Below, in pieces: positions 1 through 64,000 of a DNA stretch of 64,000 bases. The translations under genes were made by a program, and so were the position numbers. Position 1 is the stretch's first letter, and each line of letters begins with the position of its first letter. The stretch is from Cheilinus undulatus (lineage: Eukaryota; Chordata; Actinopteri; Labriformes; Labridae): positions 2,753,177-2,817,176 of the forward strand of contig NC_054886.1 of assembly GCF_018320785.1 (NCBI RefSeq), given 5' to 3'. A model generated the notes under the pieces. That model was not told the DNA's origin and ran no database searches. It saw nothing but the letters and a program-made list of their open reading frames with translations.

Positions 1-180
1 GTAAAGAGCATTAATGCGCCATAAAATCAGTGATGTATATAAACATAGAGTGCAGTTATTGTAGATAATATAATGTTTAAGTTTTATCATCAAAAAGGTT
101 AATTATGTCTGACAGCCTCTTGTTTCAGTCTATTTTATGGACGTACAAATCTTAACTTTTAGATATTGTGTCTCCTCTAG

Positions 181-1325
181 GTGGTGCCATTCATCATGGT
201 GATCCTGCTGCTCCTGCAGCCCACCCTGGACCTGCTGCTCCTCCTGCAGCCCACCCTGGACCTGCTGCTCCTCCTGTAGCCCACCCTGGACCTGCTGCTC
301 TTCCTGCAGCCCACCCTGGACCTGCTGCTCCTCCTGTTGCCCACCCTGGACCTGCTGCTCCTCCTGTAGCCCACCCTGGACCTGCTGCTCCTCCCTCTGC
401 TTCATTTGCTCCTGTAGATCCTCCTGCAGCTCCTGCCTGTCCTGCATTTCTTCCTGACACTCCTCTTGCTGCTAATCTTCATGATCCTGCTGCTCCTTCT
501 CCTGCTGAGCCTGCTGCTTTTCCTGTCCATCCTGTTGTTCCTGTTGCTGTTCATCCTTTCCCTGGAGCTCATCCTCATGCTGCTCCTGCTTATCCTTTTG
601 TGTATCCGTACTCTTATTCTCCTGCTTATCCTTTGGCATATCCTCCAGCTTATGCTCCTTCTCTGTATGCTTATCCCTATGCTTACTCTCCTGCCTATCC
701 TTATTCTTATTCTTACCCTAATGCTTATCCTTATGCTTTCCCTCACGCTGATCTTCCTTTCCCCCATGTCGGTCCTGAGGTTCATCTTCCTTTTGTTGAC
801 CCTTTACCTCCTTTCCAACATGAGGACCCTGAACCTGAGGCTGACCCTATTGCTGCTGCAGTTGATCAGTTTCTTGCTGACCAACGGCAGCAAGTGGACT
901 TGATGCAGCAAGAAGATGATCATCCAGAGGATGATTATGAAGAGCATGATCATCTAGTGGATGATTATGAAGAGCGTGATCATCTAGTGGATGATTATGA
1001 AGAGCATAATCATCTAGAGGAGTATGATCCAGAGCGTGATGTTTTATGGGAAGAGTCAGAGTCAGAGTCTGGCAGCGAGCATCCTGAGGCAGACCAGGAT
1101 GGGGATATGATCCATCTCCCGTCCATTGCTGTCGAGAACATCGGACCAGGTGATTCCGACAGCTCTATGCCAGAGGATGAGGACAGCTACAATAACAACC
1201 CTGTTCCATCGACTTCTGGACTCTGCTCTTCAGGGAGACGACGAGTGAGGGAGGACAGCGATGATGATGAGGAGGGTCCTGCTGCCAAGAGGCTGAGGGG
1301 GGCTGATGACAGCGACTCAGACTGA
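181..1325 (+). CDS. Pro/Tyr-rich protein with acidic C-terminus, last exon (copy A)
   Basis: This is a long open exon ending at TGA 1323-1325. It has no ATG near its start: the frame is open upstream, but the first in-frame ATG is at about 903, inside the acidic part. Two acceptors precede it in the same phase, AG at 161-162 and at 179-180, and both need one base from an upstream exon. The protein begins with six copies of a 10-residue HPGPAAPP-type repeat, then a Pro/Ala/His segment, a Tyr-rich low-complexity segment (repeats such as AYPYAYSPAYPYSYSYP), an acidic repeat DDYEEHDHL (three copies), a PSTSG motif, and a basic patch AAKRLRG inside an Asp/Ser/Glu tail. The patch looks like a nuclear localisation signal. 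Its first exon must lie left of the window; the homologous first exon of copy B is at 25,095-25,143. Function unknown. Confidence 0.6.
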
Positions 1326-1494
1326 TTCTGTAGTTGTCCATCAGAACTCTTTGGCTGGATTGGTGCAGCACCATCCTTCACATCACAGGACCATAGATTC
1401 TGGAGGACTCCTTCACCCTGGTTGGATTTTTGACACCCTGAGTGGAATCTTACACCAGGATTTATAATTACCAGGACAGGCAAAACGCCTGAGA

Positions 1495-2075
1495 ACAAGC
1501 CTTTGCATCTGGCTGGGCTCAAGACAATGGACCCATTCTTGGGCCATTTATTTCTTTAATTGTAGGGACAATGGGACCTTTCAAATCTTGCCTTTGCGTC
1601 TGGCAGGGCTTCTTGTTTTTTTGTAGTGCAGGGATAACGGACCCTTTAAACTCTTAACAAGCCTTTGCGACTGGCAGGGCTTCTCATCTCACAGGGTAGG
1701 GATAACGGACCCTTTAGACCCTTAGAACAAGCCTTTGCGACTGGCGGGGCTTGACAACCCGAGTAGCGTCTTGCACCGGGACATTTCCTTTTTTACTTGC
1801 ACCAGGGAAAACGGACCCTTTTTGACATCTTGCCTTTGCGTCTGGCTGGGCAAGATAGTCCTCAAGGAGCCTCTGCATCCTGCAGGGCTTCAAAGATCCC
1901 AGGTAGCGTCTTGCACCGGGATTTTAACAGCCTACCTCTTTTTCTTGAAGCACGAGGAAGTATCGACTTGTCTTGCAACTCAAGGGATCCTGAGGCATCG
2001 CTGTCCTTTGCAGGAACAGCGATGCCTCAGGTCACACTTGCGTCTGGCAGGGCTGTCGACACCTCGTGTATTTAA
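1495..2075. repeat. Degenerate GC-rich tandem repeat, about 70-100 bp period
   Basis: The phrase AAGCCTTTGCGACTGGCAGG, followed by GGCTTC and later by GGGATAACGGACCCTTT, recurs at least six times with variable spacing. The same array occurs after the copy B gene at 28,900-29,480. It lies just 3' of the stop codon, so it may be transcribed. Confidence 0.75.
1989..2031 (+). other. Perfect 16-bp stem hairpin (copy A)
   Basis: CCTGAGGCATCGCTGT (1989-2004) pairs perfectly with ACAGCGATGCCTCAGG (2016-2031) across an 11-base loop. It sits at the end of the degenerate tandem repeat and is unchanged in copy B. The stem is too short for a typical pre-miRNA. Confidence 0.8.
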
Positions 2076-2669
2076 CAGGACAGGAACATAGGAAAGAAGA
2101 CGGACCAGAAAGCTGCACCATGGGAAACTCCCTAAAGGCTGTTGGACCACAGCTCACACCAGGATCTGGAAGGTACCAGATGTTCTAAAGCTTGGGGATG
2201 CCTGGAACTCATGGACCTGGATCAGTCTGGAGTTTAGTGGAGTTCATGCAGCTACCAACAACAAAGAATATCAGAGAAAATGTTTCCTCAAAATCCAATT
2301 TTATAGATATGCTAGCAGTAGTTTTCAATATATATGTTAAAGTAGAGAATAAGTTAAAGTTGTCTGAAATTAAAGACATACAACTCCTAAAGTATTAGAT
2401 GTAGAATAAGAATTAGAAATAATAATTAGAATAATAATAAGAAATGAATTAAAAACAAAAGAGGGAAAATAAGCAGATTTACCATGATACAAACATTGAG
2501 CAGAATTCAGTTTATATTTTGGAGTTTTTAGATAAAATAATTTTTAAAAAAAGTTGTGGCATCTAATTAAGGGATTTTTTTCAGTAAAGTTTATTTTTAT
2601 GTCATCAAATTGGGATAGTGGGTTTAAATTCTTACAATAAAGTCATAAAGAAAAAACAGTTATTAAAAC

Positions 2670-3715
2670 TAAAGTTATTTGTCCTCCGTTGAGGGCTGGT
2701 GGTGGCGGGTTTAGAATATTCTGAATATTAATTGTCTAGTTAATTAATTTTCAATTATAATAAAAAATATTTCTAAAATTTAAGAAAAGTAAAGTATTGT
2801 ATTTATTTTGCATAGAATAAAGTTATTTGTCCTCCGCTGAGGGGGGGTGGTGGTGGGTTCAGCAAATAAAAGATATAAAAAGTCAAATTTAGTTATTTAA
2901 AAATAGAATGAAAGTAGTTCTAGTATTTAACAAAGTCAAACTGCTCTTGTATTTTCCTGGGAATAAAGTTATTTGTCCTCCACTGAGGGGTGGTGGTGGT
3001 GGGTTCAGCAAATAAAAGATATAAAAAGTCAAATTTAGTTATTTAAAAATAGAATGAAAGTAGTTCTAGTATTTAACAAAGTCAAACTGCTCTTGTATTT
3101 TCCTGGGAATAAAGTTATTTGTCCTCCGCTGAGGGGGGGTGGTGGTGGGTTCAGCAAATAAAAGATATAAAAAGTCAAATTTAGTTATTTAAAAATAGAA
3201 TAAAAGTAGTTCTAGTATTTAACAAAGTTAATCTGCTCTTTTATTTTCCTGGGAATAAAGTTATTTGTCCTCCACTGAGGGGTGGTGGTGGTGGGTTTAG
3301 CATATAAAAGATATAAAAAGTCAACTTTAATTATTTAAAAATAGAATAAAATTAGTTCTAGTATTTAACAAAGTCAATCTGCTCTTTTATTTTCCTGGGA
3401 AAAAAGTTATTTGTTCTCCACTGAGGGGTGGTGGTGGTGGGTTCAGCAAATAAAAGATATAAAAAGTCAAATTTAGTTATTTAAAAATAGAATGAAAGTA
3501 GTTCTAGTATTTAACAAAGTCAAACTGCTCTTGTATTTTCCTGGGAATAAAGTTATTTGTCCTCCACTGAGGGGGTGGTGGTGGTGGGTTTAGCGTTTTT
3601 AAGATATAAATAGTCAAATTCATTATTTGAAAATAGAGTAAAAATAGTTCTAGGATTTAACAAAGTAAAATTGCATATTTATTTGAATAGAATAAAGTTA
3701 TTTGTCCTCTGCTTG
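2670..3715. repeat. Tandem array, about 146-bp unit
   Basis: Each unit begins near AATAAAGTTATTTGTCCTCC, runs through a G-rich GAGGGGTGGTGGTGGTGGG core and an AT-rich tail with TTAGTTATTTAAAAATAGAA. About seven units are visible, the internal ones nearly identical. The G-rich core could form a quadruplex and recurs every 146 bp. Copy B has a shorter version at 30,290-31,045. Confidence 0.9.
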
Positions 3716-5087
3716 GGGGGGGGGTCATCAGAGTAACTGTAAGTAAGTAGGTGTAAGTAAATGTAAGTGTTCAACCACCTTCAGGGACAGTGGGGGTCCC
3801 CGGTCTCTGGCACCTTTATTTTGGGGGTCATGGGCTGAAAAGGTGGAGAACCACTGAGGTAGAGGAAGAACAAGTCCACTAGGTGGCGGTGTTGTGTTGA
3901 AAACTAAACCAACACCTTGTGTCTGCTCTGACTGTTTGCCAGAGTTACACTGCAGGTAAATAAAGAAAAGAAATGTCATTTCTGTGTTGCGTTCTTTATT
4001 TCAGTGCTTCCAAGCAATACCAATTTCTACAAGGCATATGAAGAATAAGGTGATAGTGCTGTTTTTGAGCAGGTTTTTATTGTGGAAAGAAACCCAGAAA
4101 AGGCTAAGCACCCTCACACAAAGTGGAGAATATTAAACTGTTTGTAAGCATAATCAACCAAGCACAGTCAAGAACTGTACAACGCTGTGTAATAAAACAT
4201 TTTTGTATCAGTAGTGAGCATCACTCAGGCAGGGGTTTCCAAACTTTCCATATAAAGATCACGGCAAAACTGGACAGAGTGCTGGCACTATGGCACTGAG
4301 AGAAAGAGAGCACTGACCAGCAGAGGAAGCATCATTTCTGTCCAATGTTGCTCCACTTAACCCTCGGTACATACCTTAAAATTGACATACACTTGTTAAC
4401 CTCTAGCACACAAACGGTCCGTCTCATTAAAGTGCTATAAAAAAAAATATATTTTTTTTTTACTTTCACTGCATCAGATCTCTTCAACAACTTCAGACAT
4501 ATCCACAGATATAAAGTTTATTATATTTTTAAATATTGTTTATGTTTTTATGGTCTTTTTTCATTAGAACCCCTAATTTTTTCAACGGGAAAAACACAAA
4601 ATGTGCAACATTTCCAAAAAATGGGTGCAAAGTGAAACATTTTTGATGAATATTTTACAGCCTTGACCATGTCAATAATTGATAAGAATATTGATTTTAA
4701 TGCATTATTATTTTTGGCACAATGAGAGTTTTAAAAAACAATTACACCTGTTCACCTCGTGTACACAAACAGTCCGTCTCATTAAAGTGCTATAAAAATG
4801 TAATACATGAATATTTTTTTAAACTTTCACTGCATCAGATCTCTTCAACAACTTCAGACCTATCCATAGATATAAAGTTTATTGTAATTGTTCAATATTT
4901 TTTATGTTTTATGGTCTTTCTGTCATTATGATTTTTTCAATGTGAAAAACACACAAATCTCTCATCATCGCCCTCCATTGAATTGTCTTCACAACAACTA
5001 ATGACCAAAGTACCGAGTGCTGTGTCACTCACAAAGAGCTGGGCATAAAAATCCCAGGATTAGAGCAGGACAGTGCGAGCCAGCTGT
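3716..5087. other. Interspersed-repeat remnants, no gene seen
   Basis: This contains a hAT-like terminus around 3,770-3,870 (GGAGAACCACTGAGG), a second repeat edge at 4,232 (AGGGGTTTCCAAACTTTCC), and two diverged direct copies of a roughly 350-bp AT-rich unit (near 4,390-4,600 and 4,740-4,950) sharing GTCCGTCTCATTAAAGTGCT and ACTGCATCAGATCTCTTCAA. Copy B has the same arrangement plus one extra insertion. Confidence 0.5.
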
Positions 5088-5278
5088 AGCTGGGATACTC
5101 ATTCTACCACTGGAGACAACAGAGGAGAATAGTCTAGATAAGACTCATTCTACCACTGGAGACAACAGAGGAGAATAGTCTAGATAAGACTCATTCTACC
5201 ACTGGAGACAACAGAGGAGAATAGTCTAGATAAGACTCATTCTACCACTGAGACAACAGAGGAGAATAGTCTAGTTTA
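5088..5278. repeat. 46-bp tandem repeat, four copies
   Basis: The unit CTCATTCTACCACTGGAGAC plus AACAGAGGAGAATAGTC and ATAAGA is repeated four times with few changes. Copy B has only two units (33,227-33,310), so the array changed after the duplication. It abuts the 3' end of the L2 fragment and seems to derive from it. Confidence 0.85.
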
Positions 5279-5990
5279 GTGCATAGTGTTCCCTAAAGAG
5301 CTCTTTAGCTTTCTCTTGAAAGTAGAGAGGAACTCTGCAGATTGAATGGAGTTGGGTAATTCATGCCACCACTTAGGGACAACAGAGGAGAAGATTGGAC
5401 TTAGTGACTTAGGAGCCTGATGTGCTGGAAGTACCAGGCGCCTTTCGCTGGCTGAGTGTAGTGGGCGAGAAGTAGTGTAGACCTGGATGAGGGACTCCAG
5501 ATCAACAGGAGCAGTTTTGGTTACTGCTTTGTAAACAATGATTAGAGTTTTGAATTTAATGCGAGCTGCAACTGGAAGCCAGTGTAGAGAGATTAAAAGA
5601 GGAATGACAAGCTCTCTTGGGTTGGTTGAAGACCAGACATGCTGCAGGGTTCTGGATCATCTGCAGAGGTTTAACTGTGCATGCAGGGAGACCTGCCAGT
5701 AATGAGTTGCAGTAGTCAATGCCCAATATTACAAGAGCTGGTACCAGGAGCTGTGTTGTCAGGTAGGGTCTGATCCTCTTGATGTTATAGAGGGAAAATC
5801 AGCAGGACTGAGCAATCGAGGCCACATGAACCTTGAAGGTTAGCTGGTCATCAATCATGACACCCAGATTTCAGGCAGACTTAGTGGGCATGAGATTATT
5901 TGATCCAAGTTGGATACTGATCTGTGGTTCCACAGTGGGACTGGCTAGAATGATAATAAGCTCAGTCTTGGACAGGTCAAAATGGCAGGG
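5279..5990 (-). mobile_element. L2-type LINE, 3' fragment of the reverse transcriptase ORF (copy A)
   Basis: Read on the - strand this encodes the C-terminal part of an L2/Maui-like LINE polyprotein. Conserved stretches NLGVMIDDQLTFK, YNIKRIRPYLT, DYCNSLLAGLPACTVKPLQ and QNPAARLVFNQPKRA are recognisable, although interrupted by stops and a deletion of about 10 bp near 5,758 relative to copy B. The 5' part of the element is missing. Dead copy, shared with copy B. Confidence 0.85.
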
Positions 5991-6275
5991 TCACTTCATG
6001 TGAGGAAGACCGAAGGATTTCACCATTTCGTGACCTCCATTGAGAGGTGTCATTCTCCACTGCCTCTTCCTCCTCCTCTTCATTTTCCCCTGTCAAGTTG
6101 CAGGGTTCCTCTCTGTCTGGAAGGTACTCCTCCCCTGAATCTTTCTGGCTCCAAGGTGAGTTCACTGCTCATATCCTCCTCAGAAACATGCGCCTCACTC
6201 CCCTCAGACAGCTGCACACATGCAGCAACTGCCTGCTCCAAGTTCAGATGGTTTTCCTCTAGAGAAATGACCTGC
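5980..6275 (-). pseudogene. Acidic coding-like remnant, frameshifted
   Basis: On the - strand one frame reads LEENHLNLEQAVAACVQLSE and continues to SEAHVSEEDMSSELT; then a +1 shift leads to KDSGEEYLPDREEPCNLTGE followed by a poly-Glu run. Both halves look like acidic protein, but no single frame joins them, and no clean splice pair separates them. The same break occurs in copy B. It may be the N-terminal part of a transposon-derived or host acidic protein. On the + strand an acceptor-like tract and GTGAGT donor frame 6,104-6,155, which I consider less likely. Confidence 0.3.
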
Positions 6276-9200
6276 CAAGTTGTGTTTGAAGTTCAGTTTT
6301 TTTCTGGATCAAAAGGAAACCTCATTGGATGTGTGGAATGGCATGTTTTTGCAGATATGTAAACATACACCGTTTGTGTGTGTGTGTGTGTGTGTGGGTG
6401 TGTTTCAGAATTTCTCTCATCTTTTATATGGGTGAATGATTGATATATGGCAAATCATTATACAAACGTATCAAAGGTATTAATGACGTTTAAATTATGC
6501 GCGCATTTACGCAGGTTTTATCATTTAGAACGCCCTCAACAAAGAATATAGATGGAGTATTACTCAAATAATATTCAGGCTCACTGCACACCTTGGTTCA
6601 CAAGAGCGAGAGAGACACAGCTGGAGCGCACACACACACACACACGCAAACACACAGCGCTGACGCGCTGATCCTCCAGAGGCACTTTAAACAGAAGACA
6701 GTTCAGGTCTGAGTTTATCCTCCAACATTCTGTAACTTTTCCTTAAACAGAAAGAAATCTTCAGTGTAAAGTACCAACACATCAGTGTGTGTCCGTATAT
6801 GTGTGTGAGTGTCGTGTTTATGTGTGTCAAAGCCCTTGGTGCTGCGTAAAAATGCACGAATGGATGAAGAGACCAGACAGTTTTCAGTTATTTTGGGGGA
6901 AATTTGAGGCTCGTATGTGCTAATAACGCCTCTCTGTAACAAGCCTAAATAATCATGGCTAACAGACAAGCACTTTCAGAGTGAGGCATAAGTTGTGACA
7001 CTGATAAATTCAACCCCCCATCGTGGCTAGTTAGAGTCACGCTGCTAACCGCCACTGCTGAAATCCACCCACATTTGGCTAGTTGGTGGGTGTTAATGTC
7101 AGGCCTTGGTGAGGATTCATCTGAGAGTCAGTCAGAGTCGTGTTTGTGTGTGACAACTGAAAAATCCCAGGTCAAATGGGCTCTGTTCATGTTTTTTTTT
7201 TCATATTCACACCACTATTTTATATCAGTGCTAATATACCAAGACCATTTTATGGTCTTCAGATGTTTTACTGCTATGCATTTTGCAAGGTAAGAAATCC
7301 AGGCCTTCACTGAAGTTTCCCTGAAACTTTATGTGATGGCCTCTGGTAGTTAAAGGGGGCCATTACACCTAAAACACCTTTTCCCTATATGTTGGAGGGA
7401 GAGGCTTAGATTTATTAGGAATTAATGGAAAAAGCACTATAATATGTCAGGATTATTGTATATGAAAAATATGTGGTTATAATGGGAGTCAATGTGGCAA
7501 ATTTGGTCACGAGGTGGAAGAGTGTCGGTGTGATGCAAATCTCCTATTCTATACACTTCTAGTAGACAGGATTTTGGAATTAGGAAATAGAAATGAAAAA
7601 AAAATAAATAAATAGTGGCAAAATTTCATACAGTTAGCCTTTAAACTGACAGGTATATATATATATATACTGAGAGCCGAACAAAAAAAACAGCCAAAAT
7701 GTCACTTTTGGTCCCCAAGATGCTACGAGGGTTAAAAATGAAGAAAATTGAAAAAATGAAGAAAACATGATAAAACCTGCTATGCAAACATGAAAAATGG
7801 TAACATTTGCCATTGAATACATCTATATGTCAGGTTCTTTGAAAGGAATCAGATAATAAATCAGATTATAACTGGCTGTACTGGATGCTGCTAAAATCTG
7901 TGATGTGCATCATTTATTTTTGTATAAAAGACTAAATTTATAATAGAAATGTACTAAAAAAGTGCTCATGTTCAGTGCAGTGAATAACATCTTAAATGTT
8001 GTATTTATTTGGATAAATAAAGCTTTACTATTTGAGTTTAAAAGTAGAAATGATGGCTTCAGGAACTCAGTATCCTGTCAAATCTGGTTAGAGAATCAAG
8101 TTTCTTAGTAACCATAACTGCCTTTCTCTGGTCTGATATCACCTTCTCTGGTATAATTCCAGCGTTCTTCACATTTTTACCACACAGCACTGAGAAAACT
8201 GAATCTGAGCCACAGCAAATGTAGCTGATTTCAATCTGTGATAACAATAAAAACAATCAAATAAGCTTCATAAATACGCCTCATTTTGAAGTCTGTTTAT
8301 TTTGTTCAGACGTTGTGAAAAGTTGACCTGAACAGAATCATTGATGTAATGTCAGCGGATGTTTCTGAGTTCATCCACACAACTAAACTTCATTTTACTG
8401 GCTTCCATTCTTTATTTCAAAACACAAATACTACACTACCCATCAGCCATCAGCACTCCCTGTGGTGCATTGTGGGTATTTCAGTATTAGGGATAAAGAG
8501 CTTTGTGAATGAACAGCTGAACTGTTGATTGAGGGGGGATTTCAAATGTGGGTGGAATTTTCCCATGATGCCCTGGGGCAGAGTGTAAATGTAGATTTGA
8601 TGAAATGTGTGGAGAGATGACTGCTGAGATTCCTCTGATCCTGTTTGTGAGAGATTAGTGTTGTTAAAGAGAGCTCTTCCTCACTCATCATCTCTGCTAT
8701 GGAGGAATAAAAGCAGAGTCAAACAGCAGTCAGGTGGATTTATACCGGCCTGCTGGAAGAGGCTTCTAGAAATGAAGTGTGGAAAAATACACAAACTAAT
8801 GGCTACAAATCTGTGCTCTGATCAATCAACACCATAAAACTGAGTTTGTTTTAAAGCCGGCTTTACTTCAAACTACATTTATTTCAAGAAGAAATACCAA
8901 ACTAAGCAAAGGCTAGCTTTGTTCAACCTACTAACAGAGTGAGAGAAAGTTACAGAGATTTTTGGTTCTTCAACTAAAATAAATGAGTGGTTTATGTAAA
9001 GATTCATCTGACTGGCTATTTTTCAGTGTCTGATAAAAACCTCCAGCCAGCTCTACTTAGAAATCTGATTTTTTAATGTAGATTAACCAAATTCATCTTT
9101 TTACACTGAGAAAAATCAATCTGGGCAAAAGTAAATGTAACTTCATTTAATCTGTGATTTCAACAATAAAAATCCAAGTTTCTATCTTGACATAAATCAT

Positions 9201-9345
9201 TTTGTAGTCAGTTTCTTGTTAAAAATACAAGACACTGTGATTTTTCTCCTAAACTAGAATAATTGAGGTCATGTAAGCCAATCTTCCAGAGTTTATCCAC
9301 ATCACTAAGCCTGACTTTGTTACCTTTACTCAGGTTCATTCTGTT
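6276..9345. other. Unassigned AT-rich region with small repeats
   Basis: It contains a (GT)n microsatellite near 6,376-6,400, a copy A-only block of about 700 bp ending near 7,100, another copy A-only block at 8,512-9,131, and a diverged interspersed repeat (8,270-8,400; 9,110-9,345) related to one at 18,575-18,830. An open frame of 65 codons on the - strand at 8,059-8,256 gives the same protein as in copy B but has no recognised domain. No gene is supported. Confidence 0.5.
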
Positions 9346-12300
9346 TCTTTTTTTAAAAACTTTATTTATTGTTGTTTTTAACAAATACAAAACATGTTGA
9401 TGAAATGAAGATCATGACACATAGATTCCCCGCCCCCACCCCCCACCCTCACCCTTCAGGAGGCAAATAACAGGTTATACACTCAAAATGAGAGTAAAAT
9501 GTAGTCCACCAAAACACACAGATACATACAATGATTGAATAAATGAGTATGTACGTTGGATATTAAACATCTAGATGGTTAAACATAATAGGGCAAAGTC
9601 TATTTATACCTTTAAGGCCAAAATGTCTCCTGAACTGGTCCCATATTTGAACAGAGTTTCTGACAACCAAATGAACATTCAAATTCTGGTTAGTGTTTTT
9701 AGTACTCAGTGGTGCTGTCAGAAATGAAACTGGAGAGACTGGGAGAGTTGACTTTAACTCCATGTCTACCCAAAGGGCTCCTTCTTTGCCAGCCAACACT
9801 GTGGTCCAATAATTGAGTTTGGCAATGTTAGCAGCCCAATAGTAGTGTCAAAAACTGGGTAAGCCCAGACTTCCCTCTGATTTAGCTCTCTCTAAATGAG
9901 ATTTTTTTTCACTCTTGCTGTGGATTTATTCCATATAAATAAAGAAACAAGAGCATCTAGTTGAAGAAAAAAGGACTTAGAGTATAACATTTTGATCCAC
10001 TTGCAGAAAACTGGCCCCATCCCAAACTTCTCCAACACTGCCAAAAGATAATCCCACTCAACCCTATCAAACGCCTTCTGGGCATCTAGAGATAGGATGA
10101 CTTCTGGCTGTAGGGTTGAGTGGGAAGATAATAGCACATTAAGTAACCTCCGCATACTGAAAAAGGAGTGACGTCCAGGGATAAAGTCTGTTTGGTCCTC
10201 ATCAATCATTGAAGGCACTACTGTCTCTAAACCACGTGCAAGAACTTTAGTTCATATTTTGTAGTCGCACCCAAGTAAACTAATTGGTCTATACCAACTA
10301 CATTCTAGGGGATCTTTACCCTTCTTCAGCAGTACACATATTATCACCTGAGATAGGGTCTGTGGCAATTTCACACAGGAAAGAGATTCCTCATATACAG
10401 ACTTAAGAACAGGTGCAAGTTTTGGTGCAAACTCCTTATAAAATTCAATGGGAAACCCATCCGGTCCCGGTGCTTTCCCACTCTGAGTTGCTTTAATAGC
10501 AGACAATATTTCCTCAGCCGTTATGGAGGTTTCCAGGGAGGCCTGGGCTTCAGGGCTTATTTTTGGGATATCCAATGTATCAAGGAATGCATATATTTCA
10601 GTCAGCTCATTTTCTGACTCAGATTGGTAGAGATTAGAATAGAAATGTTTAAACTGATCATTCATGGTCTGGGGATTATGAGAGCTTGTGTTAGGATCTA
10701 AATTCATTCCTGGTATAGTGCGTTCCTCTGAATGTTGTTTGAGCTGAAGTGAAAGCAACCTGCCTGCTCTATCACTGTGCTCAGAATGAACTTGTTTAGA
10801 TTTCTCTAAAGCCTTTTCTGTCTGCCAGGTTGAAAGGTTGTTGTATTCAGACTGAAGCAGTAGCTTTTCCTTATATAAATCAGGTGTAGGTGAGACAGCA
10901 TGTCTTTTGTCTAATTCAGCACAATGAAGTCTTTGGTCCTTACATCATAATGCATGCTCTGTGTGAGCCTCTGAGAAGCCTCCGCTGCTGCCCTCCCCGT
11001 TTGACACATCCACTTTCTGATATGCTCAATGCAGTTGACCAGGGTATCGATGCGGCTGAGATCTTGTGGTGATACTGTAATATAAAGTTGTGTGTCATCT
11101 GCATATGAGTGATGAGATATGTTATAAAATTGTATGATCTGGGCCAGGGGAAGCATGTAAATATTAAAAAGAAGAGGTCCGAGAATGGACCCTTGGGGAA
11201 CCCCACACAAGATTTTATCTGGTTCAGAAGTGTGGTTGCCGATAGAAACAAAATATTCTCTGCCCTGGAGATAGGATTCAACCTATGACAGTGCTGTGCC
11301 AGACAGTCCTACCCACTTTTCAAGTCTGTTCAGCAGTATCTTATGGTCTACTGTATCAAATGCTGCTGTTAGGTCCAATAGAACCAAGATTGTAATTTGT
11401 GAAGCATCACAGTTTTGGTGGATATCATTGAGTACCTTCGTAAGGGCAGTCTCTGTGCTATGATGCAGTCGAAATCCAGACCGAGAGACATCGCAGAGGT
11501 TGTTGTGTATAAGAAAGGTCTCTAGTTGTTGATAAACAACCTTTTCAATGATCTTGCCTAAAAATGGTAGATTTGAGATGGGTCTATAATTTTGTAATAT
11601 AGAGGGATCCAGGTTTGACTTTTTTTAAGTGAGGTTTGATGACTGCTGTCTTCAGAGCAGTTGGGAAAAGGCCAGACTGTAGAGAACTATTTACAATTTG
11701 TAATAGGTCCATTCCTATGCAGTTAAAAACATCCTTTAAGGATTTTGATAGGACAATGTCAAGGAAGCGGAGAAGGTGCACTGGGGGTGAGGTGTTCCAG
11801 TATATTTACAAACAGTTCACTGAGTCTCTATCAACATGTAGCATTGTCCAAGTCTCCCCATTAACCAATCAATTTAACTCTCGCTCTCCCTCTGTCTCCT
11901 GAGGCTGAAGATTAGCTTCGATGTATTGCTTTGCCTTGTTTGGATCATCAAAGGTTTTCTGCTCACCTGTTGCCGTGGTAATCTTAACCATAGCAGGGAA
12001 CAAAACACCACACTTCACTCCTGGGCACTGGCGGAGTATTCCCCGGACCTCCGTAAAAGCCGCCCTCTTCTTCCTGACTGCTGCCGAGTAGTCGGGGTAG
12101 ATGTAGAAGCACGCCCCGTTGTGGAGCATGGGCCCTGCGCCCACAGCCTTGCGAAGAGCATCAGCTTTTTCTTGAAAATAGTGAAATTTGATGCTTAAAG
12201 CTCTCTGGGGATTTACACCATTTGGTCTAGGCTGCAGGCTCCGGTGCACTCTGTCCAGCGTGGGTGTGTAGGTCAGGTCCAAGGTATCTTTCAGCATATT

Positions 12301-12780
12301 AACCACAGCCGCCTCCGGTCGCGTGTCTCAAAAGCCTTCCTCCTTTAGCAACATTCCAGGTCGTCGGTTTTAGCCGTGACTTCCGATGTGAGAGACGTAA
12401 CTTTATTTTCCAACTCCACGACCCTGTTAGCATAGCTGCTAGCTCCTTCCTCCAGGCTAACGATCCGTGTAGTTTATGCTTTTATCCTTTTTTGAACTCC
12501 GGCAATTTCCGTTCTCATGTCCCTTGAGAGATGGTTTATTTTCTTGTGTAGTTCACCTGATAATGCGGCGATGGACGTATCAATCTTAGCTACCACACTT
12601 TGTTCCATTCTCTGCAGCGCCATCATTATCGCGTCCACGTCCGACAAGCTCTCGGGGTTTTCGGGGATTCAGGGTCGGGAGAGTCCAAGGCCTCTGGGCC
12701 TGCTTTGGCCTTCGAATGTTTTGGCATTTCAAGGCAATTTAACTCACCGGACGGTTCAGGAGACATCTATTTTTGAATTA
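9346..12780 (-). mobile_element. L1-clade LINE, internally deleted (copy A)
   Basis: The 3' end is at the left beside an A-rich tail (T-rich on +). Going right on the - strand come the ORF2 C-terminus (9,563-9,799), reverse transcriptase pieces with GKAPGPDGFPIEFYKEFAP, YRPISLLGCDYKI and LSLDAQKAFDRVEWDYL, then, beyond a nested L2 fragment, the ORF1 protein (11,872-12,766) with its coiled coil, RNA-binding and C-terminal segments. The YADD catalytic loop and the whole endonuclease domain are deleted. The 5' end lies about 150 bp beyond the stop codon of the zinc-finger gene; the same junction occurs in B and C. Confidence 0.88.
10905..11870 (-). mobile_element. L2-type LINE fragment nested in the L1 (copy A only)
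   Basis: The - strand encodes the central reverse transcriptase of an L2/Maui-like element: IVNSSLQSGLFPTALKTAVI, the palm segment CGVPQGSILGPLLFNIYMLP and the catalytic motif YADDTQLYI are clear. Frameshifts and stops separate the pieces. The fragment occupies the place of the L1 endonuclease region and is absent from copies B and C. Confidence 0.85.
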
Positions 12781-12915
12781 TACGACTACAAACACGTTGT
12801 AGTATGTCCTTTTTTGACTTTTAGACTGAGTGAGAGCGAAAAACAATATTTAAATTTTAATCCATGCAGAGCTCGTAAACCCACGTCTTTACATGTCGCT
12901 GCTCACGAGCGCCCC

Positions 12916-14196
12916 CTAGCTCTCTTTTTTGACACATTTGTGTGTTTTCACCTCAGAGCTCTTTGTGAAGCTTTTCTCACAACCAACACACCAGTACGGC
13001 CTGTGTCCGGTGTGGATACGCAGATGCTCCTCAAAACTATGAGCTGAAACAAACTTTTTGTCACAGTGCTCACACTGGTACTCTCTGACTCCAAAATGGA
13101 TGAGTTTATGTTGGCGAAGTGAAAATAACCTACCAAAACTCTTCCCACACTCCCCACAGACGTATGGTTTCAGACCGGTGTGGACGCGTTCATGTGTGAT
13201 GCATTCCCATTGACTTTTGAAGGCTTTCTCACAGTGTCTACATTTGTGCGGTTTCTCTCCAGTGTGGATCTGCTGGTGGACTGTTAAGTTGTTTTTATTT
13301 CTGAAGGTTTTCCCACATTGGTCACAGCTGAAGGGTTTCTCTCCAGTATGGCTCTGCTGGTGGACTGTTAAGTTGTTTTTATTTCTGAAGATTTTCCCAC
13401 ATTGGTCACAGCTGAAGGGTTTCTCTCCAGTGTGGATCTGCTGGTGGACTGTTAAGTTGCTTTTTTGCCTGAAGGTTTTCCCACATTGCTCACAGCTGAA
13501 GGGTTTCTCTCCAGTGTGGATCTGCTGGTGGACTGTTAAGTTGCTTTGTTGCCTGAAGGTTTTCCCACATTGCTCACAGCTGTACGGTTTCTCTCCAGTA
13601 TGAATGCGGCGGTGTACGCTGAGGTTTGCTAAGTTTGAGAAAGCTTTCCCACACTGATCACAACTGAACGGCTTTTCTCCAGTGTGGCGGCGTTGATGGA
13701 TCCTTAGAATACTTGCTTGAGAGAAGGCCATACCACATTGCTCACAGCTGTATGGTTTCTCTTCAGTGTGAATACGCTCATGATAGTTTAAAGCACTTTG
13801 ACTAGTATAGACTTTACCACAATCCTGACAAGGGTAGAGTAATTCTCTGGTGTGGATGTTTCTGTGAGTCTTGAAGCTACCCACCTGACTGAAACTTTTA
13901 CCACAGTCCTCACATTTGTATGGTTTTACTTCGGTGAGAGTGCGTATATGATTCTTCAATGCAGTTGAACTTCTGAAAGCTTTCCCACAGATCTCACAGC
14001 TGTATGGTTTCTCTCCAGTGTGGATACGCTGATGCATCCTTAGATGACTTGCTTGAGAGAAGGCCATACCACACTGATCACAGCTGTATGGTTTCTCTCC
14101 AGTGTGAACTCGCATATGCTTCTTTAAATTTGATGAACAAGAGAACTCTTTACCACACTGCTGACAGTCATGACTACGAGGCGTGCCCCTCCGTTT
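12916..14196 (-). CDS. Polydactyl C2H2 zinc-finger protein, main exon (copy A, 15 fingers)
   Basis: The exon starts after the acceptor at 14,198-14,197 (TTGTTGTTCTAG), reads [18 protein letters not shown] and runs to TAG at 12,916. Fifteen finger units follow, mostly joined by TGEKP linkers. Finger 3 has lost its final His (RTL) and the last finger is C2HC (THKCVKKES). Fingers 8 to 11 are near-identical tandem copies; their predicted DNA-contact residues at helix positions -1, 2, 3, 6 are Q,S,N,V twice and N,N,N,V twice. No KRAB, SCAN or BTB domain is visible. It is probably a nuclear DNA-binding repressor-type protein; the target is unknown. The likely 5' exon is 16,643-16,744. An L1 starts about 150 bp past the stop. 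Confidence 0.88.
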
Positions 14197-14680
14197 CTAG
14201 AACAACAAGAAGCAGAAAAGAAAACAGTCATGGTGGAGATCTTCAGCTGACAGCTTTGCATTACTGCAGAGGAGAGTTGTCACAATAGCAGTGTTTTCAA
14301 TGTCAAACTGATACACTTTTCAATACCACTGCAACAAAAATGGCCTCCTGGTAGGAGTCAGTGATTGACTAAAAATCTGATTCATGTTTTTTTTTTTTCC
14401 CTCATGACCAAAACATTCACAGATTTCATTTTCAGTTGGCATAGTAACATGAAAATGTTTGTTTTTTGGAATTAAAACAACTGTAGAAGACTGGACTACT
14501 AGACTACTACAAGACAGGAGCTCAGTTACAGTTAGAGGAAACTACACCAAATAACTATGTCTAACCTTCCAGGACATCCAAACCTTTCTCACTGGAGGCA
14601 GAAAATCAGCTGCTCAACTCCATCACATTGTCAGAAAGGAAAAAGTCAAACTTTAAATGTGTTGAGTGTAAATTCATTAC

Positions 14681-16559
14681 TACAAGAACAAGAGATGCCA
14701 GCACTCAAAGCACTTTTAGGTAATTTTATTCAAGGCACAATGTGGCACAAGGGACGCGTTTCGACTCAGTCTCCGTCAGTCGTTGTGAAACACTACGTGG
14801 AAGAGCACTTTAAGTACAGGAAGTATAACCTGTTATACACTCCTGATCAAAATCTTCAGACCAGTTGAAAAATTGAAACAATTCGCATTTTGCACTGTTG
14901 GATCTTAAGAAGGTTCTAAGTAGAGCTTCAAAATGCAAGAAGAAGAAATGGGAGTGAGACAAAAAATAAAATTTGAGTAAGCAATTTATTGAAAACAACA
15001 ATTAAAGTGAAATAGGCTGTTCATCAGCTGATCAAAAGTTTAAGACCACAGCTTTTTAAAGCCAAAATCTGTGAAAAAATGTAGATGCACTGTGATTTTC
15101 TGTCAGGTATTCACACTGTCATGACCTCCTGATGGCAAAGGCTATAAAGCTTTCTGTCTTTGAACGTGGTCGGATTGTTGAGGAGCATAAGCAAGGCCTT
15201 CATCAGCACGCCATCGCTGCTGAGGTTGGACGCAGTAAGACAGTCATTTTGAATTTCTTCTACGATCCTGAGGGTTATGGGTACAAAAAAGTCAAGTGGT
15301 AGACCCAAAAAAATTTCACCAGCGCTGAGCCAGAGGATCCGATTGTCTGTCCGTCAAGACACAGGACGATCCTCGACCCAAATTAAGGCCGTTACTGGTG
15401 CTGACTGCAGCCCAGTAACCATCAGACGGCGTCTGTGAGGGAAGGGCTTTAAAAAACTAAAAAAATCTTTAAAGGCCTCGTCTCCCTCAACATCACTAAA
15501 TTGCCCGTTTGGACTTTGCTAGGGAGCACCAAACATGGGACAATGAAAGGAAGAAGAAAGTTTCATTCTCTGATGAGAAAAAATGTAACCTTGATGGTCC
15601 TGATGGCTTCAATGTTACTAGCATGACAAGGAGATCCCACTGGAGATGTTTTCTACGCGGCACAGTGGAGGGGGCGCCATCATGATCTGGGCTGCTTTTT
15701 CCTTCAGTGGAACAATGGAGCTTCAGGTTGTGCAGGGGCGTCAAACGGCGGCTGACTATGTGGAGATGTTGCAGTGGGCATCCCTCATGACTGAGGGCTC
15801 TCGTCTGTGTGGTAAAGACTGGGTTTTTCAACAGGACAACGCTGCAGTTCACAATGCCCACCTGACAAAGGACTTCTTCCAGGAGAATAACCTCACTCTT
15901 TTGGACCATCCCCTGATCTAAATCCAACTGAGAACATTTGGGGATGGATGGCAAGGGAAGTTTACAAAAATGGACATCAGTTCCAGACAGTGGTTGCTCG
16001 TTGTGAAGCCATCTTCACCACTTGGAGCAACATTCCCACTAGCCTCCTGGAAACACTCGCATCAAGCATGCTTAAACAAATTTTTGAAGTGATCAACAAG
16101 AACTGTGGAGCTACTCATCATGAAGTCCTTTATTCAAACTTTTATTTCTGTTTTGAGGGTGATTTCGGGTTTTCTTTTAGCTGTGGTCTTAAACTTTTGA
16201 TCAGCTGATGAACAGCCTATTTCACTTTAATTGTTGTTTTCAATAAATTGCTTACTCATAATCTTTTTGTCTCACTCCCATTTCTTCTTCTTGCATTTTG
16301 AAGCTCTACTTAGAACCTTCTTAAGATCCAACAGTGCAGAATGCGAATTCTTGCAATTTTACAATTGGTCTGAAGATTTTGATCAGGAGTGTATAACAGG
16401 TATAACAAGTTATATGTCCTGTACTTAAGGGGCTCTTCAACGTAGTGTTTCACAATGCTGAAGAAGACTGAGTCGAAACACATCTGTTGTGCCACGTTTT
16501 ACCTTGGATAAAACTACCTAAAAAGACATTTTTGAGTGCTGACACCTCTTTTTCTTGTA
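14681..16559 (+). mobile_element. Tc1/mariner-like element with about 380-bp inverted repeats (copy A)
   Basis: The element lies between TA dinucleotides with termini CAAGAA... and ...TTCTTG. Its two arms (about 14,683-15,060 and 16,185-16,557) are inverted copies of each other. Each arm holds two direct-repeat-like sites, an outer CTGATCAAAATCTTCAGACC and an inner CTGATCAAAAGTTTAAGACC, as in the IR/DR organisation of Sleeping Beauty-type elements. A broken transposase gene lies between. The element sits inside the predicted intron of the zinc-finger gene and is shared by all three copies, so it predates the duplications. Confidence 0.8.
15132..16135 (+). pseudogene. Tc1-like transposase pseudogene (copy A)
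   Basis: It begins MAKAIKLSVFERGRIVEEHK, the helix-turn-helix region of Tc1-type transposases. The catalytic core has [13 protein letters not shown] and [10 protein letters not shown], but a 10-bp deletion near 15,907 shifts the frame before the third catalytic residue, whose surroundings ([20 protein letters not shown]) continue in another frame. Further shifts occur near 15,295 and 15,640. Not functional. Confidence 0.85.
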
Positions 16560-16642
16560 CGTTTTGTTTTGTTGTGCACCGTCAGGAGTTTATTGTTAGG
16601 AGGGTGCTCCTTTTATCGCTTTCTCTGTAAATTCATTCCTAC

Positions 16643-16744
16643 CTTGAGAGGGGGAGTCATCTTTCTTCCTCAGACAGCTGCCCTGAAGTCAGATTCAGTG
16701 ATGGACGGCGTTCCTCTCCACAAACGTCTGGTCTCAGCACTGAG
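16643..16744 (-). CDS. Candidate 5' exon of zinc-finger gene, copy A (codes MTPPLK)
   Basis: On the - strand an acceptor (TGTTTGTCCTCAG) precedes 16,744 and a strong donor CTCAAG|GTAGGA follows 16,643. The last 18 bases read ATG ACT CCC CCT CTC AAG, ending in phase 0, which matches the phase of the finger exon starting AAA CGG at 14,196. The predicted joined start is MTPPLK then [10 protein letters not shown]. The arrangement is identical in copies B and C. A second reading runs through the acceptor in another frame (HYDAFLEVCKNEAAGFCRPW...) and stops at TGA just before the donor, so the exact use of this exon is uncertain. Confidence 0.45.
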
Positions 16745-17124
16745 CTGAGGACAAACAGAGATACATTATCAGACAGCAGCTCCTCAAGTGTCCACGGTCT
16801 GCAGAAGCCCGCTGCCTCATTCTTACAAACTTCTAGAAAGGCGTCATAGTGGCGGCTCCATTCAGAAAGAAAGGAACAGTAGTTTTTATCTCAGAGAGGA
16901 GGTGGGCTCAAAAATAACACCTGGTGTGACTCACGCTTTTACAGGCTGTGATTGGTTGATGTAAACTGTGAATAATAGGGATGAACGTGATTAGATTTGT
17001 GTTTACATCAGACATTTACTAATTAGGTTTAGCTTATTCCTTGTAAGAATGTGGAGCAGACCTAAAACTTCAGTCCTTAGGACCAGCCCATTAAACAAAC
17101 AGCAGCCATCAGGAAATAACATAC
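16745..17124. other. Upstream region of the zinc-finger gene (copy A)
   Basis: This is unique-looking sequence conserved in B and partly in C, 5' of the candidate first exon on the - strand. It includes GATTGGTTGATG at about 16,950, whose ATTGG is an inverted CCAAT box, so it may hold the promoter. No TATA box is obvious. Confidence 0.35.
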
Positions 17125-17372
17125 AGTCAAGCCTGAAATCATTCGTACCCCTGTCACTTTGAAGTACTTTTGATTTTTCTCATGTAAACAGTAACTCTTC
17201 ACCCTCAAAACAACATGGATAGAAAATGTTGGAAAGCCTTCAGCCATACACATTTGATTTTAGAATTACAACCGTAGCACATATTTTTAACAACACAAAA
17301 AAATCAGTGTCAAAATTATTCATACCCTGTTTTAGTGATCAACCGCAAAGCCTCGATTTTTAGTAACAGCTC
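17125..17372 (-). mobile_element. Tc1-like element terminus, internally deleted (copy A)
   Basis: The repeat edge ACAGTCAAGCCTGAAATCAT and following 240 bp match the copy B element that still carries transposase sequence. In copy A about 340 bp have been lost between AACAGC and CTCAGTACGATG. A further 87 bp of the same element resume at 18,487-18,573, beyond the inserted repeat. Confidence 0.65.
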
Positions 17373-18486
17373 AGTACGATGCAGTACAGTACGCATTTTT
17401 TTGCGTTTCCATAGAGCAAAAGTTGATAAGGGTCCCAAAAAGCTGACCTGTACCGTCCCACTTTTCGGCACCCTTCTGTAGGGGTGCCAATCTTACCTAA
17501 CCGTACCAAAAAGGTGGAGCTACACACAACAATAGGAGCTGCACTGACGTCACGTCACTCAGCTGCTCGCCTCGGGGCTTCAAACACAGAAGTCTGCACT
17601 GTGAGAAGTGGGTGAAAACGGGAGAAAAGCGGACTAATATCTGCCTAAATGGGAAATATTTGGACTCGACAGACATCCAAACTGTTTCCTAGTCTATGGA
17701 TATTGTTATCTGGCCACAAATCAAGTTTCCTGACGTTTATCCGGACCTGATTTTAAGAACACAAAGTAGAGCCCAAAGGCTCACATCAGCCTGATCCATC
17801 TGCGATGGATGAGAAACTAAATTAATGCTGAAGTTTAGTGAATACGAAGCCTTTGAACAGTTCATTCTCATCTGTAACTAGCTATTGATCTACTTCTTAC
17901 GTTAGATAACCTGTGAAATCATCGCTCTGTGGTTGTTGAACGGGCTCGTAAAACTTCAGATGGCAGGCTATCTTAAAACAAGATCAGCGCACCCCGGATT
18001 TCTGACTTAATCTAGCTTGATTTTAACACTAGCTGAACTTTTACTTTATTTTTAATGTGGTGAATTCTCACAGTACAGCTCTAAACTTTCATACTTTGTC
18101 ATATAAACTGTTCTAGACTAGATATATTCACATATAAATGTATCATTACAATTCAAACCATCTTTGTACACGTATTCCATCAGCTGAGGATCTTTACTGA
18201 CAGCGATTAACATCATTAAGATGTAGTTATTTTTTAAAAAGCACTTTCAGTTGACATAAAGCTGTGTATTCCCCCCTGATTTCTGTCACTCATTCTTTCT
18301 AGATTCTGCGGCTGGACCGGCAGACTCGTGCTGTCTTTGACTTCACTTTCATGCTTTTACAGCCCCGCCCACCCAAGTGAGAGCACGGGTGTCTGTGGAC
18401 ATGCTAACTATTTTGGGGTTTAGCGTACCAAACCATACCAAACCGAACTGAATCAAACCGGACCCCCTGATGGAAACACAGCTTTT
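17373..18486. mobile_element. Non-autonomous hAT-like element (copy A)
   Basis: About 1.1 kb of non-coding sequence splits the Tc1 remnant. Its ends carry related runs of GTACAGTACGCA and, inverted, GGTTTGGTATGGTTTGGTACG, each near TTTCCAT. It holds the empty target site CCGCCCAC (18,365-18,372) that in copy B received a second hAT element. Family assignment rests on the end structure only. Confidence 0.55.
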
Positions 18487-18573
18487 GTGAATGTTGAGAT
18501 CCTGCTCTTTTTTCATGATGTCTTCCACTTTGACAAAGTTGTCCCCTGGAACAGTAGGCTGCCCCAGACATCA

Positions 18574-21213
18574 CACTGAAAAAAATGAACTTGAGGAGAA
18601 GTAAATTTAATTTAATTTAATCTGTAAAATCAACAATAAAAAATCAAGTTTGTATCTTTACACAAAGAATATCTAGTATTGAAGTCAAAAATCTTTGTTC
18701 AAAATACAAGACATTTTGAATTTTTTTTTCTGAACATAATTTAAGTAATGTGAGCCAGTCTTTTTAAGTTCACCCACACAACAAAAAACAATCTTGTTAT
18801 CTTTAGTGTGTTTCCTTCAGGTATTTCAAAACACCAATAGGCGGTGGGCCAAGGCCACCTGTCTGCTTTAGTTTTTGAAAATAATGATCTGCACTGAGGG
18901 AGGAGCCAGATTTCTCAAATTATAAAGATTATTTTACTATTAATCAGATTCTGTTTGTTGTCACTTGAAACACTTGCACATTTTTTTTACTATCGTAACT
19001 AGGGTTGTTCCGATACCGATATCAGTATCGGAAATATGTCCAATACTGCTTAAAATGCAGGTATCGGCGAGTACACGAGTTTATGCACCAATCCGATACC
19101 ATATGGCTTTTGTTTTTAGCGCAACGGCAGAGAAGAACAACAACGGGACCGGCTGCCGCTGCAAAGAATGGAGGCTACATGACAGTTTTTCTCAGAATGT
19201 GATTGTTAAAACACCTTTCAGACTGGCGCTGTGGTACAAGAAAAGAAGTGACACAGTGTATAAAAAGTTAATTAACTTATGAACAAGGAATCGTTACCTG
19301 TTGTTTTCCCCTTGAATCTAGCCGTTGTGTTTTCCCATTCATGTTATTGATGCCTTTGAATCCCGTGCGGCAGCGTTTTCAGCATGCCTGGAACTCGTGT
19401 GTATTTTGGGGACTTTAATGATTCAATCCACTCCAGTAAACCCGATACTGAACGACCTTTTATCCATTTTAATTGAATTACGATCATTTATTACAGCTAG
19501 CTCGAATGCTAAACAGCCAATAGCAGGCTGTTCCGTAATCATGTGATGCTGCACAAAATAACAGAAAGGAGAGAGAGAGTTCAACGCACTTGATGATTTA
19601 TACATCTGTATACATTTAGTACATATCTGTTAACAATTATTAATCTGCAAGTTGTAAGTTTTATATTATATTTGGAAAAGTGCACTAAATTTTGTATTTA
19701 AAAGAGAGAGAGAGAAAGAGAGAACCTGTGATGCAGCCTCCTGTATTATTATTTTAATATTTAGCAACAAAACTCAATAATCAGCAGGAAAACAACTTTA
19801 GGGTCAAAGAGATGCTGTACATTTACAGTTCTAATAGTTGAGCCATGTTCTGAGTCAAATACAGGTCTAAAATAATTTGTGAGTCTGAACAGTCATTTCA
19901 GATAGTTCAGACTGGTATCGGGTCAGTATCGGTATCGGCCGATACCCAACACCTTGGTATCGGTATCGTATCAGTAGGGAAAAAATGGTATCGGAACATC
20001 CCTAATCGTAACATAAAGCTTTTTATTTTCTCAGGCAAGCACAGCTGCCTACTATAACGTTTGGCCAATAGCAGGCTACAATTCATACGGCATGGGCACT
20101 ATTGGCCAATCAGAGAGCGTGTTACATTGAGAACTGGTGTTCAACACTGGAGGATGGTGTCGGTACACCTTTACCTGCAGAATCAGTGACCTAAAAGTTG
20201 TGCTGCTGCACTGAAAAAAACCAACATAGGTGTCTGTTACATGGCCATGGTAAAAGGTGTGTCCCTCCCCCTCCCTGGCAAAGTGGAGGGGCATTCATCT
20301 TGAGATGAAACATCACGTGTGGAACAAGTTAAGCTTAATCCTTTATCATCCATCGAACAGGAAACAATAAGGGTGCCGAAATGTTATCAACAGTTAGTTG
20401 TTGTCTTCTTCTGCATTTTGGATGATTTTTTTCACCACTGAGTGTTTTATTAGAGTTCATTAAACTGCTGAATTATATAAATACTGTGTCAAAAACATCT
20501 TATTTTCTGAATTAATTACTATTAATTTCCTTTTCATATAATAAAAAGGTAAAACTCATAATCATATTGTGGTGATCCAGGAAGCATTCACCTGGAGCAG
20601 GGACTTCTGGGATTGTTTTGTGCAAAAGAATTCACTCATCTACCGTTCTATAATGTTCATGTGTCATTGCAAAGTTATAGTTATGCATGTTTTGTTCATT
20701 GGTTCATGTTTTTAGGGGAAGATGTTTTTCCAAGTATGACACCATGAGTGAGGGGGTTAATGCTGCAGACTTAGCTGTCTGTAGGCGTTGGTATTTCTGT
20801 TCTAAAGAAAGTGATAACCAGTGATAGCTGGTATAGCAGGAGGGGTCTGCATATCCCCACACAGTTTGAAATGTGCTACTGCCTCTTCCCTGATGTCAAG
20901 CCATGTCAAAGAAGAACAGAATTAATACAATTTTCCCAGCCTGTGTCTGTGAACGGGGTGATGAGCCCAGTAGTCTCCACTGTGTGCATACAACTCTCCA
21001 CATTGAAAAACATTAAGTAAGATATACAAAGACTAGTTTTGTTTGATCTACATAATAAAATCTAGTTCACTTTACTTGGATTTTATTTTTCATGTAAAAA
21101 ATAACTACGTAGTTTAAACAAAAAGCAATCTTGCTTCGTCAACATAAATAAATGATGCAAAAAGTTGCCTGGATTTTTTTTAAGTAGATCTAGTAGAAAA
21201 TTTTTATCTTTGC
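18574..21213. repeat. 2.6-kb block present only in copy A
   Basis: Copy B reads straight from GACATCA to TGAGCTGATA at 44,872-44,890, where copy A carries this block. It includes an interspersed repeat at 18,575-18,830, a complete hAT element at 19,000-20,004, and AT-rich sequence with no recognised gene. Either copy A gained it as nested insertions or copy B lost it. Confidence 0.7.
19000..20004. mobile_element. Non-autonomous hAT element with perfect 8-bp target duplication
   Basis: The 1,005-bp element starts TAGGGTTGTTCCGATACC and ends with the inverted version of TAGGGATGTTCCGATACC. The 8-bp ATCGTAAC flanks it on both sides (18,992-18,999 and 20,005-20,012). Inside are subterminal GGTATCGGTATCG runs. 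No transposase ORF is present. Terminal repeats plus an 8-bp duplication define a hAT-superfamily insertion. Confidence 0.93.
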
Positions 21214-22148
21214 ATGAGCTGATATTTACAGACAAGACAGGCCTTTATTTACAGCCAAAACTGCCCGTTTTCGTATCAGGGCTGAGGGAACATCATCCCT
21301 TTTTAAAAACAGATTCAAACAGGCTACTCCAGTGTTTCCCATACATTCATTTATTTGTGGCGGACCGCCTCAAATAGATTCTGGCTCTACCTGTTCGCCC
21401 TCGCTCTGTGAATGTAGCGTGTCGTTAAAATGACTATATCGCGAATATCCGAGTAGAAATTATGTGGAAGTTTTGAGCCGCCAGGGTGCATTTCTCTCTG
21501 GAGTTTCGCTTCTCCCATTGTCCCTGAATGCATCTCTCACAGCAGAGAGCTGTCTTTTTCTCCTCCGCTCATCCAGAAAACTCTGAACATGCGGCCGGGT
21601 TTTTATATCAGCGGCGAGAGAAGCAAGAGAGAAGAAGGTAAACAGTTCCACTTAAGAGCCTCCAACAAATCACAGAGAAACATGAAGATTTTCAAGCAGA
21701 ACTATCACTCCCTCCAGGAAATATACCACACCAAAGTTCTTCTGGAACTGATGGATTTATTCTTTCAGCACATCATCTTCATCTAATCCACCGTCCAACT
21801 GTTTGAAATACACTACACTGCATTACAAAGCAGCATGCATTCATATTACACAAGTTGGAGAATAAAGTGTGAAACATCAAAATAAAGATGAAATAAATAC
21901 CTCGCTGTCTGCACACAACCGAGAGGGAATGAGTCCGGAAGAGAGATGAAAGTGCATCAACTAAAGTTTCCCCCTGGACAACAAGTACCAGCTAAATAGT
22001 TCCTACCCTACATTAGACATGTCACATCAGATACTTCAACAAAATTGAACTACTAAATTAAATGTGCGAATAAATAACTCAGTTGACATGCTATTGTGGC
22101 TGTTAAAATAACATTTATGTGTGTTCAACCTACATTAACAATCTAAAT
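21214..22148. repeat. Dispersed fish repeat with CAGTGTTTCCCATACATTC end (copy A)
   Basis: From about 21,330 the sequence follows a dispersed repeat beginning AGTGTTTCCCATACATTCAT and GTGGCGGACCGCC. It continues through a GC-rich 200-bp segment and the phrase ACCTCGCTGTCTGCACACAA. The same sequence recurs at 44,880-45,600, partly at 22,830-22,930 and partly at 62,618-63,600. Open frames of about 60 codons on both strands look incidental. Confidence 0.6.
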
Positions 22149-22171
22149 CAGGGGCTCAAACTCAGTCCCAG
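22149..22171. mobile_element. Terminal scrap of a hAT element
   Basis: CAGGGGCTCAAACTCAGTCC matches the start of the longer hAT-like element in copy B at 45,902 (CAGGGGTGTCAAACTCAGTC). Copy A then diverges, so this marks the right limit of the A/B alignment. Confidence 0.6.
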
Positions 22172-23035
22172 TGTTACACTGAATGATGGCAATGTGGTTC
22201 CATTAGAAAAGGTGGTCTTTATTTACAGCCTTGGTATCTGCAAACAGAACAGAAAGACAGTCTTGATTGAGAACCGGCGTCTAGAGCTTCTTTACAGACT
22301 GTCTAATGCAAAACAACTGAGCTAACTTCCTGCTAAGCCTGAGTTTACAGTAACAGGTAACTCAGATAACAATAAACCTTGACTAAATATATCCAAACTG
22401 AACACAGTGCAAATACAGGACATGAAATGTACAGCTTATTCTTGACAAAATACGTTTCTGTTCACCAGTAATGCACATGACATCTTGCAAACGTTGTAAA
22501 TATTAACAACCTTAACAGACATGTCAGTGAACAAATGCTAAACACAGCTAGCGAGCTACGCATGCTAACATTAGCTTCGGATGCTAGCGCTAGTTTGCAT
22601 CCTTGTTTTATGACAAAAACAACAGTTCTACCACGTAAACTTACTTCTCAAATATAGATAAACGTTATATAAATGTGTATGGCGCTTGTGCACTTCTCTC
22701 TCACCTGCAAACAGAACAGAAAGACAGTCTTGATTGAGAACCGGCGTCTAGAGCTTCTTTACAGACTGTCTAATGCAAAACAACTGAGCTAACTTCCTGC
22801 TAAACCAGCTTCCTCACTCCTCTTCAAGTTGGAGAATAAAGTGTGAAACATCAAAATAAAGATGAAATAAATACCTCGCTGTCTGCACACAACCGAGAGG
22901 GAATGAGTCCGGAAGAGAGATGAATGTGCATCCACTAAAGTTTCCCCTATACAACAAGTACCAGTTAAATAGTTCCTACCTTACATTAGACATGTCAAAT
23001 CAGATACTTCAACAAAAATAAACTACCAATCTGCC
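22172..23035. repeat. Local direct repeats, no gene seen
   Basis: A block of about 105 bp (CTGCAAACAGAACAGAAAGA through CTAACTTCCTGCTAA) occurs at 22,230-22,336 and again at 22,706-22,803. The second copy is followed by another partial copy of the 21.85-22.0 kb repeat, including GGAATGAGTCCGGAAGAGAG. This is a small internal duplication of repeat-derived DNA. Confidence 0.7.
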
Positions 23036-24146
23036 CATTTTTTATACAATTTACTACTATTGACCCATTTTTGCATTGATTTTTTGCCTCTTACGACTTT
23101 TTTTGCCTCGTTTTGTCATATTCTTTTTTGCTAATTTCTACATGATCAATTTGCGACTTTTTGCCTACTTCTTCAGCTGCCATTTGCTATTTTTAGACTA
23201 TTTTCCCCTCTTTTGCTGTCCTTGCCTATTTTTGCCAGTATTTGCCAACTTTTTAGCCACTTATTCACATTCAAGAATAGTCATGTGCAGACATGAGGAG
23301 GATGAGGGGAGAGCTTTCTGGGACCCAGCCAAACTGGGGGCCAGCAAAATCCTGGTCTATTGTAAAGTTAAGCTGTGGTATTTTATATTTAACCTGAATA
23401 ATAACTACTCTTATCAAAGAAACACATCTTAATTCTTTTTTTTAGTAAGTAGCCCTCTTTACAGCTATCATTTTGTTAAAATCAGAATTATGATAAGTTA
23501 AAATGAGCTAAAACGGGTTCATAATGGCAAAAAATGGTGGGAAAAATGGTGAAATTACATGTAAAAGTAGCAGCAAGGGGTTAGAAAAATTAGCTAAAAA
23601 AATAGACAAAAGATGGTTTAAAGTGGCAAAATGGGCAAAATGGGCATATTAAGTAGTAAAATGGATTCAAAAGTGGCTGAAATGGCGTTAAAGTGGCAAA
23701 AAATAGGTGGAAATTTGGTGAAATGGGATAAAAATTGGCAACAAAGAGTTAGCTGAGGCAGAAACTGGAAAAAATGGGCATATCATACTGTGAAATGTGG
23801 CTTATAAAGTGGTAAAAGGGGTTAATAGTGGCAATAATGTGTCAACAGAGCCAATAATACGCTGAGATTTGAGAGATTTGGTTTAAAGTGGCAAAAACAG
23901 GCAGAAAAAAGTGTTGGAAAGGGTTTAAAATGAACAGAAAATGGGTTTTAAGTTGAAAAAATATGATAAAATCGGTTAAATTGGTGGGAAAAAGTGATGA
24001 AAACAGTTTAGAATTGGGAAAAAATGGTGTAGGTGGCAACAGTGTAATTCAAAAATGTTCTTAGTTTTTTTTAAGGCATCTGGAGACCCCCTCTCAGTGT
24101 CTCACTACCCCCAATGGGGTCCCAGCCCCAAGGTTGAGAACCCCTG
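23036..24146. mobile_element. Simple-sequence-like hAT-type element
   Basis: Most of the segment is built of short motifs such as TTTTTGCC on the left and the complements AAAGTGGCAAAA and AAAATGGG on the right, making the two halves loosely inverted. The right end, GGTTGAGAACCCCTG at 24,132-24,146, is the typical inverted terminus CAGGGGTTCTCAACC of a hAT family. The left end is unclear. There is no credible ORF. Confidence 0.5.
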
Positions 24147-24780
24147 CTCTACCTGAACTTCAGAAGACAAAGGCAGTGATTTATTACTGACTTGTGGGGT
24201 TTTTAAAGTTCATTTACTGTTTGACATTCAGTTGAATCTCCCTCTGAAGTCCAAGAAGCAGCATTTGCATAGCCATTCCTTATGGTAATGGAGATTAAGA
24301 GATGAACTTCATCAGGTGATAACTATGACTCAGCTACCACTCAGGAAAGTCTATCAGGACTAAATATTTACTACAGACATGGACCTTTTCAAAAAGGATT
24401 TCAAACCTTTGCCACCTTGAGTGGTACTGATATCTGAAATGTTGGGGTCTGGCCCATGGACTATATGACATCATTTAACTGCACAATATTTACACAGTGG
24501 CCATTTTGATTCTTGTAAAATGACAGATTTGGTGGGAGTGAAGGGTAACTTATTTAAATATGTTTTTTTAATTGTATAATGTTTCCTGCTAATATGCTAA
24601 TGATAACTGATGGTTCTGGGCTGGAAACACTTGTAAAAAGAATAATTCGGCTCTAAAATACAGGAAAAGAGCTTCATTTGGTCAGATTCTCTTCCACACA
24701 TTTTGGTTTTTCCCCTTAAACTTTATAAATCCTCTTTATTTCTCATAACCCAATTATTCAGATTTATTTTTGAGATTGTT
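24147..24780. other. Upstream flank of the copy B Pro/Tyr-rich gene
   Basis: AT-rich sequence without recognised elements or exons. It leads directly into the promoter candidate. Confidence 0.4.
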
Positions 24781-24789
24781 TTATTTTCT

Positions 24790-24870
24790 GTGTCGTGCAC
24801 TCACATGCGCGTGCGTCACTCACACGCGTCACTCGTTGCCATGGTAACATCCGTGACGTTTGATTCGAAG
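24790..24870 (+). promoter_or_regulatory. Promoter candidate: palindromic X-box and CRE-like sites
   Basis: GTTGCCATGGTAAC at 24,835-24,848 is a full palindromic X-box, the binding motif of RFX factors. TGACGT at 24,854-24,859 follows after five bases, and GCGTCAC-type half sites lie at 24,811-24,832. The cluster is locally GC-rich in an AT-rich neighbourhood and lies about 250 bp upstream of the start codon at 25,095. A seven-codon upstream ORF (24,871-24,894) would be in the leader. RFX plus CREB sites occur together in ciliary/testis and in MHC-type promoters; which applies here is not shown by the sequence. No clear CCAAT box follows. Confidence 0.6.
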
Positions 24871-25094
24871 ATGACAGCCAAAGAACTTTTTTGAATTTAT
24901 CGTTCCATTCAGACTTTACACCCGTTGGCCTGACTGTTGAAACTGTTTGGAGAGCGAAAACTTTGGAGAAAACTTTCTCTACAGCCGGAAATCAAACACC
25001 TGGACAAGTGAAATCTTCAACAAATAATCTTAATAAATAATCAAAATCAAAATCATCTAGAAATACCTGGTGAAAATAAAGCTCTACCACCGTG

Positions 25095-25143
25095 ATGGAC
25101 CGCCTGCTGGCCTGGGTCAGACGATGGCTAACCAGCCTTGCTA
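25095..25143 (+). CDS. Pro/Tyr-rich protein, first coding exon (copy B)
   Basis: ATG at 25,095 has G at -3 and G at +4, a strong start context. The 49 coding bases give MDRLLAWVRRWLTSLA plus one base, then the donor GTAAGA at 25,144. The phase-1 end matches the one-base need of the acceptor at 27,671-27,673, creating a Ser codon and joining to GAIHHGDPAAP. The 16 residues form a helix with Leu/Trp/Val on one face and Arg on the other, suggesting a membrane- or partner-binding amphipathic helix. This model is inferred from splice signals, phase and position; no transcript evidence is available. Confidence 0.6.
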
Positions 25144-27673
25144 GTAAGACATCCTCATATTTTCACCAATAAATGTATTTTTAAAACAATCTTTATTTCT
25201 GTCTTCATGTCTTTAGATGTGTTTTATTCCAAATATGCTGTAAAATTAGATGAATTATCTCATGTAAAGATCGACAGCTAATCTAAATGTAATTCACCTG
25301 TTAGCAAAACACAAAATGTTCGATTAAGGCTAGTCAAAGTTTTGCTGATTTACAGTGATTATTTTATGCTGAGATGTGCTTATTTATCGTTGCTCAACTC
25401 TTCAAATATATTTGTTCAAATAAAAGTGTATTAAAATCGTCTTTAAAATCGTGTATTTCTGGTTAATAGTCTCAGTAAATATCAGCAGCTCGGCTAACAG
25501 AAGTGTCATTGACCTGTTAGCAAACACAGACTGTTGGATATATGCTGTTTTCTTGATTTAAAAGGTTAAATAATAATCAATTGTAATTATTTATCATGAC
25601 TTCATTATTTAGACTGATGTAAATAAAATTAGTATAATTCTAACACTAGTATTGGAATTAGCATTTTGTGAACATGAATTGGTATCTTGTAGTCATGAAT
25701 TAGCATTTTGAGGTCACAATTTAGTATTTTGTGGTCATGAATTGGTATTTTGTGGTCATGAATTAGTATTTTGTGGTCATGAATTAGTATTTTGTGGTCA
25801 TGAATTAGTATTTTGTGTCCATAAATTGGTATTTTGTGGTCATGAATTGGTATTTTGTGGTCATGAATTGGTATTTTGTGGTCATGAATTAGTATTTTGT
25901 GGTCATGAATTAGTATTTGTGGTCATTAATTAGTATTTTTTGGCAATGAATTGGTATTTTGTGTCCACTAATTAGTATTTTGTGGCCATGAATTTGCATT
26001 TTGTGGACATGAATTAATACTTTGTCTGCACGTTATAGGTATATTGGGGCCACAATACAATATATTTTTTGACCACGTCATCTCTGGGGCTCTGTAGTCA
26101 TTAGAAAACAGATGTGTTCTGTTCGAAAAACACTTTTATTTTGGTTTGATGGCATCAGATTCTACTAAATTAGGTGTTGAGATCTGGCCTTATTGATGGA
26201 TTCAGATTTTTTCTCAGATCTTATTCTTTTTGTTTGCCTGTTCACACTGCAGTTGAACTCCAAAGATCAGATACATATCTGAGTTAGAACCACATATGAA
26301 AGTGGCCTGAATCTGGTTGGAAAAGGTCAGATTCAGTGTGACTTGTGCTGTTCACACTGTCAGAAAAAATCAGATATAAGTCACATATGAGCAAAAAACT
26401 TCATATTCAGGTGACTTTTAACTAACAAAAAGCATTTTTGGACTTCAGACATATGAAAATAATTTAGGAAGGTTGGTGGCAAATACAAGGATGTTAATGA
26501 GCATGTGTATTTAATAGAGCTTGTTCCACTGAGGAGAAGGTTTATTTTTTTAACATGGTTGTTGAAGTTTAGTCAGATATATTGATCCTTTCTTTCATCA
26601 ATATTTTAAGAGATTTGTTAGGAATATTTTGGCCTTGTTCATATATTTTAATATGAAAAGAGGGATCAGGGTTTTTATGATTCCCGACTCCTCCACGTGT
26701 TTGATTTACGTGTGATAAATAAATTAAAAATATAAGATCATTTGTGTTTTTAGCTCATATTTATTGAGCTAGATTTAATAAAGACATTCACGTTTTGGCA
26801 TGTAATCACTCAAATATGAATATTTCCTCTCCATGTTTCAGATCAGACAGAAGATATTTATCACAGCTATTTGTTTTATTATTGGGAATATATTCATGTT
26901 TTATTATTGGGAATATATTCATTAAAAAGAAAATATGTTTTTATTAGTGAAAACAAGATAGAGATAATTTAAAAAGTGCCAGTGAAAGTGATTTTTAATC
27001 TCCAAAATTCAGTTATTTATAGTCATTGTATTATTATTAAAAAATAACTGTTGAATCTACTTAAGGAGTAGTTTTCAGGACGTATATCCGTTAAAACAAC
27101 TGCTGTATCATAGTAAACCTTCTAATTATGTCAGTTTACTATCAGCTGGACCAAAATATCTCCCCTGGTTGTAATGGTATTTTATTTATCAGGTTGTGAT
27201 TGTGGATGTTTCTTCTTACATGGACTCAGTTTCATAGCACACTTGTTTGTCCATTAGCAGAGCTGGGTGCCTGTCTGTTAATTGTTACATATCATCATAA
27301 AGGTTTTATTTACATTTTATCATAGATTTGAAACTGAAATATGATTAATGAAACCACTGACTTTTGTGAAATTCAGTTTCTTTTAACTTCATTTTCTAAC
27401 AAATGCGTCCTGGGTTTGCCCCCATTATGTTTGAAATAGAAGAAGGATCCAAACCCTGATCTGACATACAGAGCTGCTGATATGCAAACTGAGTAAAGAG
27501 CATTAATGCGCCATAAAATCAGTGATGTATATGAACATAGAGTGCAGTTATTGTAGATAATATAATGTTTAAGTTTTATCATCAAAAAGGTTAATTATGT
27601 CTGACAGCCTCTTGTTTCAGTCTATTTTATGGACGTACAAATCTTAACTTTTTAGATATTGTGTCTCCTCTAG
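25144..27673 (+). other. Intron of the Pro/Tyr-rich gene (copy B)
   Basis: 2.53 kb, GT-AG. It contains a 21-bp tandem array and, at about 26,080-26,420, a dispersed repeat with CTGTTCACACTG motifs. The rest is AT-rich and featureless. Its last 180 bases are the part also present at the left edge of the window in copy A. Confidence 0.5.
25650..26015. repeat. 21-bp tandem repeat, about 17 copies
   Basis: The unit ATGAATTAGTATTTTGTGGTC is repeated with small changes; central units alternate between TTAGT and TTGGT. A 63-codon open frame across it simply reads the repeat (FCGHELV) and is not a gene. Confidence 0.9.
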
Positions 27674-28728
27674 GTGGTGCCATTCATCATGGTGATCCTG
27701 CTGCTCCTTCTGCAGCCCACCCTGGACCTGCTGCTCCTCCTGCAGCCCACCCTGGACCTGCTGCTCCTCCTGTAGCCCACCCTGGACCTGCTGCTCCTCC
27801 TGTAGCCCACCCTGGACCTGCTGCTCCTCCCTCTGCTTCATTTGCTCCTGTAGATCCTCCTGCAGCTCCTGCCTATCCTGCATTTCTTCCTGACGCTCCT
27901 CTTGCTGCTAATCTTCATGATCCTGCTGCTCCTTCTCCTGCTGAGCCTGCTGCTTTTCCTGTCCATCCTGTTGCTGTTCATCCTTTCCCTGGAGCTCATC
28001 CTCATGCTGCTCCTGCTTATCCTTTTGTGTATCCGTACTCTTATTCTCCTGCTTATCCTTTGGCATATCCTCCTGCTTATGCTCCTTCTCTGTATGCTTA
28101 TCCCTATGCTTACTCTCCTGCCTATCCTTATTCTTATTCTTACCCTAATGCTTATCCTTATGCTTTCCCTCATGCTGATCTTCCTTTCCCCCATGTCGGT
28201 CCTGAGGTTCATCTTCCTTTTGTTGACCCTTTACCTCCTTTCCAACATGAGGACCCTGAACCTGAGGCTGACCCTATTGCTGCTGCAGTTGATCAGTTTC
28301 TTGCTGACCAACGGCAGCAAGTGGACTTGATGCAGCAAGAAGATGGTCATCTAGAGGATGATTATGAAGAGCATGATCATCTAGAGGATGATTATGAAGA
28401 GCATGATCATCCAGAGGAGTATGATCCAGAGCATGATGTTTTATGGGAAGAGTCAGAGTCAGAGTCACAGTCTGGCAGCGAGCATCCTGAGGCAGACCAG
28501 GATGGGGATATGATCCATCTCCCGTCCATTGCTGTCGAGAACATCGGACCAGGTGATTCCGACAGCTCTATGCCAGAGGATGAGGACAGCTACAATAACA
28601 ACCCTGTTCCATCGACTTCTGGACTCAGCTCCTCAGGGAGACGACGAGCGAGGGAGGACAGCGATGATGATGAGGAGGGTCCTGCTGCCAAGAGGCTGAG
28701 GGGGGCTGATGACAGCGACTCAGACTGA
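27674..28728 (+). CDS. Pro/Tyr-rich protein with acidic C-terminus, last exon (copy B)
   Basis: This exon joins the one at 25,095-25,143 to give about 367 residues, or 373 if the alternative in-phase acceptor at 27,654-27,655 is used. Order of segments: amphipathic helix, four HPGPAAPP repeats, Pro/Ala/His linker, Tyr-Pro low-complexity region of about 60 residues, acidic repeat DDYEEHDHL (two copies), PSTSG, basic patch AAKRLRG and a DDSDSD tail. Compared with copy A it lacks two proline repeats, one acidic repeat and a three-residue VVP-type insert, and has extra QS and S residues. Every difference is a multiple of three bases. Low-complexity Tyr/Pro sequence plus a nuclear-type tail suggests a condensate-forming or scaffold nuclear protein, but this is a guess. 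Confidence 0.62.
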
Positions 28729-28899
28729 TTCTGTAGTCGTCCATCAGAACTCTTTGGCTGGATTGGTGCAGCACCATCCTTCACATCACATGACCATAGA
28801 TTCTGGAGGACTCCTTCACCCTGGTTGGATTTTTGACACCCTGAGTGGAATCTTACACCAGGATTTATAATTACCAGGACAGGCAAAATGCCTGAGAAC

Positions 28900-29480
28900 A
28901 AGCCTCTGCATCTGGCTGGGCTCAAGACAACGGACCCATTCTCGAGCCATTTATTTCTTTAATTGTAGGGACAATGGACCCTTTCAAATCTTGCCTTTGC
29001 GTCTGGCGGGGCTTCTTGTTTTTTTTGTAGTGCAGGGATAACGGACCCTTTAAACTCTTAACAAGCCTTTGCGACTGGCGGGGCTTCTCATTCACAGGGT
29101 AGGGATAACAGACCCTTTAGACCCTTAGAACAAGCCTTTGCGACTGGCGGGGCTTGACAACCCGAGTAGCGTCTTGCACCGGGACATTTCCTTTTTTACT
29201 TGCACTAGGGAAAACGGACCCTTTTTGACATCTTGCCTTTGCGTCTGGCTGGGCAAGATAGTCCTCAAGGAGCCTCTGCATCCTGCAGGGCTTCAAAGAT
29301 CCCAGGTAGCGTCTTGCACCGGGATTTTAACAGCCTACCTCTTTTTCTTGAAGCACGAGGAAGTATCGACTTGTCTTGCAACTCGAGGGATCCTGAGGCA
29401 TCGCTGTCCTTTGCAGGAACAGCGATGCCTCAGGTCACTCTTGCGTCTGGCAGGGCTGTCGACACCTCGTGTATTTAACA
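28900..29480. repeat. Degenerate GC-rich tandem repeat, copy B
   Basis: Counterpart of 1,495-2,075, with the same unit phrases (CCTTTGCG, CTGGC, GGGCTT, ACGGACCCTTT). It lies just 3' of the copy B stop codon. Confidence 0.75.
29392..29434 (+). other. Perfect 16-bp stem hairpin (copy B)
   Basis: Stem arms 29,392-29,407 and 29,419-29,434 with an 11-base loop, identical to the copy A hairpin at 1,989-2,031. Confidence 0.8.
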
Positions 29481-30289
29481 GGACAGGAACATAGGAAAGA
29501 AGACGGACCAGAAAGCTGCACCATGGGAAACTCCCTAAAGGCTGTTGGACCACAGCTCACACCAGGATCTGGAAGGTACCAGATGTTCTAAAGCTTGGGG
29601 ATGCCTGGACCACATGGACCTGGATCAGTCTGGAGTTTAGTGGAGTTCATGCAGCGAGAAGAACTCGAGGAACAACCCACTAACCTGGATTTAACGAAGG
29701 ACGTCTCAGGCAAGCTCCTCCCATTCAGGTAACACAAACAACAAAGGTAAGTATGGAGCTCTGGATCAGCTCAGACAGTGGAGCAGGCGCCTCATAGCCC
29801 TATCCATCAATTTCTCAAGACAGGGTGCAAATTTCAGGGTAGCTGAAACTCTAGGGCGTAGTTACACAAGACTAAAAAGCAAGAAGAAAAAAAAAAATAT
29901 ATATATATATATATATAGATAGATAGATAGATATGCTAGCAGTAGTTTTCAAAACATATGTTAAAGTAGAGAATAAGTTAAAGTTGTCTGAAATTAAAGA
30001 CCTAAAAATACTAAAGTATTAGATGTAGAATAATAATTAAAAATAATAATTAAAATAATAATAAGAAATGAATTAAAGACAAAAGAGGGAAAATCAGCAG
30101 ATTTACCATGATACAAACATTGAGCAGAATTCAGTTTATATTTTGGAGTTTAAAACTAGATTAAAAAAAAAAAAGTTTTGGCATCTAATTAAGTGATTTT
30201 TTTCAGTAAAGTTGATTTATATGTCATCAAATGGGGATAGTGGGTTTAAATTCTTACAATAAAGTCATAAAGAAAAAACAGTTATTAAA
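29481..30289. other. Copy B-specific segment and simple repeats
   Basis: From 29,652 to about 29,900 copy B differs from A: an ATG at 29,648 opens MQREELEEQPTNLDLTKDVS and reaches a GTAAC donor-like site near 29,732. There is no partner exon that I can identify. An AT/GATA microsatellite follows at 29,891-29,930, then AT-rich sequence shared with copy A. Confidence 0.4.
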
Positions 30290-31045
30290 AGTAAAGTTAT
30301 TTGTCCTCCATTGAGGGCTGGTAGTGGCGAGTTTAGAATATTCTGAATATTAATTGTCTAGTTAATTAATTTTCAAATATAATAAAGATAATTTTTAAAA
30401 TTTAAGAAAAGTAAAATATTGTATTTATTTTGCATAGAATAAAGTTATTTGTCCTCCGCTGAGGGGGGGTGGTGGCGGGTTTAGCATATAAAAGATATAA
30501 ATAGTCAAATTTAATTATTTAAAAATAGAATAAAAGTAGTTCTAGGATTTACAAAGTCAATCTGCTCTTTTATTTTCCTGGGAATAAAGTTATTTGTCCT
30601 CCGCTGAGGGATGGTGGTGGTGGTGGGTTTAGCATATAAAAGATGTGAATTGTCAAATGTAATCATTTTAAAATAAAATTTAAAAAGTTCTAGGATTTAA
30701 CAAAGTAAAATTGCTCCTTTATTTGAATAGAATAAAGTTATTTGTCCTCCACTGAGGGGGGGTGGTGGTGGGTTTAGCATTTTTAAGATATAAATAGTCA
30801 AATTAATTATTTGAAAATAGTATAAATGTAGTTCTAGGATCTAACAAAGTAAAATTGCCCATTTATTTGAATAGAATAAAGTTATTTGTCCTCCACTGAG
30901 GGGGGGTGGTGGTGGGTTTAGCATTTTTAAGATATAAATAGTCAAATTAATTATTTGAAAATAGAATAAAAGTAGTTCTAGGATTTAACAAAGTAAAACT
31001 GCATATTTATTTGAATAGAATAAAGTTATTTGTCCTGCGCTGAAG
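30290..31045. repeat. Tandem array, about 146-bp unit (copy B)
   Basis: Five to six units of the G-rich/AT-rich repeat also seen at 2,670-3,715, with more divergence between units than in copy A. Confidence 0.85.
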
Positions 31046-31866
31046 GGGGGGTAACTCCGTTACTGTTGAGTGGTCATCAGAGTAACTGTAAGTAAGTAGG
31101 TGTAAGTAAATGTAAGTGTTCAACCACCTTCAGGTAGAGTGGGGGTCCCTGGCCCCTGCACCTTTATTTTGGGGGTCGTGGGCTGAAAAGGTTGAGAACC
31201 ACTGAGGTAGAGGAAGAACAAGTCCACTAGGTGGCGGTGTTGTGTTGAAAACTAAACCAGCACCTTGTGTCTGCTCTGACTGTTTGCCAGAGTTACACTG
31301 CAGGTAAATGAAGAAAAGAAATGTCATTTCTGTGTTGCATTCTTTATTTCAGTGCTCCAAGCAATACCAATTTCTACAAGGCATATGAAGAATAAGGTGA
31401 TAGTGTTCTTTTTGAGCAGGTCTTTATTGTGGAAGGAAACCCAGAAAAGGCTAAGCACCCTCACACAAAGTGGAGAATATTAAACTGTTTGTAAGCATAA
31501 TCAACCAAGCACGGTCAAGAACTGTACAACGCTGTGTAATAAAACATTTTTGTATCAGTAGTGAGCATCACTCAAGCAGGGGTTTCCAAACTTTCCATGT
31601 AAAGATCACGGCAAAACTGGACAGAGTGCTGGCACTATGGCACTGAGAGAAAGAGAGCACTGACCAGCAGAGGAAGCATCATTTCTGTCCAATGTTGCTC
31701 CACTTACCCCTCGTACATACCTTAAAATTGACATACACTTGTTAACCTCTAGCACACAAACGGTCCGTCTCATTAAAGTGCTATAAAAATACATATATAT
31801 TTTTTTTACTTTCACTGCATCAGATCTCTTCAACAACTTCAGACATATCCACAGATATAAAGTTTA
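31046..31866. other. Interspersed-repeat remnants (copy B), no gene
   Basis: Matches 3,716-4,515 of copy A, including the hAT-like end with GTTGAGAACCACTGAGG at 31,191-31,207. Confidence 0.5.
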
Positions 31867-32635
31867 TGTCAGGTTGCAGGAAAAACTCAAAACGGAGGAC
31901 CCAAATGCAGATTAAAAGGATTTAATTAAACAGCTTAAATGCATTAACAACGGAGGACAGGTTTGGACAATCAGACACAGGTGGAACTGGTGAAGGTAAT
32001 CACAGTGGAGGGAAACTGAGGCAGGAAGCAAAACTAGAATCACACACAAGGGAAGGCAAACTACAGAATAAAACAGGAAACATGGAGCACTTCACAATAC
32101 ATAACACTGGACCAGGAGGAGAATCAAACATGAGACACTAGGAGGGAGCGAGGAAGCAAAATACAAACAGGGAATAAAACTAAGCATGAAACACAGGAAA
32201 TGTAAAACTAAACATGAAACACAGGAAGAGTAAAACTAAACATGAAACACAGGAAGAGTAAAACTAAACTTGAAACACAGGAAGAGTAAAACTAAACTTG
32301 AAACACAGGGAATGTAAAACTAAACATGAAACACAGGAAGAGTAAAACTAAATTGGGGATTACTAAACAAGAAACATGAGGAGTAAAACTAGACATGAAA
32401 TACAAGGAGTAACTAAACATAAAGCACAAGGAATTAACTAAACATGAAACGGGAAATGTAAACCTAAACAAGAAATACAGAGAATACTAAACATGAAACA
32501 CGGAATGAACTAGACAGAAAACACAGGGAATAAACTAAACATGGAATACAGGGAAAAAGCTAATTACAATATAAAACTAGAAACAAGGAATACAACAGTA
32601 AAACACAAGAAATCAGAACACGGGTCATGACAGTG
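31867..32635. mobile_element. Non-autonomous DNA element inserted only in copy B
   Basis: 769 bp absent from copy A at the equivalent site (near 4,517). Ends carry TGTCAGGTTG on the left and, inverted, CACTGTCATG on the right, flanked by TA. The interior is mostly a 28-bp degenerate repeat with AAACATGAAACACAGGAA. No ORF. Superfamily uncertain; TA flanks would fit Tc1/mariner, but the terminal repeats are short. Confidence 0.65.
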
Positions 32636-33226
32636 TATTATAATTGTTCGATATTGTTTATGTTTTTATGGTCTTTTGTCATTAGAACCCCTGATTTTTT
32701 CAGTGGGAAAAACACAAAATGTGCAATATTTCCAAAAATAGGGTGCAAAGTGAAACATTTGTGATGAATATTTTACAGCCTTGACCATGTCAATAATTGG
32801 TAAGAATATTGATTTTCATGCATAATTATTTTTGGCACAATGAGAGTTTTAAAATACAATTACACCTGTTCACCTCATGTACACAAATCGTCCGTCTCAT
32901 TAAAGTGCAAAAAAATGTAATATATAAATATTTTTTTTTACTTTAACTTCATCAGATCTCTTCAACAACTTCAGACCTATCCACAGATATAAAATTTATT
33001 ATAATTTTTAAATATTTTTTATGTTTTTATGGTCTTTCTGTGATTAGAAACCCTGATATTTTTCAATGTGAAAAACACACACAAATCTCTCGTCATCACC
33101 CTCCATTGAATTGTCTTCACAACAACTAATGACCAAAGTACCGAGTGCTGGGTCACTCACAAAGAGCTGGGCATAAAAATCCCAGGATTAGAGCAGGACA
33201 GTGCGAGCCAGCTGTAGCTGGGATAC
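32636..33226. other. AT-rich repeat-derived sequence (copy B)
   Basis: Continuation of the copy A region 4,517-5,087. No gene seen. Confidence 0.4.
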
Positions 33227-34025
33227 TCATTCTACCACTGGAGACAACAGAGGAGAATAGTCTAGATAAGGTTGAATCTACCACTGGAGACAGCAGAGGA
33301 GAATAGTCTAGTTTAGTGCATAGTGTTCCCTAAAGAGCTCTTTAGCTTTCTCTTGAAAGTAGAGAGGAACTCTGCAGATTGAATGGAGTTGGGTAATTCA
33401 TGCCACCACTTAGGGACAACAGAGGAGAAGATTGGACTTAGTGACTTAGGAGCCTGATGTGCTGGATGTACCAGGCGCCTTTCGCTGGCTGAGTGTAGTG
33501 GGCGAGAAGTAGTGTAGACCTGGATGAGGGACTCCAGGTCAACAGGAGCAGTTTTGGTTACTGCTTTGTAAACAATGATTAGAGTTTTGAATTTAATGCG
33601 AGCTGCAACTGGAAGCCAGTGTAGAGAGATTAAAAGAGGAATGACAAGCTCTCTTGGGTTGGTTGAAGACCAGACGTGCTGCAGGGTTCTGGATCATCTG
33701 CAGAGGTTTAACTGTGCATGCAGGGAGACCTGCCAGTAATGAGTTGCAGTAGTCAATGCCTGACATTACAAGAGCCAGCACCAGGAGCTGTGTTGCATGT
33801 TCTGTCAGGTAGGGTCTGATCCTCTTGATGTTATAGAGGGAAAATCAGCAGGACTGAGCAATCGAGGCCACATGAACCTTGAAGGTTAGCTGGTCATCAA
33901 TCATGACACCCAGATTTCAGGCAGACTTAGTGGGCATGAGATTATTTGATCCAAGTTGGATACTGATCTGTGGTTCCACAGTGGGACTGGCTAGAATGAT
34001 AATAAGCTCAGTCTTGGACAGGTCA
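33227..34025 (-). mobile_element. L2-type LINE, 3' fragment (copy B)
   Basis: Same fragment as 5,279-5,990. The - strand frame is better preserved here: ALVMSGIDYCNSLLAGLPAC and QNPAARLVFNQPKRA are in one frame (33,593-33,781). The 46-bp repeat at its end has only two copies. Confidence 0.85.
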
Positions 34026-34320
34026 AAATGGCAGGGTCACTTCATGTGAGGGAGACCAGAGGATTTCATCATTTCGTGACCTCCATTGAGAGGTGTCATT
34101 CTCCACTGCCTCTTCCTCCTCCTCTTCATTTTCCCCTGTCAAGTTGCAGGGTTCCTCTCTGTCTGGAAGGTACTCCTCCCCTGAATCTTTCTGGCTCCCA
34201 GGTGAGTTCACTGCTCATATCCTCCTCAGAAACATGCGCCTCACTCCCCTCAGACAGCTGCACACATGCAGCAACTGCCTGCTCCAAGTTCAGATGGTTT
34301 TCCTCTAGAGAAATGACCTG
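34026..34320 (-). pseudogene. Acidic coding-like remnant (copy B)
   Basis: Counterpart of 5,980-6,275, with the same internal frameshift between SEEDMSSELT and KDSGEEYLPDREEPCNLTGE. A further stretch on the opposite strand near 34,465-34,512 reads SSEENEEHVSEVESYQQ, resembling the SEGSEAHVSEED part, so pieces of one acidic sequence may occur in both orientations. Confidence 0.3.
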
Positions 34321-34418
34321 CCAAGTTGTGTTTGAAGTTCAGTTTTTTTCTGGATCAAAAGGAAACCTCATTGGATGTGTGGAATGGCATGTTTTTGCAG
34401 ATATGTAAACATACACCG

Positions 34419-34456
<38 letters not shown>

Positions 34457-36125
34457 GCTGCAGTCTTGCAGTCCTCTGAGGAGAATGAGGAGCATGTTTC
34501 TGAGGTGGAATCTTACCAGCAGTGAGGATTCATCTGAGAGTCAGTCAGAGTCGTGTTTGTGTGTGACGATTGAAAAATCCCAGGTCAAATGGGCTCTGTT
34601 CATGTTTTTTTTCATATTCACACCACTATTTTATATCAGTGCTAATATACCAAGACCATTTTATGGTCTTCAGATGTTTTATTGCTATGCATTTTGCAAG
34701 GTAAGAAATCCAGGCCTTCACTGAAGTTTCCCTGAAACTTTATGTGATGGCCTCTGGTAGTTAAAGGGGGCTATTACACCTAAAACACCTTTTCCCTATA
34801 TTTTGGAGGGAGAGGCTTAGATTTATTAGGAATTAATGGAAAAAGCACTATAATATGTCAGGATTATCATATATGAAAAATATGTGGTTATAATGGGAGT
34901 CAATGTGGCAAATTTGGTCACGAGGTGGAAGAGTGTCGGTGTGATGCAAATCTCCTATTCTATACACTTCTAGTAGACAGGATTTTGGAATTAGGAAATA
35001 GAAATGAAAAAAAATAAATAAATAAATAGTGGCAAAATTTCATACAGTTAGCCTTTAAACTGACAGGTATACTGAGAGCCAAACAAACAAAAAAACAGCC
35101 AAAATGTCACTTTTGGTCCCCAAGATGCTACGAGGGTTAAAAATGAAGAAAACATGATAAAACCTGCTATGCAAACATGTAAAATGGGAACATTTGCCAT
35201 TGAATACATCTATGTCAGGTTCTTTGAAAGAAATCAGATGATAAATCAGATTATAACTGGCTGTACTGTTGCTGCTCAAATCTGTGATGTGCATCATTTA
35301 TTTTTGTATAAAAGACTAAATTTATAATAGAAATGTACTAAAAAAGTGCTCATATTCAGTGCAGTGAATAACATCTTAAATGTTGTATTTATTTGGATAA
35401 ATAAAACTTTACTATTTGAGTTTAAAAGTAGAAATGATGGCTTCAGGAACTCAGTATCCTGTCAAATCTGGTTAGAGAATCAAGTTTCTTAGTAACCATA
35501 ACTGCCTTTCTCTGGTCTGATATCACCTTCTCTGGTATAATTCCAGCGTTCTTCACATTTTTACCACACAGCACTGAGAAAACTGAATCTGAGCCACAGC
35601 AAATGTAGCTGATTTCAATCTGTGATAACAATAAAAACAATCAAATAAGCTTCATAAATACGCCTCATTTTGAAGTCTGTTTATTTTGTTCAGACGTTGT
35701 GAAAAGTTGACCTGAACAGAATCATTGATGTAATGTCAGCTGATGTTTCTGAGTTCATCCACACAACTAAACTTCATTTTACTGGCTTCCATTCTTTATT
35801 TCAAAACACAAATACTACATTACCCATCAGCCATCAGCACTCCCTGTGGTGCATTGTGGGTATTTCAGTATTAGGGATAAAGAGCTTTGTGAATTAATTA
35901 AAAAGTAAATGTAACTTCATTTAATCTGTGATTTCAACAATAAAAATCCAAGTTTCTATCTTGACATAAATCATTTTGTTGTCAGTTTCTTTTGTTAAAA
36001 ATACAAGACACTGTGATTTTTCTCCTAAACAAGAATAATTGAGGTCATGTAAGCCAATCTTCCAGAGTTTATCCACATAACTAAGCCTGACTTTGTTACC
36101 TTTACTCAGTTTCATTCTGTTTCTT
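34321..36125. other. Unassigned region (copy B)
   Basis: Includes a (TG)n microsatellite at about 34,420-34,454 and the 65-codon - strand open frame at 35,443-35,640 that gives the same protein as in copy A. Dispersed repeats occur at 35,900-36,120. No gene supported. Confidence 0.45.
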
Positions 36126-38340
36126 TAAAAAAAAAAAAAAAAAACTTTATTTATTGTTGTTTTTAACAAATACAAAACATGTTGATGAAATGAAGATCAT
36201 GACACATAGATTCCCCGCCCCCACCCCCCACCCTCACCCTTCAGGAGGCAAATAACAGGTTATACACTCAAAATGAGAGTAAAATGTAGTCCACCAAAAC
36301 ACACAGATACATACAATGATTGAATAAATGAATATGTACATTGGATATTAAAAATCTAGATGGTTAAACACAATAGGGCAAAGTCTATTTATACCTATTA
36401 GGCCAAAATGTCTCCTGAACTGGTCCCATATTTGAACAGAGTTTCTGACAACCAAATGAACATTCAAATTCTGGTTAGTGTTTTTAGTACTCAGTGGTGC
36501 TGTCAGAAATGAAACTGGAGAGACTGGGAGAGTTGACTTTAACTCCATGTCTACCCAAAGGGCTCCTTCTTTGCCAACCAACACTGTGGTCCAATAATTG
36601 AGTTTGGCAATGTTAGCAGCCCAATAGTAGTGTCAAAAACTGGGTAAGCCCAGACCTCCCTCTGATTTAGCTCTCTCTAAATGAGATTTTTTCACTCTTG
36701 CTGTGGATTTATTCCATATAAATGAAGAAACAAGAGCATCTAGTTGAAGGAAAAAGTACTTGGGGAGGAAAATGGGTATCATCTGAAATAAATAAATAAA
36801 CTTGGGCATCACTGTCATCTTCACTGAATTAATCCAGCCAGCCAGTGAAATGGTCAATCCTTGAATAACTGTGATGAACCGGGCAGAAAAAAGAAAATTG
36901 TTTGGTAGTGGGATTTATTTTCCTCCATGGATCACACAGGCTGTAGGAATGCAGAAAAGAATTCACAACAGTTGCTGAAGCTGACAGGGAGCTATTTGGA
37001 TTGGGATTCATCTGTCAAGATGTGTATGAAGGACACAATTGAAATCCCCTCCCCAAATTAGCTGATGGCAGTTCAAATCAGGTAGATGCAACATGGCATT
37101 TTTAAAGAACTGAGGATTATCCCAGTTTGGGCCATAAACATGAAATAAAATGAGGGGGGTATTAAGTAATTTGCCCACAACTATGACATAACGTCCATTA
37201 ACATCTGAAATAGTATCGGTAAGTTCAAAAGGAATCCCTCTCCTGATAAGAATAGCTGTCCCCCTGGCCTTATCATTAAAATTTGAATGGAAAATTTGTC
37301 CAATCCACTTACACCTCAACCTCCCTGACAAGCAATCTTCAAATGTGTCTCTTGTAAGAATCTGATGTCCACATGGAGTGATTTAAGGTGAGTCAGTATT
37401 TTGCTTCGTTTCAGCGGATTATTCAATCCTTTAAAATTCCTGCTAACAAAGGATATTGCACCTTTTTGATTATTTTTATTTCAGAAACCATTTGTAGACT
37501 GAGGTTGTAATGAAAAGACTTGATATAAATACACACACTGGCTGTGTACTGTATCAGAATAAGTCATAATGAAACTACAATACTGCATCAGAAAAAAACA
37601 AAAAAGAAAAAGAAAACATACCAGATAAAGATACAAACCTCCCCTTGCCATCCTGGAACCCTGGGCTGGTCTTCCCTGAACATGAGACTGCCCTACAAAT
37701 AGTCCCCCTACCTTCTAGCATATAACAGGTTAGTGTGTGGTCTAGGCTGCAGGCTCCGGTGCACTCTGTCCAGCGTGGGTGTGTAGGTCAGGTCCAGGGT
37801 ATCTTTCAGCAGATTAGCCACCACCGCCTCCGGTCGCATGTCTCCAAAACCTTCCTCCATGCCGATTATTCTGCAGTTGTCTCTCCGTTGGCGACATTCT
37901 AGGTCGTCGGTTTTAGCCGTCAACCGAGTGACTTCCGATGTGAGAGACGTAACTTTATTTTCCAACTCCACGACCCTGTTAGCATAGCTGTTAGCTCCTT
38001 CCTCCAGGCTATCGATCCGTGTAGCATATGCTTTTATCTCTTTTTGGACTCCGGTAATTTACGTTCTCATGTCCCTTGAGAGATGGTTTATTTTCTTGTG
38101 TAGTTCACCTGATAATGCGGCGATGGACGTATCGATCTTAGCTACCACACTTTGTTCCATTCTCTGCAGCGCCATCATTATCGTGTCCACGTCCAACAAG
38201 CTCTGGGGGGTTTTCAGGGATTCAGGGTCGAGAGTGTCCAAGGCCTCTGGGCCTGCTTTGACCTTTGAATGTTTTGGCATTTCAGGGCAATTTAACTCAC
38301 CGGACAGTTCAGGAGACATCCATTTTTTGAATTAAACGAC
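36126..38340 (-). mobile_element. L1-clade LINE, internally deleted (copy B)
   Basis: Starts at the left with a 19-base A-run. On the - strand: ORF2 C-terminus (36,348-36,584), reverse transcriptase thumb with SVKMTVMPKFIYLFQMIPIF (36,633-36,857), then directly the endonuclease domain (36,840-37,331, with WGGDFNCVL and YGPNWDNPQF), so the whole catalytic palm is deleted. ORF1 follows (37,708-38,319) with coiled coil KVTSLTSEVTRLTAKTDDLE; its C-terminal third is missing, replaced after SLQPRP by HTNLLYARR. Copy C has the same ORF1 junction; copy A does not. Confidence 0.88.
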
Positions 38341-38411
38341 TACAAACACATTGTAGTATGTCCTTTTTTGACTTTTAGACTGATCCACGCAGAGCTCATA
38401 AACCCATGTCT

Positions 38412-39383
38412 TTACATGTCGCTGCTCATGAGCACCCTCTTGCTCTCTTTTTTGACACATTTGTGTCTTCTCAGCCCAGAGCTCCTTGTGAAGCTTTTCT
38501 CACAACCAACACACCAGTACGGCCTGTGTCCGGTGTGGATACGCAGATGCTCCTCAAGATGGTGAGCTGAAACAAACCTTTTGTCACAGTGCTCACAGTG
38601 GTACTTTCTGACTCCAGCATGGGTGAGTTTATGTCTGCCAATTGAAAATGAACTACCAAAACTCTTCCCACACTCCCCACAGACGTATGGTTTCAGACCA
38701 ACGTGGACACGTTCATGTCTGATGCAGTTCCATTGATGTCTGAAGGTTTTCTCACAGTGTCTACATTTGTGCGGTTTATCTCCAGTGTGGATCTGCTGGT
38801 GGAGTGTTAAGTTGCTTTGATACCTGAAGGTTTTTCCACATTGGTCACAGCTGAAGGGTTTCTCTCCAGTGTGGGTGCGCTCATGGGTTATACGTGATGC
38901 TATTGCTGTGAATTTCTTTTCACAATATCTGCACTTGTATGGTTTCTCTCCAGTATGAATACGCTCATGATGCTTTAAAGCACTTTGATTAGTACAGACT
39001 TTCTCACAATCCTGACAAGGGTAGAGTAATTCTCTGGTGTGGATGTTTCTGTGAGTCTTAAAGTTACCCAACCGACTGAAACTTTTACCGCAGTTCTCAC
39101 ATTTGTATGGTTTCTCTCCAGTGTGCATGCGTATATGATTCTTCAATGCTGATGAATGTGTGAAAGCTTTCCCACAGATCTCACAGCTGTATGGTTTCTC
39201 TCCTGTGTGAGTTCGTTGGTGGATCTTACAATCCACTTTTCGAGCAAAATTTTTCCCACACTGATCACAGCTGTACGGTTTCTCTCCAGTGTGAACTCGC
39301 ATATGCTTTTTTAAACCTGATGAAGAAGAGAACGCTTTACCACACTGCTGACAGTCACGACTACGAGGCGTGTCCCTCCGTTT
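38412..39383 (-). CDS. Polydactyl C2H2 zinc-finger protein, main exon (copy B, 11 fingers)
   Basis: Acceptor TTGTTGTTCTAG precedes 39,383; the exon starts KRRDTPRSRDCQQCGKAF. Eleven fingers are visible with TGEKP-type linkers and the same C-terminal four-finger block as the other copies (contact residues differ slightly). The TAG stop used by copies A and C is AAG here, so the protein continues KRVLMSSDM to TAA at 38,412. The predicted DNA-contact residues of finger 7 are Y,S,N,L. No effector domain is visible. Candidate 5' exon: 41,856-41,957. Likely a nuclear sequence-specific DNA-binding protein, target unknown. Confidence 0.87.
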   Translation of the reverse strand, partial: KRRDTPRSRDCQQCGKAFSSSSGLKKHMRVHTGEKPYSCDQCGKNFARKVDCKIHQRTHTGEKPYSCEICGKAFTHSSALKNHIRMHTGEKPYKCENCGKSFSRLGNFKTHRNIHTRELLYPCQDCEKVCTNQSALKHHERIHTGEKPYKCRYCEKKFTAIASRITHERTHTGEKPFSCDQCGKTFRYQSNLTLHQQIHTGDKPHKCRHCEKTFRHQWNCIRHERVHVGLKPYVCGECGKSFGSSFSIGRHKLTHAGVRKYHCEHCDKRFVSAHHLEEHLRIHTGHRPYWCVGCEKSFTRSSGLRRHKCVKKESKRVLMSSDM

Positions 39384-39871
39384 CTAGAACAACAAAAAGC
39401 AGAAAAGAAAACAGTCATGGTGGAGATCTGCAGCTGACAGCTTTGCATTACTGTGGAGGAGAGTTGTCACAATAGCAGTGTTTTCAATGTCAAACTGATA
39501 CACTTTTCAATACCACTGCAACAAAAATGGCCTCCTGGTAGGAGTCAGTGATATGGCTAAAAAACTGATTTACATTTTTTTCCTTCATGACCAAAACATC
39601 CACAGATTTCATTTTCCTGAGGTCAGTTGGCATAGTAACATGAAAATGTTTGTTTGTTGGAATTAAAACAACTGTAGAAGACTGGACTACTAGACTACTA
39701 CAAGACAGGAGCTCAGTTACAGTTAGAGGAAACTACACCAAATAACTATGTCTAACCTTCCAGGACATCCAAACCTTTCTCACTGGAGGCAGAAAATCAG
39801 CTGCTCAACTCCATCACATTGTCAGAAAGGAAAAAGTCAAACTTTAAATGTGTTGAGTGTAAATTCATTCC

Positions 39872-41772
39872 TACAAGAAAAAGAGGTGTCAGCACTCAAA
39901 AAATGTCCTTTTAGGTAGTTTTATTCAAGGCACAACGTGGCACAACGGACGCCTATCAACTCAGTCTTCTTCAGCGTTGTGAAACACTACGTGGAAGAGC
40001 ACCTTAAGTACAGGAAGTATAACCTGTTATACCTGTTATACACTCCTGATCAAAATCTTCAGACCAGTTTAAAAAATTGCAAGATTTCGCATTTTGCACT
40101 GTTGGATCTGAAGAAGGTTCTAAGTAGAGCTTCAAAATGCAAGAATAAAAAATGGGAGTGAGACGACAAAAATTTGAGTAAGCAATTTATTGAAAAAAAC
40201 AACTAAAGTGAAATAGGCTGTTCATCAGCTGATCAAAAGTTTAAGACCACAGCCTTTTAAAGCCAAAATCTGTGAAAAAATGTAGATGCACTGTGATTTT
40301 CTGTCAGGTATTCACACTGTCATGACCTCCTGATGGCAAAGGCTATAAAGCTTTCTGTCTTTTAACGTGGTCAGTTGTTGAGGAGCATAAGCAAGGCCTT
40401 TAGCAACACGCCGTTGCTGCTGAGGTTGGACGCAGTAAGACAGTCATTTTGGATTTCTTCAAAGATCCTGAGGGTTATGGAACAAAAAAGTCAAGTGGAA
40501 GACCCCAAAAAAATTCACCGGTGCTGAGCCAGAGGACCTGATTAGCAGTCTATCCGTGAAGATACGGGACGATCTTCGTCCTAAATTAAGGCTGTTACTG
40601 GTGCTGACTGCAGCCCAATAACCATCAGATGGCGTCTGTGAGGGAAGGGCTTACAAAACTAAAAACATCTTCAAAGGCCTCGTCTCCTTCAACGCCACTA
40701 AATTGCCCGTTTGGACTTTGCAAGGGAGCACCAAACATGGGACAATGAAAGGTGGAAGAAAGTTTTATTCTCTGATGAGGAAAAATGTAACCTTGATGGT
40801 CCTGATGGCTTCAATGTTACTGGCATGACAAGGAGATCCCACTGGAGATGTTTTCTATGCGGCACAGTGGAGGGGGCGCCATCATGATCTGGGCTGCTTT
40901 TTCCTTCAATGGAACAATGGAGCTTCAGGTTGTACAGGGGCGTCAAATGGCGGCTGGCTATGTGGAGATGTTGCAGCGGGCATCCCTCATGACTGAGGGC
41001 CCTCGTCTGTGTGGTAAAGACTGGGTTTTTCAACAGGACAACGCTGCAGTTCACAATGCCCGCCTGACAAAGGACTTCTTCCAGGAGAATAACCTCACTC
41101 TTTTGGACCATCCTGCGTGTTCCCCTGATCTAAATCCAACTGAGAACATTTGGGGATGGATGGCAAGGGAAGTTTACAAAAATGGACATCAGTTCCAGAC
41201 AGTGGATGCCCTTCGTGAAGCCATCTTCACCACTTGGAGCAACGTTCCCACTAGCCTCCTGGAAACACTCGCATCAAGCATGCCCAAATGAGTTTTTGAA
41301 GTGATCAAAAAGAACGATGGAGCTACTCATCACTGAGTCATTTTTTCAAACTTTTATGTCTGTTTTGAGGGTGTTTTCAGGTTGTTGTTTTTTTTAGCTG
41401 TGGTCTTAAACTTTTGATCAGCTGATGAACAGCCTATTTCACTTTGTTGTTTTCAATAAATTGCTTACTCAACATCTTTTTGTCTCACTCCCATTTCTTC
41501 TTCTTGCATTTTGAAGCTCTACTAAGAATCTTCTTAAGATCCGACAGTGCATAATGTGAAATCTTGCAATTTTTCAGCTGGTCTTAAGATTTTGATCAGG
41601 AGTGTATAACAGGTATAACAGGTTATACTTACAGTACTTAAGGTGCTCTTCAACGTAGTGTTTCACAATGCTGAAGAAGACTGAGTCGAAACACGTCTGT
41701 TGTGCCACGTTTTACCTTGGATAAAACTACCTAAAAAGACATTTTTGAGTGCTGACACCTCTTTTTCTTGTA
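39872..41772 (+). mobile_element. Tc1/mariner-like element with about 380-bp inverted repeats (copy B)
   Basis: Same element and site as in copy A, bounded by TA. Termini CAAGAAAAAGAGGTGTCAGC and its complement are cleanly preserved. Inner and outer CTGATCAAAA-type sites are present in both arms. Confidence 0.8.
40333..41337 (+). pseudogene. Tc1-like transposase pseudogene (copy B)
   Basis: The catalytic half (40,848-41,291) is one open frame with [38 protein letters not shown] and [20 protein letters not shown], giving a normal DD34E spacing between the second Asp and the Glu. The N-terminal half is frameshifted near 40,370 and 40,500, and a stop at 41,289-41,291 removes the last residues. 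Best preserved core of the three copies. Confidence 0.85.
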
Positions 41773-41855
41773 CGTTTTGTTTTGTTGTGCACCGTCAGGA
41801 GTTTATTGTTAGGAGGGTGCTCCTTTTATCGCTTTCTCTGTAAATTCATTCCTAC

Positions 41856-41957
41856 CTTGAGAGGGGGAGTCATCTTTCTTCCTCAGACAGCTGCCCTGAA
41901 GTCAGATTCAATGATGGACGGCGTTCCTCTCCACAAGTGTCTGGTCTCAGCACTGAG
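41856..41957 (-). CDS. Candidate 5' exon of zinc-finger gene, copy B (codes MTPPLK)
   Basis: Same structure as 16,643-16,744: acceptor TGTCCTCAG, start ATG at 41,873, donor CTCAAG|GTAGGA, phase 0. The intron begins exactly where the 16-bp direct repeat GTAAATTCATTCCTAC (41,840-41,855 on +) starts. Confidence 0.45.
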
Positions 41958-42329
41958 CTGAGGACAAACAGAGACACATTATCAGACAGCAGCTCCTCAA
42001 GTGTCCACGGTCTGCAGAAGCCCACTGCCTCATTCTTACAAACTTCTCGAAAGGCGTCATAGTGGCAGCTCCATTCAGAAAGAAAGGAACAGTAGTTTTT
42101 ATCTCAGAGAGGAGGTGGGCTCAAAAATAACACCTGGTGTGACTCACGCTTTCACAGGCTGTGATTGGTTGATGTAAACTGTGAATAATAGGGATAAACG
42201 TGATTAGATTTGTGTTTATATCAGACATTTACTAATTAGGTTTAGCTTATTCCTTGTAAGAATGTGGAGCAGACCTAAAACTTCAGTCCTTAGGACCAGC
42301 CCATTAAACAAACAGCAGCCATCAGGAAA

Positions 42330-42925
42330 TAACATACAGTCAAGCCTGAAATCATTCGTACCCCTGTCACTTTGAAGTACTTTTGATTTTTCTCATTTAA
42401 ACAGTGACTCTTCACCCTCAAAACAACATGGACAGAAAATGTTGGAAAGCCTTCAGCCATACACATTTGATTTTGGAGTTAAACCGTAACACATATTTTT
42501 AACAACACAAAAAAATCACTGTGTCAAAATGATTCATACCCTGTTTTAGTGATCAACTGCAAAGCCTCTATTTTTAGTAACAGCCTCCAAGTGATTCCTG
42601 GAATTGCTCACAAGTTTGTTACAAAAGTCCTTGGGAAGTTTGAACCACTCTTCCTTGGCAAAAGCTTCAAGATCCTTGAAGTTGATATTCTTCCTTGCTG
42701 CTACCCTTTTCTTAAGTTCCCCCAGAAGTTCTCAATGGGGTTGAGATCAGGACTTTGACAAGGCCATTCCAAGACTTCCATATCAGTGCCTTGAAAGCAT
42801 TTCCTGGAAACGTTGGCCGTATGTTTTGGGTCGTGGTCTTGTTGATAAGTCCAACACTCCCCCAGGTCCAGACTCTCAGCTGACAGCTTGATGTTTTCTT
42901 TCAGGTCATTTCCTCCAAGCGGTCC
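42330..42925 (-). pseudogene. Tc1-like transposase fragment (copy B)
   Basis: On the - strand 42,590-42,830 encodes HTANVSRKCFQGTDMEVLEW, then PCQSPDLNPIENFWG, and after a one-base deletion KKRVAARKNINFKDLEAFAK. These are the region around the third catalytic residue of a Tc1-family transposase different from the one at 40.3 kb. The remainder is split off by an inserted repeat and resumes at 44,787-44,878 (VEDIMKKEQDLNIHK frame). Confidence 0.82.
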
Positions 42926-44786
42926 AGCTCAGTTCGATGCAGTACAGTACGCATTTTTTTGCATTTCCATAGAGCAAAAGTTGATAAGGGTCCCAAAAAG
43001 CTGACCCGTACCGTCCCACTGTCCGGCACCCTTCCGTAGGGTGCCAAGCTTACCTAACCGTACCAAAAAGGTGGAGCTACACACAACAATAGGGGCTGCA
43101 CTGACGTCACGTCAGCGCGCGACTCAGCTGCTCGCCTCGGGGCTTCAAACACAGAAGTCTGCGCTGTGAGAAGTGGGTGAAAACGGGAGAAAAGCGGACT
43201 AATATCTGCCTAAATGGGAAATATTTGGACTCGACAGACATCCAAACTGTTTCCTAGTCTATGGATATTGGTATCTGGCAACAAATCAAGTTTCCTGATG
43301 TTTAGATGGATGATTTTAAGAACACAAAGCAGAACCTGAAGGCTCACATCAGCCTGATCCATCTGCGATGGATAAGAAACTAAATTAATGCTGAAGTTTA
43401 GTGAATACAAATCCTTAGAACAGTTCATTTTCATCTGTAACTAGTTATTAATCTATTTTTTACGTTAGATAACCTGTAAAAACATCGCTCTGTGGTTGCT
43501 GAACGTGTTTGTAAAACTTCAGGCTGCAGACTGTTTTAAACCGAGATCAGCGCACCACGGATTTCTGACTTAATCTAGCTTGATTTTAACACCAGCTGAA
43601 CTTTTCCCTTATTTTTAATTCGGTGAAATCTCACAGTTCAGCTCTAAACTTTCATACTTTGTCGTATAAACTGTTCTAGACTAGATATATTCACATGTTA
43701 ATGTAGTGTTACGACTCAAACCGTCTCTGTACACATATTTCTAGCTGAGGATCTGTACTGACAGCGGTTAACATCATTAAGATGTAGTTATTTTTTAAAA
43801 AGCACTTCTAGCTGAAATAAAGCTGTTTACTCCTCCTGATTTCTGTCACTCATCCTTTCTATAACTCTGCAGCTGGACCAGCAGACTCGCACTGTCTCTG
43901 TCTTCACATGCATGCTTTTACAGCCCCGCCCACTAGGGCTGGGCAATAAATCGGTTAATTCGATAAATCAGGTTTTCAGAAAATCAAGATTGTGAAACTT
44001 GAAAATGGAGATTTTCTGTTAAACTTAACTGGTGTTATACCAAAGGAAAAGCTACTGTAAGACGCTTTAATTTTATGTTAGTTCTGGCAACCCTGTAAAC
44101 AAAATGATCTTTTTTTTTTCTTACATATTGCTAATGTGTAACCACAGTGTTCTTAAGTCAAGAAAAACATCCTGCTCAGTTTTAATAATCATATTAATTC
44201 TGAATTCCTTTAGTAGAAATTAAAAATTAAAAGTAGTTTTGGTCTGCTTGCCAACATTTTTATCTGACACTGGTTCTGTAGCAGAGATGATAAGAATACA
44301 GAAATAATCACTATTCCTCTGGTGCTCTGGTTTACTTGCACGGAGAGACTTTAGCATGACTTCCTGTCTGCTTCTTAAGCAGATAAAAACTTTCAGAGTC
44401 TGGATGTTCATGTAAATAGCCCTCTATAGGGCACTTTTAAAGACAAGTATACAGCTCACACTTTGACCTTTAAAGGAGCATTCAGTTCAATTTTGTTACA
44501 AATAAACATTAGAAAAACATTATTATTATTGTTGTTGCTGTTGTTGTTGATGAAAAATAGAAGAAACCCGTTCGAGGATTTTTCTTTTTCATTTGAAAAC
44601 AAACAAACAAAAAATCAAAATCAGAAATCGAGGTTTTTTTTTAAAAATCTGATTCAATTTTTTAATGATATCGCCCAGCCCGACCGCCCACCAAGTGAGG
44701 GCATGGGTGGAAACGCTAACTATTTTGGGGATTAGCGAACCAACCCGAACTGAAACAAACCAGACCCCCTGATGGAAACTCGGCTT
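42926..44786. mobile_element. Non-autonomous hAT-like element (copy B), itself interrupted
   Basis: Counterpart of 17,373-18,486, with GTACAGTACGCA near its left end and TTTGTTTCAGTTCGG-type sequence, inverted, at its right. It carries a second, younger hAT at 43,934-44,683. Confidence 0.55.
43934..44683. mobile_element. hAT element with perfect 8-bp target duplication, copy B only
   Basis: 750 bp with ends TAGGGCTGGGCAATA and, inverted, TCGGGCTGGGCGATA. CCGCCCAC flanks both sides (43,926-43,933; 44,684-44,691). Copy A has a single CCGCCCAC at 18,365-18,372, the intact pre-insertion site. No transposase ORF. Confidence 0.93.
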
Positions 44787-44879
44787 TTGTGAATGTTGAG
44801 ATCCTGCTCTTTTTTCATGATGCCTTCCACTTTGACAAAGTTATCCCCCTGGACCAGTAGGCTGCCCCAGACATCATGA

Positions 44880-45600
44880 GCTGATATTTACAGCCAGAAC
44901 TGCCCGTTTTGGATCCATGTCGGGCCTGAGGGAACATCATCCCTTTTTAAAAACAGATTCAAACAGGCTACTCCAGTGTTTCCCATACATTCATTTATTT
45001 GTGGCGGACCGCCTCAAATAGATTCTGGCTCTACCTGTTCGCCCTCGCTCTGTGAATGTAGCGTGTCGTTAAAATGACTATATCGCGAATATCCGAGTAG
45101 AAATTATGTGGAAGTTTTGAGCCGCCAGGGTGCATTTCTCTCTGGAGTTTCGCTTCTCCCATTGTCCCTGAATGCATCTCTCACAGCAGAGAGCTGTCTT
45201 TTTCTCCTCCGCTCATCCAGAAAACTCTGAACATGCGGCCGGGTTTTTATATCAGCGGCGAGAGAAGCAAGAGAGAAGAAGATAAACAGTTCCACTTAAG
45301 AGCCTCCAACAAATCACAGTGAAACATGAAGATTTTCAAGCAGAACTATCACTCCCTCCAGGAAATATACCACACCAAAGTTCTTCTGGAACTGATGGAT
45401 TTATTCTTTCAGCACATCATCTTCATCTAATCCACCGTCCAAATGTTTGAAATACACTACACTGCATTACAAAGCAGCATGCATTCATATTACACAAGTT
45501 GGAGAATAAAGTGTGAAACATCAAAATAAAGATGAAATAAATACCTCGCTGTCTGCACACAACCGAGAGGGAATGAGTCCGGAAGAGAGATGAATCCTCC
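44880..45600. repeat. Dispersed fish repeat (copy B)
   Basis: Counterpart of 21,214-21,950, almost unchanged. Contains AGTGTTTCCCATACATTCAT and GGAATGAGTCCGGAAGAGAG. About 85 bp of extra sequence follow at 45,600-45,690 compared with A. Confidence 0.6.
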
Positions 45601-45901
45601 AACAATAAAACTGGAGAAAATACTCACTTAAAAACCTTCTTAGTCTTCTTTGAGTCTCTCCTTGTAGCACGCGCTCCTTCAATTCGGTGCGTCAACTAAA
45701 GTTTCCCCCTGGACAACAAGTACCAGCTAAATAGTTCCTACCTTACATTAAACATGTCAAATCAGATACTTCAACAAAAATAAACTACTAAATTAAATGT
45801 GCAAATAAATAACTCAATTGACGTGCTATTGTGGCAGTTAAAATAACATTTATATGTGTGTGTGTGTGTGTGTGTGTGCAACCTACATTAACAATCTAAA
45901 T

Positions 45902-46450
45902 CAGGGGTGTCAAACTCAGTCCCAGCAGGGGCCAGATTCTAGATTTAGGTCTAACCTGAGATCCTAACAGGGTCAACATTTAACCAGAACTGTCAACTTC
46001 ATTTTCACCAGTAATAAAATATGAAAAACAAAAAACAAACCAAAAAACAGCACTGATAATGAATAATTTGGAAATTCAAAAAAGTAAAAATTTTAAGTTT
46101 AAAGGCTCAAATCTGAGATAAAATTCCAATTTATTAGTTCAAAAGATCAGAAGATGATATTAAAAATAGAAAAACAGTGTTTTAAAGGGTAAATACAGGA
46201 GAGAAAACATTAAAACATTAGATTAAAAGTCAAAATATGACTTCAAATTTTAAATTGTGACCTTATTAGTCAAAATATGGGATTAAAAAGCCAAAATTAG
46301 GAGTTGAAAATGTCAAAATACGAGCTATAATCAAAAGTGATGACTTAAAAAGTCAAAAATATGACTCAAATTTAAAACTGGTAGTTTGAAAGGTCAAAAT
46401 ATGACATAAAAAGTAAAAATTAATTTAAAATGTAAAAATATGAGAAAATA
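45902..46450. mobile_element. hAT-like element starting CAGGGGTGTCAAACTC
   Basis: The left terminus CAGGGGTGTCAAACTCAGTC is typical of a hAT family. The interior is made of AAAGTCAAAATATGA-type short repeats. A (TG)n microsatellite lies just before it (45,855-45,880). The right end is not clear. A second copy in opposite orientation fills 63,690-64,000. Confidence 0.65.
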
Positions 46451-47832
46451 TGTGAACACTAGAGGGCAGTGTTTATCAGGAGTTGTTTTTGAAAGGAGCC
46501 TCTCATTTGAACACAATTCTCTTTTCATCTACATTTATGTTTTCATGCGTTAACCTCCTGAGAGCTGAGCTTTTGTTCGGAATTCATCTTTAGTTTCTCA
46601 AACGTGTTTGTGATTAAAAAGACCAGATCAGTCTAAAAGCTCAGCCCAGGAAGTAGTCTAGACCAGAAATGATGTCCACATATGTCATGAAAGTCTTGTT
46701 CCTGCCGAAAATCCAGACCTGGATGGGTTTTAGAGCAGATGTTTAGTCTGAGTGTTGTTGGGGGACAAGGACCAGAAAAGGCCCAGCATCAACACAATTT
46801 CAACTCAAAAATTTCCTCCTTAAATCCACACAATTCCCTAAAATGACATGGAAATGAGCCAACATTTCTGAGAGGAAAGACATAAGTGACATAAGCGGCT
46901 GCTTAGGGCCCCTTCAACCAGGAGGCCCCCAAGAGAGAGAAAGTTAATGTTCACAAGCAGTTCAGAAGTAAACTATAGTGAGATCAGCCAGGCTGTGAAG
47001 GGAATGAGGTGCTGAGAGTAAAAGTCAGGCAGAAACAGAGCCCCACCTCAGATTTAATAGTTTTAGTTGATGTTTTACATCGGGGGATTCGTATAACGCT
47101 GTTTTAGGCTGTTTATGTCTGTTCATTAAAATGAATTTAATGTAATGTTCTTGAACGCACCACACAACAGTCAAACAGCGTCTCTGCACCGGAGCTGCAC
47201 AGACATGCTAAACACTAACTAGAGTCCCGTTAAACTCGTGGTTTTCTGAAGTTTCTGTTACCAAATGACTCCACACACAGTTTAGTCTCTTCTTAGCAGG
47301 AAGCTGAGCTGTGTAGGGTCTAACTGTTTTAGTACGGACCGGGAGAAAGGACATAAAGAGGATCAAAGTTAGCAGACTGGTCGTCATGCCCTCCTGCACA
47401 CAGACAGCATCTGCAGACCACAGGGATAGATAAATACGATCACAGGTAAGACACGGTTTCATCAATTTATCCAGATTAACATGATTATAGAGGAATGACG
47501 GGACTTTGTAGATCTGTAGCCTGTTATTTTAGCGTTTAATGAAGAAAACCAAGCTTGCATCAAGTCTGTGTGTAATATCTGACTATAGGAGGGGATTTCA
47601 TGTTAATACTGATCATTAAAGAGCTGTAAAGTAAATGCTTATTATATCAAACTAGCTGACTGGTACTGTAATAGGGTTTATGGTTGAGGTTAAAAGCATG
47701 TCAAATAAATGAACTCTAGCCTTCTGTGTTGTGTTTTCTGGCTCTAAATCCTTCTAAAATGTGATGTTGTTTCAGAAAGAGGAGGATGTGTTTTAAAGGG
47801 AGGGTGTAGGACATCAGCAGGTTTATTTCTGA
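46451..47832. other. Unique region, no gene recognised
   Basis: Mixed-composition sequence with no duplicate in the window. An 85-codon - strand frame at 47,208-47,465 has no recognisable features. Confidence 0.4.
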
Positions 47833-48384
47833 CAGAGGTGGAGAAAGTACTAGACTATTGTACTCAAGTAAAAGTAAAGTTACTCTGGATAAAATATACT
47901 TCAGTAGAAGTCAAAGTAGTCATCTGTAAATCTACTCAAGTAAAAGTCAAAGTAAGTCATTTAAAATGTACTCAAAGTACTGAGTATCTATTTTTGATAC
48001 CTGAGGAGGTTTGACAGTAAAATCTGATCTTTTCTTAATGTGAAATAACTACAAGAGAATATGAATCTCTAACCAGGTTGTTTTATAAGGTGAGACTTAA
48101 CCTAAAGTCAAATGCAGCAGCTGTTTGAGGATGAAATGTGGAATCATTCTCTCTCTGCTGACCATCATGTGCTGTGAAAGTCAAACTTCAGGACATTTTC
48201 TTGTTGGCTAAAGACTAGAATCTTCTCATTTTGGCTTTTAGTGTTATTTTTTACTTAATGCTTTTTAAAATGTAGTGAAGTACAATATTTCCTTAAAAAT
48301 ATACTTCAGTAAAAGTACAAGTACACAAAAAGCTACTCTATTACAATAACTAGAGTAAATGTAATTAGTTACTTTCCAGCCCTG
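47833..48384. mobile_element. Short hAT element with near-perfect 8-bp duplication
   Basis: 552 bp with ends CAGAGGTGGAGAAAGTAC and, inverted, CAGGGCTGGAAAGTAAC. Flanks are ATTTCTGA (47,825-47,832) and ATTTCTGT (48,385-48,392), 7 of 8 identical. Subterminal AAGTAAAAGTAAAGT runs. No ORF. Confidence 0.85.
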
Positions 48385-50008
48385 ATTTCTGTGTTTTGTA
48401 CATAAATGTAAGTTTTTACCATTAACACATTAAAAAGATTGATTTTATTTTTTAGTTTGGATGCATGCTGATGAGGAGGGTCTCCAGAAGAATGACTGAC
48501 AGAGGAGAAAAAGAGGAAGAAGTCCATCTCCTTCACAAGTGTCCACTCCTACAGACTTCAGGACCTTAAGGGGCTCCAACACAGCCGTCTCCTAACAGAC
48601 AGTCCAGAAAAGAGAGGGGAGACAGGAAACTTTCTTCATGTGTGTGCAGAAAGGTAAAACCCAGAACATCCCAGCAGAGACAGAGGAGTGGAGGACTTCC
48701 TGATCTCCCAGAGACAATCACAGTCCTCTCCAGATCCACAACAGTCCAGCTCACAGCTCAGTTTACTGCATGCATGCCAGTGGGCCCAGAGTGTGGATCT
48801 AATAGTCACTACCATTAAGTACAGGGATGATCATCAGTGGACTAAATAGACAGTTCATACACACTGGTCAGATACATGAGTCTAGTTTAACTCATTTAAA
48901 CAATCAACTGAGACAGATCACTTCAGGTTCGTGTTAGGGTTATCTCAAGTGCTGTTCCCTCATCTTTTTCCACTGGGGTTTAGATTAGTTGTTTATGTGC
49001 AGATTATCTAGCATTGACTGCACCAGTTACAGTAATCAGGTGGTTGTGGAGCCCCAATCAAACTTTGCTTAGAGCTCCAGGTAAGCTTTGGCCGACCCTG
49101 ATCTGGGGCTTCAGTCCATGTAGCCCCCCCCAACTCCACCGATGGGCTCCAATGAATGTTTTTCAGAAGTACCACACATGTGGACCGTATCATTGTTCAT
49201 TTAATCAACTCAAACTAAAAATGCTCTGAAACGTGTGAATGAGTCCAGATGTCAGTGTTTAGTGTGGTGCATTCATACAGGATACCTGAAGTCAGGAATG
49301 TTCTCTCATTTACAGACATTTCTGAAGGAACACATGAAGGAGCTGCAGCAATGAAAATACACAGTGACTTTGATTGATAAAGTTCAAACTAAAATGCTCA
49401 GTTGTGCTCACCAGGAGACGTTTCCTTCATGTGTCCTCTACAGACTGTTAACCAGAGTTTATCATAGACAACAAAAAGGGCTTTTTCCCTGTCTGTGTGT
49501 ATATTTAATCTATTTTAGATGTGTAGAAAGCTGTCCATGACTGATAAACTAGTGAAAGATCTGCCCTAACTTCCACTGAGGTGGTGTAAGTCACCTGTCT
49601 TTATCTGCAGCTGATCAGACAGAGAAGAAGAGAGAAAGTCCAGCATCCCTCCCTGAATGTGTGAGAAAAGGAGATGATCGATGTTAAATATGAACCTCCC
49701 CTGTTACCGTTCACTGAAGAGAACCGCCTTTATGTGTCACTACTTTGGTAACAGTCTCCTACACAGCCTTGATGATTTTGATCATAAATAGGAGAAAAAG
49801 CTGCTTGGACAGTTAAAACATAATTTCCCCCTAAATAGCAGAGATGCTACAGGATTAATATTAATAATAATAGGAATTAATATCAAGTTAGCGGATGATC
49901 ACTTTAAGGGTTTCTTCTCCTGACTAACTCCTCCATAGAATTTTTTTTTCCTTTGGCTAAAAGAATATTTTTGATTAATATTAAATCAAAATGCAAGCTT
50001 TCAACCAA

Positions 50009-50080
<72 letters not shown>

Positions 50081-50494
50081 GATAAACTAATAAATTTAGT
50101 TGTAACAAATTACATCAATTTTACCAAAGAAACATTGTTTTTTTTCAGTGTATGATGATCAGGCACATGAATAAACTGGAACAAATGTGTTGACATTAAT
50201 TCTGACTCTTCTTTACTTGTTTTTTCTGAGTCCATCTCACTTCCTGTTCCAGAAACAGAACTTCCTCCTGTGGACACAGAGTTTATCATTTCCTTACTAC
50301 TATTATTAAATCTAGCAGTAATGTAATCCTTCTCATATCTCTAATGTTTGTGCTTCATCAAGCCTAGAATCTACTAGATTATTTTCTAACTGACTGGCAG
50401 CACTGATTGAAACTGAATAAGCTGAAATCCTAAAAGGTTGCATTTCTCATTGTTTTGCATTGAATTCATGGCTGGTTCTGTGTTTTCTCATCAG
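48385..50494. other. Region 5' of the kringle exon
   Basis: Possible exon-like bits occur at about 48,494-48,570 (MTDRGEKEEEVHLLHKC) and after a CTGCAG at 49,608 (ADQTEKKRESPASLPECVRK), the latter vaguely like linker exons of fish NLR genes, but neither is flanked by a convincing partner. A (TA)n microsatellite lies at 50,011-50,078. No first half of a kringle could be found. Confidence 0.3.
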
Positions 50495-50613
50495 TGGTCT
50501 AGGTGAAAACTTCTGTGGTAATCCTGACAATGCCAAGAAGCCCCGGTGTTACACCACCGACCCCGGCACTCGCTGGGAGTACTGCAGTGTGCCCACATGT
50601 GAACCTGACCCAG
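50495..50613 (+). CDS. Second half of a kringle domain, plasminogen-like exon
   Basis: Bounded by acceptor TTTTCTCATCAG and donor CCAG|GTATGG. It reads GLGENFCGNPDNAKKPRC, then YTTDPGTRWEYCSVPTC and EPDP. NPD, CYTTDP, RWEYC and the Cys spacing identify the C-terminal half of a kringle. Entry in phase 2 and exit in phase 1 fit kringle genes, where an intron splits the domain. The Trp of the usual PWCYT is Arg here and the second Asp of the DxD pair is Ala with one residue missing, so lysine binding as in plasminogen is probably lost. Plasminogen, HGF/MST1-like or other kringle proteins remain possible. No exon for the N-terminal half is visible nearby, so this may be a partial gene copy. Confidence 0.8.
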
Positions 50614-50773
50614 GTATGGCGCTGATCCTCCATGATGGTGATGACATAGACGGGTTTGGTCTTTGGGACCTGTGATGACTTCAGTGGATCTGGCTGAAAC
50701 TGAAGGGGTCCTCACTAAAATGTTTGTCCCCTGCATTCATGACTGAGTTGTTGTTTTTACTGTCTTCCTGCAG

Positions 50774-50811
50774 AGGTTGTTGAAATACCCCAATGTGTGA
50801 GCATCAAATAA
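50774..50811 (+). CDS. Short terminal exon after the kringle, truncated
   Basis: Acceptor CTTCCTGCAG, then in phase with the kringle exon: EVVEIPQCVSIK and TAA. The stop overlaps an AATAAA polyadenylation signal (50,807-50,812). PQCVSIK looks like the start of a next kringle, whose first Cys is the C, but the rest is absent and the downstream sequence is unrelated. So this is either a natural short 3' exon or a gene broken here. Confidence 0.55.
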
Positions 50812-51185
50812 AGCCCTTCTTGTTTTAAATCCACCCTGACCACACATCTTAGTAGGGGAGGCATGATACTGGGGTTTGACTGCTGAGTAAATATTCACAT
50901 ACAAGGAATCAGACTAGCTGTTTGGTGCAAAATAAACAACCCAGAGAAAGAATAAAGATAACAAGGGGTTAATAAAAATTTGAATGGGCTAGGCACTGAA
51001 ATGGAATGTTGTAGAAAAGAAGTAGAACAATAAGATGATTTAATAGAATATAAACATGGCAGAAGTATGTTAAAAGGTGCAAAGGAGAAAGCGTACATAT
51101 GTCCAGGTTGACTGGAGAATAGTGCATTTTCTCTAAAACCAACACACACAGCGGGCAGTTCTAAACAGAAGTGGAAAAGTCTGGT
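50812..51185. other. Intergenic, nothing recognised
   Basis: Mixed sequence downstream of the kringle fragment with no repeat match in the window. Confidence 0.4.
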
Positions 51186-51189
51186 GTGG

Positions 51190-51480
51190 AATAATGTGGG
51201 TTAATGACTGCTGGAGTAACGCTCATGAGTCTGACAGCAGAGGGGAAGAGACTGTTCTTGTGGAAAGAGGTTTTTATAGAGCCTCACAAAGTCTGCCCCA
51301 GGTGAGAGGGGTCAGCTGCAGTTCTACCTGCACACCTCAGAGTCCTGAAAGCATGCAGGTCATGGAGATGGAAGACTGTAGCCAGTACCCATGTCTGCAG
51401 AGCAGATGATCCCATTTCCCAAGAGGGTTGCTGATCATGTGAGGATGGACTCCGTGATGGTGGGGTAGAAGTGAACCGTG
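51190..51480 (-). mobile_element. LINE 3'-end remnant (Rex1/CR1-like)
   Basis: On the - strand HFYPTITESILT and, further on, KNSLFPSAVRLM are recognisable; these are conserved near the end of reverse transcriptase ORFs of Rex1/CR1-type LINEs. Frames are broken. Confidence 0.55.
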
Positions 51481-51814
51481 GTCATCAGAGACACTTGTTG
51501 CCACATTTTTGTTACTTTAACCCCTTGGTGCCTGTTTTTACAGCTTTTGCCACTTTCAACACGTTTATTATTCATCCATTTTTGCCCCTTTTATGCCACT
51601 TTGACCCATTGTTGCTGCTTTTGCCCATTCTTGCTTCTTTGTTGCTGATTTTTGCTCCTTTAACCCATTTTTGCCACTTGTTGCCATTTCACAGCACTTT
51701 GCCCATTTTTGCTACTTTTCTGCCACCTGTAACCATTTTTTGCTACTTTTAACCCTTTAGTTGTTATTTTTCAGCCATTTCTAGCTGCTTTATTCCACTT
51801 TAAGCCATTCTTGT
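51481..51814. repeat. Simple-sequence-like TTTTGCCACTTT region
   Basis: Built of TTTTTGCC, CCATTTTTGC and TTTAACCC motifs, like 23,036-23,270. Probably a piece of the same hAT-type family. Confidence 0.5.
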
Positions 51815-53565
51815 GATGTAAGGATAAGTACAAGTTTTGGTGCAAACTGTTGATAAAATTCAAAGGGAAACCCATCCGGTCCCGGTGCTTTCCCACTCGG
51901 AGTTGATTTAATAGCAGACAATATTTCCTCAGCCGTTATGGAGGTTTCCAGGGAGGCCTGGGCTTCAGGGCTTATTTTTGGGATATCCAATGTATCAAGA
52001 AATGCATATATTTTAGTCAGCTCATTTTCTGACTCAGATTGGTAGAGATTAGAATAGAAATGTTTAAACTGATCATTCATGGTCTGGGGATTATGAGAGC
52101 TTGTGTTAGGATCTAAATTCATTCCTGGTATAGTGCGTTCCTCTGAATGTTGTTTGAGCTGAAGTGAAAGCAACCTGCCTGCTCTATCACTGTGCTCAGA
52201 ATGAACTTGTTTACATTTCTCTAAAACCTTTTCTGTCTGCCAGGTTGAAAGGTTGTTGTATTCAGACTGAAGCAGTAGCTTTTCCTGATATAAACAGGTG
52301 TAGGTGAGACAGCATATCTTTTGTCTAAATCAGCAATATTATGGCTTAATTCCTAAAGTCGTTTACTGCGTTGCCTGCTTCTGTGAGTAATAAAAGAAAT
52401 GATCCGTCCCCTTAAGTAACATTTCAAGGATTCCCAAAGAATCCCCCTTGAAACATCTGGAGTATTGTTAACTTCAAGGAATAGATCTATTTGTTCACTG
52501 AGGAATGTTTTAAACTGGTTACATGAGAGCCAGTGGGGATCCAAACGACAGATACGCTGGGGAGTCATGGACGAAAGTATTGGAACCCTTGGATTTTTTA
52601 AAGAAAAAAACCCATTCCTCCAGGAAATTGTTGTAGTTACAAATGTTTTTGGTATACACATTTATTTCCTTTATGTGCATTAGAGCAATAGAAAAAATCT
52701 GAAGAAAAAATTGACACAATTTTATACAAAACTCAAAAAATGGGCTGGACAAAAAAAGACTTGATATAAATACACACACTGGCTGTGTACTGTACCAGAA
52801 TAAGTCATAATGAAACTACAATACTGCATCAGAAAAAAACAAAAAAGAAAACATACCAGATAAAGAAACAAACCTCCCCTTGCCATCCTGGAACCCTGGG
52901 CTGGTCTTCCCTGAACATGAGACTGCCCTACAAATAGTCCCCCTACCTTCTAGCATATAACAGGTTAGTGTGTGGTCTAGGCTGCAGGCTCTGGTGCACT
53001 CTGTCCAGTGTGGGTGTGTAGGTCAGGTCCAGGGTATCTTTCAGCAAATTAGCCACCGCCGCCTCCAGTCGTGTGTCTTCAAAACCTTCCTCCCCGCCAA
53101 TTATTCTGCAGTTGTCTCTCTGTTGGCGACATTCTAGGTCGTCAGTTTTAGCCGTCAACCAAGTGACCTCTAACGTGAGACACCTAACTTTATTTTCCAA
53201 CTCCACGACCCTGTTAACATAGCTGTTAGCTCCTTCCTCCAGGCTATGGATCCGTGGAGCATATGCTTTTATCTCTTTTTGGACTTTGGTAATTTCCGTT
53301 CTCATGTCCCTTGAGAGATGGTTTATTTTCTTGTGTAGTTCACCTGATAATGCGGCGATGGACGTATCGATCTTAGCTACCACACTTTGTCCCATTCTCT
53401 GCAGCGCCAGCATTATTGCATCCACGTCCGACAAGCTCTCGGGGATTTCGGGGATTCAGAGTCAGGAGAGTCCAAAGCCTCTGGGCCTGCTTTGGCCTTC
53501 GCATGTTTTGGCGTTTCAAGGCAATTTAACTCACTGGATGGTTCAGGAGACGTCTATTTTTTGAA
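51815..53565 (-). mobile_element. L1-clade LINE, internally deleted (copy C)
   Basis: Left part (51,815-52,173) encodes SGKAPGPDGFPFEFYQQFAP and upstream reverse transcriptase sequence; 52,353-52,560 gives the endonuclease-RT linker (DPHWLSCNQFKTFLSEQID). A Tc1 scrap follows, then ORF1 (52,943-53,434) with the same HTNLLYARR junction as copy B. The ORF1 start codon is changed from ATG to ACG. The 5' end again lies about 140 bp past the zinc-finger stop codon. Confidence 0.87.
52563..52758. mobile_element. Tc1/mariner terminal fragment in L1 copy C
   Basis: GTCATGGACGAAAGTATTGG on the left and AAATGGGCTGGACAAAAAAA on the right are typical Tc1/mariner-type termini. It is present only in copy C and replaces the L1 endonuclease region. 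Confidence 0.6.
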
Positions 53566-53702
53566 TTATACAGCTACAAACACAATGGGATATCTATTTT
53601 TTTAACTTTTAAACTGTGTGAGAGCAAAAAACAATATTTAACTTTAATCCATGCAGAGCTAGTAAACCCATGTCTCTACATGTCACTGCTCATGAGCACC
53701 CC

Positions 53703-54797
53703 CTAGCTCTCTTTTTTGACACATTTGTGTGTTTTCACCTCAGAGCTCCATGTGAAGCTTTTCTCACAACCAACACACCAGTACGGCCTGTGTCCGGTGT
53801 GGATACGCAGATGCTCCTTAAGATTGTGAGCTGAAGCAAACCTTTTGTCACAGTGCTCACACTGGTACTCTCTGACTCCAGCATGGGTGAGTTTATGTCT
53901 GCTAAGTGAAAATGACCTACCAAAACTCTTCCCACACTCCCCACAGACGTATGGTTTCAGACCGGTGTGGACACGTTCATGTATGATGCATTCCTGTTGA
54001 CTTCTGAAGGCTTTCTCACAGTGTCTACATTTGTGTGGTTTCTCTCCAGTGTGGATCTGCTGGTGAAGTGTAAAGTTGTTGTTATGCCTGAAAGTTTTCC
54101 CACATTGGTCACAGCTGAAAGGCTTCTCTCCAGTGTGGATCAGCTGGTGGCGTGTAAAGCTATTTTTAAGCCTGAAGGTTTTCCCACATTGCACACCAGT
54201 GTGAATACGCTCATGATACTTAAAAGCACCTTGATCAGTAAAGACTTCCCCACAATCCTGACAAGGGTAGAGTAATTCTCTGGTGTGGATGTTTCTGTGA
54301 GTCTTGAAGTTAGACAGCTGACTGAAACTTTTACCACAGTCCTCACATTTGTATGGTTTCTCTCCGGTGTGAGTGCGTATATGATTCTTCAATGCAGATG
54401 AATGTGTGAAAGCTTTCCCACAGAACTCACAGCTGTACCGTTTCTCTCCAGTGTGGCTACACTGATGGATCCTCAGAGTAATTGCTTGAGAGAAGGCCAA
54501 ATCACATTGCTCACAGCTGTACGGTTTCTCTCCAGTGTGGATACGCTGATGGATCCTTAGAGTAGTTACTCGAGAGAAGGCCATACCACACTGATCACAT
54601 TTGTATGGTTTCTCTCCAGTGTGAGTGCGTATATGATTCTTTAATGAAGATAACCTTGTGAAATCTTTCCCACAGATCTCACAGCTGTATGGTTTCTCTC
54701 CAGTGTGCACTCGCATATGCGTCTTTAAATCTGATGAATAAGGGAACTCTTTACCACACTGCTGACAGTCATGACTACGAGGCGTGCCCCTCCATTT
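53703..54797 (-). CDS. Polydactyl C2H2 zinc-finger protein, main exon (copy C, 13 fingers)
   Basis: Starts after the same acceptor with [18 protein letters not shown] and ends KES, TAG at 53,703. Thirteen finger units are countable, but between fingers 7 and 8 an in-frame deletion fuses RIHTGV to [15 protein letters not shown], removing the linker and the first Cys of finger 8, which therefore cannot fold normally. The C-terminal four-finger block matches copies A and B. The middle block has different fingers (for example [20 protein letters not shown]). Candidate 5' exon: 57,134-57,235. No effector domain seen. Confidence 0.87.
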
Positions 54798-55283
54798 CTA
54801 GAACAACAAGAAGCAGAAAAGAAAACAGTCATGGTGGAGATCTTCAGCTGACAGCTTTGCATTACTGCGGAGGAGAGTTGTCACAATAGCAGCGTTTTCA
54901 ATGTCAAACTGATACACTTTTCAATACCACTGCAACAAAAATGGCCTCCTGGTAGGAGTCAGTGATTGACTAAAAATCTGATTCACATTTTTTCCTTCAT
55001 GACCAAAACATCCACAGATTTCATTGTCCTGAGGTCAGTTGGCATAGTAACATGAAAATGTTTGTATTTTAGAATTAAAACAACTGTAGAAGACTGGACT
55101 ACTAGACTACTACAAGACAGGAGCTCAGTTACAGTTAGAGGAAACTACCCCAAATAACTATGTCTAACCTTCCAGGACATCCAAACCTTTCTCACTGGAG
55201 GCAGAAAATCAGCTGCTCAACTCCATCACATTGTCAGAGAGGAAAAAGTCAAACTTTAAATGTGTTGAGTGTAAATTCATTCC

Positions 55284-57067
55284 TACAAGAAAAAGAGGTG
55301 TCAGCACTCAGAAAATTTCCTTTAAGGTAGTTTTATTCAAGGCACAACGGGCGTGTTTCGACTCAGTCTTCTTCAGTGTTGTGAAACACTATGTGGAAGA
55401 GCACCTTAAGTACAGGAAGTATCACCTGTTATACACTCCTGATCAAAATCTTAAGATCAGTAGAAAAACTGCAAGAATTTGCATTTTGCACTGTTGGATC
55501 TGAAGAAGGTTCTTAGTAGAGCTTCGTAATGCAAAAAGAAGAAATGGGAGTGAGACAACAAAAATTTGAGTAAGCAATTTATTGAAAACAACAATTAAAG
55601 TGAAATAGGCTGTTCATCAGCTGATCAAAAGTTTAAGACCATGGCCTTTAAAAGCCAAAATCTGTGCAAAAATGTGGATTCAATGTGATTTTCTGTCAGG
55701 CATTCACACTGTCATGACCTCCTGATGGCAAAGACTATAAAGCTTTCTGTCTTTGAACGTGGTCAGACTGTTGAGGGGCATAAGCAAGGCCTTTAGCAAC
55801 ACACCATCGCTGCTGAGGTTGGACGCAGTAAGACAGTCATTTTGAATTTCTTCAAAGATCCTGGAACTAAAAACTCAAGTGGTAGACCCAAAAGAATTTC
55901 ACCGGCGCTGAGCCGGTGGATCTGATTCTCTGTCCGTCAAGATACGGGATGATCCTCGAAATTAAAGCCGTTACTGGTGCCGACTGCAGCCCAGTAACCG
56001 TCAGACGGCGTGTGTGAGGGAAGGGCTTAAAAAAACTAAAAACATCTTCAAAGGCCTCGTCTCCTTCAACGCCACTAAATTGCCCGTTTGGACTTTGCAA
56101 AGGAGCACCAAACATGGGACAATGAAAGGAGGAAGAAAGTTTTATTCTCTGATGAGGAAAAATGTAACCTTGATGGTCCTGATGGCTTCAACATTAATGA
56201 CATGACAAGGAGATCGCACTTGAAGATGTTTTCTACGCGGCACAGCGGAGGGGGCGCCATCATGATCTGGGCTGCTTTTTCCTTCAATGGAACAATGGAG
56301 CTTCAGGTTGTGCAGGGGCGTCAAACGGCGGCTGGCTATGTGGAGATGTTGCAGCGGGCATCCCTCATGACTGAGGGCCCTCGTCTGTGTGGTAAAGACT
56401 GGGTTTTTCAACAGGACAACGCTGCAGTTCACAATGCCCGTCTGACAAAGGACTTCTTCCAGGAGAATAACCTCACTCTTTTGGACCATCCTGTTGATCT
56501 AAATCCATCTGAGAACATTTGGGGATGGATGGCAAGGGAAGTTTACAAAAATGGACATCAGTTCCAGACAGTGGATGCCCTTCATGAAGCCATCTTCACC
56601 ACTTGGAGCAACGTTCCCACTAGCCTCCTGGAAACACTCGCATCAAGCATGCTTAAACAAATTTTTGAAGTGATCAACAAGAACGGTGGAGCTTCTCATC
56701 ACTGAGGCCTTTTTTCAAACTTTTATTTCTGTTTTGAGGGTGTTTTCAGTTTTTTTTGTGGCATGGTCTTAAACTTTTGATCAGCTGATGAACAGCCTAT
56801 TATTATTATTATTATTTCACTTTGTCGTTTCAATAAATTGCTTACTCAAAATCTTTTTGTCTCACTCCCATTTCTTCTTCTTGCATTTTCAAGCGTGTAT
56901 AACAGGTATAACAGGTTATACTTCCTGTACCTAAGGTGCTCTTCCACGTAGTGTTTCACAACGACTGACGGAGACTGAGTCGAAACGCGTCCCTTGTGCC
57001 ATGTTGTGCCTTGAATAAAACTACCTAAAAGGACATTTTTTGAGTGCTGACACCTCTTTTTCTTGTA
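55284..57067 (+). mobile_element. Tc1/mariner-like element with long inverted repeats (copy C)
   Basis: Same element and insertion site as in A and B. The right arm has lost about 110 bp, and an ATT microsatellite (56,800-56,815) has grown inside it. Confidence 0.78.
55725..56705 (+). pseudogene. Tc1-like transposase pseudogene, longest open core (copy C)
   Basis: 205 codons (56,088-56,705) are open without interruption, with [14 protein letters not shown] (first catalytic Asp region), [20 protein letters not shown] and [20 protein letters not shown], ending at the natural stop. A 9-bp deletion beside the second block removes three residues, so the spacing from the second Asp to the Glu is 31 instead of 34. 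Upstream frameshifts and a deletion near 55,860 separate the DNA-binding half. Confidence 0.85.
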
Positions 57068-57133
57068 GGTCGTTTTTGTCATGCACCTTTAGGAGTGCTC
57101 CTTTTTTCGCGTTCTCTGTAAATTCATTCCTAC

Positions 57134-57235
57134 CTTGAGAGGGGGAGTCATCTTTCTTCCTCAGACAGCTGCCCTGAAGTCAGATTCAATGATGGACGGC
57201 GTTCCTCTCCACAAGTGTCTGGTCTCAGCACTGAG
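57134..57235 (-). CDS. Candidate 5' exon of zinc-finger gene, copy C (codes MTPPLK)
   Basis: Identical organisation to copies A and B, with ATG at 57,151 and donor CTCAAG|GTAGGA. The exon sequence is almost unchanged among the three copies. Confidence 0.45.
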
Positions 57236-57426
57236 CTGAGGACAAACAGAGACACATTATCAGACAGCAGCTCCTCAAGTGTCCACGGTCTGCAGAAGCC
57301 CGCTGCCTCATTCTTAAAAACTTCTAGAAAGGCGTCATAGTGGCGGCTCCATTCAGAAAGAAAGGAACAGTAGTTTTTATCTCAGAGAGGAGGTGGGCTC
57401 AAAAATAACACCTGGCATGACTCGTG

Positions 57427-58192
57427 CAAACAAGCCTATATTTACAGTTAAAACAAGCCTATATTCACAGTTAAAACAAGCCTATATTCACAGTTAAAAC
57501 AAGCCTATATTTACAGTTAAAACAAGCCTATATTTACAGTTAAAACAAGCCTATATTCACAGTTAAAACAAGCCTATATTCACAGTTAAAACAAGCCTAT
57601 ATTTACAGTTAAAACAAGCCTATATTCACAGTTAAAACAAGCCTATATTCACAGTTAAAACAAGCCTATATTTACAGTTAAAACAAGCCTATATTTACAG
57701 TTAAAACAAGCCTATATTTACAGTTAAAACAAGTCTATATTCACAGTTAAAACAAGCCTATATATTGACAGTTAAAACAAGCATATATTTTGACTGTTAA
57801 AACAAGCCTATATTTACAGTTAAAACAAGCTTACATTTACAGTTAAAACAAGCCTATATTCACAGTTAAAACAAGCCTATATTTACAGTTAAAACAAGCC
57901 TATATTTACAGTTAAAACAAGCCTATATTTACAGTTAAAACAAGCCTATATTTACAGTTAAAACAAGCCTATATTTACAGTTAAAACAAGCCTATATTTA
58001 CAGTTAAAACAAGCCTATATTTACAGTTAAAACAAGCCTATATCTACAGTTAAAACAAGCCTATATTCACAGTTAAAACAAGCCTATATCTACAGTTAAA
58101 ACAAGCCTATATTTACAGTTAAAACAAGCCTATATTTACAGTTAAAACAAGCCTATATTTACAGTTAAAACAAGCCTATATTTACAGTTAAA
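57427..58192. repeat. 23-bp minisatellite, about 33 copies
   Basis: Unit AAACAAGCCTATATTTACAG plus TTA, repeated about 33 times with mainly a T/C change (TATATTTACAG or TATATTCACAG). Variants are interspersed rather than clustered. It starts just past the C-module flank and ends within the inverted repeat of the following element. Confidence 0.95.
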
Positions 58193-61100
58193 CTGACACC
58201 AAACATCAATCATCTCTTCTACTTTATACTCTATACATACGACCTATTTTGGCAAAAAAAAATGTTCACTGTAATTTTTATGTTTTTTTTATATATTAAA
58301 TTGGGTAATAAGTCTTTAATAACTCCAATATTAATAGGATGGATGAGCTGGCGGCGTTGACCTGGCATGATCAGGAGTTCCGCCGGTGCAGCATGCTGTT
58401 GTTCATGGAGACACGGCTGAGCACGCAGCACACAGATACGACCGTAATGCTGGATGGTTTTTCCCTATTACGGGCGGACCGGACAGAGAGGAGCAGTAAG
58501 AAGAAAGGAGGGGGGCTTGCAGTGTTTGTGAATGATAGGTGGTGTAACTCCAGGCACATCACTATCAAAGAGCAGCATTGCTGCCCGGACACTGAGCTGT
58601 TGGCGGTTAGTTTGAGGCCATACTATCTGCCATGGGAGTTTTCACACGCCATTGTTGTGGCTGTGTATTCAGTGACTATCATGAGGACGACATTGACAGT
58701 TTAACAGACAGCATCACAGACTACATTAACTTCTGTGTGGAGAACACCGTACCCACCAGGACTGTACGGTGTTTCTCCAACAACAAACCCAGGATTAATC
58801 CTGACATTAAAGCTCTTTTAAAGGGGAAGAAGAGGGCCTTTAAGTCAGGGGACAAAGAGGAGCTGAAGACTGTCCAGAGGGAGCTGAGGAGAAAAATCAG
58901 GGAGGGGAAGGACAGACACAGGAAGAAGATGGAGGAACAGCTGCAGGAGAACAACACCAGGAACGTTTGGAGAGGCCTGAAAACCATCTCAGGCCACCAG
59001 GACCAAACTCCCAGGCAGCTGGGGATCAAAAGTGGGCAGATGAACTGTGAAGTCAAACTGGGAAAATCAAAGCAAAGCCACAGATCTGCCCGGCCGGAAG
59101 GAACCATCAATGGTATGTGCAGCACGGACCATAGAAAGTGACGCACAGCGTCCCGCAGCATCAGCTGAGCAATCAACAATAATGAATGAATGAATGAGAC
59201 ACGGAAACAAAGTTTGAAGAAGAGAACTATACCAACAACCTGCCCGTGGCAAGCCTGTAACGCTAGCTTAGCCACCGGTCAGTCGCCCAGTTACATGTGG
59301 CTTACATGGTTTACACGTGCTGTGCTTATGGTGTTTTTCTGTGTAATTTCATTTGACTATTAAGTGCAATTAAATGGCCTTAATTTTCCCTTAAGTCTCA
59401 TTAAGCTCAGACATAATTGCGTTGTTATTTGCAGATGTAAAAGTTTAAAAACCAGGATTAAAAACATCCTACAGCTTAAAAATACATGAGTTAAAAAAAT
59501 TTAAGTTAAAACACTTCAGGATTTCATGTACCTAAACTGATTTAACTAAGTTTTAAGTATCAATGTAAAAATTTAAGATGCAGACATTAAAAAACTGTAA
59601 ACAGTAAGTGTAAAAACAGTAGTTAAAGCATGATTAATGCAAATATTTACTGGTTATGTAGTCTGAATTGAAGCAGAAACATAAATGGTCACTTCATTTG
59701 CACTTAAATGCTTATTTTAGCACCCTGAGGGGAGGGATGCACAGTGGGTTATTTAGATGTTTATTTTTGTTGGTTTTCTGCTGCTAGAGTAAAGATATGA
59801 TTTTGCAGTTACAGTACATGCACATTATTTATAATGTTTTTCTTTTCTTCTTTTTGTGAATCTGTTATTTAAAGGTTTTCACCTATCTCAGGACCTACCT
59901 CATAACCAAGTCTGTCATTTGCAACTGCAAATAAATGAAGATAGAAAGAAGAAAGAACCTGTATGGTCTTTGAGTGGAATCCAGTTTAAAATCTGCATCT
60001 GACTTATCCATCCCTTTCAAGTGGGGGAACCGCACAAACTAAGGCAGAACTTGACATGAACTAAACTCCTACTTCTGTAGCTTTGAGGAGATATCTGCCC
60101 CTCCCCCAGCTGTGTCAGACCTGCAGCAGCCCCCCCTCCTCTGATCTCCCAGCACTCTGCCCAAGTCGTGTACCAGCCTGGCATCGGAGTGGACGACGCC
60201 ATCATCTTTCTCCTCCATCGAGCTCTTTCTCACCTGGAGTCACCTGGGAGCTCTGTTCGGGTCCTCTTCCTGGACCTCAGCAGTGCTTTCAAAACATCAG
60301 GCTGGACATCCTGAGGGACAAGCTGGAGCTGTCTGGAGTGGACCAACACCTCACATGCTGGATTGTGGACTACCTCACCAACCGCCCACAGTATGTGAGG
60401 ACCCGGGACTGTGTGTCGGAGGCCATCTTCTGCAGTGTAGGGTCCCCCCAGCCAGCGCCGTTCCTCTTCACCCTCTACACTGCTGACTTGTCCCACCTGT
60501 CACCCACCTGCAGAAGTTCTCTGACCACTCTGCCATTGCCGGCCTCATCACTGATGGGGACGACCAGCCGTACAGAGGACTCATCCAGGACTTTGTGGAC
60601 TGGTGCCAGTGGCACCACCTCCAGATTAATGCTGGTAAGACCAAGGAGCTGATTGTGGACTTCCATCGGCGCCCCCACTCCCCCCATCACCAGTGAACAT
60701 CCAGGAAAGGGACACTGAGATGGTGACATCTTATAAGTACCTGGGTGTTCATCTGAACCATAAACTGGACTGGACTGATAACACCACTGCACTTTACAAA
60801 AAGGTCAGAGCAGACTCTATCTGCTCAGGAGACTGAGGTCTTTTGGGGTGCGGGGGGGCACTCCTGAAGACCTTCTATGACTCTGTTGTGGCCTCGGCCA
60901 TCTTCTACAGCGTGGTCTGCTGTGGGAGCAGCACCACAGCAGCTGACAGGAAGAGGCCGGACAAACTGATAAAAAAGGCCAGCTCAGTCCTGGGATGCCC
61001 TCTAGAACCTGTGGAGGAGGTGGAGGAGAGGAGGATGACAGCCAAGCTGTCCTCCATGATGGACAAAGACTCCCACCCCCTCCAACACACACTCACTGCA

Positions 61101-62344
61101 CCAAGGAGCTCCATTAGTGACAGGATGCTACACCTGAAGTGTGTGAAGGAGAGGTATCACAGGTCTTTCCTTCCTGCAGCTGTTAGACTCCACAACAGAA
61201 ACTGCTCAAAATAATCTGTGCAATAACTAATTTATATGTATAATCTGTACACATGTTTGTATATATTTGTGTATATAGATATATATATATATGTGTGTAT
61301 ATAGGTGTACATATTAATATCTCCACCACACCCAATCTGTAATATATACAACCTGTACATAACTGTTTGTAAATACTATTTATAATTTGTAAGACGTTTT
61401 TATATTCTATATTTTTGTATTTATCAGTATTCTTGCAATACTACTTTTATTTGTACTCTATTTCTATTGTGTTTCTGTTGCCAATGGCCTGCTTTGTCTA
61501 AGAGAAGTTTTGCTGCTGTAAATTGAAATTTCCCCTTGTGGGACTAATAAAGGAATATCTTATCTTATCTTATAACTCCAATAGTATAGCCTACATTTTA
61601 GTGACATGAAACTTACATCACACATCAATCATGTCCTGGATTCTATACTACAAGACTTATTTTGGCAAAAAAAGTGTTTACTGTAATTTTTATGATTTTT
61701 TTATATATTAAATTAGGTAAAAAGTCTTTAATAACTCCATTATTATACCCTTTAGTGACATGAAACTTACATCACACATCAATCATGTCCTCTATTTTAC
61801 ACTGCATGGCTTATTTTGGCAAAAAAAAAACATGTTTAGTATAATTTTTTATGATTTTTTTTTTAAATATATTAAAATAAACAACTAGAGGCACTTTAAA
61901 CAAGGTAGCAAACATTCAACACATCACAAATACAAACTTGAACACAGGTTCATGCATAATGTGCAAGGGCCCATTCAGTGCTGTTTTCAGCCCTAGTTCA
62001 TGTCGTCACACAAAGCACAAACCAAGGAGTGTCTCTGTTAGGCATCTGTGCTGGGGTCATTCTAAGGCATTTATTGTGATACCACCTTTGGCAGGTTTCA
62101 CAGCGTATCAACATGGGAGTAAACATGTTCAACATGTAGAAAACAGCTTACATAGAAACAGAATTTAAGACAGTTGATATTGTTCAACCATTATAAGCCT
62201 TTATCTGACCCAAAAGGCAGCAACAGCAGTTTGTGGCAGGTCCTCGTTTCCACAAAAGGAGCAGAAGTCATTCCTTGAAACTGATAAGAAAGCAAGTATT
62301 TATTGGTTTATTTATTACATGGTTGATGTTTGGTGTCAGTTTAA
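58188..62344. mobile_element. Region bounded by 26-bp inverted repeats, probably a DNA transposon
   Basis: TTAAACTGACACCAAACATC and the following AATCAT at 58,188-58,213 recur inverted at 62,319-62,344 with one mismatch. Inside are a 150-bp-type tandem unit repeated about three times (ATCACACATCAATCATGTCC, TTATTTTGGCAAAAAA, AAGTCTTTAATAACTCCA), one copy of which is split by a LINE. The remaining unique part (61,880-62,318) has no transposase. Superfamily unknown; no target duplication was recognised. Confidence 0.55.
58331..61571 (+). mobile_element. Rex1-like LINE with 12-bp target duplication
   Basis: ATAACTCCAATA flanks it at 58,319-58,330 and 61,572-61,583. It encodes an endonuclease start (GFSLLRADRTERSSKKKGGG at about 58,450), a linker with NKPRINPDIKALLKGKKRAF (58,785 on), reverse transcriptase pieces GVDDAIIFLLHRALSHLE, LTCWIVDYLTNRPQYVRTRD, WCQWHHLQINAGKTKELIVD, and a C-terminus GCGGALLKTFYDSVVASAIF to ERYHRSFLPAAVRLHN. 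The 3' end is a TATCT short tandem repeat. Deletions remove the end of the endonuclease, frames shift repeatedly, the catalytic FSDD-type motif reads FSDH, and about 800 bp of unrelated AT-rich DNA (59,250-60,010) is inserted. Inactive. Confidence 0.85.
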
Positions 62345-62617
62345 AGTCAATACAATGTTCATATTAGAGTTATTGAATATTTTTATACCCGTATGGTAAT
62401 TTGTAGACGGTCCCTTCACCTCCAATCCTTCCCCGGTCGCGCATAGAGAACAAGTCAATCTGTCAAGCCCCAAAGACGGTTCATTGTGAGAAAAATCGTG
62501 TTGTAGCTCGCAGTCAAATGTATGGTGATTGAAAAGAGGTGAAAGTTTTGTAAATGTGATGATCCTTTACTGAGTTATTAAAGCGGAAAGTCCGAATCTG
62601 TGAAAATCTTTCTATCT
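62345..62617. other. Short unique stretch, nothing recognised
   Basis: No ORF, repeat or regulatory site could be assigned. Confidence 0.4.
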
Positions 62618-63600
62618 TTACAAGTTCTTCTGGAACTGATGGATTTATTCTTTCAGCACATCATCTTCATCTAATCCACCGTCCAACTGTTTGAAATACA
62701 CTACACTGCATTACAAAGCAGCATGCATTCATATTACACAATTTGGAGAATTATTTATTTATGTATTTAAAGTTATTTAACCAGGAAAGCCTCACTGAGA
62801 CTAAAAATCTCCTTTACCAGAGTGTCCTGGCCAAGACAGAAGCAAGTCAAAGAACACAATTACAGACAAAGATACAAAACAATGACAAGCAGATCCCCAT
62901 ATCCAGTTTAACATCAGAGGAGAAATAAATCAATCGTCAAAGCATTTACAAACTGATGCATCATCCTCCAACAACTTCAGTCTACTTTTAAAAAGATTCA
63001 AAGAGACCTGCTCCCTCAGGCCCAACTCCACCTGCAAGAGGTCCACGCAGCAGGAGCCGCATATCTAAAACTCCTTTTCCCCATTTCAAGTCGTACTTTA
63101 GGAACAGACAGCAAGAACAGGTCTGAGAATGGGAGACCGAGCGAAGACTGTAAGTCCCAGCATTTCTCAACTTGATATAATCACATAAGAGGGAAGCAAA
63201 TTAAGAATGGCCTTAGAAATGAGGACATACCGATGATTTTGTCTTCGAACAGACAACGCAGGCCAACCAACTCCAGAATACAGGTAATAACCCTCAGTGC
63301 TCCATGATTCACAGTATCCAGAGAGCGAAGGCATTGTGAAGATGCATGCATGTACAAAACATCAGTGATAAACAAAGTGGCAGCTACAAGTCTCCTTTTT
63401 TACAGCAAATGAGAAACAGGACTAATTTCTGAAGTAAAAACCCAGACGCAGCTTCAGATTCTTGACAAGCTGCTGAATGTGAAGCTTAAAAGACAGTGAA
63501 TCTTCAATTAAAGAGTGAAACATCAAAATAAAGATGAAATAAATACCTCGCTGTCTGCACACAACCGAGAGGGAATGAGTCCGGAAGAGAAATGAATGTG
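62618..63600. repeat. Dispersed repeat copy split by another insertion
   Basis: 62,618-62,751 and 63,511-63,600 match 21,735-21,860 and 21,865-21,950, respectively. The 760 bp between them (TTAACCAGGAAAGCCTCACT at 62,777; CCATTTCAAGTCGTACTTTA at about 63,080) is a separate insertion of an interspersed type I cannot classify. No coding potential is evident. Confidence 0.6.
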
Positions 63601-63689
63601 CATTAGCTAAAGTTTCCCCTGGACAACAAGTACCAGCTAAATAGTTCCTACCTTACATTAGACATGTCAAATCAGATACTTCAATTCAT

Positions 63690-64000
63690 GATTTTGAATT
63701 TATCTCTCGTATTTTGACCTTTTAAACTCATCATATTTTGAATTGTAACTCATATTTTGCCTTTTAACAACATTATTTTGACTTTTAATTTAGTTTTGAA
63801 CTAATATCACAGTATGAAACTGGACCTTTTGAACTCACAAGTTTGACCTTTTATCTCAGATTTTTACTCTTTAAACTTTTCATTTTGACTTTTTTAGTCT
63901 CAAGCTCAATTATCATCAGTGCTGAGGTTTTTATTGTTCCCATAATTCATTGCTGGTGAAAATGAGGTTGACAGTTTAGGGTTAAATGTTGACCCTCTTA
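63690..64000. mobile_element. hAT-like element, inverted copy, runs off the window
   Basis: Its sequence is the reverse complement of the 45,945-46,440 element, including GGTTGACAGTTTAGGGTTAA opposite the GGTCAACATTTAACC part. The terminus would lie just beyond the right edge. Confidence 0.6.

What the first reader, a model, noticed from the sequence alone, without database searches (positions are those of the whole stretch)
24790..28728. Unrecognised two-exon gene: amphipathic N-terminus, Pro/Tyr-rich body, acidic nuclear-type tail
The long Pro/Tyr-rich exon lacks a start codon, but a 49-base exon 2.5 kb upstream has a strong ATG context, a consensus donor and exactly the complementary phase. 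The joined protein (about 367 residues) combines a Leu/Trp/Arg helix, proline decapeptide repeats, a YPYAYSPAYPYS-type region and an acidic tail with AAKRLRG. I know no family with this order. A promoter-like cluster lies just upstream.
Basis: partly seen in the sequence, partly recalled or inferred. Interest (0 to 1): 0.75.

Follow-up and report, generated by a model that had tools for sequence, protein, structure and literature searches.

The report
Fish gene family with hairpin tail
The stretch holds a real-looking but undescribed two-exon gene, one of about 21 loci of a fast-changing gene family that keeps the same row of small RNA hairpins after very different proteins, which suggests the family's messages share one control signal.

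Summary
Alone, that phase match is weak: 5.6 such candidates are expected by chance in 3 kb. The rest of the genome carries the model. Exon 2 is found at eight loci. A degenerate exon-1 pattern hits 1.17 Gb six times, each upstream of one of these. Four copies are intact; four are broken or truncated.

Type-1 hairpins also follow two further protein subfamilies (Leu/Trp helical repeats; acidic then Pro/Tyr), making 21 loci. Type-1 stems covary on three of five measures. Pfam and Rfam gave no match above cut-off. A perfect RFX X-box lies upstream in 6 of 16 fetched loci.

Best reading: a lineage-specific, probably RFX-driven (testis or ciliated-cell) family making largely disordered acidic proteins from mRNAs controlled through 3' hairpins. 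Splicing, expression and hairpin function are inferred; no RNA data or other fish genome was available.

The parts
24835..24848 (+). RFX X-box GTTGCCATGGTAAC; a TGACGT (CRE-like) follows at 24854-24859
   Evidence: Only site in the window (palindrome, so listed on both strands), 0.03 expected; identical in copies A-D, one letter off in E (by eye); C17 and C11 relatives have GTAACCATAGCAAC / GTAACCATGGCAAC upstream of their ATG; 10 of the 16 loci scanned have no perfect site. 'RFX' and 'CRE' as motif names are recalled by me.
25095..25143 (+). Exon 1, coding part: MDRLLAWVRRWLTSLA + 1 base; donor GTAAGA at 25144
   Evidence: Found with ATG, frame and GT donor in A-F, 6 of 8 copies; 6 genome hits, 0 control
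25144..27673 (+). Intron, phase 1; holds a 21-bp tandem array 25655-26025
   Evidence: the middle (about 25630-27484) has no counterpart in copy F
27674..28728 (+). Exon 2, coding part: Pro decapeptide repeats, Pro/Tyr region, one predicted helix (exon-2 residues 200-223), acidic tail with RRRAR...AAKRLRG
   Evidence: AlphaFold2 mean pLDDT 50, helix blocks at about 70-80 (alignment of 5 of the 8 copies, that of E with its shifted end)
28840..29462 (+). 3' hairpin array: type 1 (TTGCGTCTGGC-like loop) 28896, 28987, 29059, 29128, 29229, 29266, 29431 (32 bases each); type 2 (AGGG..ACCC) 28967, 29034, 29101, 29207; type 3 (GCGTCTTGC-like core) 28840, 29161, 29301
   Evidence: 28830-29520 folds at z -4.95, 0 of 20 shuffles as stable. 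Covariation was tested for type 1 only
29392..29434 (+). Perfect 16-bp hairpin inside a longer predicted stem (~29340-29480)
29752..29757 (+). Possible donor AAAG|GTAAGT after the 3' region: a downstream 3' UTR exon may exist
   Evidence: Present in 7 of 8 copies; copy A differs there. Could also belong to a tRNA-like SINE head, not settled
181..1325 (+). Copy A, exon 2 (its exon 1 is outside, C22:2750990); type-1 hairpins at 1493-2059

Best explanation
This is a protein-coding gene of a lineage-specific, fast-evolving family. SHOWN: eight close copies, four with intact frames; an exon 1 found nowhere else in the genome; a 3' array of type-1 hairpins with covarying stems, shared with two other protein subfamilies (21 loci in all); an X-box just upstream in copies A-D and in two relatives. 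INFERRED: RFX factors switch the gene on (in fish most plausibly in spermatogenic or multiciliated cells). The 49-base coding exon is spliced to exon 2, giving a 367-residue, mostly disordered protein. The amphipathic N-terminal helix anchors it, the Pro/Tyr repeats give weak multivalent contacts (condensate-like), and the basic patch in the acidic tail takes it to the nucleus. One RNA-binding protein recognises the nearly constant GC-GUCUG-GC loops, repeated about 7 times after this gene, and controls translation or placement of the family's mRNAs together.
For: Copies and frames. Exon 1 exclusive to the family. Constraint: dN/dS 0.54 for B-F (Fisher p 0.008) and 0.31 for the tail against H (p 0.0004). 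Hairpins: 39 genome hits of one exact loop pattern, 0 in the reversed control, all at family loci (18 of the 21) and on the gene's strand (placed); copies F, G, H are hit by the covariance model instead. Stem pairing: 168 of 245 outer cells against 133.6 shuffled, maximum 154 of 2000; covariation score 0.298 against 0.193, 0 of 500 shuffles. 29261-29480 is better conserved than intron in F (p 0.0001) and G (p 0.012), 29261-29751 in E (p 3e-6). X-boxes. 5' UTR homology B-C17: score 63 against shuffled maximum 55 of 500. Tail similarity to the Leu/Trp family: hhalign E 2.9e-5, probability 74%, 35 columns. Disorder.
Against: No RNA evidence at all. Among A-D dN/dS is 0.46-1.1; the two pairs tested are not different from neutral (B-D p 0.12, A-C p 0.24); B-E is 0.95 (p 0.56); pairs of A-D with the first H piece run 0.83-0.86 and with G 0.66-0.68 (not tested). 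The Fisher tests share sequences and F and H are themselves damaged. Exon 1 is not significantly better kept than the intron: F p 0.056, E p 0.25. Two covariation measures (pairs with a change on both sides, further pair types) do not beat shuffles (272 and 348 of 500). Types 2 and 3 were not tested for covariation, and type 3 pairs only in part in the register I printed. Four of eight copies are degenerate. B-C11 5' UTR shows no homology (327 of 500 shuffles as high). Ten of 16 loci, among them F, G, H and the C5, C23 and C9 relatives, show no perfect X-box in what I fetched (5' parts may be lost or not fetched). The tail match is low-complexity acidic sequence. A nuclear or condensate role rests on composition only.
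Confidence: 0.55

Rival explanations
1. The 3' hairpin RNA is the functional unit (a structured non-coding RNA or mRNA tail) and the protein is incidental or freely changing.
For: Three different protein bodies precede the same kind of hairpin. No exon 1 was found at copies G and H, yet their 3' regions keep 84-93% identity and hairpins.
Against: Frames of 350-420 codons stay open in A-D and in relative C11, and ~300 in C17; tail dN/dS 0.31 against H.
Confidence: 0.2
2. Decaying segmental duplicates in a zinc-finger cluster, no longer expressed.
For: 4 of 8 copies broken; near-neutral dN/dS among A-D; A and B lie in a tandem duplication with copies 24-28 kb apart.
Against: X-box, exon 1 and frame intact in A-D; indels in exon 2 of A-D keep the frame (many are whole 30-base repeats, so this is mild evidence); constraint over the longer B-F and B-H tail distances.
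Confidence: 0.15
3. A mobile or virus-derived element whose termini I have not recognised; the hairpins are part of it.
For: 21 loci on 7 contigs; a tRNA-like stretch follows the 3' region (29762-29790, reading by eye); different bodies.
Against: Copies A-F keep exon 1 and an intron; the loop pattern is found only at family loci (39 of 39 hits); 10 viral contigs each hold one match, which looks like chance; ARAGORN calls no tRNA in five sources. No terminal-repeat or target-site test was made, and wider flanks of E-H could not be fetched.
Confidence: 0.08

Closest known systems
RFX-target (X-box) genes of spermatogenesis and cilia
   Same: Perfect palindromic X-box about 250 bases upstream of the ATG, also in copies A, C, D and two relatives
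   Different: No Pfam domain; RFX binding not tested
Fish oogenesis-related gene (org), PMC9369028 (passages read)
   Same: A fish gene reported there to exist only in fish
   Different: org has six exons and 221 residues; ours has two coding exons and 367 residues. Sequences not compared
Proteins with Tyr/Pro low-complexity regions such as Bucky ball (recalled)
   Same: Aromatic, proline-rich region (recalled resemblance)
   Different: No alignment made; nothing beyond composition
3' UTR stem-loop elements with constant loop and varying stem (IRE, histone, Smaug sites; recalled)
   Same: Works-like: nearly constant loop, covarying stem, 3' of a coding frame
   Different: No Rfam family reaches gathering score; arrayed about 7 times with two other hairpin-like units

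Membership tests
RFX-regulated gene | X-box near the start of the gene | tested here: met
   24835-24848, 0.03 expected; also A, C, D, C17, C11, 6 of 16 loci scanned
RFX-regulated gene | RFX binding and loss of expression without it | not testable with these tools
   No binding or expression data on hand
Pim-like kinase genes (my recalled lead for exon 1) | Shared exon 1 / kinase domain | tested here: not met
   Exon-1 pattern (no mismatch allowed) only at copies A-F; no Pfam domain in exon 2
Any Pfam family | Domain above gathering score | tested here: not met
   B none, A best E 0.42, below cut-off; relatives below cut-off or none
Any Rfam family | Match at gathering score in the 3' array | tested here: not met
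   Window 24500-30300 and four loci: weak matches only, all below gathering score
Fish org gene | Six exons, 221 residues | tested here: not met
   sequences not aligned
Structured RNA element (type-1 hairpin) | Compensatory changes in stems | tested here: met
   40 of the 49 distinct hairpins: score 0.298 against 0.193 (0 of 500), lower at all six slides; two of five measures neutral
Structured RNA element (types 2 and 3) | Compensatory changes in stems | not tested
   Only listed; type 3 pairs in part
Transposable element | Terminal repeats and target-site duplications | not tested

The most novel reading that the evidence does not exclude
A gene family held together by its ends rather than its protein. 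An array of a new RNA hairpin kind is kept at 21 loci, with an RFX X-box (6 of 16 loci scanned) and, between two subfamilies, a related 5' UTR, while the coding body is exchanged (Pro/Tyr disordered, Leu/Trp helical repeats, or acidic plus Pro/Tyr). The hairpins would put all these fast-evolving proteins under one RNA-binding regulator in the germline.
Probability: 0.35. Interest if true: 0.82.

Novelty: new variant of a known kind. Interest (0 to 1): 0.62.

Why it matters
Lineage-specific gene families are known, but a family recognised by a shared, covarying hairpin array in the 3' region, with different proteins in front, is unusual as far as I know. If the array is transcribed, it gives a handle to find the whole family in other fish, an RNA motif without a match at gathering score in Rfam, and a direct test of whether one RNA-binding protein controls a set of fast-evolving proteins. 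It also shows how a gene with a 49-base first coding exon could be missed by annotation.

Tried and rejected
Pim-kinase first exon (recalled): rejected by the exon-1 pattern search. A second coding frame in 28740-29751: an open frame 29129-29494 exists, but two array spacings are 67 bases, no multiple of three, and F and G are open in another frame, so I rate it non-coding (by eye). tRNA after 29752: ARAGORN calls none in five sources. Fold search of the Leu/Trp relative C11 (four longer helices, block pLDDT about 70-94; some rows of its alignment A3 are partly out of frame): best PDB match E 0.18, uninformative. PDB by sequence: none at E up to 1. Exon 1 of the C11:12.417 relative: not in the 600 bases fetched upstream. 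L059 looks 5'-truncated (by eye). Viral contigs with the loop pattern: 10, one match each, judged chance. Literature: 7 searches answered; none of the titles listed describes this protein or hairpin, and one search returned no paper. The letter search found three papers holding the 11-base string TTGCGTCTGGC, by their titles unrelated, and none with the peptide strings. Papers: passages of PMC9369028 read; PMC4745085, PMC4498915, PMC5838959 and the others seen only in listings with abstract starts. One search was my translation in a wrong frame and is not used.
Full report
OBSERVATION. Exon 1 (25095-25143) and exon 2 (27674-28728) are present, phase-compatible, and give 367 residues. A phase-compatible ATG-to-donor stretch is not rare in such sequence: 5.6 expected in 3 kb, 2 found. 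The window is G000:C22:2753177-2817176 of a 1.17-Gb genome.

COPIES. Exon 2 is matched at eight loci (19 matches, grouped by me; such counts are lower bounds): A (window 181-1325), B (the finding), C and D within C22:2.75-2.91 Mb; E on C5:5.60; F and G on C22:9.61 and 9.44; H on C1:26.64 Mb. A-D lie among C2H2 zinc-finger frames, A and B inside a tandem duplication whose copies lie 24-28 kb apart. A-D have open frames of 389, 377, 427 and 368 codons stop to stop. E changes frame before the tail, F has a stop and a changed end, G and H are in pieces. Exon 1 with ATG and GT donor is in A-F. A 33-base degenerate pattern for it hits the genome 6 times, reversed control 0, exactly at these six. In F its 49 bases are 90% identical against 80% for the 5' intron, p 0.056; in E 94% against 90%, p 0.25: in the right direction, not significant alone.

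CODING CONSTRAINT. Nei-Gojobori dN/dS: B-F 0.54 (p 0.008), D-F 0.55 (p 0.009), C-F 0.60 (p 0.012), B-H tail 0.31 (p 0.0004), C-H tail 0.39 (p 0.002); B-E in-frame part 0.95 (p 0.56); among A-D 0.46-1.1, of which B-D and A-C were tested and are not significant. Not tested: A-F 0.63, A-D with G 0.66-0.68, A-D with the first piece of H 0.83-0.86. These pairs share sequences and F and H are damaged, so the p-values are indicative. The protein seems to have been constrained over the longer distances but evolves fast. AlphaFold2 on exon 2 gives mean pLDDT 50 with one helix, residues 200-223. Pfam and PDB sequence searches: nothing for B.

THE 3' REGION. From 28840 to 29462 there are repeats that can fold as hairpins: type 1 with a TTGCGTCTGGC-like loop (7), type 2 AGGG-loop-CCCT (4 by the strict pattern, a fifth degenerate), type 3 with a GCGTCTTGC-like core (3). 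28830-29520 folds at z -4.95 (0 of 20 shuffles). Searching the own genome with this DNA brought in loci without the finding's protein. In 16 fetched loci, selection by the loop alone gave 70 sense matches (49 distinct), all 3' of the frames; one locus, C12, gave none. Their outer stem positions pair 168 of 245 times against 133.6 expected (2000 shuffles, maximum 154). Over those 16 loci plus L059 and L060 the antisense strand gave 2 matches. On 40 of the 49 distinct hairpins, pairing is 79.3% against 72.3% shuffled (0 of 500), covariation 0.298 against 0.193 (0 of 500), cells changed on both sides 38 against 24.9 (4 of 500); two other measures are neutral (272 and 348 of 500); all six slid registers are lower. 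Related sequences can exceed such shuffles without structure, as the tool warns. Types 2 and 3 were not so tested; type 3 pairs only in part in the register printed. A covariance model from the 40 finds 105 matches at E up to 1 in 30 sources, 295 kb (overlapping loci counted more than once; L001-L019, sub-stretches, not given), all in 3' regions on the gene strand by my reading. One exact loop pattern has 39 genome hits, control 0, all at family loci, 18 of the 21; F, G and H have model matches only. No Rfam family reaches its gathering score in the window stretch or in four loci. 29261-29480 is better conserved than intron in F and G (p 0.0001, 0.012), 29261-29751 in E (p 3e-6), while 28729-28890 is not notably so in E, G or H (84-88%).

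THE WIDER FAMILY. (i) Leu/Trp family, 10 loci: C17:33.16-33.21 (4), C5:4.105, C11:8.208, C23:8.197 and 7.950, C9:35.24 and 17.29, several with stops or in pieces. The C11 model has four longer helices, block pLDDT about 70-94, from an alignment with some partly out-of-frame rows; the acidic tail aligns with the finding's (hhalign E 2.9e-5, probability 74%, 35 low-complexity columns). C17 and C11 have their own ATG and an X-box upstream. The C17 5' UTR aligns with the finding's (63 against shuffled maximum 55); C11's does not (327 of 500 shuffles as high) but does with C17's (71 against 52) (letter shuffles). (ii) A second Pro/Tyr family, 3 loci: C11:12.417, C11:12.433, C17:20.316, acidic part first and Pro/Tyr part last. 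C11:12.417 shows, by eye, a CACCTGTAG acceptor in phase 1, as in the finding. BLASTP to the finding gives 9e-6, though both are low-complexity. With the eight copies this makes 21 loci on 7 contigs; a further place, C12:44.767, shares only 74 bases of the 3' region.

PROMOTER. GTTGCCATGGTAAC at 24835 is the only such site in the window (0.03 expected, pattern chosen after seeing it), identical in A-D, one letter changed in E. Of 16 loci scanned 6 have a perfect site, each upstream of the start. RFX factors act through the X-box (PMC5838959, abstract start in listing), and mouse Rfx2 knockout males are sterile (PMC4745085, abstract start in listing). So testis or ciliated tissue is the first place to look; this is inference.

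MECHANISM AND VERDICT. Shown: copies, exclusive exon 1, shared type-1 hairpins with covarying stems, X-box. Inferred: splicing, expression site, nuclear or condensate role, a hairpin-binding protein.

Noticed in passing
window 12916-14196, 38412-39383, 53703-54797 (minus): Three C2H2 zinc-finger frames in duplicated units; four more zinc-finger frames of 180+ codons in the next 120 kb.
   Followed up: partly
window 30292-31052 and 2670-3725: Tandem repeats of about 144-146 bp downstream of the gene copies; in 30292-31052 several units hold AATAAAGTTATTTGTCC, a row of polyadenylation-like signals (by eye).
   Followed up: no
window 25655-26025: 17.7 copies of a 21-bp repeat (GAATTAGTATTTTGTGGTCAT) in the intron.
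   Followed up: no
window 29752-29793: Conserved stretch after the donor looks like a tRNA-type box A; copy F continues with a box-B-like GGTTCAACTCC, B-E do not (by eye).
   Followed up: partly
L025 (copy G), reverse strand ~3270-5050: A Ty3/gypsy-like pol fragment (by eye) lies upstream of exon 2, where exon 1 would be expected.
   Followed up: no
window 57428-58192: 23-bp-period tandem array about 760 bases long (from self-comparison offsets).
   Followed up: no
copy C (L021) tail: Copy C and the diverged copies F, G and H carry an extra tail module (PSTSG..PWEDSDSEEEEE-like) that A, B and D lack.
   Followed up: no
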